Of a stretch of DNA of 64,000 nucleotides, positions 1 through 64,000 are shown piece by piece. The DNA lies in assembly GCF_029269265.1 (NCBI RefSeq), contig NZ_JARIXP010000002.1, positions 483,469 through 547,468 on the forward strand, given 5' to 3'. A program made the position numbers and the translations under genes. The DNA is from Rheinheimera sp. 1928-s (GTDB lineage Bacteria > Pseudomonadota > Gammaproteobacteria > Enterobacterales > Alteromonadaceae). How positions within the stretch are numbered: the stretch's first letter is position 1; each line of letters opens with the position of its first letter. The notes below the pieces were generated by a model that worked only from the letters and a program-made list of their open reading frames with translations, made no database searches and was not told where the DNA came from.

Positions 1-2
1 TA

Positions 3-812
3 GCTGCGCGTGCGCTGGGTTATGAAGGCCAACAACACATTACTCTCGCCACTATAGTGGAATTCATTCACACCGCCACTTTGCTGCACGATGACGTCGT
101 GGATGAATCCATGCTACGTCGTGGGAAAGAGACGGCCAATGCTGTATTTGGTAATCAAGCCAGTGTGTTAGTCGGAGACTTCCTTTATACACGAGCGTTT
201 CAGTTGATGGTGTCGCTGGATAAAATGCAGATTATGCAAATCCTGGCCGATGCCACCAATATCATAGCGGAAGGCGAAGTGTTGCAGTTGATGAACGTCA
301 ACGACCCGGAAACCTCCGAACAAAACTATATGCAGGTGATTTACTGCAAAACTGCCAAATTATTTGAAGCCGCTACCCAGCTTGCAGCTATTCTGGCAAA
401 TCAGCCTGAATCGGTAGTGAATGCCATGAAACTCTATGGTATGCACTTGGGCACAGCTTTCCAGCTCATTGACGATGTACTGGATTATCAGGCGGATGCG
501 GATGAGCTAGGTAAAAACATCGGTGACGATTTAGCAGAAGGTAAACCTACCCTACCGTTAATTTATGCGCTGCGTCATACCAGTGGTGATGATCAGCAAC
601 TGCTGAAAGATGCGATTGAACATGCCAACGGTATGCAGCATCTGGACCGTATCATGGCGATTCTGGAGCAAACTAAGGCCTTTGCTTACACCAGAGAAAT
701 GGCTGAACAAGAAGCAGAAAAAGCCCGTCAGGCTATCGCTTTCTTACCAGAATCTGGTTACAAAGATGCTTTATTGACGTTAGCCGATATCGCAGTGCAA
801 CGGAATCACTAA
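3..812 (+). CDS. ispB: Octaprenyl diphosphate synthase, 5'-truncated by window edge
   Basis: Trans-type polyprenyl diphosphate synthase making the C40 side chain of ubiquinone/menaquinone from FPP and IPP in the cytoplasm. The reading frame is open from base 3, before the GTG at 57, so the true start lies outside the window. The first aspartate-rich motif (LLHDDVVDES, followed by RRG) lies near the visible N-terminus and the second (FQLIDDVLDY) near the middle, followed by GDDLAEGKPTLPLIYAL, typical of the family. A terminator hairpin follows the stop. Family identity is clear from the two DDxxD regions; the ispB assignment, rather than another long-chain synthase, rests on overall similarity as I remember it. 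Confidence 0.93.
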   Translation, partial: AARALGYEGQQHITLATIVEFIHTATLLHDDVVDESMLRRGKETANAVFGNQASVLVGDFLYTRAFQLMVSLDKMQIMQILADATNIIAEGEVLQLMNVNDPETSEQNYMQVIYCKTAKLFEAATQLAAILANQPESVVNAMKLYGMHLGTAFQLIDDVLDYQADADELGKNIGDDLAEGKPTLPLIYALRHTSGDDQQLLKDAIEHANGMQHLDRIMAILEQTKAFAYTREMAEQEAEKARQAIAFLPESGYKDALLTLADIAVQRNH

Positions 813-832
813 AAACGAGTTCATTTTAAAAG

Positions 833-860
833 AAAAAAGCCAGCTGATGCTGGCTTTTTT
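833..860. terminator. Bidirectional rho-independent terminator between ispB and mdh
   Basis: A 12-bp perfect stem, AAAAAAGCCAGC / GCTGGCTTTTTT, around a TGAT loop. The A and T runs at the ends give a U-tract in both directions, so it can end ispB (plus) and mdh (minus), which converge here. Confidence 0.9.
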
Positions 861-875
861 ACAGGTCAAAGAACC

Positions 876-1817
876 TTAGTTTGCGTTAGCAACAAACTCT
901 TCGCCTAACGTGATGTCAGCTTTTAACGTACCTAACATGTCGTTCATGGCTTTTTGCTCGTATGCACTTAACTCGCCGATAGGTAACAGTGCTTCAACAC
1001 CGTTTTTACCTAATACGATAGGTTGTGCGAAGAAACGGGCATGTTCACCCTGACCTTCAACATAAGCGTATTCAGAGACTTTTTCGCCCTGTAAGCCTTT
1101 GACTAAAGACACACAGAAACGTGCAGCAGCCTGACCCATAGACAGAGTTGCAGATCCGCCACCGGCTTTAGCTTCAACTACTTCAGTACCAGCGTTCTGG
1201 ATACGGTAAGTTAAAGAAGAGACTTCTTCATCTGTGAAGGTGACATCTTTGATTTGAGACAACAGAGGCAGAATAGTAGTACCGCTGTGGCCGCCAATGA
1301 CAGGAACAATCAATTCAGCCGGGTTTTTGCCTTTTAATTCAGCAACAAAAGTCTCAGCACGGATCACGTCCAGTGTAGTGACACCAAATAAACGCTTAGG
1401 ATCATAAATGCCTGCTTTTTTGAACACTTCAGCAGCAATAGCTACAGTAGTATTCACAGGGTTAGTGATCACACCCACTAAAGCTTTAGGGCAGTTCACA
1501 ACAATGGCTTCAGCCAAAGTTTTCACTACACCAGCGTTAATGTTAAATAAATCAGAGCGGTCCATACCTGGTTTGCGTGGCATACCAGCTGGGATCATGA
1601 CGATATCTGCACCAATCAGCGCTTTATCCAGGTCTTCTTTACCAAAACCTGTAATCTTCACCGCTGTAGGGATATGACTTAAATCTACAGCAACACCTGG
1701 TGTCACTGGCGCTAAATCGTACAAAGCTAAATCAGTACCGGCAGGTAAGTTTAACTTCAATAATAAAGACAGCGCCTGACCTATACCACCAGCAGCACCT
1801 AATACGGCAACTTTCAT
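876..1817 (-). CDS. mdh: Malate dehydrogenase (NAD-dependent)
   Basis: Interconverts malate and oxaloacetate in the TCA cycle. 313 residues, the usual length of the E. coli-type enzyme. It opens with the Rossmann motif [14 protein letters not shown], has the substrate-binding arginine segment [12 protein letters not shown], and the catalytic histidine in [14 protein letters not shown]. It is a single gene, divergent from argR with 185 bp between the starts, an arrangement known from E. coli and Vibrio. Ribosome binding site GGGAGAAT lies just upstream of the ATG. Confidence 0.97.
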
Positions 1818-2002
1818 GCTATTCTCCCAATTTACGGTTCAAAAGAAACGCGCCAACAATACTGAAATGTGGCACAAAATACAAATCACTTACGCCTAAA
1901 GTCTAAGCATTTTATCCGATTTTGGTGTAATTTACTTGCTGAACCAGAGTATTAGTCCAAGTTCGGTCAAGACGGCCGAAAAAACAAAAAGTTTAAACAA
2001 AA

Positions 2003-2473
2003 ATGATGACTAAACAATCGAAACAAGAAGCACTGATCCAGGCCTTTAAATCCTTGCTAAAAGAAGAGCGTTTTGGCTCACAAAGCGATATCGTGGACGC
2101 GCTGAAAGCGGAAGGCTTTGACAACATCAGCCAATCAAAAGTGTCCCGTATGTTAAGCAAATACGGCGCAGTACGCACCCGTAATGCAAAGCAGGAGATG
2201 GTGTATTGTTTGCCGCCTGAATTGGGTGTGCCCACCACCAAAAGCCCGTTACGCCAATTAGTGCTGGATATAGAACATAACGATGTGATGATTATTATCC
2301 GCACCAGCCCCGGCGCTGCTCAGCTAATAGCCCGTTTATTGGATTCTGTTGGTAAAGCCGAAGGCGTGTTGGGCACCATAGCTGGTGATGACACCATTTT
2401 TATCGCACCTACCAGTGTTAAAAATATCAACTTCACCTTGAATAAGGTGACTGAGCTATTTGAAAAGGTCTGA
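2003..2473 (+). CDS. argR: Arginine repressor
   Basis: Hexameric arginine-dependent repressor of arginine biosynthesis, also an accessory factor for cer-type recombination in E. coli. 156 residues, normal length. The N-terminal winged helix includes [19 protein letters not shown] and the recognition helix [17 protein letters not shown]. The C-terminal arginine-binding oligomerisation domain includes [13 protein letters not shown] with the conserved GDDT. The start is ATG at 2003 or the adjacent ATG at 2006; no clear Shine-Dalgarno sequence separates them. The 3' end overlaps the convergent DyP gene by 18 bp. Confidence 0.96.
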
Positions 2474-3385
2474 ACCGGCTTGTTCTTCCAGAAAATTGAT
2501 AGAGGGGGCAAAAAAAGCAGCCCCCGCTTCAATCTGACAATAGTCCAACAGCAAATCTGCATTGTCAGTGCCTAAGCCTAAGCGATTCACTAACCAGAGC
2601 GGTATATCTACAGCGTTCGCAGAAAAACCTACAGCAATCATACCTTGCGAGCGAATATCAGCCACCGGCATATTTTGCCATAAGATCTGTTTACGCCCGG
2701 ACTCATTCTCTAATGCCGTTTTATCAGCATGAGAATTTGCCTGACGTTGGGCTGAAGGCAGCAACTGACCATCCAACTTGTTTCGTCCCATTACAGCTTC
2801 CTGTTGTGGCATCGTTAATTGTTGCCAGCGCTGTAAGTCATATTGATAGCGCAACATATACACATAGCTGCCAGCACTCATATGGCTTTTAGGTTCATTG
2901 CTTATCAGCGCACACAAACGCCGTTGTTTGCCTTTGGGATTATCTGGAGCGTCATGAAACCCGGTCAGACTGCGGCCATCCAGATAACGAAATGCATGCA
3001 CTTGCTCGTACAAGTCCACATGCTGCTGCAGCAAATGGTAAATTTGCTGGGTAGCAATATGAATGACATCAAAACGGTCGGCACGAATTTGGATCAGCAA
3101 ATCCGGTGCCACTACAGGTAAGCCTGCAAGATTGTCCACAAAATCCGGCCAAGGTTCTGGTTGTTGCTCTGGATATAAATGAAGCCAGTAGTTTTGTCCT
3201 ATCGCCACAACCACATTCAGCATTGCCTCAGAAAATTGATCCGATAAGCGCTCAACCAACATAGGTACTTTAGCTAACTGCATTCGTACGTAATGCTCAT
3301 GACCATCCAGGGCATTCAGCAGCACATAACAACAATGCAAGTTTGCTTCGGCACAAATGCCTGATTGTTCCCGGGCCATATCCAT
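2456..3385 (-). CDS. DyP-type haem peroxidase family protein with altered distal site
   Basis: 309 residues, about the length of E. coli YfeX-type dye-decolorising peroxidases. From memory it aligns throughout: N-terminal [22 protein letters not shown] around residue 145 (family GFxDGTxNP, catalytic Asp kept), SHADKTAL with the proximal haem-ligand His at 219, C-terminal FFAPSINFL. The conserved distal arginine (family IVRQSLP or ILRDNMP) is replaced: here ILWQNMP, Trp236. The following glycine of GFxDGT is also alanine. No signal peptide, so probably cytoplasmic. It ends inside the convergent argR 3' end (18-bp overlap). Family membership is well supported; whether it still works as a peroxidase is uncertain. 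Confidence 0.85.
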
Positions 3386-3482
3386 CTCACTAGAATCAAG
3401 GGAGCGCGATCATACCAATTTGGCAGGTATTGGTCAGTAGTTTTCACTCGTGGCCGGCACTGGCAGACAATTGCCCTGTATT

Positions 3483-3504
3483 TTTGTGAGATATATCTCA
3501 CAAA
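3483..3504. promoter_or_regulatory. 22-bp perfect palindrome, candidate UvrY/GacA box for csrB
   Basis: The core TGTGAGATATATCTCACA is a perfect inverted repeat, extended by two bases each side. It resembles the upstream activating sequence of GacA/UvrY response regulators (Pseudomonas TGTAAG-N6-CTTACA; E. coli csrB TGTGAG...CTTACA, as I recall). Its centre lies about 180 bp upstream of the predicted csrB start, close to the far-upstream position of the E. coli site. Function is inferred. Confidence 0.7.
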
Positions 3505-3672
3505 TCAGTAAGCCAATGTAGTTTTTATTGCAGGCAACACTCCAATAACAAATATCTAAATATATGATTAATAATGAAATACCTCTAAAAAAGTACAGAT
3601 TACAATAATGTTTCACTACAAGTATTTAACAAACAAGGTCCTGTTCCAGTGATAAATGTACGATAATTACTT

Positions 3673-4004
3673 CGTCGCTGGATGTGACGGCTAAACAAGA
3701 TGTTTAGCAGGACAAGCTACAAGAGGTGGCAGCAGGACGCTTGGATACCAAAGGATTATGCAGGGTAGCACAAGGATGAACGGGACAGGCTCCGGATTGA
3801 GCATACATCTTCAGGATGAAGATACAAGGAAAAGGACTCTGCCGGAGGCAGAAGGTACTCTCAGGATGAGAGTTAGATGGAGAAGGATGCTGCGGGGATG
3901 CAGTCGGATTGTTCAGGATGAACACAGGGATGATCCATCAGGGATAGTGGTTGGAAGGACGCCACCAAGTTTTAGGGGCCGCGAAGTTCGCGGCCCGTCT
4001 TATT
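3673..4004 (+). ncRNA. csrB: CsrB/RsmZ-family CsrA-sequestering small RNA
   Basis: A roughly 330-nt non-coding segment with 22 GGA triplets before its terminator. Several sit at the tip of perfect hairpins: ATCTTCA-GGA-TGAAGAT (3807-3823), TCTGCC-GGA-GGCAGA (3838-3852), ACTCTCA-GGA-TGAGAGT (3857-3873), GTTCA-GGA-TGAAC (3911-3923). CAGGATG occurs three times, plus many AAGGAT, CGGAT and AGGGAT variants. This is the hallmark of CsrB-type RNAs, which titrate the translational regulator CsrA. A -10-like GATAAT at 3662-3667 suggests a start near 3673, where the first hairpin (CGTC...GACG) begins; the 3' end is a strong terminator. No open frame here has family support. The start is approximate, and the choice between csrB and csrC naming is arbitrary. 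Confidence 0.92.
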
Positions 4005-4006
4005 TT
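3976..4006 (+). terminator. Terminator of the CsrB-type RNA
   Basis: GGGCCGCG / CGCGGCCC 8-bp GC stem around AAGTT, followed by GTCTTATTTT. It ends the GGA-rich RNA gene. Confidence 0.88.
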
Positions 4007-4242
4007 CAGAGCAACCGCTTTTATTTATTTATTTGCAACCTTCCCCCTCACACATGCACCATCTCAAAGCATTTCTTGCGCCACTCTGAGGCAATTTAGA
4101 GTTTTCGCACTAACAATAATGTTGTTTTTTTCACCAAGGCTCTTTTCCTGTTTGAAAACAGCTGTTAGATTACAGGCGTTCTTTGCAAAATGATTTGGCG
4201 ACTGCACTAAAACAGCGCACAGGTCCGTGGCTAAGACCACAA

Positions 4243-4275
4243 GAAAAAACCCCGGAAGCTTACGCCGCCGGGGTT
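4243..4275 (-). terminator. Terminator downstream of amtB
   Basis: Read on the minus strand: AACCCCGG...CCGGGG followed by TTTTTTC. It lies 135 bp past the amtB stop, so the glnK-amtB transcript should have a long 3' untranslated region. Confidence 0.8.
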
Positions 4276-4326
4276 GTCTGATAAAGACAAAGGACAAGGA
4301 TAGACGAATTTGGTGGTACGAGTTTA

Positions 4327-4371
4327 GTTGCCAAGACCAACTGCTACTTGCGTAGCGGCTGGCTTGGCAAC
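4327..4371 (-). other. Structured element in the amtB 3' untranslated region
   Basis: Between the amtB stop and its terminator, the minus strand folds into a long hairpin: outer stem GTTGCCAAG / CTTGGCAAC (9 bp, perfect) and inner stem GCTAC / GTAGC closed by a GCAA (GNRA-type) tetraloop. It has no open frame. It could be a 3'-UTR-derived small RNA or a stability element; I do not recognise it as a named family. Confidence 0.55.
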
Positions 4372-4409
4372 CAGCTCCTGAGAAGCCCCACCGGCTCTTC
4401 CCAGGCTGC

Positions 4410-5681
4410 CTACTTTACTGTCGATACAAATTCAGGATAGGCTTCTACACCGCACTCTGAACGATCAACACCTTCATATTCTTCCTGCTCTGTGACACGG
4501 ATACCCACTGTCATCTTCAAAGCAAACCACACTATAGAGCTGGCAACAAAAACCCAGACGAAAATAGTAGCAGCACCAGCCAGTTGACCCATTAATGAGG
4601 CTGACGGCTTGGTCAGAGGAACAATCAATAATCCAAATAAACCTACAGTACCGTGCACAGAAATTGCACCTACAGGGTCATCAATTTTTAACTTGTCTAA
4701 GGCCAGAATAGAACCAACCACTAACACACCGGCAATAGCACCGAAGATAGAAGCTTCTAATGGTGTTGGTGTAGAAGGTTCAGCAGTGATAGCAACCAGA
4801 CCAGCTAAGGCTCCGTTTAACGCCATGGTTAAATCAGCCTTTTTGAACAACAGCATAGACAAGCCAATTGCAGCAATAGTTCCGGCAGCGGCAGCTGCAT
4901 TGGTATTTAAGAACACCACTGCTACCGCATTGGCGTTAGCAATATCACCTAACTTCAGCACAGAGCCACCGTTAAAGCCAAACCAGCCTAACCACAGAAT
5001 TAATGTACCTAAAGCCGCCAGTGGCATGTTGGAGCCAGGGAATGCATGAGCTTTACCGTCTTTGCCATATTTACCTTTACGGGCGCCTAACAGGATCACG
5101 CCAGCTAAAGCAGCTGCGGCACCAGCCAAATGCACTATGCCTGAACCTGCGAAATCAGAGAAACCTAAGTCACCTAAGCTGTATAAACCAAACACAGACT
5201 GGCCACCCCAGGTCCACGAACCTTCCATTGGGTAAATCACACCTGTCATGACCACAGCAAAGGTCAGGAAAGCCCATAGCTTCATACGTTCAGCCACAGC
5301 ACCTGATACGATAGACATAGCAGTTGCTACAAACACCACCTGGAAGAAAAAGTCTGAAGCTTTGGAATAAATCGCTTTGCCTTCAAAACCATTTTCACGT
5401 TCGGCGAAACTGGTTAAAGTCTGAGCAACATCCACTTCGCCAATACCTGTTAAGAAGTAGCCGCCGCCATACATCAGCTGATAACCACAGACCAGATACA
5501 TCACACATGATACTGAGTACAACACCACGTTTTTAGTCAAAATTTCCGTGGTATTTTTTGCCCTGACTAAACCGGCTTCCAGCATGGAAAAGCCAGCCGC
5601 CATCCACATCACTAAAGCGCCACACACCAAAAAGTAGAAAGTGTCCATTGCAAACTGTAAATGATAAATTTGTTCCTGCAT
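4410..5681 (-). CDS. amtB: Ammonium transporter
   Basis: Inner-membrane ammonium channel of the Amt/MEP/Rh family, 423 residues with the usual eleven hydrophobic segments. Visible signatures are the N-terminal FSMLEAGLVRAKNT, the twin pore histidines in GSGIVHLAGAAA and ISVHGTVGLFG, and GWFGFNGGS. There is no obvious cleavable signal peptide, unlike E. coli AmtB. It follows glnK by 10 bp in one operon, the standard pairing: uridylylation-free GlnK plugs the channel when nitrogen is plentiful. Expression should come from the sigma-54 promoter upstream of glnK. Confidence 0.96.
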   Translation of the reverse strand: MQEQIYHLQFAMDTFYFLVCGALVMWMAAGFSMLEAGLVRAKNTTEILTKNVVLYSVSCVMYLVCGYQLMYGGGYFLTGIGEVDVAQTLTSFAERENGFEGKAIYSKASDFFFQVVFVATAMSIVSGAVAERMKLWAFLTFAVVMTGVIYPMEGSWTWGGQSVFGLYSLGDLGFSDFAGSGIVHLAGAAAALAGVILLGARKGKYGKDGKAHAFPGSNMPLAALGTLILWLGWFGFNGGSVLKLGDIANANAVAVVFLNTNAAAAAGTIAAIGLSMLLFKKADLTMALNGALAGLVAITAEPSTPTPLEASIFGAIAGVLVVGSILALDKLKIDDPVGAISVHGTVGLFGLLIVPLTKPSASLMGQLAGAATIFVWVFVASSIVWFALKMTVGIRVTEQEEYEGVDRSECGVEAYPEFVSTVK

Positions 5682-5691
5682 GATTTACCCC

Positions 5692-6132
<441 letters not shown>

Positions 6133-6149
6133 TCAAAACGCTCAAAAAA

Positions 6150-6170
6150 AACGCACCAATAAGGTGCGTT
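6150..6170. promoter_or_regulatory. NtrC-like box that doubles as the yacL terminator hairpin
   Basis: CGCACCAATAAGGTGCG (6152-6168) has the GCACC-N5-GGTGC architecture of NtrC enhancer sites (E. coli glnA: TGCACCAACATGGTGCT, from memory). It is centred about 95 bp upstream of the predicted sigma-54 start. On the minus strand the same bases form an 8-bp hairpin followed by TTTTTTT, so it also looks like the terminator for the preceding gene yacL. Confidence 0.72.
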
Positions 6171-6211
6171 TATTCACTGCCAGAGTGCAGCTGATGGATA
6201 AAAAAACCAAA

Positions 6212-6586
6212 TCAGGCAGGTAAAAATTGCTGCCATTGCCGCACTAAATGCAGCAAATCTTCCAGGCCACATTCAGCATAAAGCTGACTCTGATCCAACT
6301 CCAGATCCTGCTCAGGATCCAACTCCATGTGAGGACTTTCGTCCTGCAACAATGCGTAATGACAAATCACCACTTCAGAAGCCTGTACCGTCAGACGATA
6401 TTCTTTGCCATCCCATTGATACTGACTCTGAGCATCTAGCTGTTGTAGCTGCGTTAACAGAAGCTGGTACGCACTTGCCTTAGGCTCAAACTCATCCAGC
6501 AAAAAACACTGTAATGCCAGCTGCTCAGAACTTAACTTCAGGCTGTAGCGCTTCGCATCAGTGTTGTAAATAAAATCGAATTCCAT
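6212..6586 (-). CDS. yacL: YacL-family (UPF0231) protein
   Basis: 124 residues, small and acidic, uncharacterised. It resembles E. coli YacL along its length: N-terminal MEFDFIYNTDAKR versus MDYEFLRD, a central WDGKEYRLTVQASEV region, and a C-terminal CGLEDLLHLVRQWQQFL versus CGVEDFLQVVAAYRNF. The gene follows acnB, as yacL does in E. coli. I chose the ATG at 6586; a GTG one codon upstream is possible. Function unknown. Confidence 0.85.
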   Translation of the reverse strand: MEFDFIYNTDAKRYSLKLSSEQLALQCFLLDEFEPKASAYQLLLTQLQQLDAQSQYQWDGKEYRLTVQASEVVICHYALLQDESPHMELDPEQDLELDQSQLYAECGLEDLLHLVRQWQQFLPA

Positions 6587-6616
6587 CACTCACCTGCCCC
6601 AAGAATAATGGCGAAT

Positions 6617-6639
6617 AAAAAGGCCCGCTTAGCGGGCCT
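6617..6639 (-). terminator. Terminator of acnB
   Basis: AGGCCCGC / GCGGGCCT stem with TTA loop; on the minus strand it is followed by TTTTTAT. It lies between acnB and yacL, so yacL may depend on readthrough or its own promoter. Confidence 0.85.
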
Positions 6640-6660
6640 CTGGCATCAGGTTAAAACGAA

Positions 6661-9258
6661 TTACACAGCTTGCTGAATAATCACGTTAGCCGCTTTGCTG
6701 GTGTACTGGCTCATCTGATGGAAATTCAGGTAGCGGTAGGTATCCGCAGCCGTCGTTTCGATCTGTTTAGCGTACTCCAGGTACTCTGGCACTGTTGGCA
6801 AACGGCCGATAATAGCAGACACAGCTGCTAATTCAGCAGAAGCCAGATAGACGTTAGCGCCCTGACCTAAACGGTTCGGGAAGTTACGGGTAGAAGTAGA
6901 TACCACTGTGGTATTGTCGCCTACACGAGCCTGGTTACCCATACATAATGAGCACCCTGGGATCTCAATACGGGCACCCACGCGGCCGTAAATACCGTAA
7001 TAACCTTCTTCGGTCAGCTGATCTTTATCCATCTTGGTTGGTGGAGCTATCCACAGACGGGTTGGGATCTGGCCTTTGAACTTGTCTAACAGTTTACCGG
7101 CAGCACGGAAGTGGCCGATGTTGGTCATACAAGAACCGATAAAGACTTCATCAATTTTGTCGCCTTCAACTTGCGACAACAAACGTGCATCATCCGGGTC
7201 ATTTGGTGCACACAGAATTGGCTCTTTAATATCAGCCAGGTCGATTTCGATGATGGCCGCATATTCAGCATCAGCGTCAGCACGTTCCAGTTTTGGATCA
7301 GCTAACCAGGCTTGCATCGCTTGAACACGACGTTCAATAGTACGCACATCGCCGTAACCTTCGCTCAGCATCCACTTTAACATCACGATGTTGGATTCTA
7401 AGTACTCAGCCACTGAAGCTTCAGACAAAGTGATAGTACAACCAGCAGCTGAACGTTCAGCTGAAGCGTCAGATAATTCAAAGGCTTGTTCAGCCGTTAA
7501 ATGTTCCAGACCTTCAATCTCTAACACACGGCCAGAGAAAATATTGACCTTGCCTTTCTTCTCAACCGTCAGCAAGCCCTGCTTGATGCCGTAGTAAGGA
7601 ATTGCATGTACTAAATCACGTAAAGTGATACCAGGCTGCATTTCACCTTTAAAACGCACCAGCACAGACTCAGGCATATCCAGTGGCATCACACCGGTAG
7701 CAGCCGCAAAAGCCACTAAACCAGAACCTGCCGGAAAAGAGATACCAATAGGGAAACGGGTGTGAGAGTCACCACCAGTACCTACAGTGTCTGGTAATAA
7801 CATACGGTTTAACCAGCTGTGGATCACACCATCACCAGGACGTAAAGAGATACCACCACGGTTCATAATGAAATCTGGCAGCGTGTGGTGCGTGTTCACG
7901 TCAACCGGCTTTGGATAAGCCGCGGTGTGACAGAACGACTGCATCACTAAGTCAGCAGAGAAACCTAAACAGGCTAAGTCTTTTAACTCATCACGGGTCA
8001 TAGGACCTGTAGTGTCCTGCGAACCTACTGTGGTCATTTTTGGTTCACAGTATTGGCCAGGCCTAATACCTTTCACGCCACAGGCTTTACCGACCAGCTT
8101 CTGGGCTAAAGTGAAACCTTTGTTGGTCACTTCAGTTACAGCAGGACGTTCGAACACTGTAGAGTGAGGTAAGCCTAAAGCTTCACGGGCTTTGTCTGTT
8201 AAACCACGACCGATGATCAAAGGAATACGGCCACCAGCGCGCACTTCATCGAGCAGTACGTTAGAACGCAGTTCAAAGGTAGAAATCACTTCATCAGTGC
8301 CATGGCGTTTAACCACACCCTGATGTGGGAAAATGTCGATCACATCACCCATATTCATGGTCGACACATCTAACTCGATAGGTAATGAACCAGAATCTTC
8401 CATAGTATTGAAGAAAATAGGTGCAATTTTGCTGCCTAAGCACACACCACCAGTACGCTTGTTTGGTACGAATGGAATGTCATCACCCATAAACCACAGC
8501 ACAGAGTTCGTCGCTGATTTACGGCTTGAACCAGTACCGACCACATCACCGACATAAGCCAGTGGGAAACCTTTGGCGATCAGCGCTTCGATTTGCTTGA
8601 CCGGGCCTTTTGAACCAGGTGCATCAGGCTCGATACCATCACGCACGTTTTTCAGCATAGCTAAAGCGTGCAGAGGGATGTCAGGGCGTGACCAGGCATC
8701 AGGAGCTGGCGATAAATCGTCAGTGTTGGTTTCGCCTGTAACTTTAAATACAGTCACAGTGATTTTTTCAGGGATAGCAGGCTTGCTGGTATACCATTCG
8801 GCATCCGCCCAGCTTTGTAATACAGCTTTGGCGTGCACATTACCTGCGTCTGCTTTTTCTTTCACGTCATGGAAAGAATCAAACATCAGTAAAGTATGAG
8901 ATAAACCTTTCGCTGCTAAAGCAGCTAATTGTGGGTTATCCAGCAAGTCGATCATTGGCTGGATATTGTAGCCACCAAACATGGTGCCTAATAATTCAGT
9001 TGCACGCTCTGCATTGACTAAAGGGCTTGATACTTCGCCTTTGGCGACAGCAGTTAAGAAGCCAGCTTTGACATAAGCTGCTTCGTCCACGCCTGGCGGA
9101 ATACGGTTTTCTAACAAATCAACTAAGAATTCGCCTTCACCCGCTGGTGGATTTTTCAGTAAGTCAGTTAACGACGCCACTTGTTGAGCATTCAGTGGCA
9201 ACGGAGGAATGCCTTGAGCCGCACGTTCGGCCACATGTTCACGGTATTGTTGAAGCAC
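6661..9258 (-). CDS. acnB: Aconitate hydratase B
   Basis: Main TCA-cycle aconitase, citrate to isocitrate, with a [4Fe-4S] cluster; also an iron-sensitive mRNA-binding protein in E. coli. 865 residues, normal for AcnB. The N-terminal HEAT-like region ([20 protein letters not shown]) precedes the swivel domain, the AcnB order. Cluster cysteines are in [16 protein letters not shown] and [13 protein letters not shown]. Other signatures: [14 protein letters not shown] and [15 protein letters not shown]. The start is GTG at 9258, supported by AGAGGA seven bases upstream. A -10-like TATAAT and a distant Fur-type palindrome lie upstream. Confidence 0.97.
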
Positions 9259-9336
9259 AGTAATGTCCTCTGGTTAGGTCGCCACAGAGTACTGTATCAG
9301 TACCGCAGCGATAGACAGGAATCTCGAACAGGCTGG

Positions 9337-9342
9337 ATTATA
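9337..9342 (-). promoter_or_regulatory. Candidate -10 element for acnB
   Basis: Minus-strand TATAAT, 79 bp before the acnB GTG. No good -35 sits at 17 bp, so the promoter may need an activator. Confidence 0.45.
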
Positions 9343-9423
9343 AGAAAAAACCGCCTGAATTGACACCTGAGTATAAGCAAGCAAGCTTATAGTCGCTATA
9401 ACTTTCGTGAATACCCCATCCAG

Positions 9424-9440
9424 TTGAGAATCATTCTCAA
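9424..9440. promoter_or_regulatory. Fur-like palindrome upstream of acnB
   Basis: TTGAGAATCATTCTCAA is a perfect 17-bp inverted repeat close to the Fur box consensus (GATAATGATAATCATTATC). It lies 166 bp upstream of acnB and 449 bp upstream of the divergent hydrolase gene. The controlled gene is not determined. Confidence 0.6.
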
Positions 9441-9514
9441 AAATGATGCTACTTCGAACAAAAACTGTCGGGATCAAGGTTTTAAAATTATTTGAACAAC
9501 CTCAAAATGATTTA

Positions 9515-9888
9515 TTGACATAGCATTAATGCTAATGCAATTTATACAGCTTTAGAGTTCATTAAACTCCATGACAGCTTGATACCCGCCTGAAGACGTA
9601 AGCAGGTGCCAGGTGAAGCTGATCACTAAATTAAGGATCAGGTGGCTAAACGGAAACCGGCCACTGTGGTATTTCTAACCCGACTGCTCAGCTTCAGCCG
9701 ACAGAACAAGGAAGGGCCCATAGAAGATGCCATAAGACAAGGATGAAACCCAGGCCATATGGACCCGGGCTACCAAATAATCAGCAGTAAAAACTGGCTG
9801 AGACAGCGCGCCATTGCGCTGCCTTGTTGTGCCTAAGGTGGCAGGTCGATGTGGCTTTTAATCCCAACAAAAGCAACAAGGAAATACA
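9515..9888 (+). promoter_or_regulatory. Promoter region and long structured leader of the secreted hydrolase gene
   Basis: A perfect -35-like TTGACA (9515-9520) is followed directly by the palindrome TAGCATTAATGCTA (9521-9534); the -10 is unclear. Downstream lie about 340 non-coding bases with strong pairing potential: TGAAGCTGA (9614-9622) with TCAGCTTCA (9688-9696); CTGATC with GATCAG (9619-9641), which competes for the same bases; GGGCCCATA (9714-9722) with TATGGACCC (9758-9766, one mismatch); CAGCGC / GCGCTG (9804-9821). ACAAGGA occurs at 9706, 9737 (as ACAAGGATG) and 9876, the last overlapping the ribosome binding site; this is the CsrA-recognition type. I cannot match it to a known riboswitch. 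Confidence 0.6.
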
Positions 9889-10737
9889 ATGAAATTCACT
9901 CAATCTCTGCGCCAGTTTCTGGCATCCCTGAGTCTGTTAAGCGCAGCCCTCTGTAGTGGCACTGTGCTGGCTTATACCGATTACAGTCTGAACAATGGCG
10001 GCGTACGGGTGCACCTGCCTGCAAGCAGCAGCACCAGCTGTGACGTAGTAGTTCTGGCTGTAGGTACTGCTATGTCCACTTCCAGTTACGATAGCCTGTC
10101 TAGCGCCATAACCAGCTACGGCTATGCCACAGTGATTATCGATCACAATGTCGGAGGCCTGACGAAAACTGACGCAACGGCTTATGCAGCGCTGGTCGCA
10201 GAAATCAAAGCCAATATGCCGACCTGGGCTGCAGGCAAGTGCAGTGGTATCAACCATTATGTGCTGGGAGGCCACTCAGCCGGCGGTCAGGCAGCGCACT
10301 ATGCGGTAGCTGCGGATAACACTCTGGCCGATGCCTTGTTCAGTATCGACCCCTACAATATTAGCAGTGCAGCCAACATCAACTTGCCTTACATGGTATG
10401 GGGTTTTAATGTCACCACCTGCTTTGTGACCAAAGAAGATGCAGCGCAGGCTGCCTATCAAAAAAGCACCGGGAAACGAGCCTTTTATCGAGTTGAGGCT
10501 ACTTATTCCTGGGGTCCATGTGGCTATTCGCCGAAGTACTTTCACTGCAGTTTCTGTGATGGTCACTGCCCTGCCTGCACCAACTGCCAGTTAACCCCTG
10601 CCAGCTTTTTTGTTGATGTGGCAGCCAGTGTAAATGCCTTTATCCAGTCTTCGTTTTATACTACCTGGTCAAAGGCAGCACTCAACATCAGCACTACTAC
10701 ACCAGTCTCTCTGTTTGTTGATACGGATAGCCTCTAA
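9889..10737 (+). CDS. Secreted alpha/beta hydrolase with Cys-rich C-terminal loop
   Basis: 282 residues with a clear signal peptide (about 29 residues, ending GTVLA before YTDYS). The nucleophile elbow GHSAGG is at 128-133 (Ser130), preceded by an oxyanion-type segment. The fold resembles lipase/chlorophyllase/PETase-like hydrolases, so it is probably an exported esterase or lipase; the substrate is unknown. Residues 211-233 hold six cysteines, including CSFCDGHCPACTNC, with histidines at 219 and 226; one could be the catalytic His, or the cluster may be disulphide-bonded or metal-binding. Stand-alone gene with a 340-base folded leader and an AAGGA ribosome binding site that matches a CsrA motif. 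Acid residue not assigned (Asp154 is a candidate). Confidence 0.8.
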   Translation: MKFTQSLRQFLASLSLLSAALCSGTVLAYTDYSLNNGGVRVHLPASSSTSCDVVVLAVGTAMSTSSYDSLSSAITSYGYATVIIDHNVGGLTKTDATAYAALVAEIKANMPTWAAGKCSGINHYVLGGHSAGGQAAHYAVAADNTLADALFSIDPYNISSAANINLPYMVWGFNVTTCFVTKEDAAQAAYQKSTGKRAFYRVEATYSWGPCGYSPKYFHCSFCDGHCPACTNCQLTPASFFVDVAASVNAFIQSSFYTTWSKAALNISTTTPVSLFVDTDSL

Positions 10738-10779
10738 AAAAGGTGGAATCATTTAATCAATCACCCTTAAAACAATAAA

Positions 10780-10803
10780 GGGGCCGTTTAGCGGCCCCTT
10801 TTT
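10780..10803. terminator. Bidirectional terminator between hydrolase and M13 peptidase genes
   Basis: GGGGCCG / CGGCCCC stem with TTTAG loop, followed by TTTTTATTA on the plus strand and CTTTATTG on the minus strand. It serves two convergent genes. Confidence 0.85.
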
Positions 10804-10830
10804 ATTATTAGTGCAGATTTAGTCTGAGAG

Positions 10831-12921
10831 TTACCAAATTTTCACACGATTTTCCGGCGCTACATACAGCTTGTCACCTTCTTTCACATCAAAAGCTGTG
10901 TAGAACACAGGCAAGTTCGACACTATGCCATTGACTCGGTAATGTGGAGGCGAATGAGGACCTGTTGCCAGCTGTTGTTTCATCATTTCTTCACGGTATT
11001 GCGAACGCCATACCTGAGCCCAGCTTAATAGCACACGCTGATCACCGGTGAACCCATCCATCACTGGTGCTTCTTTGCCTTGCAGCGATAAATGATAGGC
11101 CTTCAGGGCGACAGTTAAACCGCCTAAGTCACCGATATTTTCACCTAAGGTCAAATCACCGTTTACAAAGTGACCTGTCACAGGTTCAAATTTGCTGTAC
11201 TGAGCGCTTAAGGCTTTACCCAAAGCCTGGAACTTGGTTTCGTCCTGCTCTGTCCACCAGTTGCGTAAGTTACCGTCACCGTCGTACTTAGCACCCTGAT
11301 CATCAAAACCGTGGCCAATTTCGTGACCAATCACTGCCCCTATGCCGCCATAGTTGACTGCATCTTCTGCTGCCATATTAAAAAACGGCGGTTGCAAAAT
11401 AGCAGCCGGGAACACAATTTCATTGTTCACCGGGTTGTAATAGGCATTGACGGTTTGAGGTGTCATGTACCATTCGTCTTTGTCGATTGGCTTGCCTAAT
11501 TTGGCCAGCATCTGATCGTAACCCCAGTGGGTGGAACGAACAAAGTTACCCACTAAGTCATCGGCTTTGATGTCCAGATTGGAGTAATCTTTCCATTTGT
11601 TCGGGTAACCAATTTTTGGCACAAAAGTACTCAGTTTGACTAAAGCAGCCTTTTTGGTGTCTTCCGACATCCAATCCAGCTCTTTAATAGACTGCTCATA
11701 AGCGCTGATCAAATTGGCGACCAGCATCTCCATACGTTGTTTGGCTTCAGGTTTAAAGTGACGTTCAACGTAAAGCTTGCCAGTTAATTCACCCAGCACA
11801 GCGTCACTGGCATCCACAGCTTTTTTCCAGCGTGGTTTTTGCTCTTTAATGCCACGTAAAGTTGCTGAATAAAACTGGAACTGACGGTCTTCAAACGCTT
11901 TATTCAGCTTGTCAGCAAAGGCATTGATGGTATGGAAGGTCAGGTAGTCCTGCCAGCTTTGCACATCTGTGGTCGCAACAAGTTTACCTAAAGCTTCAAA
12001 GTAGCTTGGCTGACCGATAATGACTTCGTTCACATTGCTCAGTTTTGAAGCTGCAGCAAAATCACTCCAGCTAAAGTCCCCCAGGGTTTTGCTTAAATCA
12101 GCATTAGATACCTTGTTGTAGGTTTTGTCTGCGTCACGGTTTTCAACCCGGGTCCACTGATTTTTAGCCAGCTCAGTTTCCAGTGCATAAACACGTTGTG
12201 CTGCAGCTGCAGGGTCGGCATGCTTAGCTAAAGTAAATAAATCCAGCAGGTAGGTCTGGTAATCTGCCTGAATTTTTTTCGAGGCTTCGTCTTCTTTGGT
12301 GTAATAGTCGCGGTCTGGTAAACCTAAACCGCTCTGGTCAAAATACACAGCATATTCAGTGGATTTTTTCGCGTCGTTATTGACATACCAGCTCAGCGGA
12401 ATAGTTACACCATCACGTTGTAAAGACGCAAACGTACTGGCCAGTTGGGTTTTCTCTTTTAAGCTCTGGATCAGTTCTAACTGTGGCTGCAGAGCTGTTA
12501 AGCCTAATTCTTCCAGCTTGGCTTCGTTCATATAGCTGTTGTAGAAGCTACCTAACTTATGGCCATCTGAACCTGGGGCCAGATCAGTGCGGCTGGCGAC
12601 TTCATCAATAATAGCTTTCACAGCTAACTGAGAGTTATCCGCCAGTATATGGAAAGAACCATAGGAAGATTTATCTGCCGGAATTTCAGTTTTCTTCAGC
12701 CAACCGCCATTCACAGCTAAAAAGAAGTCATCCTGAAAACGTACTGTCGAATCAAAGTTTTCTTTATCCACACCAGAAACTAAAGCGGCTACCTCTGCTG
12801 TTGTTTGTTGTTCTGCTGCTGGTTTTGCGGTTTCAGTTGTGGTGGTTTCAGGGGCTTTGCCACAGGCTGCCAGACCAAGTGCTATGGCAACACTCAGCGC
12901 AGTTAAGGTAATTTTTTTCAT
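10831..12921 (-). CDS. M13-family (neprilysin/PepO-like) zinc metallopeptidase, lipoprotein
   Basis: 696 residues from the ATG at 12921; an in-frame extension to 12981 precedes the signal peptide and is not used. The N-terminus MKKITLTALSVAIALGLAAC is a type II signal peptide, so the protein is a lipoprotein of the periplasm or outer membrane. After a Thr/Glu-rich linker come the M13 N domain and the catalytic domain, with the zinc motif VIGHEIGHGFDDQG, the NAYYNP substrate segment and the third zinc ligand in GENIGDLGG. It should cleave peptides in the cell envelope. Monocistronic, between two terminators. Confidence 0.93.
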   Translation of the reverse strand: MKKITLTALSVAIALGLAACGKAPETTTTETAKPAAEQQTTAEVAALVSGVDKENFDSTVRFQDDFFLAVNGGWLKKTEIPADKSSYGSFHILADNSQLAVKAIIDEVASRTDLAPGSDGHKLGSFYNSYMNEAKLEELGLTALQPQLELIQSLKEKTQLASTFASLQRDGVTIPLSWYVNNDAKKSTEYAVYFDQSGLGLPDRDYYTKEDEASKKIQADYQTYLLDLFTLAKHADPAAAAQRVYALETELAKNQWTRVENRDADKTYNKVSNADLSKTLGDFSWSDFAAASKLSNVNEVIIGQPSYFEALGKLVATTDVQSWQDYLTFHTINAFADKLNKAFEDRQFQFYSATLRGIKEQKPRWKKAVDASDAVLGELTGKLYVERHFKPEAKQRMEMLVANLISAYEQSIKELDWMSEDTKKAALVKLSTFVPKIGYPNKWKDYSNLDIKADDLVGNFVRSTHWGYDQMLAKLGKPIDKDEWYMTPQTVNAYYNPVNNEIVFPAAILQPPFFNMAAEDAVNYGGIGAVIGHEIGHGFDDQGAKYDGDGNLRNWWTEQDETKFQALGKALSAQYSKFEPVTGHFVNGDLTLGENIGDLGGLTVALKAYHLSLQGKEAPVMDGFTGDQRVLLSWAQVWRSQYREEMMKQQLATGPHSPPHYRVNGIVSNLPVFYTAFDVKEGDKLYVAPENRVKIW

Positions 12922-13011
12922 TCGAATGGGTTCCTGCCAAAGTGGGTTAAATAACCTCACTATACTACTCCGGCAGGCCATTTTTTGTTAATGGAAGTTG
13001 TAACAAAATAT

Positions 13012-13044
13012 AAAAAAACCGGCAATGCGAAGCAGTTGCCGGTT
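13012..13044 (-). terminator. Terminator of lpdA
   Basis: AACCGGCAA / TTGCCGGTT 9-bp stem; on the minus strand followed by TTTTTTATA. It closes the pyruvate dehydrogenase gene block. Confidence 0.88.
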
Positions 13045-13076
13045 TTTGTGCTTAATCTCTTATAACAGAGTGAAGC

Positions 13077-14489
13077 TTATTTTTTCTTGGCTTTTGGATT
13101 TGGCAGGTCAGTGATAGAACCTTCGTACATCTCAGCTGCTAAACCAATAGATTCATTTAAAGTTGGGTGAGCATGGATAGTCAGAGCGATGTCTTCAGCA
13201 TCTGCACCCATTTCTACTGCTAAGCAGATTTCACCTAACATTTCGCCAGCGTTAATACCGACAATAGCGCCACCTAAAATACGGTGCGTTTCTTTGTCGA
13301 AAATTAACTTAGTGAAACCTTCAGTACGGGCTGAAGCGATAGCACGGCCAGAAGCTGCCCAAGGGAAAGTAGCTGTTTCAACAGCAACGCCTTTTTCTTT
13401 GGCTTCTTTTTCAGTGATACCTACCCATGCCATTTCCGGATCTGTGTAAGCCACAGAAGGAATGCAACGTGGGTCGAAGAAGTGCTTCAGGCCAGAAATA
13501 ACTTCAGCAGCCACATGACCTTCATGTACAGCTTTGTGCGCTAACATTGGCTGACCAATCACATCACCAATCGCATAGATATGAGGCACGTTAGTACGCA
13601 GTTGTTTATCTACATTGATAAAACCACGTTCATCTACAGTTACACCAGCTTTTGCTGCATCTAACAGAGAACCGTTTGGACGACGGCCCACTGCCACTAA
13701 AATTTTGTCATAACGTACTGGCGTTGCCGGTGCGTTTTTACCTTCAAAAGTGACATACAAACCGTCAGCTTTGGCTTCAACAGCAGTCACTTTAGTCGAC
13801 AGCATAATGTTGAAGTTGTCTTTGTTGTACTTGGTGTACACCTTCACCAGATCCGTATCAGCAGCAGGAACCAGCTGGTCAGCAAATTCAACTACAGAGA
13901 CTTTAGAGCCTAAAGCACGGTACACAGTACCCATCTCTAAACCAATGATACCGCCACCTAAAACCAGCATTTCGCCCGGAATGTCTTTTAATTCCAGAGC
14001 GCCGGTAGAGTCGATCACACGGGCATCATCTTTTGGAATAAATGGCAGAGCAACTGGCTCAGAACCAGCAGCGATAATGGCACTTTCAAAAGTAATAGTG
14101 GTATCACCCACAACCAGCGTATTTGGGCCAGTGAATTTACCGTAACCAGTCACTACTTTAACTTTACGCATTTTAGACATACCGGCTAAGCCGTTGGTCA
14201 GCTGGGCTACTACTTTGTCTTTCCAAGCGCGGATTTTGTCTAAATCGATTTGTGGCGCACCAAAAGTTACACCGTGAGATGCCATTTCTTTAGCATCGTC
14301 GATCACTTTAGCGACATGTAATAAAGCTTTAGATGGGATACAGCCAACATTTAAACAAACACCACCAAGTGTGCTGCGTGCTTCAACTAAAGTCACTTCC
14401 AGACCTAAGTCAGCTGCGCGAAATGCTGCAGAATATCCACCAGGGCCGGCGCCTAACACCACAACTTGAGTTTTGATTTCGTTGCTCAT
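13077..14489 (-). CDS. lpdA: Dihydrolipoyl dehydrogenase (E3)
   Basis: FAD enzyme that reoxidises lipoyl groups of the pyruvate and 2-oxoglutarate dehydrogenase complexes with NAD. 470 residues. FAD-binding GAGPGGYSAAFRAADLG, the redox disulphide GGVCLNVGCIPSKALLH, NAD-binding GGGIIGLEMGTVY, and the catalytic His-Glu pair HAHPTLNESIG are all present. Separated from aceF by 143 bp with no terminator, so it can be cotranscribed or read from its own promoter as in E. coli. Confidence 0.97.
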   Translation of the reverse strand: MSNEIKTQVVVLGAGPGGYSAAFRAADLGLEVTLVEARSTLGGVCLNVGCIPSKALLHVAKVIDDAKEMASHGVTFGAPQIDLDKIRAWKDKVVAQLTNGLAGMSKMRKVKVVTGYGKFTGPNTLVVGDTTITFESAIIAAGSEPVALPFIPKDDARVIDSTGALELKDIPGEMLVLGGGIIGLEMGTVYRALGSKVSVVEFADQLVPAADTDLVKVYTKYNKDNFNIMLSTKVTAVEAKADGLYVTFEGKNAPATPVRYDKILVAVGRRPNGSLLDAAKAGVTVDERGFINVDKQLRTNVPHIYAIGDVIGQPMLAHKAVHEGHVAAEVISGLKHFFDPRCIPSVAYTDPEMAWVGITEKEAKEKGVAVETATFPWAASGRAIASARTEGFTKLIFDKETHRILGGAIVGINAGEMLGEICLAVEMGADAEDIALTIHAHPTLNESIGLAAEMYEGSITDLPNPKAKKK

Positions 14490-14632
14490 CGTTTTACCTT
14501 TTTATCTTTTGCTAAGATAGCCACCTGTAAAATCAGACGGCCAGGAAATAAAGTGACGGAATTTTATCACCCTACCTGAAAGATGTCCCGTATCTTTTCA
14601 GAACATGGGACAACTTTCAGTCGTGTTTCGTC

Positions 14633-16258
14633 TTACATAATGATCTGACGAATATCCGCCAGATAAGATGCCAGAGTAGCGGTGAAACGCGCCGCCAAAG
14701 CACCATCAATCACACGGTGGTCGTAAGAGACAGATAATGGCACCATCAGGCGTGGTTCAAATTCTTTACCATTCCACTTAGGTTTGATATCCGATTTTGA
14801 CACCCCCAGAATAGCCACTTCAGGCGCATTGACTATAGGCGTAAAAGCCGTACCACCAATACCACCTAAGCTGGAGATGGTAAAACATCCACCCTGCATA
14901 TCCGCAGCTGTCAGTTTACCTTCACGGGCTTTTAACGAAATCTCCTGCAGCTCGCGGGACAATTCGATAATACCTTTTTTGTTTACATCACGTACTACGG
15001 GCACTACTAAGCCGTTTGGCGTGTCGACCGCTATACCTAAGTGCACATATTTTTTCAGAATCAGGCTGCCGCCATCTTCCGATAACGAGCTGTTAAAGGT
15101 TGGGAACTCTTCCATCGCTTTAGCAACGGCTTTCATAATGAAGACTAACGGGGTGTATTTAACGCCCATTTTCTTTTTATCAGCCAGAGCGTTTTGCTCT
15201 TTGCGGAACTCTTCCAAAGTCGTGATATCAGCTTCATCAAACTGAGTCACATGCGGAATACGTACCCAGTTGCGGTGCAGGTTCGCACCAGATAACTTCT
15301 GAATACGTGACAATGGTTTTTCTTCCACAGCGCCAAATTTGCTGAAATCCACTTTTGGCCAAGGGATTAAATCAAAACCCACACTGTTGCTACTGCTTGT
15401 GACGTTGCCTTTGCCGGACGCCACTTGCGCAATAATGTTTTTCACATAATTTTGCACGTCTTCGCGCTGCACACGGCCTTTACGGGCTGTGCCTGTGACC
15501 TTGCTTAAATCGACGCCAAACTCACGGGCTAAACGGCGGACCACAGGAGATGCATGAGCATAGGCCTGATTCTCAGTAAACTCGCTTGCAGGAGCAGATG
15601 GTGCTGCAGCCGGAGTTGATACAACAGGCGCTGGAGCAGCGACTGGAGCAGGCGCAGCAACAGCAGCCGGAGCGGCTACCGCAGGAGTTGTAGCTGCCGG
15701 AGCACTGCCAGCCACTTCAAATACAAAGACTGGAGAGCCTGTTTGTACTTTGTCGCCTACTTTCACTTTGATTTCTTTGACAGTACCTGCAAATGGCGCC
15801 GGCACTTCCATTGAGGCTTTATCGCCTTCAACGGACAACAGAGACTGGTCAGCGGCAACAGAGTCACCGACTTTCACCATCACTTCAGTCACTTCAACGG
15901 CGTCGCCACCAATATCAGGTACCTGAACTTCTTTTAACTCTGCAGCCGCTGGCGCTGCCGGAGCTGCGGCAGCAGGGGCTGGTTCAGCCGCAGGAGCTGG
16001 AGCTACTGGCTCTGCAACAGCGCCACCTTCAGCTTCAAAAACCATAATCAGTGAGCCGGTTTTTACTTTATCGCCGGCTTTGACTTTAATTTCTTTGACA
16101 GTACCGGCTTGTGCAGCTGGTACTTCCATTGAAGCCTTGTCGCCTTCTACCGATAACAAAGACTGGTCCAGCGTGACTTTGTCGCCTACTTTTACCAGTA
16201 CTTCGGTGACTTCAACTTCATCCGCACCTATGTCCGGCACATGAATTTCAATCGTCAT
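14633..16258 (-). CDS. aceF: Dihydrolipoyl acetyltransferase (E2 of pyruvate dehydrogenase)
   Basis: Core of the pyruvate dehydrogenase complex; transfers acetyl from lipoyl-lysine to CoA. 541 residues with two tandem lipoyl domains, each with the lipoylation motif [12 protein letters not shown], joined by Ala/Pro-rich linkers. Then the E3-binding domain ([20 protein letters not shown]) and the catalytic domain ending near [14 protein letters not shown] with the active His. E. coli has three lipoyl domains; two is common elsewhere. 11 bp after aceE. Confidence 0.97.
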
Positions 16259-16269
16259 GACAAATCCTC

Positions 16270-18936
16270 TTATGCGTACAATGGGTTAGTTTTATTGGTG
16301 TCGATACCAAAGCGGGCAATGGCGTCGGCCACTAACTGCTTATCGATTTCACCACGTTTAGCCAGTTCACGTAACGACGCCAGAACTATGTAACCCGCAT
16401 TCACTTCAAAGTGACGACGCAGATTTTCACGGCTGTCAGAACGGCCAAAACCATCTGTACCCAAGACTTTATAAGATACCGAAGGCATAAATGAACGCAC
16501 CTGATCGGCATAGTTTTTAATGTAATCTGTGGCAGCAATAGCAGGAGCTGTGCCTAACACCTGAGCAATATAAGGCACTTTCTCTTCAGCCATAGGATGC
16601 AGCATATTGAAACGCTCACAATCCTGACCATCTCGCGCCAACTCGTTAAATGAAGTCACGGAGAACACATCTGAACCCACGCCGTAGTCTTCACTTAAAA
16701 TTTCAGCCGCTTTACGCACTTCGTTCATGATAGTGCCGCTGCCTAACAGCTGAACTTTGGCTTTTTCACCAGCATGGCTTTCCAGTTTATAGATACCACG
16801 ACGAATACCTTCTTCAGCACCTGCTGGCATAGCAGGGTGATGGTAGTTTTCGTTCATCACTGTAATGTAGTAGTAAATATTTTCCTGTTCAGCACCGTAC
16901 ATACGACGGATACCATCCTGGATGATCACCGCCAACTCATACGAGTAAGTCGGGTCGTAGGAAATACAGTTAGGTACTGTGCCTGCCAGAATATGGCTGT
17001 GACCATCTTCGTGCTGCAAGCCTTCACCGTTTAAGGTCGTACGGCCGGCGGTAGCTCCTAACAGGAAACCACGGGCTTGCTGATCGCCCGCTAACCAGGC
17101 CATATCGCCCACACGCTGGAAACCAAACATCGAGTAGTAGATATAGAATGGGATCATCGGTAGATCGTTGGTGCTGTATGAAGTAGCAGCGGCGACCCAT
17201 GACGCCATAGCGCCCAGCTCGTTGATCCCTTCCTGCAATACCTGACCTGACGTTTCTTCTTTGTAGTAAGACACTACAGCGCGGTCTTCCGGCGTGTAGG
17301 TCTGGCCACGTGGGTTATAAATACCAATCTGACGGAATAAACCTTCCATACCAAAAGTACGAGCTTCGTCAGCAATAATAGGCACAATTTGCTGGCCGAT
17401 ATTTGGATCTTTCAGCAAGACGTTCAGCGAACGCACAAAAGCCATAGTGGTGGAAATTTCACGTTTTTGCTCTTCCAACAAAGGCTCAAACACGTTCAGT
17501 TCTGGCAGAGTTAATGCCTTGGTGAAATTCGGTAAACGCACTGGCGTATAACCATTTAACGCATTACGACGGGCATGCAGATACTGATGTTCAGGTGAAC
17601 CTTCAGGCAGCTGAATATAAGGCAGGCTTTGTACATCTTCTTCGCTGATGTAGTCTTCCAGATTCAGGCGCTTACGGATTTGCAGCACATGGGTCATATC
17701 CATTTTCTTGACCTGGTGCGCAATGTTCTTGCCTTCAGCCGCTTCACCCATGCCATAACCCTTAATGGTTTTGGCCAGGATCACTGTTGGGCGACCTTTG
17801 GTTTCCTGAGCAGATTTAAAGGCTGCGTATAACTTGGACGGCTCATGACCACCCCGTTTTAACGCGAAGATTTCTTCATCTGTCATATCAGCCACTAAAG
17901 CTGCAGTCTCAGGGTAACGTCCGAAGAAATGCTGACGTACATAAGCGCCGTCTTTGGCTTTATAAGTCTGGTAGTCACCGTCTACAGTTTCGTTCATCAA
18001 CTGCAGTAACTTGCCTGTGGTGTCTTTGGCTAACAGCTTGTCCCAGCCACTGCCCCAGACTACTTTAATCACGTTCCAGCCAGCGCCGCGGAATAAACCT
18101 TCCAGTTCCTGGATGATTTTACCGTTGCCCATCACAGGACCATCTAAACGCTGCAGGTTACAGTTCACCAGGAAACACAGGTTATCCAGCTTTTCACGGG
18201 CAGCAAAAGATAAAGAACCACGGCTTTCCGGCTCATCCATCTCGCCATCACCTAAAAAGGCATAAACACGTTGTTGGCTGGTATCTTTCATACCACGGCC
18301 ATCTAAATACTTCAGGAAACGGGCCTGATAGATGGAAGTGATAGGACCTAAGCCCATAGAAACAGTAGGGAACTGCCAGAATTCAGGCATTAATTTAGGG
18401 TGTGGGTAAGAGGATAAACCTTCACCACCCACTTCCTGACGGAAATTGTCCAGTTGATCCGCTGTTAAACGGCCTTCAACAAAAGCACGGGCGTAGATAC
18501 CCGGAGAAATATGGCCCTGGTAATACACCAAATCGCCGCCATCTTTTTCATTAGGCGCACGGAAGAAGTGGTTAAAACAGGTTTCGTAAAACGCAGCTGA
18601 AGACTGGTAAGAGGCCATGTGGCCACCTAAATCCAGCTCTTTTTTCGAAGCGCGTAAAACGATCATAATAGCGTTCCAGCGGATCACTGAACGGATACGT
18701 TTTTCCAGATTTACATCACCCGGATACGCAGGTTCCTGCTGTGGCGGAATGGTATTGATGTAATTGGTGGTGATGCCTGTTGGCATATCCACGCCTTCCA
18801 GACGAGCCTGTTCCAGCACTTGTTCTAACAGGAACTGAGCGCGCTCTACACCTTCGGTGCGAACTACAGATTCAAGAGCCTCTAACCATTCTTTGGTTTC
18901 GAGCGCGTCGATGTCAGTCTTATTGACTTCAGACAT
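16270..18936 (-). CDS. aceE: Pyruvate dehydrogenase E1 component (homodimeric)
   Basis: Thiamine-diphosphate enzyme that decarboxylates pyruvate and acetylates E2. 888 residues, the E. coli-type single-chain E1. The ThDP motif is [17 protein letters not shown] through [30 protein letters not shown] and [16 protein letters not shown] are family hallmarks. Transcribed after pdhR (68 bp gap) and before aceF. Confidence 0.97.
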
Positions 18937-19004
18937 ATCAAAGTTTCCTTAATCAGTTCCACGCCAGAGAGCGGAACATTAACAGTTAAAAAGTATGCTT
19001 ACGC

Positions 19005-19772
19005 TCATTCGCTCTGTTGTGAACGTCTGAGCGAGCGTTCAATGCGTGAGCGCTCCCGGTCAGCTTCCAGCAATGCCTCTTCGATAAAGGCTAAATGGCT
19101 GTTGCTGGCTTGCCGGGCTTGCTCCGGCTCGCCATTGATCACCGCTTGCATCAGGCGATGCCTGTGCGAATTCAGCTGGCTCACTATGCCTTCTTTTTCC
19201 CGCAAAACTTCAAGGTTCAACTTAATGTTTTGCTCTACCAGCGGCGTTAAGCCGCGCACCAAATGCAAAAGCACCACATTATGCGATGCCTCTGCAACCG
19301 CCGAATAAAACTGGCCAACTGACCGCGCTTCAGCGTCTAAATCCTGTTGCTGCTGGGCAGCACAAATTTCTTCGTAACGTTGTTTAATCAACTCGTAATC
19401 AGCTTGTGTACCGCGCAAAGCTGCGTAATAAGCACAAATGCCTTCTAAAGCATGACGAAACTCCAGTAAATCAAATTGCGACTCTGGGTGACGGCCAATC
19501 AGAGCAAATAACGGATCGGTTAAACCCACAGCCAGATTTTCACAGACATAAGTGCCACCACCCTGACGGCGATTCACCAAACCTTTGGCTTCGAGTTTCT
19601 GAATAGCTTCACGTAAAGATGGACGGGAGACATCAAATTGCAGCGCAAGTTCACGTTCAGGCGGTAACTTTTGTCCGGGCGTAAAAGTACCTTCCAGCAA
19701 CATATGTTCCAGTTGCTGGACTATTTGATCGGACAATTTGGCAGGTTTGATTCTCAGACTGGACATTGCCAC
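19005..19772 (-). CDS. pdhR: Pyruvate-responsive GntR/FadR-family repressor
   Basis: 255 residues. N-terminal GntR winged helix (LEGTFTPGQKLPPERELA, FDVSRPSLREAIQKLEAKG) and C-terminal FCD ligand-binding domain starting near FDLLEFRHALEG. In E. coli PdhR represses pdhR-aceEF-lpd and releases DNA on binding pyruvate. Position at the head of aceE-aceF-lpdA and two upstream PdhR-type operators support the same role here, with autoregulation. Confidence 0.95.
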   Translation of the reverse strand: MAMSSLRIKPAKLSDQIVQQLEHMLLEGTFTPGQKLPPERELALQFDVSRPSLREAIQKLEAKGLVNRRQGGGTYVCENLAVGLTDPLFALIGRHPESQFDLLEFRHALEGICAYYAALRGTQADYELIKQRYEEICAAQQQQDLDAEARSVGQFYSAVAEASHNVVLLHLVRGLTPLVEQNIKLNLEVLREKEGIVSQLNSHRHRLMQAVINGEPEQARQASNSHLAFIEEALLEADRERSRIERSLRRSQQSE

Positions 19773-19826
19773 CTTGATGTTAAGTCTCTGGTTATTGTTT
19801 TGGCTATTTTAAGTTGACCACTTGTA

Positions 19827-19843
19827 AATTGGTCTTACCAATT
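19827..19843. promoter_or_regulatory. PdhR operator, proximal
   Basis: AATTGGTCTTACCAATT, a perfect palindrome matching the ATTGGTnnnACCAAT consensus, 55 bp upstream of the pdhR ATG. Confidence 0.88.
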
Positions 19844-19971
19844 CAATTTAATGCGGCATAACTTAGCAGAAAGGATTCAAACTGTAAATTAAACTGCGGA
19901 ATTATGCGACCAAAGCGGGTAAATAATTAGAGTAAAAGCTCTGGATTAACAGAGGAAAAATGCAGTAAGAG

Positions 19972-19987
19972 AATTGGTCTGACCATT
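19972..19987. promoter_or_regulatory. PdhR operator, distal
   Basis: AATTGGTCTGACCATT, a second near-palindromic copy 145 bp upstream of the first; the spacing would allow DNA looping or control of a distal promoter. Confidence 0.7.
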
Positions 19988-19996
19988 AACATTAAA

Positions 19997-20197
19997 GACA
20001 TACCATCCTTCCATGGACATCGTCGCAACAAGAGCCCGGCCTCCGCCAGACGCGAAGGCGTGATACCGGCGAAATGCCAAACTGTTGGCATTTCGAAAGA
20101 CCGCTATCACCCTACAGTTGCGACATACCGTCCTTCCATGGACATCGTCGCAACACTGTTCCCTACAGTTGCGACATACCGTCCTTCCATGGACATA
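19997..20197. repeat. Cluster of palindromic intergenic repeats
   Basis: Three copies of a unit containing GACATACCGTCCTTCCATGG: 19997-20030 (one mismatch, ACCATCC), 20110-20160 and 20161-20197. The last two are head-to-tail with a 51-bp period. A full unit is itself a hairpin: GTTGCGAC...GTCGCAAC outer stem (8 bp) with inner GTCC/GGAC. Between copies 1 and 2 lies another perfect hairpin, CGAAATGCCAA-ACTG-TTGGCATTTCG (20070-20095). No open frame, no spacer variation of CRISPR type. A REP/BIME-like element is the likely class. Confidence 0.75.
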
Positions 20198-20220
20198 AAA
20201 AAAGCAGCCGAAGCTGCTTT
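20198..20220 (-). terminator. Terminator downstream of ampE
   Basis: AAAGCAGC-CGAA-GCTGCTTT; followed by TTTTTTT in the minus-strand direction. It ends ampD-ampE. Confidence 0.82.
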
Positions 20221-20236
20221 CTTTTGTTTCTTCTGT

Positions 20237-21127
20237 TTAGCCCAACCAGCCTGACAAGGTCAGCACTGCTACTAAAGCAAGGAAAAACAGCACATTACGT
20301 TTAGCCAGTTGCACCATACAGGCGGTTTCTTCCGCGCAGTTATAGGCATCATCAGGCAAAGGTTCTGCCGCTTTAGCGACACTGGTAATGACAGTAGTGG
20401 ATGGCGTACTGAAGTCACCCAAAAATGCCAGCAGCGCAGCGGATGCACGGGAGAAATGCCCAACCAAAGCTAAACCTACCCCAAATAAACGGGCTGGTAC
20501 CCAGTCGGCCCAGAACATGACCTGCTGGAATGCAACAGGAATATCAGGAGCTGTTTCAACAAATTCAGCGGTTTCTGCGTCGTCAGTTTCTGCCAGTGTC
20601 ACTGGTTTATCCCAACTGACAGGTTCGTTCAGTTGACGCAATAAAGCATAAGTAATAGCACCAGCTCCACCTAAAAGGGCGAACCAGAACAATACAGCGG
20701 CATAATAACGAAAGTTCAGCCACACCAGACGTTGACCATAACTCAACTCAGCATCTGTTAAGCCTGCGTCCTTGCTTAACTGCTGCATTGTTAAAAAAGC
20801 CGCTTCGTTATCTGCTCTTTCACTGGCATTTAAATACTGCTTATAGAGTTGGCGGTAGTGCCAGCAGCCAATACACACCAGCAGCACCAAGGTATTCAGC
20901 ACCAGGCTTACCAGACTGCTGCCAATCAGCCACAGCACCAGGGCATACAGAATACCGGGTAACAGCAGCCACAGGTATTGACCTTTGCTGTCATCTGACA
21001 GTTTAGATAAGCCAGAACTGTGGCTCAGAGACTGGTACTTTTTGGCATAAAACGAAAACTGCCAGGCCTCACTGCGAACCGCCAGCCGTTCAATGATTAA
21101 GGCGATAAGCATACTGATCAAGGTCAT
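20237..21127 (-). CDS. ampE: AmpE-like inner-membrane protein
   Basis: 296 residues with about four hydrophobic segments (near 50-85, 140-165 and the extreme C-terminus). The N-terminus MTLISMLIALIIERL and the motif WADWVPARLFGVGLALVGHF...FLGDF match E. coli AmpE (DWVPVRLAGVVYALIGH, recalled). AmpE is an accessory of the beta-lactamase induction and murein recycling locus, also grouped with CobD-like proteins; its biochemical role is unclear. The ampD stop abuts its ATG, so the two are translationally coupled. Confidence 0.88.
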   Translation of the reverse strand: MTLISMLIALIIERLAVRSEAWQFSFYAKKYQSLSHSSGLSKLSDDSKGQYLWLLLPGILYALVLWLIGSSLVSLVLNTLVLLVCIGCWHYRQLYKQYLNASERADNEAAFLTMQQLSKDAGLTDAELSYGQRLVWLNFRYYAAVLFWFALLGGAGAITYALLRQLNEPVSWDKPVTLAETDDAETAEFVETAPDIPVAFQQVMFWADWVPARLFGVGLALVGHFSRASAALLAFLGDFSTPSTTVITSVAKAAEPLPDDAYNCAEETACMVQLAKRNVLFFLALVAVLTLSGWLG

Positions 21128-21682
21128 TTATCTATTCTCCTTTAACGCAGATTGATAACGGCTCCAGTCAAATGACGGGCCTGGATCGGTTTTCCGACCC
21201 GGTGCAATCTGCTGATGTCCCACAATACGTTCCAGACTAATAGCCGGAAAGTCTTGCATCAGTTGTCTGGTTAACAGCACCAGACTTTGGTACTGCGCAT
21301 CGGTATAAGGCTGATGCTCAGTACCTTCTAACTCAATTCCTATCGAAAAATCGTTACAGTTTTGTCGTCCGTCAAATTCCGATAGGCCTGCATGCCAGGC
21401 TCTGTGCCGAAAGGGCACATATTGCTTGATTAAGCCGTCTCTAAAAACAACACAATGAGCAGAAACTCTCACTCCCGCTAAGTCAGCGAAACTGTTATCG
21501 GCACTGGTGTCCAATACACCCATAAATAAATCATCAATGTAACTGTTGCCAAACTGACCAGCAGGCAAGCTGATGCAATGGATCACCAACAAACTGATAT
21601 CACAGTCTTGTGGTCGTCTGTTCCAATGCGGACTGGCACGCTGTTCAAGTTCAATCGGAACTTGCTGTTGATTTAACGCCAC
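21128..21682 (-). CDS. ampD: 1,6-anhydro-N-acetylmuramyl-L-alanine amidase
   Basis: Cytoplasmic zinc amidase of murein recycling; its loss derepresses ampC in bacteria that have AmpR. Zinc ligands are seen in LLVIHCISLP, in VGHQQIAPGRKTDPGP (His and Asp), and the RAWHAG and NDFSIGIELEGTE motifs are intact. The open frame runs back to an ATG at 21781 inside the divergent gene, but the GTG at 21682 gives 184 residues, the size of E. coli AmpD, and removes the overlap; I prefer it, although its ribosome binding site is weak. Confidence 0.92.
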   Translation of the reverse strand: MALNQQQVPIELEQRASPHWNRRPQDCDISLLVIHCISLPAGQFGNSYIDDLFMGVLDTSADNSFADLAGVRVSAHCVVFRDGLIKQYVPFRHRAWHAGLSEFDGRQNCNDFSIGIELEGTEHQPYTDAQYQSLVLLTRQLMQDFPAISLERIVGHQQIAPGRKTDPGPSFDWSRYQSALKENR

Positions 21683-21759
21683 AGTGTCAATCCCGTTTTG
21701 CAAATGCGCTTCATGCTCGGTTAAGCTGGAGCCTTTATTGTCAACCCTGAGACTTTGGA

Positions 21760-22278
21760 ATGCAAGCACATGACAATACAACTAAATTAGGTCGGTTCTT
21801 TAGCTGGATCAGTTGGCTGCTGTTGCTTGCCTTGCTGTATTGGTTTTTTGAAGATCAGATTTCGTTACAAATAAATCCAAATCAGCAGCTGCAAAGTCAG
21901 ATTGGCAGCAGTGGTGAAAAAGTCACCATATTAAAGCGTAACAAGGCTGGCCATTATGTCGGCACCGCCTTATTTAACGGTGTCCCGATGGAGTTTATGC
22001 TCGATACAGGCGCTACTGTAGTCGCAGTGTCAGAGCAGGCAGCACTCAAATTGGGCATGCCTAAAGGCCAGCGTTATCAAGTCAGCACAGCCAACGGACT
22101 GGCTGCAGCGTACGACAGCAGACTGAATAGCCTGCAACTGGGTGATATTGTGCTGACAGAAATACGCGCCAGTATTACCCCTGGCTTGCATGGCACAGAT
22201 ATTTTGTTAGGCATGAGTGCGTTAAAACAATTAGAATTCAGCCAACAACAGGATGAGCTGAAGCTAATCCAACGCTAA
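21760..22278 (+). CDS. Retropepsin-like aspartic protease, membrane-anchored
   Basis: 172 residues. A single N-terminal membrane segment (ISWLLLLALLYWFF) and a periplasmic-side clan AA domain with the active-site motif FMLDTGATVVAVS (DTGA) and the flap-like DILLGMSALKQLEF. This is the TIGR02281-type family of half-size aspartic proteases that must dimerise. The substrate is not known. Divergent from ampD and 49 bp before nadC. Confidence 0.85.
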   Translation: MQAHDNTTKLGRFFSWISWLLLLALLYWFFEDQISLQINPNQQLQSQIGSSGEKVTILKRNKAGHYVGTALFNGVPMEFMLDTGATVVAVSEQAALKLGMPKGQRYQVSTANGLAAAYDSRLNSLQLGDIVLTEIRASITPGLHGTDILLGMSALKQLEFSQQQDELKLIQR

Positions 22279-22321
22279 CTTTTAACAGGGCAAAGAGCCT
22301 GTTATTTTATCGGAATTATAA

Positions 22322-23197
<876 letters not shown>

Positions 23198-23313
23198 TCC
23201 ACTGACAGAGGGCTGTGTCCTACTGCACAGCCCTGGTCATTCGTCGCAGCAAACAGCAAAGTGGTAAAAGGCTGATACACTTTAATCAGTGTTTCCGTAG
23301 CGCTGTGATCCTT

Positions 23314-23976
23314 ATGAATCCTAGTCCACTCTTGCATGGCACTGTCTGTTACTGGCGTGATGACAAAGGTTTTGGGTTTATTACCACTGGCTCCGGCGAG
23401 CGGCTGTTTTTTCATATCCGGGATTTTGAAACCGCCCCCCAGCACAGACCACAGCAAGGCGATCTGCTCTGTTATCAATTGGGGCAGGATAAACAGCATC
23501 GTCCTTGCGCTTTGGCATTGCAATTTGCCTCAGCCAAAGATCCTGTGATCACTCCGTCAACCAAAACTACCAGCAACACTGAACCAGCTATTTATCAGAT
23601 CCAACATCAGGCCTGGTGTTTCCGTTACTTGTTTTTTGTGTTGTTACTGTTGTCTTTATTGGCCGGATCTTTTGTCTTTACCATGCCACTGTTTTATCTC
23701 GAAGCCAGTTTGTTTACCTATTGGCTGTATCAAATTGATAAAAAACTGGCGTGCAACGGACAACAGAGCCGTTTACCTGAAGAAAGTTTGCAGATGTTCA
23801 GCTTAATTGGCGGTTGGCCCGGAGCCTGGCTGGCGCAAAAACGTTTGCATCATAAAGTACATAAAGCGCCTTTTCAGCGAGAGTTTCGTTTTGTTATTTA
23901 TGGCAATAGTTGTTTTTTACTTTGGTTATTATCTGACTCCGGCTCCGCATTTTTGCAGAAAGTGGCACTGCTTTAA
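23314..23976 (+). CDS. Cold-shock domain plus DUF1294 membrane protein
   Basis: 220 residues from ATG 23314. Residues about 8-75 form a cold-shock domain (GTVCYWRDDKGFGFI with RNP1-like KGFGFI, then LFFHIRDFE). The second half has three to four hydrophobic helices and the DUF1294 pattern (YWLYQIDKKLA...LPEESLQMFSLIGGWPGAWLAQ). This fusion is common in gammaproteobacteria; it suggests a membrane-tethered nucleic-acid-binding protein, but no function is established. The 33-codon upstream extension lacks domain support. Confidence 0.83.
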   Translation: MNPSPLLHGTVCYWRDDKGFGFITTGSGERLFFHIRDFETAPQHRPQQGDLLCYQLGQDKQHRPCALALQFASAKDPVITPSTKTTSNTEPAIYQIQHQAWCFRYLFFVLLLLSLLAGSFVFTMPLFYLEASLFTYWLYQIDKKLACNGQQSRLPEESLQMFSLIGGWPGAWLAQKRLHHKVHKAPFQREFRFVIYGNSCFLLWLLSDSGSAFLQKVALL

Positions 23977-24147
23977 CAAAAATTCAGTGAGATAGCCATT
24001 AAAAATCAGTAATTTAACCACCAATTCACTTTTTTATCCGCTCTGTTTGCAACTGAAATTAAACATCAGAGCAAAGCTTGCTTAATAACAAATATTAACC
24101 AGAATTAAGTAGCCCCAACAGTGGGCATACCAATCAGGAGATGTTCC

Positions 24148-24522
24148 ATGAAACGTAATCAAGGTTTTACCCTTATTGAATTAATGATAGTTGTTGCGAT
24201 TATCGGTATTTTGGCTGCCATTGCTTTACCTGCTTATCAGGACTACACGGCCAAAGCCCGCGGCTCAAACGCAGTAGCTTCATTAGGTGGTCAAAAAATT
24301 AAAGTCGCCGAAGCTTATGCCACCAGTGGAGCTTTGGGCTGTACGGACTCTTCAGGTACAGCAATACCAAACTGCGGACCTGGCGGTGTATTGTCTTTAA
24401 CTTATGATGGTATTACTGCCACCATGACCCCCACTGCACCTGCTGCGGCTGGCCAGAATATTACCTGGGTTTGTGCCTTGTCAGGTGCTGGCGCCGTCCC
24501 CATTAAAGGTTGTGGCGTCTAA
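24148..24522 (+). CDS. pilA: Type IV major pilin
   Basis: 124-residue prepilin. Starts MKRNQG, cleaved by PilD before Phe, then the hydrophobic stalk [20 protein letters not shown] with Glu5. The globular head has two cysteine pairs; the C-terminal pair [16 protein letters not shown] forms the usual D-region loop. Start fixed by CAGGAG seven bases upstream and by the leader; the upstream extension is not real. First of pilABCD. Confidence 0.95.
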
Positions 24523-24542
24523 TATTTAGTCTCTCGCATCAG

Positions 24543-24568
24543 AAACGGCCCGTTCAGGGCCGTTTTTC
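24543..24568 (+). terminator. Terminator after pilA
   Basis: AAACGGCCC-GTTCA-GGGCCGTTT followed by TTCTC. It lets pilin be transcribed in excess of pilBCD. Confidence 0.85.
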
Positions 24569-24618
24569 TCAGGATAAAGCACGACCAGACAGGCCAAGCT
24601 CCACCACCGGGAATCTGT

Positions 24619-26316
24619 ATGGCATTAAATCCAAACTCAATATTATTAAAACGTTTACAGCAAGCTAATTTAGTTGATCCTCAGCACACCTCTAAACTGC
24701 TGCAGGAAAAAAGTCATCAGTATCAGACTATTGCTGATTTGCTGATTGGTGAAAAACTGATCCAGTCGAAGGCTCTGGCGGAAGCCGCCGCTGCTTTTAC
24801 TCTGCACAGCGCTTTGGATTTAGATTTTTTTGATATCAATGCGATCCCGGAACAGTTACGCAACGAAAAGCTTATTCGCAAACACCATATTCTGCCACTG
24901 AGCAAAAGACACAAAACCTTATTTCTGGCAGTGGTCGACCCTACTGATATGACGTCAGTGGAAGACTTTGAATTTAATACCGGCCTGAACGCAGAAATGA
25001 TAGTGGTGGAGTTTGATAAGCTGCACAAAGCCATCGACAAGTTGTTTGATACCACAGCCACCGACAGTTTTACCGACACCCAATGGGATTTGGCCAAAAT
25101 GGGCTTGGCGGGAGGTGATGAAGAAGAAACAAAAACTGTAGGTTCGGACAGTGAAGATCAGCCCATTATTACTTTTATCAACAAAATGCTGCACGACGCT
25201 ATTCGCAAAGGTGCTTCCGATTTGCATTTTGAGCCTTATGAAAAGAGCTATCGTATCCGTTTTCGTATTGACGGTATTTTGCACGAAGTGGCATCACCCC
25301 CTGTGGCTTTGTCAACGCGTTTGTCAGCCCGCTTAAAAGTGATGTCGAGATTAGACATAGCGGAAAAACGTGTGCCTCAGGATGGCCGCATTAAACTTAA
25401 GCTGTCACAGAAAAAGTCGATCGACTTTCGGGTCAGTACTTTGCCTACCTTGTGGGGCGAAAAAGTGGTGATGCGTATTCTCGACTCCGACAGCGCTATG
25501 CTGGGTATTGATATTTTAGGCTACGAGGCAGAACAGAAACAGCTGTATCTGGATGCTTTGTCTCAGCCACAAGGCATGATTTTAGTCACAGGCCCCACAG
25601 GTTCAGGTAAAACCGTGTCTTTGTATACAGGGCTGAATATTCTTAATACCGAAGAAACCAATATTTCTACAGCTGAAGATCCGGTTGAAATTAACCTGCC
25701 TGGTATTAACCAGGTGCAGGTGAATCCAAGAGCAGGCTTAACCTTCCCTTCGGCTTTAAAAGCATTTTTACGCCAGGACCCTGATGTCATTATGGTTGGG
25801 GAAATACGTGATCTGGAAACTGCAGAAATCGCCATTAAGGCCGCTCAAACCGGCCATTTAGTGCTCAGTACCTTGCACACCAACTCAGCGCCTGAAACCT
25901 TAACCCGTTTATTAAATATGGGAGTGCCTGCTTATAACGTGGCAAGTTCAGTCACGCTTATTATTGCTCAGCGTTTGGCTCGGCGCTTATGCAATCATTG
26001 TAAAGCCGCCGAACAACTGCCCGAGCAGGAAGCCTTAAAACAAGGTTTTTTGGCAACCCAACTCAGCCAGCTCAAACTCTTCAAGCCTGTGGGCTGTGAT
26101 CACTGCACTGGCGGCTACAAAGGCCGTTTGGGCATCTATGAAGTGATGCCTATTACAGCTCAAATTGCCGCTAAAATTATGGCAGGCGCTAATTCGCTGG
26201 ATATTGCCGCTCAGGCTCAAACCGAAGGTTTTCCGAACCTACGCCAGTCAGCGTTGAAAAAAGCAGCAGCAGGGCTCACCAGCCTGGCAGAAGTGAACCG
26301 GGTGACTAACGCCTAA
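24619..26316 (+). CDS. pilB: Type IV pilus assembly ATPase
   Basis: Hexameric extension motor on the cytoplasmic face. 565 residues. N-terminal MshEN domains, Walker [16 protein letters not shown], Asp box region [20 protein letters not shown], His box [12 protein letters not shown], and a zinc tetracysteine motif (CNHCK...[13 protein letters not shown]). Typical PilB order, followed by pilC. Confidence 0.97.
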
Positions 26317-26347
26317 GCCGATCAACAGAGCAGCAAGGATTAGAATC

Positions 26348-27568
26348 ATGGCCGAAGTAAAAGTAAAGCAGCTGGATATCTTCTTGTGGAAAGGCATTAA
26401 CAGACGAGGCAAAACCAGCAATGGTGAGATTAGAGCTGGTTCTGTGGCCGAAGCCAAAGCTTTATTACGTCAGCAAGGTTTTACCCCTTCGTCAGTGAAG
26501 AAAAAAAGCAAACCTCTGTCTTTTACTCAGCCCAGTATAAAATCTTCTGACATTTCGGTGGTCACCCGGCAAATTGCCACTATGTTGGGCGCCGGTGTGC
26601 CTTTAGTACAAAGTATCGATTTGATTGCCAGCGGTGCCAGCAATGAAACTTTGCGTCAGCTGATGGCAAAAATTTCTGTGAAAGTACAAGGAGGTACGCC
26701 TCTGTCTGAGGTGCTGCGTGAACACAAAGACTATTTTGATGAACTCTATTGTGATTTAGTGAAGTCCGGTGAGCAGTCCGGTGCTTTGGACAGAATTTTT
26801 GACCGCATTGCCGTTTATAAAGAAAAAGCCGAAGCGCTGAAGTCCAAAATAAAAAAAGCCATGTTTTACCCTATAGCCGTTATTGTGGTGGCAGGTATAG
26901 TCACCTCCATTTTATTAATTTTTGTAGTGCCCCAGTTTGCCGAAATTTTTGGCAGCATGGGGGCAGAACTCCCTGCTTTTACCTTGTTTGTCTTAGGTAT
27001 TTCTGATTTTATGCAAAGCTACTGGTACATAGTCTTGGGGGCCATCATAGCGGCGGTGTTTATTTTGTCTAAATCCTACAAAACCAGCCAGAGTTTTAAA
27101 GTCGCAGCAGATCACGCCATTTTAAAGATGCCTATTATGGGCATGATTTTAAATAAAGCCGCGGTGGCACGATACGCCCGCACTTTATCCACTACCTTTG
27201 CCGCTGGTGTGCCTTTGATTGAAGCTTTGGAGTCTGCTGCAGGGGCTGCTGGCAACGAAAAATACAGAGCCGCTATTTTGTCAGTACGCGAAGAGGTAGC
27301 AGCTGGTAATCAGATGCATCTGGCAATGAAAAATACCGCAGCTTTTCCAGAGATGGTGAATCAGATGGTGTCGATAGGCGAAGAGTCTGGCGCCTTGGAC
27401 AGTATGCTGGCGAAAGTGGCGTCAATTTATGAGCAGGAGGTCGACGATGCAGTCGATGGATTAACAGCCTTACTTGAACCCTTGATTATGGCCGTATTAG
27501 GTGTCTTAATAGGCGGACTTATTATCGCGATGTATCTTCCGATCTTCCAACTGGGCAGTATTGTGTAA
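26348..27568 (+). CDS. pilC: Type IV pilus inner-membrane platform protein
   Basis: 406 residues, with two T2SF domains (each with the VSIGEESGALD / VKSGEQSGALD motif) and three long hydrophobic segments. It couples PilB rotation to pilin insertion. Its TAA overlaps the pilD ATG by one base. Confidence 0.96.
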   Translation: MAEVKVKQLDIFLWKGINRRGKTSNGEIRAGSVAEAKALLRQQGFTPSSVKKKSKPLSFTQPSIKSSDISVVTRQIATMLGAGVPLVQSIDLIASGASNETLRQLMAKISVKVQGGTPLSEVLREHKDYFDELYCDLVKSGEQSGALDRIFDRIAVYKEKAEALKSKIKKAMFYPIAVIVVAGIVTSILLIFVVPQFAEIFGSMGAELPAFTLFVLGISDFMQSYWYIVLGAIIAAVFILSKSYKTSQSFKVAADHAILKMPIMGMILNKAAVARYARTLSTTFAAGVPLIEALESAAGAAGNEKYRAAILSVREEVAAGNQMHLAMKNTAAFPEMVNQMVSIGEESGALDSMLAKVASIYEQEVDDAVDGLTALLEPLIMAVLGVLIGGLIIAMYLPIFQLGSIV

Positions 27569-28449
27569 TGGATTTTTTCTCTCCTTTGGTGCAGGTGTTT
27601 GAACAATCAGCTGGGACCTTTTATGTAGTTGTGGTGCTGTTTAGTCTGGCTGTAGGCAGTTTTCTGAATGTTGTGATCTACCGTTTACCGAAAATGATGG
27701 AACTGGCCTGGCAACAGGACTACCAGCAGTACTTTGATCAAAACGCCGAGCAAACAAAAACCCGGTTTAATCTGGCTTTGCCGCATTCACATTGCCCGAA
27801 ATGTCAGCATCAGTTATCGGCTCTGGACAATATCCCTCTTGTCAGTTGGCTTATACTCAAAGCCAAATGCCGTTATTGCAAAGCGCCTATCAGCGTGCGT
27901 TATCCGGCTATTGAAGCCTTCACCGGCCTGTTGTCTTTGCTGGTTGCAATGCATTTTGGTGTAACAGAACAAACACTGATTTATTTGCTGGTGACCTGGT
28001 GTCTGATCGCCTTGTCTTTTATCGACATCGACAAAATGCTGTTGCCCGATCAAATCACTCAGCCGCTGCTATGGTTTGCTTTATTGCTTAGCGTGACAGG
28101 TTTTACTGTATCCCCCACTGATTCGCTGATTGGTGCTGCGGCGGGCTACTTAAGTTTATGGTCTGTGTTCTGGCTCTTTAAGCTGGTGACCGGCAAAGAA
28201 GGCATGGGTTATGGTGATTTTAAACTGCTGGCCATTTTTGGTGCCCTGCTTGGCTGGCAGCTGTTACCACTGATTATTTTATTATCCTCTGTAGTGGGTG
28301 CTGTGTTTGGTTCACTGATGCTGCTGGTTCAAGGCAAAGGCAAAGCAACACCAATTCCCTTTGGACCTTATATAGCGGCTGCAGGTTGGATTGCTATTTT
28401 ATGGGGTAAAGATATAACGGCCTGGTATCTTGGTACTATGGGTTTGTAA
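27568..28449 (+). CDS. pilD: Prepilin leader peptidase / N-methyltransferase
   Basis: 293 residues, polytopic. N-terminal methyltransferase domain with the two CxxC pairs (HCPKCQHQL and CRYCKAPIS), then the aspartate peptidase sites in FIDIDKMLLPDQI and GMGYGDFKLLA. Cleaves and N-methylates PilA and other type IV-like prepilins. Confidence 0.97.
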   Translation: MDFFSPLVQVFEQSAGTFYVVVVLFSLAVGSFLNVVIYRLPKMMELAWQQDYQQYFDQNAEQTKTRFNLALPHSHCPKCQHQLSALDNIPLVSWLILKAKCRYCKAPISVRYPAIEAFTGLLSLLVAMHFGVTEQTLIYLLVTWCLIALSFIDIDKMLLPDQITQPLLWFALLLSVTGFTVSPTDSLIGAAAGYLSLWSVFWLFKLVTGKEGMGYGDFKLLAIFGALLGWQLLPLIILLSSVVGAVFGSLMLLVQGKGKATPIPFGPYIAAAGWIAILWGKDITAWYLGTMGL

Positions 28450-28466
28450 AGAATGGGTCTTTAAGC

Positions 28467-29090
28467 ATGTCTGGATACGTTGTAGGCCTGACCGGTGGTA
28501 TAGGCAGCGGTAAAACCACCGTCGCCAATTTATTTCATGATTTAGGGATACAAAGTGTCGATGCCGATTTAGTGGCACGCGATGTGGTGATGCCGGGAGA
28601 ACCCGCCTTGGCGTCCATAGTCATGCATTTTGGTCAAAGCGTTCTGCAAAGCGATGGCCAATTGGATCGCGCTGCGCTCAGAGCCCGGATTTTCGCCAAT
28701 GAAGCCGAAAAACAGTGGCTGAATCAATTATTGCATCCGCTGATCCGCCAACGCTTGCTACAGCAATTAGCCGCCTGTAGCTCGGATTATGCCTTGCTGA
28801 TTGCTCCTTTACTGCTGGAAAACAATCTGCAAACTTATACGGACCGGGTGCTGGTTGTCGATGTGCCTGAAGAGCTGCAGCTCAGCCGCACTATGCAACG
28901 AGATCAGGTGCCTGCAGCACAAGTACAAAACATTCTGAACAGTCAGATAGCCCGGCCTGAGCGCTTGCGTCTGGCAGATGATGTACTGCTTAATACAGTG
29001 CCGGTTTTTGAGCTTCAACCGCAGATACAGCAGCTACATAGTCGTTATCAGCAGTTTGCCAAGGAAAAACTAGCAAAAAGCTCTACTTAG
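28467..29090 (+). CDS. coaE: Dephospho-CoA kinase
   Basis: Last step of CoA synthesis. 207 residues; P-loop GLTGGIGSGKTTVAN at the N-terminus, DADLVARDVV and the substrate segment HPLIRQRLLQ. Conserved position between pilD and zapD. Confidence 0.96.
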   Translation: MSGYVVGLTGGIGSGKTTVANLFHDLGIQSVDADLVARDVVMPGEPALASIVMHFGQSVLQSDGQLDRAALRARIFANEAEKQWLNQLLHPLIRQRLLQQLAACSSDYALLIAPLLLENNLQTYTDRVLVVDVPEELQLSRTMQRDQVPAAQVQNILNSQIARPERLRLADDVLLNTVPVFELQPQIQQLHSRYQQFAKEKLAKSST

Positions 29091-29128
29091 GTTTATGGTA
29101 ATGAACATTGTTAACAAATGTTTCAGTT

Positions 29129-29875
29129 ATGACTTCAATCATCTACGAACATCCGCTGAACGAAAAAGTACGCACCTATTTGCGGGTTGAGTACTTGTTT
29201 CAGCAAGTCACTAAGTTGCTACCACTGGAAACAGAATGGCAACAGCAGGGCTTTTTTACCTCACTATTTTCGTTGATTGAAGTATTGGAACGTAATGATG
29301 TTCGCCCTGACCTGATTAAAGATGTGGAGCGTTGCGAATCAGCTTTGGTGAACTGGTCGCGTCATCCTGCAATTTCAGATGAGATGCTGCAAAGCATGTT
29401 ACAAAAAGCGGTGCGGTTACAAAGTGACTTATTGCGTTGCGGAAAATTTGCCAATAGCTTAAAAGAAGATAAATTCCTCGCCCCACTGCGCCAACGTTTT
29501 TTCATCCCCGGTGGCACCTGTTATTTTGATTTGCCTCAACTGCAATACTGGTTTTCTCAGCCTTTAGCTCAACGTAAAAAAGCGGCGGTGGAATGGCTGG
29601 ATCAACTCTTTCTGGTTGAAACTGCCATTTCTTATGTGTTGACCTTTATTCGGGAGCGCGGCCAGTTTAAAGAGTTAACCGCTGAAAATGGCTTTTTCCA
29701 AAGTAACACCGAGCAGTTTGAATTACTGCGCATTGAGTACTCCATGGAATACCAAAGTTATCCCACCATCAGCGGTAACAGATACCGCTATGCGATACGT
29801 TTTATGCAGCTTTGCGACAGCTTAGGCCGTACCACTATGGATAAAGCTATTCCTTTTAAGCTAGCTTGTTGCTAA
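29129..29875 (+). CDS. zapD: Cell division protein ZapD
   Basis: 248 residues. N-terminus TSIIYEHPLNEKVRTYLRVEY, FFIPGGTCYFDLPQLQ, and the C-terminal SYPTISGNRYRYAIRFM and FKLACC match E. coli ZapD (YacF). ZapD binds the FtsZ C-terminal tail and bundles filaments. The TTG seven codons upstream is an unlikely start. Confidence 0.94.
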   Translation: MTSIIYEHPLNEKVRTYLRVEYLFQQVTKLLPLETEWQQQGFFTSLFSLIEVLERNDVRPDLIKDVERCESALVNWSRHPAISDEMLQSMLQKAVRLQSDLLRCGKFANSLKEDKFLAPLRQRFFIPGGTCYFDLPQLQYWFSQPLAQRKKAAVEWLDQLFLVETAISYVLTFIRERGQFKELTAENGFFQSNTEQFELLRIEYSMEYQSYPTISGNRYRYAIRFMQLCDSLGRTTMDKAIPFKLACC

Positions 29876-29900
29876 CCCAATCAACAAACAGTTGGTCATT

Positions 29901-29931
29901 CGGGACGGGCGGGTACAAGACCCGCCCCTAC
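29901..29931 (-). repeat. REP-like element 1
   Basis: Minus strand reads GTAGGGGCGGGTCTTGTACC and on to CGCCCG: a GTAG tetranucleotide followed by a GGGCGGGT / ACCCGCCC stem. It shares the GTAGGGGCG head and GCCCG tail with elements at 30248 and 55601. Confidence 0.75.
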
Positions 29932-30005
29932 TATTTATGCTCGCCTGAATTCTACAGTCTGCGGTACACTAGCGCACTTTTGTAAAGGCTGATGGAGAAA
30001 TACTA

Positions 30006-30236
30006 ATGGCAACTATCGTTAAATGCCCGACCTGCCAGAAAGAAGTCGTCTGGGGTCCTGAATCCGCTTTCCGGCCTTTTTGTTCTGACCGTTGTCGTTT
30101 AATAGATTTAGGCGCCTGGGCCAATGAAGAACATAAAATACCGGATAAAGGCCGTGCTGACTTACCACTATCTGAGCAGCAATTAGAACAGTTAGAAAAT
30201 GAGTTACTGGAGCAGGATAACGAATTTTTTAAATAA
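30006..30236 (+). CDS. yacG: DNA gyrase inhibitor YacG, zinc-binding
   Basis: 76 residues with a four-cysteine zinc site: CPTCQ at the N-terminus and [19 protein letters not shown]. coli YacG binds GyrB and inhibits DNA binding by gyrase. Conserved coaE-zapD-yacG order. Flanked by REP-like elements in opposite orientation. Confidence 0.95.
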
Positions 30237-30247
30237 ATGGTTCAATT

Positions 30248-30279
30248 GTAGGGGCGACCTTTATGGTCGCCCGTCTACC
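30248..30279 (+). repeat. REP-like element 2
   Basis: GTAGGGGCGACCTTTATGGT and on to CGCCCG: GTAG followed by GGGCGACC / GGTCGCCC stem. It is inverted relative to element 1 and lies between yacG and mutT. Confidence 0.75.
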
Positions 30280-30304
30280 CGTTCAAACCGATCCCAAACG
30301 GCCG

Positions 30305-30709
30305 TTACGGCTGCCCAAATTCAGTAAGAAGTTTGTCGAGTATCGGCTGATTGGCATCAGGGAACTGATACTGGCTCAGCTCAGACAAAGGCACCCAGCG
30401 CACTGGCTGGCCTTCCAGACCTTTTGCTTCGCCTGCAAAGTCTTGCACCAGATGGATATCCAGCAATACTGTTTTTTCAGGGTAGGCATACTGCAGTTCA
30501 AACCAAGGGTTTGAAGCTGCAATATCCAGATCGACTTCTTCTTTCAGTTCACGCGCTAAAGCCTGGCTGGTGGTTTCACCGGCTTCCACTTTACCACCCG
30601 GAAACTCCCAGCGGCCGCCCTGATGCAGCTTATCCGGGCGCAGCGCTAACAACACCTGTTGATCCTTTAAAATCACACCAACAGCCACATGAACCACTTT
30701 GAGCGTCAT
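30305..30709 (-). CDS. mutT: 8-oxo-dGTP diphosphatase
   Basis: 134-residue Nudix hydrolase that clears 8-oxo-dGTP. Nudix box GGKVEAGETTSQALARELKE (GX5EX7REUXEEXGU pattern) is complete. Starts MTLKVVHVAVGVI; begins 3 bp after secA, the usual secA-mutT pair. Confidence 0.95.
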   Translation of the reverse strand: MTLKVVHVAVGVILKDQQVLLALRPDKLHQGGRWEFPGGKVEAGETTSQALARELKEEVDLDIAASNPWFELQYAYPEKTVLLDIHLVQDFAGEAKGLEGQPVRWVPLSELSQYQFPDANQPILDKLLTEFGQP

Positions 30710-30712
30710 GCC

Positions 30713-33424
30713 TTAAACCAACTTACCGTGACACTGCTTGTATTTTTTGCCAGAGCCACAAGGGCACGGATCGTTACGGCCTACTTTTTCCGCATCACGA
30801 AACACAGCAGAAGGGCTGGTTTGCGGCACTTCAGTCGCCACTTGTTCCATTTCCTCGTGCTGAAATTGCATATCAGTGCTTTCCGCTTTACGACGTTGAT
30901 CTTCTACAGCATCCACGTCTTCAGCAGCGCGAATTTGTACCCGTGATAATACACCAATAACGTCCAGCTTCAGGTTGTCCAGCATAGTAGAGAACAACTC
31001 AAAAGCTTCACGCTTGTATTCCTGCTTCGGGTTTTTCTGCGCGTAACCACGCAGGTTAATACCCTGACGCAGATGATCCATAGCTGCTAAATGTTCTTTC
31101 CAGTGCGTGTCTAAGCTTTGCAGCATCACTGATTTTTCAAACTGACGCAGTACTGCAGGACCAACCATATGCTCTTTCAGCTCGTAAGATTTATCCACGA
31201 CTTCGTGGATTTGCTCACGCAGCTTCTCTTCAAACAGTTTTTTATCGTCAGCTAACCATTTGGCAATAGGCATGTCGATGGAGAAATCAGCGCGGAAACG
31301 CGCTTCTAAGCCCGGAATATCCCACATCTCGTCCAGAGACTGAGGTGGAATGTATTGGTCCAGCACAGAGGCCACCACATCGTGACGAATCGCATTGATA
31401 GTTTCAGAGATATCAGCCGTATCCATCAGCTCGTTACGTTGCTCATACACCACTTTACGCTGGTCGTTTGCTACGTCATCAAATTCCAGTAATTGCTTAC
31501 GGATATCAAAGTTACGGGCTTCTACTTTACGTTGAGCGTTTTCGATAGCGCGACTGACCCACGGATGCTCAATAGCTTCGCCAGGTTCCATACCCAATTT
31601 ACGCATCATGCCAGCCATACGGTCTGAAGCAAAAATACGCATTAAGGCATCGTCCAACGACAGGTAAAAACGTGAAGAACCAGGATCGCCCTGACGACCT
31701 GAACGACCCCGTAACTGGTTGTCGATACGGCGCGATTCATGACGTTCAGTACCAATGATATGCAAACCACCAGACTCAATCACAGCGTCATGGCGTTTTT
31801 GCCACTCTTGTTTCACTTGTTCAATCTGCTCTGCACTGACCTCACCTAAAGCCGCCAGTTCAGCCTGTAAATTACCACCCAGCACTATATCTGTACCACG
31901 ACCCGCCATGTTAGTGGCGATAGTCACAGTGCCTGGTTGACCGGCCTGAGCAATAATTTGTGCTTCGTTGGCGTGGAACTTAGCGTTTAACACCTGATGC
32001 GGAATTTTTGCGTCGTGCAACAATTTCGACAGGTATTCAGAACTTTCAATAGACGCAGTACCCACCAGAATAGGGCGCTTCAGTGCACGGTTCTCTTCAA
32101 TGTCTTTGATAATAGCCTGATACTTTTCTTCTACGGTCAGATACACCAGATCAGGCATATCGTTACGCACCATAGGTCTGTTGGTTGGGACTACTATGGT
32201 TTCTAAGCCGTAAATAGACTGGAACTCAAAAGCTTCAGTGTCTGCAGTACCAGTCATACCCGCCAGTTTGTCGTACAAACGGAACAGGTTCTGGAAGGTA
32301 ATAGAAGCCAAAGTCTGGTTTTCGTGGTTAATACGAACCCCTTCTTTGGCTTCAATGGCCTGATGTAAACCTTCAGACCAGCGACGGCCTTCCATAGTAC
32401 GGCCTGTATGCTCATCAACAATAACGATTTCGTTATCCTTGATCACATAGTCCACGTCTTTCTTAAACAGGTTATGCGCGCGTAAAGCGGCATAGGTGTG
32501 ATGCAACAGAGTAATATTAGCGGCTGAGAATAAAGAGTCGCCCGGCTGAATTAAGCCCAGTTCCTGCAGAATTTCTTCCACACGAATTTGACCCAGTTCA
32601 GTCAGATAAATTTGTTTGGCTTTTTCGTCTATGGTGAAATGACCATCACCCATAGCGCCTTCTTCGTCTTCTTTTTCCTGCTTAACAAGCTGAGGAACCA
32701 CAGTGTTGATTACGCGGTACAACTCTGAGCTGTCTTCCGCCTGACCAGAAATAATCAGCGGAGTACGGGCTTCATCTATTAAGATAGAATCCACTTCATC
32801 GATAATGGCATAAGCTAAATGGCGCTGAACCCGCTCTACTGACGAAAAGGCCATATTGTCGCGCAGATAGTCAAAACCAAATTCGTTGTTGGTACCGTAA
32901 GTGATATCTGCATTGTAAGCGGCTTGTTTGTCCAGATGTCCCATGCCAGGCACGTTGACACCTACAGTTAAGTCTAAGAAATCAAATAAAGGCGCGTTGG
33001 TTTGTGCATCGCGACGAGCTAAGTAGTCGTTCACAGTAATAACGTGTACAGCCTGACCACCTAACGCATTTAAGTACGCTGGCAAAGTAGCAGTTAAGGT
33101 TTTACCTTCACCTGTACGCATTTCTGAGATTTTGCCCTGATGCAGCACTATGCCGCCAATCAGCTGCACATCGAAATGACGCATGTTGAATACACGCTTA
33201 CTGGCTTCGCGCACTGTGGCAAAAGCCTCTGGTAATAAATCATCCAGTGTGGCGCCATCTGCAACACGCTGTTTAAATTCAGCAGTTTTTAATTTGAGTT
33301 GTTCGTCGGTCAGGGCAACAAAAGAAGGTTCCAGGCTATTAATCAGATCAACCGTTTTTTTCAGCTTTTTTAAATAACGATCATTACGACTACCGATTAA
33401 TTTGGCGAAAAATTTTCCAAACAT
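30713..33424 (-). CDS. secA: Preprotein translocase ATPase
   Basis: Motor of the Sec translocon. 903 residues from ATG 33424 ([20 protein letters not shown]). Walker [47 protein letters not shown] and [20 protein letters not shown] are present. The C-terminal zinc/SecB tail [14 protein letters not shown] is intact. The open frame extends to 33487 but the family start is at 33424. No secM-like gene lies directly upstream. Confidence 0.97.
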
Positions 33425-33524
33425 TTTATAAATACCACTTCTTGGTTGAGACTCGCTCCGAGTCCGGCCTGAGCCATTATTACCCACATCTCTGAAACTC
33501 CGGCTTCAGGAAACTGGGTATGTA

Positions 33525-34439
33525 TTATTGAATACGGCGATTAACAAACATCATAGGGTCAATTTGCTGACCATTTTTCAGTACTTCGTAATGCACATGT
33601 GGGCCGGTTGAACGACCAGTGCTGCCCATAATGGCAACTTCCTGACCTTTGGTTACCATCTGCCCTACCTGAACAGTGGTCTCTTTGGCGTGGGCATAGC
33701 GGGTGCGGTACCCATCGCTATGCTCAATTTCTACCATTTTACCGTAACCAAAACGTTCGCCAGCCCAGGTGACTATACCACCTGCTGTAGCGAAAATAGA
33801 ATCACCTTCCCTGCCAGCAAAATCTACCCCACGGTGCACTGCGGGTTCTCCGCTAAATGGATCACTGCGCACACCAAAACTCGACGATAAATAACCACTT
33901 AATACAGGGCGGCCCGATAACTGAACGCTTTTTCCTATATGGTGATTCAAATCCAGAGATTCAAGCATCGCAAAACGGGTTTGTTCTGATTGCAGGTTTT
34001 GTTCTAACTCATTGAGCTGTAACAATACGGCGTTCAATTCAGCCAGACTGATTTCAGTAGAGGTTTGCGCAGGTCCACCCATGGCAGGATCCTGATGCAG
34101 GTTAAACTCTTCAGTCGATAAATTAGCGGCGTCAATTAACCGTTCACCGACCATATTCAGTCGGTTCACCTGAGCCTGCAGTGTTGCCACTTTGGACGTC
34201 AACGCAGCCAGCTGATTTTCAGCGCGACGGCGAATATCAGCAATCTCCTCAGTTTCAGCAGCACGGCTTAGCTGTGCTTTTTCAAGTTCAGCATTACCTT
34301 TCTGAAACAGATTCGCAAAAGCTGCTCCTGCACCAGACGCAATACAAAAAAGTAAGACGGCCGTGACTGTCAGTTGCGATGGCGTACTGCCAAAGCTGAA
34401 GTGGCGATGTCGGCCACGATAGAAAACTGTTACACTCAT
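33525..34439 (-). CDS. M23 (LytM-type) murein peptidase-like envelope protein
   Basis: 304 residues. One N-terminal membrane helix (VTAVLLFCIASGAGAAF), a coiled coil (about 50-105, and 135-165), and a C-terminal LytM domain with the zinc motifs HRGVDF and HVHYEVLK. Both His-x-x-x-Asp and HxH are kept, so it is probably catalytic. Located between secA and lpxC as in Shewanella-type genomes. Divergent from dciA (29 bp between starts). Confidence 0.9.
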   Translation of the reverse strand: MSVTVFYRGRHRHFSFGSTPSQLTVTAVLLFCIASGAGAAFANLFQKGNAELEKAQLSRAAETEEIADIRRRAENQLAALTSKVATLQAQVNRLNMVGERLIDAANLSTEEFNLHQDPAMGGPAQTSTEISLAELNAVLLQLNELEQNLQSEQTRFAMLESLDLNHHIGKSVQLSGRPVLSGYLSSSFGVRSDPFSGEPAVHRGVDFAGREGDSIFATAGGIVTWAGERFGYGKMVEIEHSDGYRTRYAHAKETTVQVGQMVTKGQEVAIMGSTGRSTGPHVHYEVLKNGQQIDPMMFVNRRIQ

Positions 34440-34468
34440 GCAACCTCAGTATAAATTCATAAGTTAAG

Positions 34469-34945
34469 ATGGCGCGCTATTCTCAGAAACCAGTGGATCT
34501 AAGTCAGTTGCTGCAACAAAGCTCTTTGTTGTCGACCATGCAGCATGCCGATCTGTTGCGCCAACTTAATACCGAATTAGCGCAGTTTCTGCAACTGGAT
34601 CCATCCGGTTTTTGCAAAATTAGTACCATAAAAGCGGGTCGCTTAGTAATTTTATGCCAATCGCCTGCCTGGGCAACCCGGCTGAAAATGCAAAGAGAGG
34701 CCATTCTAGACAATTTCCGCCAGAAAATCTTGCCGGATTTAGCAGGAATCGACATTGAAGTGTCGCCCAATACCCAGCTGCAGTATGTCAAAGCGGAAGA
34801 AATCAAAACTGAAGGACCTAAAATATCTGAACAAGCTGCGGTGTATTTACTGGCTTTAGCACAAAACAGTGAAGGTGAGTTAAAGCAGAAACTACAAAGG
34901 CTGGCAGAGCTGGCTCAAAAGCCTGGCTCTGCCCCCAAGACTTAG
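34469..34945 (+). CDS. dciA: DUF721-family protein, likely DciA helicase operator
   Basis: 158 residues. The N-terminal half is the DUF721 domain ([38 protein letters not shown]). DciA loads or activates the replicative helicase DnaB in bacteria lacking DnaC. The only plus-strand gene in this 22-kb stretch; it converges with lpxC and overlaps its stop by 4 bp. Confidence 0.88.
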
Positions 34946-35853
34946 GCCAGCTGTGGCGCTAAGTACGATATCGGCATTTGCGCTTCTTTGTCGAAGCTGA
35001 CAAATTCCCAGTTCGCCTGATCAGCAAGTACTGCAGACAATAACTGGTTGTTTAAAGCGTGGCCCGTTTTATAAGAACGAAACTCGCCCAGAATGCTGTA
35101 ACCGGCCATGTATAAATCACCGATTGCATCCAGAATTTTATGTTTAATAAATTCGTCTTCATAGCGCAGACCGTCCTGGTTTAATACCCGGAACTCGTCC
35201 AACACCACGGCGTTATCAAAACTGCCGCCTAACGCCAGATTATTGGCGCGTAAATATTCAATATCCTGCAGAAAACCAAAAGTACGGGCACGGCTGATGT
35301 CTTTAATAAAAGACGCAGCAGAGAAGTCGAGCTTCATGCGCTGTTTGGTTTCTGAAATCACAGGGTGATCAAAGTCGATGGCAAAATCCATACGGAAACC
35401 GTGATGTGGCACAAACTCAGCCCACTTATCACCGTCTTCAACCCGTACTTTTTGCTTAATACGAATAAACTTTTTGGCTTTTTTCTGCTCACTGACACCG
35501 GCTTCCAGTAACAGGTAAACAAAAGGGTTGGCACTGCCGTCCATAATAGGAATTTCAGCAGAGTCGACTTCGATAAACAAGTTATCGATGCCTAAGCCTG
35601 CCACTGCAGCCATTAAATGCTCAGTGGTGGACAGGCGTACGCCGTCGTCGTTGATCAAACAGGTACACATCACAGTGTCGCCCACTAATTCAGGGCTGAC
35701 TTTAAAATCAACGATCGGGTTCAGATCGACACGCCGGAAAACAATACCGGTATTATCAGGAGCAGGCCGGAGAGTAAGCGTAACCTTTTCTCCCTTGTGT
35801 AAACCCACCCCGATCGAGCTGATTGATTTTGCAATGGTACGTTGTTTAATCAT
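34942..35853 (-). CDS. lpxC: UDP-3-O-acyl-N-acetylglucosamine deacetylase
   Basis: Committed zinc-dependent step of lipid A synthesis. 303 residues. [21 protein letters not shown] start, zinc ligands in [18 protein letters not shown] and [19 protein letters not shown], and the C-terminal [12 protein letters not shown]. Last gene of the dcw block, 103 bp after ftsZ. Confidence 0.97.
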
Positions 35854-35942
35854 ATTTTTTCCTGTTCAAATATTGAACAAATCCAAAATGGCGGCGAAGC
35901 ATAACATAGCTGACCAGCTATGCCAACCTTTGGGCCTTTTGT

Positions 35943-35967
35943 AAGCTGACTGAAAATCAGTCAGCTT
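35943..35967 (-). other. Hairpin containing the ftsZ stop codon
   Basis: AAGCTGACTGA / TCAGTCAGCTT, an 11-bp perfect stem with a 3-base loop, formed by the last ftsZ codons and the bases just after. It has no U-tract, so it is not a plain terminator; it may stabilise ftsZ mRNA or attenuate reading into lpxC. Confidence 0.6.
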
Positions 35968-37144
35968 GTTTACGTAAAAACGCTGGAATATCGAAAATAT
36001 CGATGTTCGCTTGTTTCTCCGCTACTGGCTTACTTTGCACATTTGGTACTTCTAACGGAGCCTGTGACATATCACGGGCGGCGTTACCCTGATGATGAGC
36101 ATAGCTTGTACCAGCATTGCCATAAACGTGCGCTGAACGAACTGGTTCATGACGGTGATTTGGTACCAGGCTGATATCAGGCTTACGCTCTGCACCTATA
36201 CCTGTGGCAACCACAGTGACACGAAGTTCATCCGACATATCAGGATCAATCACAGCACCTACGACCACAGTCGCATTTTCTGAAGCAAAAGCTTTCACTG
36301 CATTACCTACAGTTTCAAACTCTTCAATGCTGATATCCAGGCCTGCCGTGATATTCACCAGAATACCCTTAGCACCTGATAAATCGATATCTTCCAGTAA
36401 CGGGCTGGAAATGGCTTGTTCAGCCGCTTCTTCAGCACGATCCGGACCTGAAGCACGGCCAGTACCCATCATCGCGGTACCCATTTCTGACATCACTGTA
36501 CGCACGTCGGCAAAGTCGACGTTGATCAGACCTGGACGAGTGATCAACTCTGCAATACCTTGTACCGCGCCTAACAATACGTTGTTTGCCGCTTTAAAGG
36601 CGTCCAGCAGGCTGGTGCCTTTACCTAAGACTTTTAATAACTTGTCGTTAGGGATAGTGATCAGTGAATCCACATGTTTTGCCAGCTCAGCAATACCTTC
36701 GTCCGCATAAGCTAAACGCTTTTTGCCTTCGAATGGGAATGGCTTAGTGACAACAGCCACAGTCAGAATACCCATCTCACGGGCAACTTCAGCCACTATT
36801 GGAGCAGCACCAGTACCAGTACCACCGCCCATACCGGCAGCGATAAAGATCATGTCCGCGCCTTGCAGCGTTTTCTTAATAGTTTCACGGTCTTCTTCTG
36901 CAGAACGACGGCCTACATCAGGGTTAGCACCAGCGCCTAAACCTTTAGTCACGCCAGCACCCAGTTGCAGAGTCATATGGGCAGAAGAGTTACGTAGCGC
37001 CTGCGCGTCGGTATTGGCAGCAATAAACTCAACACCTTCGATGTTGCTTGCAACCATATACTCAACAGCGTTACCGCCACCACCACCAACACCTATTACT
37101 TTAATGACAGCTTCTTCGCTGTGGTTTTCCATTAACTCAAACAT
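35957..37144 (-). CDS. ftsZ: Cell division GTPase FtsZ
   Basis: Tubulin homologue forming the Z-ring. 395 residues. GTP signature AGMGGGTGTGAAPIVAEVA, T7-loop NVDFADVRTVM, a spacer of about 60 residues rich in His/Asn, and the C-terminal peptide IDIFDIPAFLRKQAD that binds FtsA, ZipA and ZapD. Preceded by GGAGAGAG ribosome binding site. Confidence 0.98.
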   Translation of the reverse strand: MFELMENHSEEAVIKVIGVGGGGGNAVEYMVASNIEGVEFIAANTDAQALRNSSAHMTLQLGAGVTKGLGAGANPDVGRRSAEEDRETIKKTLQGADMIFIAAGMGGGTGTGAAPIVAEVAREMGILTVAVVTKPFPFEGKKRLAYADEGIAELAKHVDSLITIPNDKLLKVLGKGTSLLDAFKAANNVLLGAVQGIAELITRPGLINVDFADVRTVMSEMGTAMMGTGRASGPDRAEEAAEQAISSPLLEDIDLSGAKGILVNITAGLDISIEEFETVGNAVKAFASENATVVVGAVIDPDMSDELRVTVVATGIGAERKPDISLVPNHRHEPVRSAHVYGNAGTSYAHHQGNAARDMSQAPLEVPNVQSKPVAEKQANIDIFDIPAFLRKQAD

Positions 37145-37181
37145 AGCTCTCTCTCCGTTTTAGTACGCTTACTCAAAAAAG

Positions 37182-38417
37182 TTAAAATTCGCCTTTAAAC
37201 CAGCTGGTGAGTCGTTTCACCATGCCGCCGACTGACTCGCGGGCAGCGACAGCTTTTTTCTGCTGGGTCCGCATGTCTTTTCCATAAATCAATAAACCCA
37301 CTACGCTGGCGTAGGCCGGGTCCTGTACATATTCTCTTAAACCTGTAATGCCAATGGGGTAACCCAACCGCACCGGCATCTGGAACACATCTTCAGCAAA
37401 CTCAATGGCACCTTCCATTTTGGCGGTACCGCCCGTCAGTACTATGCCTGCAGCAATTTGCTCTTCCAGGCCACTGCTTCGAATTTCTTCCAGCACCAGT
37501 TCAAACAATTCCTGATAGCGAGGTTCTACTACTTCAGCCAGGGTATGACGTGACATGCTGCGGGCCGGGCGACCGCCCACGCTTGGCACTTCAATGTTTT
37601 CTTCTTTACCTACCATGCTGCGCAGTGCACAGGCGTATTGCACTTTGATATCTTCGGCGTGGCCTAAAGGCGTACGGAAGATTTTGGCAATATCGCTGGT
37701 GACCTGATTACCGGCCACAGGGATCACTGCGGTATGGCGTAAAGCGCCATTAGTAAAAACAGAAATGTCGATAGTGCCGCCGCCCATATCAACGACGCAG
37801 ACACCCAGCTCTTTTTCATCATCCGTCAGCACCGCATAGCTGGATGCCAATGAAGAAAAAATCAGCTGGTCGACATGCAGCTCGCAGCGCTCAGCACATT
37901 TTTCGATATTTTTTGCCATATCATTGGCACAAGTGATGATGTGAGCCTTGGCTTCCATCCGCACCCCTGACATGCCGATTGGGCTTTTAATGCCTTCCTG
38001 CATGTCGACTGAAAATTCCTGTGGCAGCACATGCAACATGCGACGCTCGGCCGAAATAGGCACTGACTTGGCGGCATGAATGACGTTGATCACATCTTCA
38101 GCTGTCACTTCAGCATCATTAATAGGCACCATGCCACTTTCGTTCTGGCAACGAATATGCTTACCGGTAATGCCTAAATACACAGAAGACACGCGGCAAT
38201 CGGCCATCAGTTCGGCTTCTTCCACGGCGCGGCGCACAGACTGCACCACCAGGTTCAGATCGTTGACACCACCTTTGTCCATACCACGGGCCACATGAGT
38301 ACCCACACCAACAATACTTAACTGATTGTCAGCGGTAATTTCGCCCACTAAGGCTTTAACCTGTGCTGTGCCTATATCTAAGCCAACGATAAGATCACGT
38401 TCTGTCGACTTTGTCAT
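37182..38417 (-). CDS. ftsA: Cell division protein FtsA
   Basis: Actin-like membrane tether of FtsZ. 411 residues from ATG 38417 (MTKSTERDLIVGLDIGTAQV). Phosphate-binding GLDIGTAQVKALVGE and VVDMGGGTIDISVF, and the C-terminal amphipathic helix GGMVKRLTSWFKGEF. The start lies 23 bp inside ftsQ. Confidence 0.97.
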   Translation of the reverse strand: MTKSTERDLIVGLDIGTAQVKALVGEITADNQLSIVGVGTHVARGMDKGGVNDLNLVVQSVRRAVEEAELMADCRVSSVYLGITGKHIRCQNESGMVPINDAEVTAEDVINVIHAAKSVPISAERRMLHVLPQEFSVDMQEGIKSPIGMSGVRMEAKAHIITCANDMAKNIEKCAERCELHVDQLIFSSLASSYAVLTDDEKELGVCVVDMGGGTIDISVFTNGALRHTAVIPVAGNQVTSDIAKIFRTPLGHAEDIKVQYACALRSMVGKEENIEVPSVGGRPARSMSRHTLAEVVEPRYQELFELVLEEIRSSGLEEQIAAGIVLTGGTAKMEGAIEFAEDVFQMPVRLGYPIGITGLREYVQDPAYASVVGLLIYGKDMRTQQKKAVAARESVGGMVKRLTSWFKGEF

Positions 38418-39171
38418 CTTGTTCTCTTTGTTCTGGCGCTTCGACCCAACGTACAGCGACGCCTGTGTCATAACGCAAATCAACTTCGGCAACTGCCTGA
38501 GTTTTATGTTTACTAATCACAGGGTACAAATCGATAAACCGCTGCACCCGCTTTGCCGTATCTTCACGGCCCAGAGTCAATTGAATGCCCTCTGCTAAAT
38601 TCAGTTGCCAGGCCTGACGGGCTGACACTGTGAGTCCTGTTGCCATATGCTGATGGACGGTCAGCATTTGATTCAATTGATTGAACATGGTCAGTGCATC
38701 CTGCTCGGCCCCGTCCGGACCTTGTAACTTTGGCAATGACTGTTTTAGTTCAGCCACAGGAGCGACAAAGAGTTGACCTTGTTGATTGAGTAAATATTGG
38801 TCATTCCATACCGCCACTGGCTTATGTTCAGTCACCACCACCACGAGCGTATCAGGCCATTGTTTGCGCACGGCTGCCTGAGCGACCCAGGGTTGTTGCT
38901 GCAGAAACAGCTGCACCTGATCCACGTTCAAATTAAAAAAGTTACCCAGATACTGTTGTTGCAGCTTTTGGTTTAACCCTGCTGCTTCAATCTGAGAAAA
39001 ATCGCCATAGACCTTCACTTGCTGGATAGGTGCACTTTGTTGATCCTGACTCCAGAGCCAGATCTGATACCCCATCCAACAAACAAACCAGACGGCAAAA
39101 CAGAAAAAGGCCACACCAGCCCAAAAGGCTTTGTTCACAGGTGTTGCTTCTGTCTTGCCGTTTTTAGTCAT
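38395..39171 (-). CDS. ftsQ: Cell division protein FtsQ
   Basis: 258 residues, bitopic. One membrane helix (FWAGVAFFCFAVWFVCWMGYQIWLW), POTRA domain starting IQQVKVYGDFSQIEAAG and beta domain with WPDTLVVVVTEHKPVAVWND. Joins the FtsB-FtsL complex. Overlaps ddl by 4 bp. Confidence 0.95.
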   Translation of the reverse strand: MTKNGKTEATPVNKAFWAGVAFFCFAVWFVCWMGYQIWLWSQDQQSAPIQQVKVYGDFSQIEAAGLNQKLQQQYLGNFFNLNVDQVQLFLQQQPWVAQAAVRKQWPDTLVVVVTEHKPVAVWNDQYLLNQQGQLFVAPVAELKQSLPKLQGPDGAEQDALTMFNQLNQMLTVHQHMATGLTVSARQAWQLNLAEGIQLTLGREDTAKRVQRFIDLYPVISKHKTQAVAEVDLRYDTGVAVRWVEAPEQREQDDKVDRT

Positions 39172-40082
39172 AAGGTCTGTTCTAAAATCTGCAGAACTAA
39201 CTGCTCAAAACTCAGACCCGCTGCCTTAGCCGCCATCGGCACCAATGACTTCTCTGTCATACCAGGCACAGTGTTCACTTCCAGCAGATAAAAATTACCC
39301 TGTTCGTCCAGCATTGCATCGACACGCCCCCAGCCCGATGCGCCCACAGCAGTAAAAGCTGCTGCAGCTGCTTGCTGTAAAAACGCGGTCTGGTCGGCTG
39401 TTAAAGGCGCAGGACAAAGGTATTCAGTACTGTTGGACTGATACTTGGCTTCATAGTCATAAAAAGAGCGGGGAGTACGCATTTCAACAATAGGCAAAGC
39501 CTTACCGTTTAATACAGTCACAGTAAATTCGCGGCCCTGGATCCACTGTTCAACCAGTACATCAGCATCGTATTTAGATGCCACAACCAATGCCTGTTCC
39601 AGCTCTTCGGCAGTGCTTGCTGCACTCATGCCAATACTGGAGCCCTCATTGGCTGGTTTCACCATCACTTTACCAGCTAATTGCTGCAAAATATCCTGAT
39701 AATTCAGTTGCTTTCCAGCTTCAGCCACTAAAAATTTTGCAGTAGGCAAACCTTGCGCCTGAAACAGCCACTTGCAACGGATTTTATCCATCGCCAAGGC
39801 AGAACCTAAGACGCGGCTACCTGTGTAAGGTAAGCCCATCAGCTGCAAAGCGCCCTGCATAGTACCGTCTTCACCACCACGGCCATGCAGTACGATAAAT
39901 ACGCGGTCAAAACCAGCTACAGTCAAAGCACTTAAAGGCTGCTCTTTAGGGTCAAAAGCATGGGCGTCGACACCTTGCTTTTGCAAAGCAGCCAGCACAG
40001 CGGCACCAGAACGCAACGAGACTTCGCGCTCTGCCGAGGTTCCACCCAACATCACAGCCACTTTGCCAAATTTGCTGCTCAT
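39168..40082 (-). CDS. ddl: D-alanine--D-alanine ligase
   Basis: ATP-grasp enzyme making D-Ala-D-Ala. 304 residues, DdlB type. GGTSAEREVSLRSG at the N-terminus, the ATP-grasp KPANEGSSIGMS, and LEVNTVPGMTEKSLVP near the C-terminus. Three bases separate it from murC. Confidence 0.97.
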   Translation of the reverse strand: MSSKFGKVAVMLGGTSAEREVSLRSGAAVLAALQKQGVDAHAFDPKEQPLSALTVAGFDRVFIVLHGRGGEDGTMQGALQLMGLPYTGSRVLGSALAMDKIRCKWLFQAQGLPTAKFLVAEAGKQLNYQDILQQLAGKVMVKPANEGSSIGMSAASTAEELEQALVVASKYDADVLVEQWIQGREFTVTVLNGKALPIVEMRTPRSFYDYEAKYQSNSTEYLCPAPLTADQTAFLQQAAAAAFTAVGASGWGRVDAMLDEQGNFYLLEVNTVPGMTEKSLVPMAAKAAGLSFEQLVLQILEQTL

Positions 40083-40085
40083 ACT

Positions 40086-41534
40086 TCAAGCTCCCTCGTT
40101 TGGTTTTAATACAGAAATTGCTAATTTAGTTGCCGCCAGTTGTTTGGCCAGCGCGCCTATATTGCCAGCGCCCTGAGTCAGCAGCACATCACCGTCCTGC
40201 AACACATCAGCTAAAGCTGCAGGCAAGTCGGCAGGCGTCGCCACATAAATAGGATCAAGCTGACCACGGGCACGAATAGAGCGGCATAAACTGCGGCTGT
40301 CAGCACCTGGAATAGCGGCTTCGCCTGCGGCATAGACTTCAAGCAATAACAATAAATCGACAGACGACAGCACTTTGGCGAAATCTTCGTATAAATCACG
40401 GGTTCTGGTGTAACGGTGTGGCTGATAAGCCATGACTATACGGCGCTCTGGCCAGGCGTTACGTGCTGCAGCCAACGTAGCTGCCACTTCGCTTGGATGG
40501 TGACCATAGTCATCGACCAGCAGCACTTTGCCACGGCCTGTATCAAACTCGCCGTACTGTTCAAAGCGACGGCCTATGCCTTCAAACTTTTTCAGTGCGG
40601 CTAAAATGGACTCCGTGGCTATGCCTTCATCTTTGGCTACAGCAAAAGCTGCGGTTGCGTTTAATGCATTGTGACGGCCGGCTAAATTCAGCTCAATCTG
40701 GCTGGCAGCGCCGTCTTTATCGGTAATGACAAAATGGCTTTGAGTACCGGTTTGGCTGAAGTCACTGATGACATAATCCGCATCTTCACTAAAGCCATAA
40801 GTAATGACAAAACGGCCAATTTGTGGGATCAGCTCACGCACGACGGCATCGTCGATACACATCACGGCCACACCATAAAATGGCAGGTTATGGCAAAACT
40901 CCAGGTAGGTGGCTTTCATTTTTTCAAAGTCACCCTGATAAGTTTCCATATGATCAGGTTCGATATTGGTGATCACCGACGCCATAGGCTGCAAATGCAG
41001 GAAAGAAGCGTCGCTTTCATCCGCTTCGGCAATTAAATAACGGCCAGCGCCTAAACGTGCATTGGTGCCTGCAGAATTCAGTAAACCACCAATGACAAAA
41101 GTAGGGTCAGTGCCGGCTTCGGCAAAAATAGAAGCTATTAAGCTGGTGGTCGTGGTTTTACCATGGGTACCGGCAATAGCAATACCATGGCGAAAACGCA
41201 TTAATTCAGCCAGCATTTCAGCACGACGCACTAGCGGAATACGGTGTTCTATCGCAGCAGCTACTTCCGGGTTATCGGTTTTTATCGCACTGGAGACGAC
41301 CACTACGCTGGCACCTTCGATGTTTTCGGCCTTATGACCAATCACAATACAAGCACCTAAGGACGCTAAGCGGTCAACCACAGGATTTGGCGCTATATCC
41401 GAACCCGACACTTTATAACCTTCATTGACTAATACTTCGGCAATACCACCCATACCAGCGCCGCCGATCCCCACGAAGTGGATCCGCTCTACTCTGCGCA
41501 TAGCATTTTTCTTTTGTTGTTTTGTATTGCTCAT
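40086..41534 (-). CDS. murC: UDP-N-acetylmuramate--L-alanine ligase
   Basis: 482 residues. [16 protein letters not shown] for nucleotide sugar, [16 protein letters not shown] for ATP, and [16 protein letters not shown]. Adds the first amino acid of the stem peptide. Overlaps murG by 4 bp. Confidence 0.97.
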
Positions 41535-42646
41535 TTAGCCTTACCTGTTACTTCACCACAGACTCTTACAACTTGTTCTGCGGCATCATCTATTGCTGTT
41601 CTGCGGGCATTATTTGCCAAATGACGCAGCGCACTTTTGTCCTGCAACCAGGACTGGAGCAAAGGCAGCAAAGCGCCTTTACTGAATTCGTTTTGTGGCA
41701 GTAACACCGCCCCTTGTTTTTGCACTAACCAGCTGGCATTGGCCGTCTGGTGATCATCAATAGCAGAAGGCAAAGGCACAAAAACTGCTGCTACTCCGGC
41801 ACAAGCCACTTCAGAGACTGTTAGAGCACCAGCGCGGCAAATCACTAAATCAGCCCAGGTGTAAGCAGCAGCCATATCTTCAATAAAAGCACTGGCACTG
41901 GCCTTTAACTCAGGCAAAGCGGCATAGGCTTGCTGCACTTGCTGTTCCATCGCCTTACCCGTCTGATGCCGTATTTCCAGGGCACCAGCCTGAGAGGCTT
42001 GTGCAAACAAAGCAGGCAACTGCTGGTTAAAGACTTGCGCACCTAAACTGCCACCTACCACTAATACTTTTAAACTTGGTGTTGGCGCCTGCAGTTGCTT
42101 TTGACCAGACACAGCCAGCACTTCAGCACGAACAGGGTTACCTACCACCAATCTGTCTTTGCGATCAGCAAAAGCCTGTGGAAACGCCACTAATACTTTT
42201 TTGGCAATGCGGGCCAATAATCTGTTGGTGGTGCCAGCTACTGCATTTTGCTCATGCACTATTAATGGCTTACCCGCTAACCAGGCGGCTAGGCCACCAG
42301 GGCCACTGGCATAACCACCAAAACCCAATACCAGATCAGGCTTAAGTTGCTTGACCAAGGCACGGGCCTGACTGACAGAGCGCCATAGCATCAGCGGCGC
42401 TTTGACTAAGCTGTTGAACCCCTTACCCCGTAAACCAGCCACAGCAATGCTATGGAATGGGAAACCAAACTTCGGCACTAAAGTCGCTTCCATCCGATCG
42501 GCTGTACCCAGCCAATGAATGTTCCAGCCTTGTTGCTTCAAAAGTTCAGCTACAGCTTTGGCCGGGAAAATATGACCACCAGTGCCACCCGCCATAATCA
42601 GCGCTGTTTTTTGCTTTTGATCAGAAGTTTGCATCAGCTCAGGCAT
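41531..42646 (-). CDS. murG: Lipid II synthase (GlcNAc transferase)
   Basis: GT28 enzyme on the cytoplasmic membrane face. 371 residues from ATG 42646, chosen because GGAGG lies 5 bases upstream; a frame start at 42667 lacks this. [17 protein letters not shown] and the UDP-GlcNAc site [16 protein letters not shown] are intact. Overlaps ftsW by 8 bp. Confidence 0.96.
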
Positions 42647-43838
42647 GAGGACCTCCGCTGATGGCATGTCGACCTTTCAGTCGGACTTCAAAATCAATGC
42701 GCAATAACAAAGCTGCGGCCACCATCATAATAATTAAGCTACTGCCACCTGAGCTGATAAAAGGTAAAGTTAAACCTTTAGTGGGCAGCACGCCGCTGGC
42801 TACACCCACATTGACGCAGGTTTGAAAACCAATCCAAATCGCCAGTGCATAAGCTAAAAAGCCATGAAAACTCATGCCTTTAAACAAGGCTTTGTTGCCA
42901 ATCCATAAAGCGCGGCTGACCAGTAAAAACAGCAAGCTTAGAATGACAAACACACCTATAAGGCCGGTTTCTTCTGCAATCACCGCAAAAATAAAGTCGG
43001 TATGAGCTTCTGGTAAATACTCCAGTTTTTGTACACTGTTGCCCAAGCCCTGTCCAAACCAGCTACCACGGCCAAAAGCCATCAGCGATTGTGTCAACTG
43101 GTAGCCGTTACCAAAAGGATCGGCCCATGGATCTAAAAAGGAAGTGACACGACGCCAGCGGTATTCGCTGTACACAATCAACACACCAATAGCGGCTAAA
43201 CCTGTGAAAATTAAACAGAAAAACTGCCATAACTTAGCACCAGCCAAAAACAGCAACACCACAGAAGTGGCAAACATCACAATCACTGTGCCCAGGTCTG
43301 GTTGCATCAGTAAAAGTACTGCCAGAATAAACAGGATAATCAAAGGTTTGATAAAGCCTTTCAGGTTTTCCCGCACTTCTTCATGGCGGCGTACCAGGTA
43401 ACTGGCCAGATAAACAAAAAAGAATAATTTGGCAGGTTCTGCCGCCTGAATATTAATAGGGCCAAGTGCCAGCCAACGGGTTGAACCATTGACGTTACGG
43501 CCAAACAACAACACAGCGATCAGCAATACCAAAGCCAACATCAGTAATAAGATATTGGTGTTATGCCACCAGGACACAGGCACGTTCAACACCACATAGG
43601 ACGCAGCTAAACCTATCACCAGATACACCAAATGCCGGATAGTGAAATGCATCGGATTACCATGCAAACGTTCAGCCACAGGTACTGAGGCGCTGGTGAC
43701 CATAATAATGCCCACTCCAATCACCAAAGCCAGTAACACCAGAAACAGCTTGTCGTAGCTATTGGCTTCATCACGTTGCCACCACGACGCTATTGCTTCG
43801 CTGGGCGAAGGGATCAGGTTCATCAGCATTTGCTTCAT
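42639..43838 (-). CDS. ftsW: Septal peptidoglycan polymerase FtsW
   Basis: SEDS-family glycosyltransferase with about ten membrane helices. 399 residues from the ATG at 43838, which overlaps the murD stop as ATGA. Motifs: NVNGSTRWLALGPINIQAAEPAK, with the catalytic Asp loop DPWADPFGNGYQL later, and KGLTLPFISSGGSSLI. Works with FtsI. Confidence 0.96.
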   Translation of the reverse strand: MKQMLMNLIPSPSEAIASWWQRDEANSYDKLFLVLLALVIGVGIIMVTSASVPVAERLHGNPMHFTIRHLVYLVIGLAASYVVLNVPVSWWHNTNILLLMLALVLLIAVLLFGRNVNGSTRWLALGPINIQAAEPAKLFFFVYLASYLVRRHEEVRENLKGFIKPLIILFILAVLLLMQPDLGTVIVMFATSVVLLFLAGAKLWQFFCLIFTGLAAIGVLIVYSEYRWRRVTSFLDPWADPFGNGYQLTQSLMAFGRGSWFGQGLGNSVQKLEYLPEAHTDFIFAVIAEETGLIGVFVILSLLFLLVSRALWIGNKALFKGMSFHGFLAYALAIWIGFQTCVNVGVASGVLPTKGLTLPFISSGGSSLIIMMVAAALLLRIDFEVRLKGRHAISGGPHA

Positions 43839-45160
43839 AACCACACCTTCTGCACAGCGGCAGCAAACTGCTGGCCACGGTCTTCGTAGTTTTTAAACAT
43901 ATCTAAGCTGGCACAAGCAGGTGATAACAACACCAAATCATTTGTAGTGGCCAGCTGAGCTGCAGTTTTTACTGCAGCCATTAAATCTTTCACTTCAAAG
44001 CTGCCAGCTTTCAGTGCAGCAATGGCTGGACCGTCTTGTCCAAAGGTGATTAAGTGATCGACGTCACGATTTAGCACTGTTGCCAGTTCACTGAAATCAG
44101 CACCTTTGCCATCACCACCTGCTATTAAAATCAGTTTGCCTGCAACTTCAGGGCGTAAACCCGCAATAGCAGCCAAAGTAGCGCCCACATTAGTGGCTTT
44201 GGAGTCGTTGACCCAACGCACAGCTTTATGATCCAGCACTAACTGGCAACGGTGAGGTAATGAGGTAAAGGTCTGCAGCGCTTTGACTAAGCCTTCACGG
44301 CTTGCCCCGGCGGCTAAAGCTAAAGCACAGCTAGCCAAAGCATTAAACTGATTATGCAAACCGACAATGGTCATATCGCGCACTGGCATTAGAGGCTCAC
44401 CTGCAACTAACAACCAGCTTTCGCCCTGATGCTGAACCACGCCGTAGTCAGAACCCGCTAAATCTAAAGCCAGAGCAGGCATCGAAGTTTTTGGCGTTGT
44501 TAAGGCATCGGCTTTATTGTAAATCGCCAGATCTGTGCCCTGATACACCCGTTGTTTGGACGCAGCATAAGCGGCCATAGTGCCGTATCTATCCATATGA
44601 TCTTCAGTCACATTGAGAATACAGGCGGCTTTGCTTTGTAAAGAATGGGTGGTATCCAGCTGGAAGCTCGACAGCTCAAGCACAAAAACGTCGGCATCAC
44701 TTTGCAGCGCATCCAGAATAGGCAAACCAATATTGCCCGCAGCCACAGCACGTAAGCCGGAGCACTGCAGCATATGGGCGGTTAAGCTGGTGACAGTGGA
44801 TTTACCATTGGCACCGGTAATAGCTAACACAGGTTTCTGGTTTTGCAGTGCAAACAGCTCCACATCACCAATCAGATGAGCACCTTGTGCCAAAGCAAAA
44901 CGTATAGCCGGATGTTTAGGGTCTAAGCCGGGGCTGACCACCAACACATCCATATGAGCTAAACGGTTGGCGTCCAGTTCACCTAAATAAATACCGTCCA
45001 CTTTGTCGGCCGGAATTTGATCCAGCCCTGACACTTTTAAGCGGGTATCCATTAGTACAGGTTTGACGCCTTGTTTCAGCAAAAAGCGTACTGTGGCCAG
45101 ACCTGAAAGGCCTAGTCCTATCACAGCAACACGTTTTCCCTGGAACAACTTAGCGTTCAT
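43835..45160 (-). CDS. murD: UDP-N-acetylmuramoylalanine--D-glutamate ligase
   Basis: 441 residues. Rossmann-like N-terminus AVIGLGLSGLATVRFLLKQG, ATP loop AITGANGKSTVTSLTAHM, and the C-terminal VWVNDS-type segment RWVNDSKATNVGATLAA. Third-position ligase in the Mur pathway. Confidence 0.97.
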   Translation of the reverse strand: MNAKLFQGKRVAVIGLGLSGLATVRFLLKQGVKPVLMDTRLKVSGLDQIPADKVDGIYLGELDANRLAHMDVLVVSPGLDPKHPAIRFALAQGAHLIGDVELFALQNQKPVLAITGANGKSTVTSLTAHMLQCSGLRAVAAGNIGLPILDALQSDADVFVLELSSFQLDTTHSLQSKAACILNVTEDHMDRYGTMAAYAASKQRVYQGTDLAIYNKADALTTPKTSMPALALDLAGSDYGVVQHQGESWLLVAGEPLMPVRDMTIVGLHNQFNALASCALALAAGASREGLVKALQTFTSLPHRCQLVLDHKAVRWVNDSKATNVGATLAAIAGLRPEVAGKLILIAGGDGKGADFSELATVLNRDVDHLITFGQDGPAIAALKAGSFEVKDLMAAVKTAAQLATTNDLVLLSPACASLDMFKNYEDRGQQFAAAVQKVWL

Positions 45161-45163
45161 TCT

Positions 45164-46246
45164 TTATCTCAGTTTTAAAGTTGCTAAACCAATCAACACA
45201 AAAATGACTGACAAAATCCAGAACCGCACAATAACGCGGGGTTCAGGCCAGCCTTTTAACTCGTAATGGTGGTGAATAGGTGCCATGCGGAAAATGCGCT
45301 GGCCGCGTAACTTGTACGAACCAACCTGTAAAATCACCGACACGGTTTCCATCACAAAAACACCGCCCATAATAAAGAGCACTATTTCCTGACGGACTAA
45401 AATGGCGATCACGCCCAATACAGCACCTAAAGCTAAAGACCCCACATCGCCCATAAAAACCTGAGCCGGATAGGTATTAAACCAAAGGAAACCGAGACCT
45501 GCGCCGACCAGCGCAGCACAGACCACCACCAGTTCACTGGCATGAGGCAGATAAGGAATATTCAGGTAGTTGGCGAAATTCACGTTACCGCTGGCGTAAG
45601 CGATAATGGCAAACGCAAAGGCCACCATAATGGTTGGCACTATGGCTAAACCGTCTAAACCGTCGGTTAAATTCACCGCATTACTGGTACCCACAATAAC
45701 GAAGTAACACAAAGCAATGTAGATAAAACCCAGCTGTGGCAGCACATCTTTAATAAAAGGCACCACTAAACTGGTTTCAGCCGGGCGTTCTGCCGTGGCA
45801 TACAGGAAAAAGGCGATAGCGATGGCAAACAAGGACTGCCAGAAGTATTTCCATTTGGCGATGAGGCCTTTTGGATCTTTACGCACTACTTTGCGGTAGT
45901 CGTCAATAAAACCAATCCAGCCAAAGCTTATCAGGGTAAAAATCACCACCCAGACGTATTTATTGCCAAGGTCGGCCCACAGCAGAATACTGGTCAGCAC
46001 TGAAGCTAAAATCAGCAAGCCGCCCATAGTCGGAGTGCCTTTTTTCGAGAAATGGCTTTGGGGGCCATCATCACGCACTGTTTGACCTATTTGCAGTTGT
46101 TGTAACTTAGCAATCAGCTTGGGGCCAAAATACAGGCTCAGCATTAAGGCGGTTAAAATACCCAGAATAGACCTGAAGGTCAGGTAACTGAATACGTTAA
46201 AGGCATTGATATATTGAGTTAAATACTCGGCTAACCACACTAACAT
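45164..46246 (-). CDS. mraY: Phospho-N-acetylmuramoyl-pentapeptide transferase
   Basis: Integral membrane enzyme making lipid I. 360 residues from ATG 46246 ([13 protein letters not shown]), supported by GGAG eight bases upstream within the murF end. Mg-binding DDYRK, the [10 protein letters not shown] loop and the [12 protein letters not shown] motif are all present. Confidence 0.97.
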
Positions 46247-47616
46247 GAGCTGATCTCCTGCTGACATCTTTCTAGCAAGTCCTGCACCACCAATTCCATT
46301 TTGGCGCTGCGCGAACCTTTGACCAGTACGGTGCTACTCGACTGTTCATCAAGGATCGGGCTTAACTTTTGGATCAGTTGCTGACGGGAACTAAAATGGG
46401 CCCCTTGGCCGTTAAATAAATCACTGGCGCTCTGTGATAACACACCCAAGGTGAATAACAGATTAATTCCCTTTTGTTTGGCGTATAAACCTACTTCTTC
46501 ATGGTACAAACGGGCATCTGCGCCCAGTTCCCCCATATCGCCAAAGACTAATACTCTGAAACCCGGATAAGTCGCCAATAAGTCGATAGCGGCCTTGGTC
46601 GATTCAGAGTTCGCATTGTAGGTATCGTCAATCAGACGTAATTTGTCGCTGGCTTGCGTCACATTAATCCGGCCTTTGACCGGTTTCATTGCAGCTAAAC
46701 CTAACTGCACATCGGTCAGGCTGGCACCTAGCGCCAAAGTAGCAGCTGCTGCAGCCAACGCATTGGCCACGTTATGTTTTCCTGGCAACACCAGCTGAAT
46801 AAAAATGCTGCCTTGTGGGCAGACTAAATCAAAGCTGGCACAACCTTGTTCATTCAGCACTACATGTTCAGCGGTAAAATCGGCCGCCTGAGTGCTGCTA
46901 AAGGTCAGTACTTTTTTATCCTGTAACCGCTTTAACCAATAATCAGAAAACTCGCTGTCCAGTGGCACTATAGCCACGCCATCCTGACCTAAAGAGCCAT
47001 AAATTTCGCCTTTGGCACGGGCTACACCAAACAAGTCACCAAAACCCTCCAGATGGGCTGCTGCCACATTGGTGATAATGGACACTTCAGGTTTCACCAA
47101 CGAAGAGGTGTAAGCAATTTCACCTAAATGATTGGCGCCCAGCTCCATCACAGCGTACTGATGCTGCTCTGTTAAACGTAATAAGGTTAAAGGCGCACCA
47201 ATATCGTTGTTAAAGTTACCGGCAGTCGCCAGCACATTACCGATACGATCTAAAATGGCGGCCATCATTTCTTTCACTGTGGTTTTACCGACACTGCCAG
47301 TTACAGCCACAGATTTAGGGTTGACCTTTTGTTTCACTGCCGCGCCTAAAGCCCCTAAAGCTAAGCGGGTGTCAGCAACAATAATTTGCGGCACTGCCAC
47401 ATCCAACTGCTGCTCCACAATTAAAGCGACTGCACCTTTAGCAATAACATCAGCAGCAAACTGATGCCCATCAAAGTTCGGGCCTTTTAAGGCAATAAAC
47501 AAATCGCCCTGAGTAATATTGCGGCTGTCTGTGCTGACGCTCTGAATTTGAATATCAGCGCCAACCAGTTGTCCCTGCACTAACTGTGCTATTTCTTTTG
47601 TTTGTAAAGGGATCAT
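46240..47616 (-). CDS. murF: UDP-MurNAc-tripeptide--D-Ala-D-Ala ligase
   Basis: 458 residues. ATP loop [35 protein letters not shown], and [19 protein letters not shown]. Overlaps murE by 4 bp and mraY by 7 bp. Confidence 0.96.
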
Positions 47617-49094
47617 AAAGCAGTCTCCGTCACCAGTTGTCGAACAAAAGCGCGTTCGTCATAAGGCAAAACTTCATGGCCAATGATTTGATAATCTTCA
47701 TGGCCTTTACCGGCGATCAGTACCAGATCACCAGCCTGGGCTTGTTCTAAGGCAGTGCGTATCGCTGCCTTACGCTCGGTGATCAGCTGATACTGCTGTT
47801 GTGTGCAACCTGCAGCTATATCCAAACAAATCGCCATTACATCTTCAGTGCGTGGATTGTCGGCGGTAATAATCAGTTGATCGGCTAAACGTTCTGCAAT
47901 AGCGCCCATTAAAGGCCGTTTACCTTTATCGCGGTCACCACCACAACCAAACACCACCCAAAGCTGGCTCTGACAATGGTTGCGAACTGCAATTAATGTT
48001 TGTTCCAGCGCATCAGGCGTATGGGCGTAATCCACCACAGCCATCACTTTACGATGAGCTTGATAAAACTGTTCGATACGGCCAGGCACACTGCATAATT
48101 GCTCTGCAGCCCCAACTAAAGCCTCAAAGCTATGGCCTAATTGCAGCATGGCGCCAAAAGCTGCCAATACGTTTTGAATATTAAATTCACCCAGCACTTT
48201 CAGCTGCAGCTGCTGTTGGCCTAAATGGCTGCTTAAGCGGAACTGATAACCCAGCGGGGTGATTTCCAGTTGGTCGTAAGCCAAATACTCGCTATAACCC
48301 TGGCAATCTTTTAACTGGCCATAAGCCAACACAGGAAGAGTGCAGTCAGCAGCTAACTGACGGCCAAACTCGTCAGAGATATTAATCACAGCTTTTTTGG
48401 CTAAATCCGCTTTAAACAGCAAGGCCTTGGCTTCGCCGTACGCCTGCATAGTGCCGTGATAATCCAGATGATCGCGGGTTAAATTGGTAAACACTGCCAC
48501 TTCAAACTGCAAACCAGCCACACGCTGTTGCACCAAGGCATGAGAGGAAACTTCCATCGCCACCAGCGCTTTGCCTTTGGCTGCTGCGGAGGCCTCAATA
48601 CGGTGAAGAATACGGTGAATATCCACCAGATGAGGCGTAGTGTTATTCAGTGCCGTCAAATTGCGATAATCGCCATAGCCTAAAGTTCCAATCACAGCAG
48701 CTTGTTGCTCCAACAGCACAGCCAGTTGATTGACAAAAATTGCAGTGCTGGATTTGCCGTTGGTGCCGGTAATACCCACAAGTTGCTGCGCTTGATGCGG
48801 ATAAAAAGCAGCAGCTAAAGCGCTCAGCAGTTCAACTAGCTTAGGTATAACCACAATGCGCTGATCATTCAGCGCAGGCTGAGTGTCGGTTAACACCAAC
48901 GCAGCTCCAGCATCTAAAGCCTTTTCAACAAACTGATTGCCATGAGTTTTAGTGCCAGGCAAAGCCAGAAACACGTCCCCCTTTTGCACCTCTGCACTGT
49001 TAATCCGTAAATTCTGTAATGGCAAAGCAGCCACAGCAGTGGGCAATTGGATAGCAAAAGGAGTTAGCCATAGCTGGAGTGAGTTAACCTGCAT
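47613..49094 (-). CDS. murE: UDP-MurNAc-L-Ala-D-Glu--meso-DAP ligase
   Basis: 493 residues from ATG 49094 (MQVNSLQLWL). ATP loop VGITGTNGKSSTAIFVNQLA, carbamylated-Lys region, and the meso-diaminopimelate signature in ADNPRTEDV (DNPR), so the stem peptide should be DAP-type. The upstream frame extension overlaps ftsI and is not used. Confidence 0.96.
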   Translation of the reverse strand: MQVNSLQLWLTPFAIQLPTAVAALPLQNLRINSAEVQKGDVFLALPGTKTHGNQFVEKALDAGAALVLTDTQPALNDQRIVVIPKLVELLSALAAAFYPHQAQQLVGITGTNGKSSTAIFVNQLAVLLEQQAAVIGTLGYGDYRNLTALNNTTPHLVDIHRILHRIEASAAAKGKALVAMEVSSHALVQQRVAGLQFEVAVFTNLTRDHLDYHGTMQAYGEAKALLFKADLAKKAVINISDEFGRQLAADCTLPVLAYGQLKDCQGYSEYLAYDQLEITPLGYQFRLSSHLGQQQLQLKVLGEFNIQNVLAAFGAMLQLGHSFEALVGAAEQLCSVPGRIEQFYQAHRKVMAVVDYAHTPDALEQTLIAVRNHCQSQLWVVFGCGGDRDKGKRPLMGAIAERLADQLIITADNPRTEDVMAICLDIAAGCTQQQYQLITERKAAIRTALEQAQAGDLVLIAGKGHEDYQIIGHEVLPYDERAFVRQLVTETAL

Positions 49095-50838
49095 TGGGCA
49101 CCTCACTGATTTTGCTGATACGACTGTCGTTGGCATCAGGCGCAATATTCAGTAACTGCAAAGCAGCACCCGATACAGCGGAGAACACAGGAGCCGCTAC
49201 TTCACCACCGTAATAATAATCGCCGCTTGGTTCATTGATAATGACCACCACAGCAATACGAGGGTTTGAAATAGGGGCCACACCCGCAAAAGAGCCAATG
49301 TAATTAGTGCTATAACCACCTATACCAGCTTTTTGCGCAGTACCAGTTTTACCACCTACACGATAACCTGGCACTGCCGCTTTTTTCGCAGTACCACCTG
49401 GGCCAACTACAGCTTCTAACATAGCAACCATATTGTCGGCATGTTGCTCGCTGATCACTCGCTCACCTAAAGGCTTTTTGTCGCTTTTAAAAATAGATAA
49501 AGGGTAAGCCACGCCACCATTGGCAATAGTGGCGTAAATACGAGCCAGCTGCACAGCGTTTACAGTAAAGCTATAACCAAAGGACACTGTAGCTAAGGCA
49601 TGTTCGCCCCAACGGCGTTGTTCACGCAACACACCAGGGGTTTCGCCCGTCAGACCTAAACCTGTTGCTGAACCCACGCCCATCTTGTAATACATATCAA
49701 GGAACTTGTCGGTAGGCATACCTAAAGCTAAACGAGTAACACCTATGTTGCTGGACTTGCGCATAATGCCGGTCAGGTCCAAATCACCATAACCTGTAGT
49801 ATCACGCACCAAGCGGCCGCCAATACGCACAGGGCCATAGCCTGTAGAAATCACCGTATCCATAGTGGCAGTGCCATTTTCCAATGCGGCTAAAACAGGT
49901 AATGGCTTAATGGTGGAGCCAGGCTCGAAGGTGTCAGTGATGGCACGGTTGCGGTATCTGTTGCTGTCACTATTTTTTCTGTTGTTTGGGTTGTACGAAG
50001 GAGCATTGGCCAAGGCCAGCACTTCGCCATTATGCACATCAACGACAACAACAGAACCTGAAGTCGCACCAAACTGCATCACAGCTTTTTTCAGCTCACG
50101 GTAAGCTACGGCCTGAATACGTTGATCTATGCTCAGCTGAATATTGTTTGACGCCTGACCATCAGTTTGTGACAAAACTTCAACTTCACGGCCTTTGGCA
50201 TCTTTGCGGATGGTTTTTAATGCAGGTTTGCCGGTTAAAACGTCGTTAAACTGACGTTCAATACCTTCCATGCCCTGATCGTCCACATTGGTAAAACCTA
50301 ACAGATGCGCAGTGACTTCACCGGCCGGATAATAACGGCGGGATTCCTGCTGAAAGGCAATGCCCGGAATTTTTAACTGTTTGATGTAATCGACAGTGGC
50401 AGGGCTGGCCTGACGCTGCAGATAAACAAAACGTTTGGAGTCGTCGGCACCAATTTTGTCCGATAATTGCTGCGGGCTGATTTGCAGCATATCCGCCAGC
50501 GCATGCCAGCGACGTTCGTCAATTTTATGCCTGCTGCGCAGTACCAGCTGTGGATCCGCCCAAACAGATTGAACAGGTACACTGACCGCCAGCTCTTCGC
50601 CATTACGGTCTAAAATCATGCCACGCATCGCAGTATCAGATTTCACCCGCAGCGTACGCATATCACCTTGTTCCAGCAGCATTTCAGGTTCTAACACCTG
50701 CAAATAAGCCGCACGAACAATCAGTGCGCTGAATACTGCCAATAAGGACACAATTACAAAAGCAAAACGCCAACTGATGACAGTCGGCTGTTGATTCTTT
50801 TTCGCCTGCTTTTTAGGTGCTGCTGGTTTCTTTATCAT
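49084..50838 (-). CDS. ftsI: Septal transpeptidase FtsI (PBP3)
   Basis: 584 residues, class B PBP. N-terminal membrane helix (WRFAFVIVSLLAVFSALIV), pedestal domain, then SxxK in GSTIKPLPVLAALE, SSN in MRKSSNIGVTRLAL, and KTGTAQ in GGKTGTAQKAGIGG. Partner of FtsW; overlaps ftsL as ATGA. Confidence 0.97.
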   Translation of the reverse strand: MIKKPAAPKKQAKKNQQPTVISWRFAFVIVSLLAVFSALIVRAAYLQVLEPEMLLEQGDMRTLRVKSDTAMRGMILDRNGEELAVSVPVQSVWADPQLVLRSRHKIDERRWHALADMLQISPQQLSDKIGADDSKRFVYLQRQASPATVDYIKQLKIPGIAFQQESRRYYPAGEVTAHLLGFTNVDDQGMEGIERQFNDVLTGKPALKTIRKDAKGREVEVLSQTDGQASNNIQLSIDQRIQAVAYRELKKAVMQFGATSGSVVVVDVHNGEVLALANAPSYNPNNRKNSDSNRYRNRAITDTFEPGSTIKPLPVLAALENGTATMDTVISTGYGPVRIGGRLVRDTTGYGDLDLTGIMRKSSNIGVTRLALGMPTDKFLDMYYKMGVGSATGLGLTGETPGVLREQRRWGEHALATVSFGYSFTVNAVQLARIYATIANGGVAYPLSIFKSDKKPLGERVISEQHADNMVAMLEAVVGPGGTAKKAAVPGYRVGGKTGTAQKAGIGGYSTNYIGSFAGVAPISNPRIAVVVIINEPSGDYYYGGEVAAPVFSAVSGAALQLLNIAPDANDSRISKISEVPNAG

Positions 50839-51143
50839 GGTTCCTGCACCACCACATCTTGCGGGCCGCTGGGCCTGACCATATTGAGTTTGGTCGCTGC
50901 CAGCTCTTCCACCCTGTTGTGTTCAGACAGAGCTCTTTGCTCCAGCAACAAGTTGCGCCACTCCATTTCCAGGGTGTCACGCTGTTGCAGTATTTTATCT
51001 TCATACATCGTCAGTTGGCGGTTCATATGAGTGAACTCCACCACAGCCAGAGCTGAACCTAAACAGCACAACATCAGCACCAGCAACAACTTGTGCTGCC
51101 AGATATCGCTGATGATTAGACGGTTCAGTTTGATAGCACTCAT
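50835..51143 (-). CDS. ftsL: Cell division protein FtsL
   Basis: 102 residues, bitopic: short cytoplasmic tail, helix [19 protein letters not shown], then a leucine-zipper-like coiled coil ([20 protein letters not shown]). Identified largely by position between rsmH and ftsI, as the sequence diverges fast. Confidence 0.93.
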
Positions 51144-52078
51144 GCGGTTTTCTCCGCAATACGTAATACAGCGCTGCGGGCTCTGACGTTGTTTTCCAGT
51201 TCTGCATCCGACGGCATAATAGCTTTGCCAATTAGTTTTAATGGGGTGTACAGATTCAGTTGATCTTGCGTCAGGGGTAAACCTTTAGGAATGGCAGCGC
51301 CTTTGCTTTTTAAACGCATAAACTGCTTTACCATCCGATCTTCCAGCGAGTGGAAGCTAATTACCGTTAAACGGCCACCAGGTTTTAATACATGCACAGC
51401 AGCTTCCAGCGCAGTTTTGATCTGGTCCAATTCGCTGTTGATATAAATACGAATGCCCTGAAAGCTACGAGTCGCAGGATGTTTTTTCTCTTTGTGGCTT
51501 TTTGGTACTACTGTGCTGATTAAGCTGGCCAGCTGAGCTGTACGGGTCAGTGGTTGCTCACTGCGGCTGTCCACTATGGCGTTAGCAATACGCCAGGCTG
51601 ATTTTTCTTCGCCGTATTCACGTAATACAAAAGTAATGTCTTCGACATCTGCTTTTGCCAGCCAGTCGGCAGCTGAAATACCCGACGTTGGATCCATCCG
51701 CATATCCAGCGGGCCATCACGCATAAAGCTGAAACCACGTTCAGCATCATCCAGTTGCGGCGAAGACACACCTAAATCCAGCAATATACCGTCGACTTTA
51801 CCAGTAATGCCATGGTCTTCAGCAATTTGGGCCAAGGCAGCAAAAGGGCTGTGAGTAATAGAAAAACGTGGGTCGGCCAATAAAGGCTGGGCTGCGGCAA
51901 TAGCAGCAGGATCGCGATCAATACCGTATAAACGGCCTTGTTCACCCAGTTTAGATAAGATCACTCTGCTGTGACCACCGCGGCCAAAAGTGCCGTCGAG
52001 ATAAATCCCGTCGGGTTTGATGGCTAATCCGTCTATGGTTTCAGCCAATAAGACAGAGATATGGGCGCTTTGATCCAT
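51140..52078 (-). CDS. rsmH: 16S rRNA m4C1402 methyltransferase
   Basis: 312 residues. [13 protein letters not shown] start, SAM-binding [25 protein letters not shown], and [13 protein letters not shown]4-methylates C1402 in the ribosomal P site. Overlaps mraZ by one base. Confidence 0.97.
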
Positions 52079-52542
52079 TAGAGTACAAAATCCTGCAGCC
52101 GCTCTGAGATCTCGGCGTCGACGGACATATCACGTTCAATTGCCATATCTTCGGCAACACGTTTATTCCACGTCTCTTCGTCCCAGATCTCGAATTTGTT
52201 AAGTTGTCCGACTAAGCGGATGTTTTTTGTCAGGCTGGCATGGCTTCTTAGTGGCGCAGGTAATAGAATGCGGCCGCTTTTATCCATGTCACAATCTGAC
52301 GCGTGGCCTATCAATAAACGTTTAAAGCGCAGCTCTTGTGGGTTCTGATTGGATAAACGCTGCAATTGTTCTGCAACCTCTTCCCATTCAGGCAGTGGAT
52401 ACAGCAGTAAACAAGGATCTTTGGTGTGAATAGTACAAACCATGGCGCCTTCTGCATCAGCAAATAAGGTATCGCGGTAACGCGTTGGAAGCGCTAACCG
52501 ACCCTTATCATCCAATGTTAAAGAAAACGACCCACGGAACAT
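52078..52542 (-). CDS. mraZ: Transcriptional regulator MraZ
   Basis: 154 residues with two AbrB-like SpoVT domains, each with the DxxGR motif ([15 protein letters not shown] and [14 protein letters not shown]). MraZ binds GTGGG direct repeats upstream of its own gene and represses the dcw cluster in E. coli. First gene of the cluster. Confidence 0.96.
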
Positions 52543-52581
52543 ATTAATCCCACTTCATTGTTGTTTGATCCTGATATTTGA

Positions 52582-52606
52582 TCCACAAATACCCACAATT
52601 TCCCAC
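52582..52606 (-). promoter_or_regulatory. MraZ-binding direct repeats
   Basis: On the minus strand GTGGG-AAATT-GTGGG-TATTT-GTGGA: three repeats with exact 10-bp period between promoter and mraZ. E. coli has a nearly identical arrangement (as I recall). Confidence 0.88.
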
Positions 52607-52615
52607 TGATGTACA

Positions 52616-52644
52616 GTTTAGGGCCGCAGAAGAAAGCTTGTCAA
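52616..52644 (-). promoter_or_regulatory. mra promoter of the dcw cluster
   Basis: Minus strand TTGACA, 17-bp spacer beginning AGCTTTCTTCTG, then CTAAAC. The -35 and following AGCTTT match the E. coli Pmra (TTGACAAGCTTTTCC...GTAAAC) from memory. The start lies just before the MraZ repeats. Confidence 0.8.
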
Positions 52645-53066
52645 GGTGAAAACCCCTTTGTTTGATCATCTCAGATCCAGTAAAAACGCGGCTTAGCGCG
52701 AAGATCCTGATTTATGTGGGAAAAAGTGGAAGAAAAAAACCATAAAATAGTTTGAAATTTTTTATTTAGTTACGCATAACCCAATGATTCAGACTAACAG
52801 CCAGCCGCACGCGACCAAGCTGCTGTTACCAAAGCTGTGACAGGGATTTTTCCGGCTAAAGGATCTTAATAACTCTATGATTTTTAATAATATAAATTGG
52901 TATCTCGCGCAGAGACGTCAACAAAGGTAGTTATAAACGATAATAACTGCAAAAGCTTGTCGCTTTAAGAAGGAGGTGGAAAAAGCAGAGAAACAGACCA
53001 CTAAACACAAGGCAATATCAATAAAACAACATCATGCAAGGTAAGCAAGCGCTCACAACAGACATT
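52645..53066. other. Gene-free AT-rich intergenic region upstream of mraZ
   Basis: About 420 bp with no supported gene between the mra promoter and the flavin reductase terminator. It has an AT-rich core around 52740-52900. A strong Shine-Dalgarno-like AGGAGGTG at 52971 has no credible start at the right distance. GTGGG also occurs at 52715-52719 on the plus strand, isolated. Confidence 0.6.
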
Positions 53067-53100
53067 AAAAAAGCCCTGAGCACGAGAGCGCATTCAGGGC
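53067..53100 (-). terminator. Terminator of the chrA-flavin reductase pair
   Basis: GCCCTGA / TCAGGGC stem enclosing a further GC-rich loop, followed on the minus strand by TTTTTTAATG. Confidence 0.82.
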
Positions 53101-53112
53101 GAAACAGGGAGT

Positions 53113-53739
53113 TTAGCGACGGACCGCCGAAGCAGGTCGGGCTAACTGAAATATATCAGCAGCAACCCTGCTGTAACCTGAACCACCAATACGACTAATT
53201 AAATCCATTTTGTAAGGATCAGGCATGCCATTGGCATCCAGTAAAGCGGGGTTGATATAAATGGCCAGTACTTGTGCAAAAATCACTTCGCAGCTTGGGT
53301 TTTCCGGCGGATAAGGTTGTAACTTTGCCAGCCGGCATTCCAAAGCCACCGGAGCCAATGCCACCCGGGGCACCTTAATTTGGCTGGATGCGGCCTGTTC
53401 CAAGCGGGCCAGTTCAAATTCACTTTCATCAGCAGGCACAGCGGCCGCACTGATATTCATTTCATTCGCCAGTGCATGAGGTACCAGATTCACCACAAAA
53501 TCATGAGTGGCTTCAATATTCAGGCTGGTATCTTTTCGACTGCCATCTGCTTTATGCTGAGTGGAGATCATCAAAGTAGGCGGCTGATCCGTCACCATCT
53601 GAAAAAAGCTAAAAGGCGCTAAATTCAGCACTCCCTCTGCGGACAAGCTCGATACCCAGGCAATAGGACGAGGGGTAATAGTGCTGGTTAACAGCTTATA
53701 GGCAGCTGAAGGGTCCAGTTGCTGCAGATCAATCCACAT
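53113..53739 (-). CDS. Flavin reductase-like FMN-binding protein
   Basis: 208 residues, DIM6/NTAB (flavin reductase domain) family: split-barrel FMN site with TITPRPIAWVSSLSAEG, NLAPFSFFQMVTDQPPTLM and the TSLNIEATHDFVVNLV segment, plus GSGYSR near the C-terminus. No signal peptide. Its ATG overlaps the chrA stop by one base, so it is translated with the chromate transporter. A flavin-dependent reductase helping chromate handling is possible but unproven; other family members serve monooxygenases. Confidence 0.83.
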   Translation of the reverse strand: MWIDLQQLDPSAAYKLLTSTITPRPIAWVSSLSAEGVLNLAPFSFFQMVTDQPPTLMISTQHKADGSRKDTSLNIEATHDFVVNLVPHALANEMNISAAAVPADESEFELARLEQAASSQIKVPRVALAPVALECRLAKLQPYPPENPSCEVIFAQVLAIYINPALLDANGMPDPYKMDLISRIGGSGYSRVAADIFQLARPASAVRR

Positions 53740-55079
53740 TAATAACTACTCCAAAAAGACAAAATGAAGCCCAAAATGGCAGCCCCAGCGATAACCCGCA
53801 TTAATCCCTGCTTCGCCACAAACAAAGCCAGCGCAGCCAGTAGGGCAATAAGCACAGCTTGCCAGTCGATAGCGCCAGCAAAACCTGTAGGCCAGAGTAC
53901 ATGGTAGGCAAAAAACAACGCTAAATTGACGATAACCCCGACCACAGCAGCACTTATTGCCGTTAATGGCGCAGTCAGTTGCAACTTGCCTTGGGTAGAT
54001 TCCACCAGCGGGCCGCCTGCAAGAATAAAAATAAAGGAAGGTAAAAAAGTAAACCAACTAACCAAAAGCGCAGCTGCCACCCCTGCAGTAAGCATTAAAT
54101 CAGGCCCAAAACTGGCCTGTACATAAGCGCCAACAAAAGCGACAAAAACCACCACCATAATCAGCGGACCTGGTGTGGTTTCCCCTAAAGCCAGACCATC
54201 CATCATCTGCCCGGGTGTCAGCCAGCCAAATTTATCCACAGCACCCTGATAGACATAAGGCAAAACCGCATAAGCACCACCAAAAGTCAGCAGCGCCGCT
54301 TTGGTGAAAAACCAGCTCATTTGAGTCAGTTGATGCTGCCAGCCCAAACTTAGGGTTAATGCCAGCATAGGCACAATCCAAAGCGCTAAACCGCAAGCCA
54401 CCACAACCACAAATCGGCTCCAGCGAAATAACGCATGGTCAGGAGTGGGCGTTGTCTCATCAATCAAGGCTGGGCCATAACTTTTTTGTGCAGCGCTGTG
54501 GTTGTCCTGTGAAAACACCGCAGGTGCAACTTTACTGCCGATAGAACCAATCAAAGCCGCGGACAGGACTATGAATGGGAAAGGCAGTTTGAAAGCAAAA
54601 ATAGCCACAAAAGCGGCAACAGCTATAGCCCATAATAACGGATGTTTCATCACCCGCCCGCCGATACGCCAGGCGGCATGCAGCACTATGGCGGCGATGG
54701 CAGGTTTAATGCCATAAAACAAAGCTGCCACCCAAGGATGCTCGCCATACACCAGATATCCCCAAGACAGCAGCACCAGCAAAAGCAAAGACGGCAGAAT
54801 AAACAACAACCCAGCCACCACACCGCCCACAGTGCGGTGCATCAGCCAGCCTAAATAAGTCGCTAATTGCTGCGCCTCAGGACCAGGCAGCAGCATGCAA
54901 TAATTCAGCGCATGCAAAAACCGGCCTTCACTGATCCAACGGCGTTTTTCCACCAGCTCAGTATGCATCAGGGCAATCTGACCTGCAGGCCCACCAAAGC
55001 TGATACAACCCAGCTTTAGCCAAAACCAAAAGGCTTGCCAGAATGGGATAGCAGAAACAGAGGAATTTGTCGGAAGCAT
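53739..55079 (-). CDS. chrA: Chromate transporter
   Basis: 446 residues, long-chain (two-domain) CHR family. N-terminal motif FGGPAGQIALMHTELVEKRRW and LPGPEAQQLATYLGWLM, repeated more loosely in the second half (LTFGGAYAVLPYV, GLALGETTPGPLI). About ten to twelve hydrophobic segments. Such proteins export chromate, probably by sulfate/proton-coupled antiport. No chrB regulator is adjacent. Confidence 0.93.
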   Translation of the reverse strand: MLPTNSSVSAIPFWQAFWFWLKLGCISFGGPAGQIALMHTELVEKRRWISEGRFLHALNYCMLLPGPEAQQLATYLGWLMHRTVGGVVAGLLFILPSLLLLVLLSWGYLVYGEHPWVAALFYGIKPAIAAIVLHAAWRIGGRVMKHPLLWAIAVAAFVAIFAFKLPFPFIVLSAALIGSIGSKVAPAVFSQDNHSAAQKSYGPALIDETTPTPDHALFRWSRFVVVVACGLALWIVPMLALTLSLGWQHQLTQMSWFFTKAALLTFGGAYAVLPYVYQGAVDKFGWLTPGQMMDGLALGETTPGPLIMVVVFVAFVGAYVQASFGPDLMLTAGVAAALLVSWFTFLPSFIFILAGGPLVESTQGKLQLTAPLTAISAAVVGVIVNLALFFAYHVLWPTGFAGAIDWQAVLIALLAALALFVAKQGLMRVIAGAAILGFILSFWSSY

Positions 55080-55157
55080 AAAAATCAGAACTAAAGAACA
55101 CAGATAGCCAGACTAGCAAAACTTGCTCAGCGCTAGCTACCTTGTTGAAAAAGAAAG

Positions 55158-55520
<363 letters not shown>

Positions 55521-55526
55521 GCGCGC

Positions 55527-55532
55527 ATTATA
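55527..55532 (-). promoter_or_regulatory. -10 element of rnpB
   Basis: Perfect TATAAT on the minus strand followed by GCGCGCC, a GC-rich discriminator typical of stable RNA promoters, about 7 bases before the RNA. Confidence 0.75.
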
Positions 55533-55600
55533 CCCTTCTTCCCCGAAGCTGCAAGGTTGTTGACCAGACTCTATCTATTACCTTATGGACATCTGATAAA

Positions 55601-55632
55601 AGTCGCGGGCGGGGACAAGCCCGCGCCCCTAC
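55601..55632 (-). repeat. REP-like element 3, overlapping the rsmI stop
   Basis: Minus strand GTAGGGGCGCGGGCTTGTCC and on to CGCCCGCG: GTAG head and GCGGGC / GCCCGC stem. The TAG in its GTAG is the rsmI stop codon. Confidence 0.72.
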
Positions 55633-56474
55633 ATCTCGCCCCAACTTAACCCCAGTTTATACAAAGCGTTTTTCTTTTCACCGTGAATTTCTGCAGTTAA
55701 AGCAGCCGCTTTTTTCAGTGGTAATTCGCTCATTAAGAGTTTTAAAGTTTGCTGAGCAGCAGGGTTAATCTCTTCTTCAGCAGCCACAGTAGGCGCTATC
55801 ATCAGTACCATTTCGCCCTGACAGCGGGCTGGGTCTTCATCTAACCATGCTGTGATCTCTGCAGCTGTGCCATAGACAAAGTTTTCAAAGGTTTTGGTTA
55901 GCTCTTTTGCCAGCACCAATTCACGTTCAACGCCAAATACCTTCACTACATCTTCTAAACAGTCTTTGATACGACGTGCCGTTTCATAACAAATTAAAGT
56001 ACCCACACCTTGTGGAATGGCGCTTAGCACGTTTTGGCGTTGCTGACTTTTCGCCGGTAAAAAGCCAATAAAGTGGAATTTATCTGTAGGTAAACCAGCA
56101 CAGCACAATGCGCTTATCAAAGCACAAGGACCAGGGATTGGTACTACACGGACACCGGCGTCACGGCATAACCTTACCAGGCTGTAGCCCGGGTCGCTAA
56201 TAAGCGGTGTGCCTGCATCTGAAATCAGCGCGACGTCTTCGCCCGCCTGCAATTTTTGCAATAAAGTGGCGGCACGTTGCTTTTCATTGTGATCATGCAG
56301 CGCCAGCATTTTGGCTGAAATACCTAAGTGGCTGAGCAACTTACCACTGTGTCTGGTATCTTCCGCTGCCACCCAGGCCACAGTGCTTAAGGTTTTAATA
56401 GCGCGCTGACTGATGTCGTCTAAATTACCTATGGGCGTGGCTACTATGTATAAATTTCCGCTTTGTGCAGTCAT
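55629..56474 (-). CDS. rsmI: 16S rRNA 2'-O-ribose C1402 methyltransferase
   Basis: 281 residues, tetrapyrrole-methylase fold. YIVATPIGNLDDISQRAIKTL, AAEDTRHSGKLLSHLGI, SDAGTPLISDPGY and PIPGPCALISALCCAGL are the family blocks. Acts on the same nucleotide as RsmH. The stop codon lies in a REP-like element. Divergent from lpoA. Confidence 0.96.
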   Translation of the reverse strand: MTAQSGNLYIVATPIGNLDDISQRAIKTLSTVAWVAAEDTRHSGKLLSHLGISAKMLALHDHNEKQRAATLLQKLQAGEDVALISDAGTPLISDPGYSLVRLCRDAGVRVVPIPGPCALISALCCAGLPTDKFHFIGFLPAKSQQRQNVLSAIPQGVGTLICYETARRIKDCLEDVVKVFGVERELVLAKELTKTFENFVYGTAAEITAWLDEDPARCQGEMVLMIAPTVAAEEEINPAAQQTLKLLMSELPLKKAAALTAEIHGEKKNALYKLGLSWGEM

Positions 56475-56554
56475 ATGGCGCTTATTCCGTTGTACTTGAA
56501 TTACTTTGGCTGGAATTCATTGAGCTTAGGCACGGCACTGAGTAAGATACCTGC

Positions 56555-58429
56555 ATGTTTCCTTCATTGTACCTGTGCATTGTGAAATCCAGCAAACTGA
56601 AGCCACTTATTCTTTTGGGCAGCGCCATAGCGTTAGCCAGTTGTTCTTCCACACCAGAGCAGACTGCTCCGGTAAAACGTACTCCAGTAGTTCAGCCTGC
56701 CGCCGAGGCAGAAGATGACGTGGAAATAGTTAAAATCGAACGGCCTTTGTCCGGTGCTGACTTTATTGAACAAGCCAGCCAGCAACAAGGTTCAGAGCAA
56801 CAATGGCAATTGCTTGAAGCGGCTAAAGCGCATTTGCAACAAGGTGAAATTGAACAGGCCTTAGCGATAAGCCGGGTGCTGGCGCAACAAGCCACTGCTG
56901 AAGTGCAACAAGCCAATTTGTTGCCTTTTTTTCAGGGCCTGATCGCAGCTGATGATCATGAAGATATTCAGAAATTCAGCAATCAGTATTCGGTAAACTC
57001 ATTCAGAGCTACAGATAAAACTGCTTATTTACAAAGTCTGGCACAGTATCAAAGCAGCAGAAGAGAGCCGGAGAATGCGGTGAAAACCTATCTGCAGTTG
57101 CTGGCTTTGCAACCTGAACAAAGTTCGTATCAAAGTGCATTGTGGCAACAGCTGGGTATGCTGACGCCGGATCAATTACAAAATCTGAGCCAAAGCGGTG
57201 ATAACAGCACGCAAGGCTGGGCTAAGTTATTGCAATTGCATCAACAGCATTTGGGCAACAGAGCCGCTTTAACTCAGGCGATTAGCGACTGGCAGCAGCA
57301 ATACCCAAACCTGCCGTCTCTGCAGCAGTTACCAGATGAAATTCAGCAATTAAGTGCAGTAGATGCCTTTTCACCTAAAACTATTGCAGTCCTGCTGCCT
57401 TTTAGCAGCAACTTCCGCCAGCACGCCGAAGCTATTCAACAAGGTATTCTGGCCGCATCTACCAACCAGCAAGCCCGTTTAATTTTTATCGACAGCCAGA
57501 CAGATACTGCAGCACTGCAGCAACAACTGGCGGCTGAACAAGTGGACTTTGTCATAGGGCCTTTGCTCAGAGAGCAAGTGGATGCCATTTCACAAAAAGC
57601 GGATTGGACCATTCCTACGCTGTTTTTAAATGGTAAAACCGATTTGGTGCAACAATCTGCCGATAAGTTTTATTTTTCCTTAAGTGTGGAAGATGAAGCG
57701 CACCAAATGGCGATGCTGTTTAAACAGAAAAACTATAAACAGCCTGTGCTAATGGCTTCCCGTAACCCGTTAAGTCAGCGTATGGCCGAACAATTCAGCC
57801 GTGACTGGAAACAAATAGCAGGTAAAGAACCTGAAACCTATTGGTTTGCCGATCAGGCTGGCATGGAAAGCACCATTAAGCAGTTACTGGAAACAGCAGC
57901 GAGCGAACAACGTATTCGTGATATCAGTAAACTTGCAGGTGAAAGTGTCAAAGCTGAACCTCATAGCCGTCAGGATATAGATGCTATTTATTTGCTGGCC
58001 GACCCGGCGCAAACCCGTTTGCTGAAACCTTATATCGATGTGTCTGTAGCGCCAACCAAGGTGACTTTGCCGGTTTACGCCAGTTCACGCAGTCATCAGA
58101 AATCTGCAGAGTTTACTGACCGCCGCGACCTGCAAGGTTTAACTTTTACCGAAATGCCCTGGATGCTCAGCACAGGTCAGCAACAAGAGTTTCGCCAGCA
58201 ATTTGAGCAGCTGTTTCCACAACAGGATGAAACCCTGCAACGTTTATTTGCCATGGGTTACGACGCCTACCACTTAGTGTACCGTTTAAAGCAGCAGCAA
58301 CAATTTCCTGCTCTGCGTTATCAGGGCTTAACGGGCAATCTGGCCTTGTCGACAGGCGGACAGGTTCAGCGACAGTTAACCTGGGGCAAATACAGTAAGG
58401 ATGGTTTGCTGACCCCACGGACGCCTTAA
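56555..58429 (+). CDS. lpoA: Penicillin-binding protein activator LpoA
   Basis: 624 residues. Outer-membrane lipoprotein that activates PBP1A. Lipobox LASC (Cys30); a GTG at 56582 would give a more usual 20-residue signal (starting before KSSKLKPLILLGSAIALASC), so the start is not settled. N-terminal TPR-like helical domain (about 60-260, very Gln-rich) and C-terminal periplasmic-binding-protein-like domain starting TIAVLLPFSSNFRQHAEAIQ. Conserved divergence from rsmI. Confidence 0.92.
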   Translation: MFPSLYLCIVKSSKLKPLILLGSAIALASCSSTPEQTAPVKRTPVVQPAAEAEDDVEIVKIERPLSGADFIEQASQQQGSEQQWQLLEAAKAHLQQGEIEQALAISRVLAQQATAEVQQANLLPFFQGLIAADDHEDIQKFSNQYSVNSFRATDKTAYLQSLAQYQSSRREPENAVKTYLQLLALQPEQSSYQSALWQQLGMLTPDQLQNLSQSGDNSTQGWAKLLQLHQQHLGNRAALTQAISDWQQQYPNLPSLQQLPDEIQQLSAVDAFSPKTIAVLLPFSSNFRQHAEAIQQGILAASTNQQARLIFIDSQTDTAALQQQLAAEQVDFVIGPLLREQVDAISQKADWTIPTLFLNGKTDLVQQSADKFYFSLSVEDEAHQMAMLFKQKNYKQPVLMASRNPLSQRMAEQFSRDWKQIAGKEPETYWFADQAGMESTIKQLLETAASEQRIRDISKLAGESVKAEPHSRQDIDAIYLLADPAQTRLLKPYIDVSVAPTKVTLPVYASSRSHQKSAEFTDRRDLQGLTFTEMPWMLSTGQQQEFRQQFEQLFPQQDETLQRLFAMGYDAYHLVYRLKQQQQFPALRYQGLTGNLALSTGGQVQRQLTWGKYSKDGLLTPRTP

Positions 58430-58780
58430 ATGAGCAAAAGCACAGGGCAGTTTTATGAACAACAAGCCTTAGTGTTTTTAGAGCAACAAGGCTTACAGTT
58501 GGTGCAGCAAAACTACAGTTGTCGCTTTGGTGAAATTGATTTAGTGATGCGAGAACAACAGACGCTGGTTTTTGTTGAAGTAAAATTCAGACGCAGCACC
58601 CACTTTGGTGGTGCAGCAGCAGCCGTCACTTCAGCCAAACAGCAAAAGTTGAGCCGCACTGCTTTATGTTATTTACAAAGTACTGGCCAGCAGCATTGTC
58701 GCTTTGATGTAGTGGCCATTACCGAACAGCCAGCAGACATTTGCTGGATTAAAAACGCTTTTGCAGGAACAGCTAACTAA
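58430..58780 (+). CDS. yraN: YraN-family (UPF0102) endonuclease-like protein
   Basis: 116 residues. Restriction-endonuclease-like fold motif: GEIDLVMREQQTLVFVEVKFR (D...ExK) and the FGGAAAAVTSAKQQKL segment. Function not established. Starts directly after the lpoA stop. Confidence 0.93.
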   Translation: MSKSTGQFYEQQALVFLEQQGLQLVQQNYSCRFGEIDLVMREQQTLVFVEVKFRRSTHFGGAAAAVTSAKQQKLSRTALCYLQSTGQQHCRFDVVAITEQPADICWIKNAFAGTAN

Positions 58781-59367
58781 TGCAAGACCATATCAGGCAA
58801 CTTTTTACTGAAAATATACAAACCATGATAGCGACAGGCGAAGCTTTGTCTGCGCCTATCGAAAACGCCGCCGTCAGTCTGGTGAACTGCCTGATCAATG
58901 GCGGCAAAGTGATTTGTTGTGGTGAAGGTGCGTCTGCAGCTTTAGCCACGCATTTTGCTCAGCTGTTGTTGGATCAGTTTGAAGCAGAACGGCCTTGTTT
59001 ACCGGCTTTTGCCTTGTTAACTAATAATTCCAGCTTACAACCTGGTAATCAGGAGAACCCTGATCATTTAGCCAGGCAGGTCAGGGCTTTAGGCCAGGCC
59101 GGTGATGTGCTGGTGGCTATTTCAATGACAGGTGAAGAACACAATCTGATCAAAGCTGTTGAAGCCGCCTTAACCAAAGATATGACAGTAGTAGCTTTCA
59201 CTGTAGATAACAGTGGGGAATTGTCTGGTTTGCTGGGCAATCAGGATACTGAATTGAAGGTGCCGGCACACAGACCGGCCCGGGTGTTTGAGTGTTATAC
59301 CTTTTTACTGCATGCGTTATGCGAACTTATCGACATAACTCTGTTTCCGCAACAAGGAGATCTCTGA
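58780..59367 (+). CDS. diaA: DnaA initiator-associating protein, SIS domain
   Basis: 195 residues, tetrameric SIS protein. GGKVICCGEGASAALATHFA, LLTNNSSL, GDVLVAISMTGEEHNLIKAV. Stimulates DnaA assembly at oriC in E. coli; GmhA-like paralogues exist, but the yraN-dolP context supports DiaA. The stop overlaps the next ATG (TGATG). Confidence 0.92.
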   Translation: MQDHIRQLFTENIQTMIATGEALSAPIENAAVSLVNCLINGGKVICCGEGASAALATHFAQLLLDQFEAERPCLPAFALLTNNSSLQPGNQENPDHLARQVRALGQAGDVLVAISMTGEEHNLIKAVEAALTKDMTVVAFTVDNSGELSGLLGNQDTELKVPAHRPARVFECYTFLLHALCELIDITLFPQQGDL

Positions 59368-59933
59368 TGTTGAATAAAATAATGCTGGTGTTACTAACGA
59401 GCTGGTTATTACAAGGTTGTGCTGCTGCAGTATTAGCAGGCGGAGCTACAGCCGTTAAATCAGCAGGCGATCCACGCACCCTGGGCAGCCAGATTGACGA
59501 TAAAAGTATTCAAATCAAAGTAAGCCGCTTACTGAGTGAAAACGCGGAGACCAAGGACAAAGGCAATATCAATATGACCAGTTACAATGGCATAGTGCTG
59601 TTAACAGGTCAGGTTCCCAATGAACGTGTACGTGAAGTGGCAGCCGAGATATCCAGAGTAGACGGTGTGAAAGACGTGCATAACCAGCTGCGTGTTGGCA
59701 GCGAAATCAGCTTTGGTACAGGCAGCAAAGACAGCTGGCTCACCACCCGTATTAAAAGCAAGTTTTTGGCTGATAAAAACGTCAGTGGTTTAAATATCAA
59801 AGTCGTGACTGAAAACGGTGAAGTGTTTTTAATGGGTTTAGTCAGTCAGCAAGAAGCGGACAGAGCAGTCAACTTAGCACGTAACGTCGACGGCGTAGCT
59901 CGTGTTATAAAAGCTTTTGAATACAAAGACTAA
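59367..59933 (+). CDS. dolP: Outer-membrane lipoprotein DolP (YraP), two BON domains
   Basis: 188 residues from ATG 59367. Lipobox LLQGC after MLNKIMLVLLTSW. Two BON domains (about 45-110: GIVLLTGQVPNERVREVA; 120-188: GEVFLMGLVSQQEADRA). Supports outer-membrane integrity and BAM activity in E. coli. A frame start at 59292 inside diaA precedes the signal peptide and is not used. Confidence 0.94.
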   Translation: MLNKIMLVLLTSWLLQGCAAAVLAGGATAVKSAGDPRTLGSQIDDKSIQIKVSRLLSENAETKDKGNINMTSYNGIVLLTGQVPNERVREVAAEISRVDGVKDVHNQLRVGSEISFGTGSKDSWLTTRIKSKFLADKNVSGLNIKVVTENGEVFLMGLVSQQEADRAVNLARNVDGVARVIKAFEYKD

Positions 59934-59935
59934 AT

Positions 59936-59961
59936 AAATGGGGGGTGAATCCCCCCCATTT
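59936..59961. terminator. Convergent terminator between dolP and chemoreceptor
   Basis: AAATGGGGGG / CCCCCCATTT 10-bp stem with 6-base loop. The U-tracts are short in both directions, so strength is uncertain. Confidence 0.65.
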
Positions 59962-59966
59962 GAAAC

Positions 59967-61595
59967 TTAAACTTTAAAGCGTCTGACCAAATCCATCAAA
60001 CGTGACGCCATACCTGCCAATTCCTGACTGGCGGCATTGGTCTGATTGGCACCTGCAGAAGTTTGCACAGCCAAATCTTTAATAGCCACCAGACTTCGGT
60101 CTACATCACGGGCCACGTGCGCCTGCTCCTCTGATGCAGTAGCAATCAACAGATTACGTTCGTTGATATGGCTGATAGAACTGCAAATTTGCTCAAAAGC
60201 TAAACCCGCTTTATTGGCCATATCGACTGTATTGTCAGCCAAACCTGTGCTGGCTTCGATAGAGTGTACAGCTTTCGCAGTGCCCTGACGGATTTGACTA
60301 ATCAGTTGTTCAATTTCCTGAGTTGAGTTTTGAGTACGATGTGCCAAAGCCCTTACTTCATCAGCCACAACTGCAAAGCCGCGACCTGCATCTCCTGCTC
60401 TGGCAGCTTCTATCGCCGCATTTAATGCCAGTAAATTTGTCTGCTCTGCAACGGCCCGGATCACATCCAGCACTGTGCCTATATTGCCAGCCTGAACTGC
60501 CAGTTCCTGCACCAGTACAGCTGAGGTTTTCATTTCTGTTGCCATATTACGGGTCTGAGCAATGGTTTGCTTCATCTCGTCAAGGCTGCGACTTGCCAGT
60601 TCATTCGAGGCTTTGGAGGCGTCAGAAGTGGACAACGCATTTTGCGCTACATCCTCCACCGCAACAGTCATTTCATTGACTGCAGTAGCTGCCTGTTGCA
60701 ACTCGGCACTTTGTAAATCCAGCCCTTCGGTACTTTGTGACGTGACTATACTCAGTTCCTCAGCCGCTGAGGCAAGCTGAGTGGCAGTATTATTGATCTG
60801 GCTGATGGTGTCTTTTTGACTCTGCTGCAAAAACTGTAAGCCGGAAAACAGCACGCCTATTTCGTTGGTACTTTCCACGACAATCTGGCTGCTTAAATCG
60901 CCCTGCGCCATGCGCTGGAAATGCACACCGGCCAGTTCAAGCTGCTGGATCAACATAGTTTTGACCAGATACCAGCTCATCACTAATGCAATCAGTGACA
61001 AAGCCAGAAACACAGCACAAAGCACTGCAGTCGCTCTGTAACGCTCCGACGCTACATGCATCAAATCATTGTTTACCCTGTTCGCTTTTTCAACAAACTG
61101 AGCAACCAACTCCTGAGCTTTTGCGTTGGCGTCTCTGGCTTCAAGATTCGCCACCACATAACTTTCGCTGGTGCCGGTTTGCAATTCTTTTGCTGTTTTT
61201 TCAACACCCTCAAAATAGATAGTGAAGATGGCTTGCATTTGCCTGACCAGCTCTTTGTTTTCTCCTTTCAAACCTAACTCGGCGAAGGCATTAAACTTTT
61301 CAATCGCTTCTTTCAGAAACTTTTCGGCCCGCTGCGCGCTGACCTGAGCTTTGTCATTTTGCCCCCCTTCTTTTTCAATAAAACCACCGGCTAACGCCAG
61401 CCTGCTGCGCAACAACAAGCCATACACATCGCTGATAGGGTTAACCTGCAATGCTGAAAGTTCATATAAATCAACCATGCCTTTTTCGCTGGCCTTTGCA
61501 CTGTTCCAGGAGTAAAAACTCAGGACCACCAGACCAGCACTGAACATCAGCAGAATAGATAAGATAATAGTTTTTAACGACATATTTTTGAGCAT
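59967..61595 (-). CDS. Methyl-accepting chemotaxis protein
   Basis: 542 residues from ATG 61595, chosen for GGGG six bases upstream and the following helix ([21 protein letters not shown]). Periplasmic four-helix-bundle sensor of the Tar type (about 30-195), second membrane helix ([19 protein letters not shown]), HAMP, then the signalling domain with hairpin tip [18 protein letters not shown]. No C-terminal CheR-binding pentapeptide. Ligand unknown. Confidence 0.9.
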
Positions 61596-61932
61596 TTTGG
61601 ACCCCATGGCTATGAGTAATACAGTTTCACGCAAAGCGTTTTTGCAGTGTAAAACCTCGCAGTAAGGCGCTGAGCACGGTAACAAACTGAACAGGAGTGC
61701 TGTTAACGTCTTGGAAATATAGGACACAGAATCAGACTGTTGAAATTTTATTCCACTTATTCCTCTGGTTTATTGAAAAAAACTGCAAAACTTTGACGTA
61801 GTTCGTTTTATCCGCTAGAACCCTATAAAGCTATTCACTTTTACAGGTAACAGGGTAATTTATAAATTTTTTTGATTCAGGCCGCATCAGACCTGCCTCA
61901 CCTATAAAAACAAAGTGATTTGGAGACGAATT
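61596..61932. other. Intergenic region between divergent chemoreceptor and porin genes
   Basis: 337 bp, AT-rich near the middle. It must hold both promoters, but I cannot point to a confident -35/-10 or a sigma-28 site. No gene seen. Confidence 0.6.
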
Positions 61933-62886
61933 GTGAACATAAAACATTACAGTGCTATTAGTTGTTTATTGCTGCTCAGTCACAATACCCAGGCTTTTGA
62001 ATGGGATGTTTATGGCAAGCTTGATCTCCAGGCTTTATATGTTGATGAAGGCTTGTATCGCTACTCAGATCAAGGCCTACAACTTGAAGCTCCTTTTACC
62101 CGGCTTGGATTTAAAGCCAGCCAGGATCTAACCGACAACCTGAAACTGATTATGGTGTACGAATGGCAGGTCAATGGCCTGGATGACGCCAACAAAGATC
62201 ACAGACTCGGTAGTCGTAATACTTATATTGGTGTAGCGGGTGGCTGGGGTGAGCTGGTTTTTGGTAAAAATGATACTCGCTTTAAGAAGTCCGAAGGCAA
62301 AGTTGATTTATTTAATGAAACCTTGAATGACATAGGGCAATTAACAGCGGGTCAGGACCGACTGGAAAACGTCATTGGCTATCAGAGTCCTGTGATCAAT
62401 GGCTTTCAGTGGTCTGCCACTTACCAGACAGGAGTCAGTGATGAAATCGCGGGTGGTTATGACTGGACCCTGAGTTATGGTGATGCCAGCTTCAAAAACT
62501 ATCCTTATTACATTGCCTATAGCCAGACACATGAACTCAACAATCTGGATGCCCAGCGAGTTCTGATCAATGGCAAAATTGCCGAATTGAATAATGGTAA
62601 ATTGTCTGCAGGTTTATTATTGCAGCGCACTGAACACGTCACCCGCAATGTTGAAGGGGATGCAATTATGGCGCAACTGGCTTATCAGCTTGAAGCCATG
62701 ACTTATAAACTGCAGTGGCAACGTGATGACAGCAAACTACGTCATCCCGAGACAGGCACTTTGGTCAGCGCGGGTTTAGACTTCGCCTGGAACAAAGATC
62801 TGACGGTCTACACCATGATATCAGCCCTTGATTTTGAATCGGAAAACGATAGTTCTGCCGCTTTAGGCTTTAAGTATCATTTTTAA
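61933..62886 (+). CDS. Gram-negative porin
   Basis: 317 residues from GTG 61933, preceded by GGAGA six bases upstream; the GTG at 61915 lacks this. Signal peptide ends HNTQA before FEWDVYG. YGKLDLQALYVDE, TRLGFKASQDLTDNLKLIMV and ELVFGKNDTRF are typical of OmpC-like 16-strand porins, and the last residue is Phe (FKYHF). General diffusion porin, somewhat short for the family. Confidence 0.9.
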   Translation: MNIKHYSAISCLLLLSHNTQAFEWDVYGKLDLQALYVDEGLYRYSDQGLQLEAPFTRLGFKASQDLTDNLKLIMVYEWQVNGLDDANKDHRLGSRNTYIGVAGGWGELVFGKNDTRFKKSEGKVDLFNETLNDIGQLTAGQDRLENVIGYQSPVINGFQWSATYQTGVSDEIAGGYDWTLSYGDASFKNYPYYIAYSQTHELNNLDAQRVLINGKIAELNNGKLSAGLLLQRTEHVTRNVEGDAIMAQLAYQLEAMTYKLQWQRDDSKLRHPETGTLVSAGLDFAWNKDLTVYTMISALDFESENDSSAALGFKYHF

Positions 62887-62906
62887 AAGCTGTTTGCTCC
62901 CCAATT

Positions 62907-62946
62907 AAAAAAAGCATGTTTGACCAGCGCCAAACATGCTTTTTTG
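62907..62946. terminator. Bidirectional terminator between porin and histidine kinase genes
   Basis: AAAAGCATGTTTG / CAAACATGCTTTT stem with A/T runs on both sides. Confidence 0.88.
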
Positions 62947-62983
62947 TTAGTCATCACATAGAAAAAAATCAGAAGTACAACTG

Positions 62984-64000
62984 TTATTCCAGAGACAATT
63001 CTGTTGCCAGCGGCAAGGTAAAATAAAAACAAGCGCCTCCGGAATTGGCGCGCTGATAACCAATATCTCCCCGCATGGCTTTAATCAGATCTTTACAAAT
63101 AGCCAGGCCAAGTCCGGTACCTGCCACTTGCCTGCGATCCGAAGAATCAGCCTGAGAAAACTTCTCAAATAATCTGGGTTCAAAGCTTTCAGAAACACCA
63201 GGCCCCTGATCAATGACAGAGACTCTGACTGTTTTGGCAGACAACTCCATAGTCACCTGCACCGAAGCGCCTGCAGGTGAATGCCGAATCGCATTAGCCA
63301 GTAAATTGGCCATGACTTGCTGCACTCTGACTTCGTCCACTTCCACCCACAAATCATCCTGCTCAGCAGACAACAACTCCAGTTCGACCTGGCGCTGAAA
63401 GGCAACTGGCTGGTTCAAATCTATAGCTTGCCTGAGTAATGCAGCCAAAGGCCAGAGCCTTAACTTAAACTGCATTTTGTTGACCGCAAGTTTTTCGATA
63501 TCCAGCAAGTCGTTGATAAGTTTGCCTAATCGTTGACTGTTTTGCTGTGCCAGAGTCAGCATATGCAGCTGCTTGTCATTCAGCTCCCCCAAAGCGCCAC
63601 CTACAGCCAAACCTAAAGCCCCACTGATAGCAGTCAAAGGGGTGCGCAATTCGTGGCTGACGGTGGAGACAAAATCGTTTTTTAACTGTTCTACTTTTTT
63701 TCGCTCCGAAATATCACGAATAAGCCAGACATAACGGGGTTTTCCGTGATGTTCGGTGCTGTTACGCGATAAATCCATAGCGAAAACCTCACCGCTGTAA
63801 CGTAGCCCCTGCAATTCCACAGCTGCACCTTCGCCCGGACTGAGAGTTGCCAATACCCCGGCTTGTCCAGGCGCTAACAGCATACTAAAAGGTTGCCCTG
63901 TTAGTTGCAGAGGTAAATAACCAAACACAGTGCTGACAGCGCTGTTGACCCTGTCTATGGTGCCATCCAGATCAGTGGTCACTATGACATCCAGTACACT
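62984..64000 (-). CDS. Sensor histidine kinase, N-terminus beyond window
   Basis: At least 339 residues; the frame is open to base 64000 so the N-terminal part is missing. Visible: a PAS domain (TTDLDGTIDRVNSAVSTVFGY to VWLIRDISERK), HisKA dimerisation helix with phospho-His in STVSHELRTPLTAI, and HATPase_c with N box NLLANAIRHSP, G1 DQGPGVSES and G2 GTGLGLAI. No receiver domain at the C-terminus and no response regulator beside it in the window. Signal unknown. Confidence 0.92.
   Translation of the reverse strand, partial: SVLDVIVTTDLDGTIDRVNSAVSTVFGYLPLQLTGQPFSMLLAPGQAGVLATLSPGEGAAVELQGLRYSGEVFAMDLSRNSTEHHGKPRYVWLIRDISERKKVEQLKNDFVSTVSHELRTPLTAISGALGLAVGGALGELNDKQLHMLTLAQQNSQRLGKLINDLLDIEKLAVNKMQFKLRLWPLAALLRQAIDLNQPVAFQRQVELELLSAEQDDLWVEVDEVRVQQVMANLLANAIRHSPAGASVQVTMELSAKTVRVSVIDQGPGVSESFEPRLFEKFSQADSSDRRQVAGTGLGLAICKDLIKAMRGDIGYQRANSGGACFYFTLPLATELSLE

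Follow-up and report, generated by a model that had tools for sequence, protein, structure and literature searches.

A probable CsrB-type RNA of Rheinheimera: a compact form in one clade and a repeat-built long form at the orthologous locus in its sister clade

The DNA analysed here (the window) is a stretch of 64,000 nt from the 4.64 Mb genome of Rheinheimera sp. 1928-s, in which the RNA locus of interest occupies positions 3673-4004. Gene order around it is argR (2003-2473, + strand), a DyP-type peroxidase gene (2456-3385, - strand; Pfam PF20628 and PF04261), the inferred CsrB-type RNA (3675-4004, + strand) and an ammonium transporter gene, amtB (4410-5681, - strand; Pfam PF00909), with the peroxidase and transporter genes flanking the RNA and lying outside it. 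The gene adjoining the RNA has its closest counterpart in R. soli (98%), followed by eight other Rheinheimera or gammaproteobacterial records at 85-92%. We place the RNA by its match to the CsrB family RF00018, by a start (about 3675) estimated from the -10 hexamer and by conservation in 12 genomes; its terminator stem ends at 3996 and is followed by a T-rich tail, which gives about 322 nt from estimated start to stem end and agrees well with the interval 3673-4004 proposed in an earlier note on this DNA. Elsewhere in the window, a hairpin rich in G+C at 4237-4279, accompanied on the - strand by a run of T, to which a plasmid antisense RNA family matches weakly (E 0.8), is probably the terminator of the amtB side, and a class A RNase P RNA lies at 55158-55517 on the - strand (319.1 bits in a default Rfam scan).

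What sets the locus apart is its GGA content. The earlier note had claimed 22 GGA triplets, at least four perfect GGA-tipped hairpins and a strong terminator, and all three statements hold up on recounting. Exactly 22 GGA (and two TCC) are found in 3673-4004, and the densest 300 nt of the + strand hold 22 as compared to maxima of 11 (+) and 10 (-) elsewhere in the window; dinucleotide-preserving shuffles of 3673-3984 (n=500) contain 13.8 on average and 20 at most. Four hairpins with GGA in the loop have at least five Watson-Crick pairs (shuffle mean 0.12, maximum 2) and with G-U pairs allowed there are six (shuffle mean 0.9, maximum 4), so that many GGA motifs, several of them in hairpin loops as is typical of the class, are present at counts above those of all 500 shuffles. 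Along the + strand, these structures comprise a 5' hairpin of six pairs, one of them G-U, that carries GGA in its loop (3673-3689), ATCTTC-AGGAT-GAAGAT (3807-3823), TCTGCC-GGA-GGCAGA (3838-3852), ACTCTC-AGGAT-GAGAGT (3857-3873), GCTGCG-GGGA-TGCAGT (3889-3904; with G-U, its GGA kept in only 4 of 12 genomes) and TGTTC-AGGAT-GAACA (3910-3924). The intrinsic terminator (3976-3996, + strand) consists of the stem GGGCCGCGAAGTTCGCGGCCC, nine pairs of which eight are G-C around a loop of 3, with GTCTTATTTT directly 3' of it and a core that is invariant in 12 aligned rows. An intergenic, non-coding position with such a terminator is another feature of the class. Folding of the + strand is stronger than expected (z = -4.0), and none of 100 shuffles folds equally well.

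Upstream of the RNA, the perfect 18-nt palindrome TGTGAGATATATCTCACA (3485-3502), which is its own reverse complement, represents a putative activator site of the UvrY/GacA type that UvrY may bind. The -10 hexamer GATAAT (3662-3667, + strand), whose ATAAT is invariant in a 10-row alignment, lacks a consensus -35 hexamer 16-18 nt upstream, and a generic consensus promoter scan reported no promoter at the RNA start. From the palindrome centre to the estimated start it is 181.5 nt and, by the same rule, 179.5-181.5 nt in the 22 genus genomes; a GacA/UvrY palindrome far upstream of the promoter, as known for the class, is hence in place. Allowing one free base, the palindrome pattern was found in all 22 genus genomes (reversed control: 0). 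Perfect copies of TGTRAGN6CTYACA number three in the own genome, one at the RNA locus and a tandem pair ahead of a second Csr-type RNA (see below), and one mismatch adds 12 more (reversed control: 3 at up to one mismatch). Between palindrome and promoter, an IHF-like pattern matches exactly in 6 of the 22 genus genomes but not at the locus in the window, so an IHF site is not claimed. As for E. coli csrB, which needs IHF, the quoted part of PMC4682653 centres the UvrY site TGTGAGAGATCTCTTACA at -183/-182; located in the K-12 genome, this sequence begins at -191.

An Infernal search with RF00018, suggested as a check in the earlier note, was positive in one respect and not in another: it found a match at 3789-4028 (45.1 bits, E 7.3e-11) that spans model positions 1-356 of 356, but the score stays below the Rfam gathering score of 71 bits and thus short of family membership by Rfam's own cut-off. 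This is why the default Rfam scan of the window lists RNase P alone and no CsrB. In the own genome, RF00018 finds the RNA locus and nothing else at E <= 10, a threshold at which 8 of 14 control genomes give chance matches; at E <= 0.01, a match is left in one of the 14, E. coli. Of the 60 relatives searched, 34 give a match at E <= 0.01; nine reach the gathering score, none of them in the genus. With the stricter filters of the large search, 6 of the 22 genus loci are missed at E <= 0.01. As far as sequence goes, the homology signal and the other testable features are those of a CsrB-type RNA. Separately, four genomes from other families of the order (G036, G043, G046, G055) have 4-6 RF00018 matches each, partly regularly spaced, so tandem csrB genes seem common there.

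The genome also encodes the proteins that such an RNA would serve. UvrY (62% identical to its E. coli counterpart) is flanked by open reading frames that, by eye, we take to be uvrC and pgsA, an arrangement that corresponds to the order annotated in E. coli K-12. BarA is 41% identical over residues 1-913 of 918. CsrA, with a single match in the genome, has 89% identity with the E. coli protein across 61 aa and carries L4 and R44 (counted on the sequence), two residues highlighted in a figure legend excerpted from PMC7652899. CsrA and a BarA-UvrY (GacS-GacA) pair, which go with the class, therefore occur in the same genome.

Twelve genus genomes, the window included, share the compact form of the RNA: 322-323 nt to the terminator stem end and 21-23 GGA, with palindrome, -10 and terminator kept in all of them. 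Of the window's 22 GGAs, 20 occur throughout the 12 genomes and two do not (3896 in 4/12, 3953 in 11/12), and invariant columns are more frequent within GGAs (63/66) than in the rest of the RNA (162/236; Fisher p 1.8e-6 with columns treated as independent). Covariation within this form, with 2 of 97 predicted pairs changed on both sides, is too weak to serve as proof. With the compact RNA as a DNA query, two genomes, both from the genus, gave a match in a sample of 118 from the family; the long-form genomes G003 and G019 of the same sample did not. Across all 22 genus genomes, a GGA-dense stretch (18-23 GGA per 250 nt) lies 3' of the palindrome.

At the orthologous locus of the other 10 of these 22 genomes, the RNA has a different architecture. 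The nine complete long forms measure 534-699 nt and contain 33-43 GGA and 12-17 GGA hairpins, the tenth (G020) breaking off after 331 nt where its contig ends. The long forms carry 3.1-7.4 tandem copies of a unit of 49-52 nt by TRF, or 47-52 nt when cut hairpin to hairpin, and each unit holds two GGA hairpins with further GGAs between them (arrays at L047:1885-2134, L044:966-1215, L051:850-1109, L075:902-1198 and further loci). In an alignment of one unit from each of the 10 long-form genomes, 98.2% of cells are paired, a percentage biased towards the structure in that this was drawn from the same unit sequences, and 9 of 12 pairs changed on both sides. The unit covariation score is 0.637, whereas shuffles give 0.266 (none of 500 reaches the observed value) and slid partners no more than 0.128; further pair types (13 vs 12.7 in shuffles) show no excess.

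The address of the locus is shared by both forms. The peroxidase gene was found in 21 loci and in part in another (G007), and the transporter gene in 15 of the 16 loci displayed, G020 ending before it. A single branch with support 100/100 separates the two RNA forms in a tree of the peroxidase from 21 genomes, although the tree is rooted at midpoint only and gives no order of age for them. On balance, we lean towards a scenario in which one Csr RNA locus stayed in place, marked by the UvrY palindrome, the DyP peroxidase gene and amtB, while the RNA body was exchanged within the genus, the compact 322-nt form in one clade facing a 534-699-nt form in the sister clade that would have arisen by tandem amplification of a 47-52-nt module. 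CsrA-binding capacity would then be set by copy number per transcript, with GGA density and hairpins - rather than sequence - being kept. This repeat-built long form is the less ordinary part of our finding, and literature titles on CsrB, repeats and csrB evolution include, among the matches listed, none on repeat-built Csr RNAs.

Beyond the genus, a model of the repeat unit (R1) gave matches at E <= 0.001, under the stricter filters, in 25 genomes of an order sample of 295, among them one known long form (G003); the other 24 are not claimed as arrays, and the own genome gave no match. In G023, from another genus of the family, an RF00018 match contains an array of a 26-nt unit in 5.8 copies with one GGA hairpin each (L013:1700-1849), which suggests that array growth in Csr RNA happened more than once. 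Three long-form RNAs also have perfect short tandem repeats, of 8, 8 and 6 nt, directly 3' of the terminator (L015:2009-2077, L017:1220-1306, L018:2007-2103).

A second Csr-type RNA is encoded in the own genome at about G000:C18:201265-201550 (bounds by eye), next to a gene that we presume to be that of a cytochrome c4. With its upstream region it spans L065:1501-1960 (G000:C18:201091-201550), and the two tandem palindromes of UvrY type before it, both perfect, lie at L065:1501-1518 and 1523-1540. BLAST finds it in all 22 genus genomes, at 86-100% identity in the window's clade and, with part of the query aligned, at 69-72% in the long-form clade, and a strict pattern for its core in 18 of the 22. 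In its intergenic stretch no Rfam Csr family matches at E <= 1, and the two Rfam matches there at that threshold belong to non-Csr families and lie upstream of the RNA. A model of it (R2) matched only 4 of the 295 sampled order genomes (the own genome, G003, G285 and, borderline, G233), so at that search sensitivity the second RNA looks narrowly spread.

Its existence with two perfect palindromes raises the option that the RNA at 3675-4004, though of Csr type by descent, is a lesser copy or one in decay, leaving the part of main CsrA antagonist to the second RNA, in line with the second body being common to both clades of the genus when that of the main RNA is not. We regard this as very unlikely, given that the main RNA has kept its palindrome, -10, terminator and 20 of 22 GGAs in 12 genomes and that the second is much poorer in GGA (9 per 250 nt vs 21). 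That the locus instead encodes a small protein on one strand, its GGA density being a by-product of codons, has in its favour two open reading frames over the RNA (113 aa on +, 73 aa on -). Pfam gives no match to either at E <= 0.001, however; a premature stop interrupts the + frame in 6 of 12 aligned rows, and this frame has its ATG start in the window only, while the - frame ends earlier than the window's in 7 of 12 rows, with two more lacking a stop in the part read. Both frames hence look spurious, just as the earlier note had anticipated for either strand. Since it is the GGA triplets that are conserved, whichever frame they fall in, and terminator and palindrome suit a non-coding gene, we reject the protein-coding reading as extremely improbable. 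Equally improbable to our minds is a structured, GGA-rich RNA that serves another purpose, such as binding a different protein, and resembles CsrB by convergence: the RF00018 score below cut-off and a CsrA binding predicted from sequence would allow for it, but palindrome position and the CsrA-BarA-UvrY set fit a Csr circuit, and within the RNA no other Rfam family matches at E 0.1 or better.

RNA sponges that soak up CsrA are a textbook bacterial switch, and a CsrB-type RNA of this kind, as claimed in the earlier note, is what the RF00018 E-value, palindrome distance, regulator set, GGA conservation and recurrence in 22 of 22 genomes argue for, as do the covarying GGA hairpins of the sister-clade form. 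By analogy to known systems we infer transcription, start site, UvrY dependence, CsrA binding and sequestration, and deem it very probable that the locus gives rise to an RNA of about 325-330 nt, activated by BarA-UvrY from the palindrome and titrating CsrA via GGA sites. In such a scheme, UvrY phosphorylated by the kinase BarA would bind at 3485-3502, rightward transcription would proceed from about 3675 and end at the hairpin 3976-3996, and GGA motifs on hairpin tips and between hairpins would bind several CsrA dimers, which would thereby be withdrawn from their mRNA targets as by E. coli CsrB.

CsrB-type RNAs with such features are already well known, and the Rheinheimera RNA adds one more. 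With E. coli CsrB it shares an activator palindrome at nearly equal distance, GGA hairpin tips, an intrinsic terminator, a covariance match and the very number of 22 GGA (as stated in the quoted part of PMC11882849); it differs in neighbours (syd and yqcC in K-12 vs DyP peroxidase and amtB) and in length (369 nt annotated in K-12 vs about 322 nt to the stem end). CsrB1 and CsrB2 of Shewanella oneidensis, according to excerpts from PMC3171408, likewise have an upstream UvrY box and many AGGA motifs and depend on BarA/UvrY, but form two neighbouring copies of 420 and 421 bp where the genome of the window has one. For csrB2, predicted at 421 bp, the same excerpts give Northern bands of about 700, 600 and 450, so long Csr transcripts are not unheard of. 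Pf1, Pf2 and Pf3 of Pseudoalteromonas fuliginea, with 25, 21 and 9 GGA, conserved upstream sequence and terminators, find a parallel - by description - in the Rheinheimera pair of a 22-GGA RNA and a second RNA with 9 GGA per 250 nt; for Pf1 and Pf2, the portion of PMC11882849 drawn on describes no match beyond Pseudoalteromonas. In Vibrio, CsrB dosage is also raised by duplication, albeit of whole csrB genes rather than of units within one RNA as in the Rheinheimera sister clade (PMC6262261, in part). That source puts family lengths at 100 to >400 nt, which the Rheinheimera long form (534-699 nt) exceeds, and in its accessible portion the word 'tandem' is absent and both uses of 'repeat' are unrelated. 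We found no literature on Rheinheimera together with CsrB, and among the matches listed for CsrB in Alteromonadales-type bacteria no title deals with the RNA of the window or with a repeat-built one.

For Rheinheimera, the RNA is the likely RNA arm of a BarA-UvrY-CsrA circuit, one that is invisible to a default Rfam scan although a palindrome search followed by GGA counting recovers the locus in 22 of 22 genomes. Behind one and the same promoter address stand 21-23 GGAs in the compact clade and 33-43 in those long forms that are complete, which turns comparison within the genus into a natural experiment on the number of CsrA sites that a sponge RNA requires.
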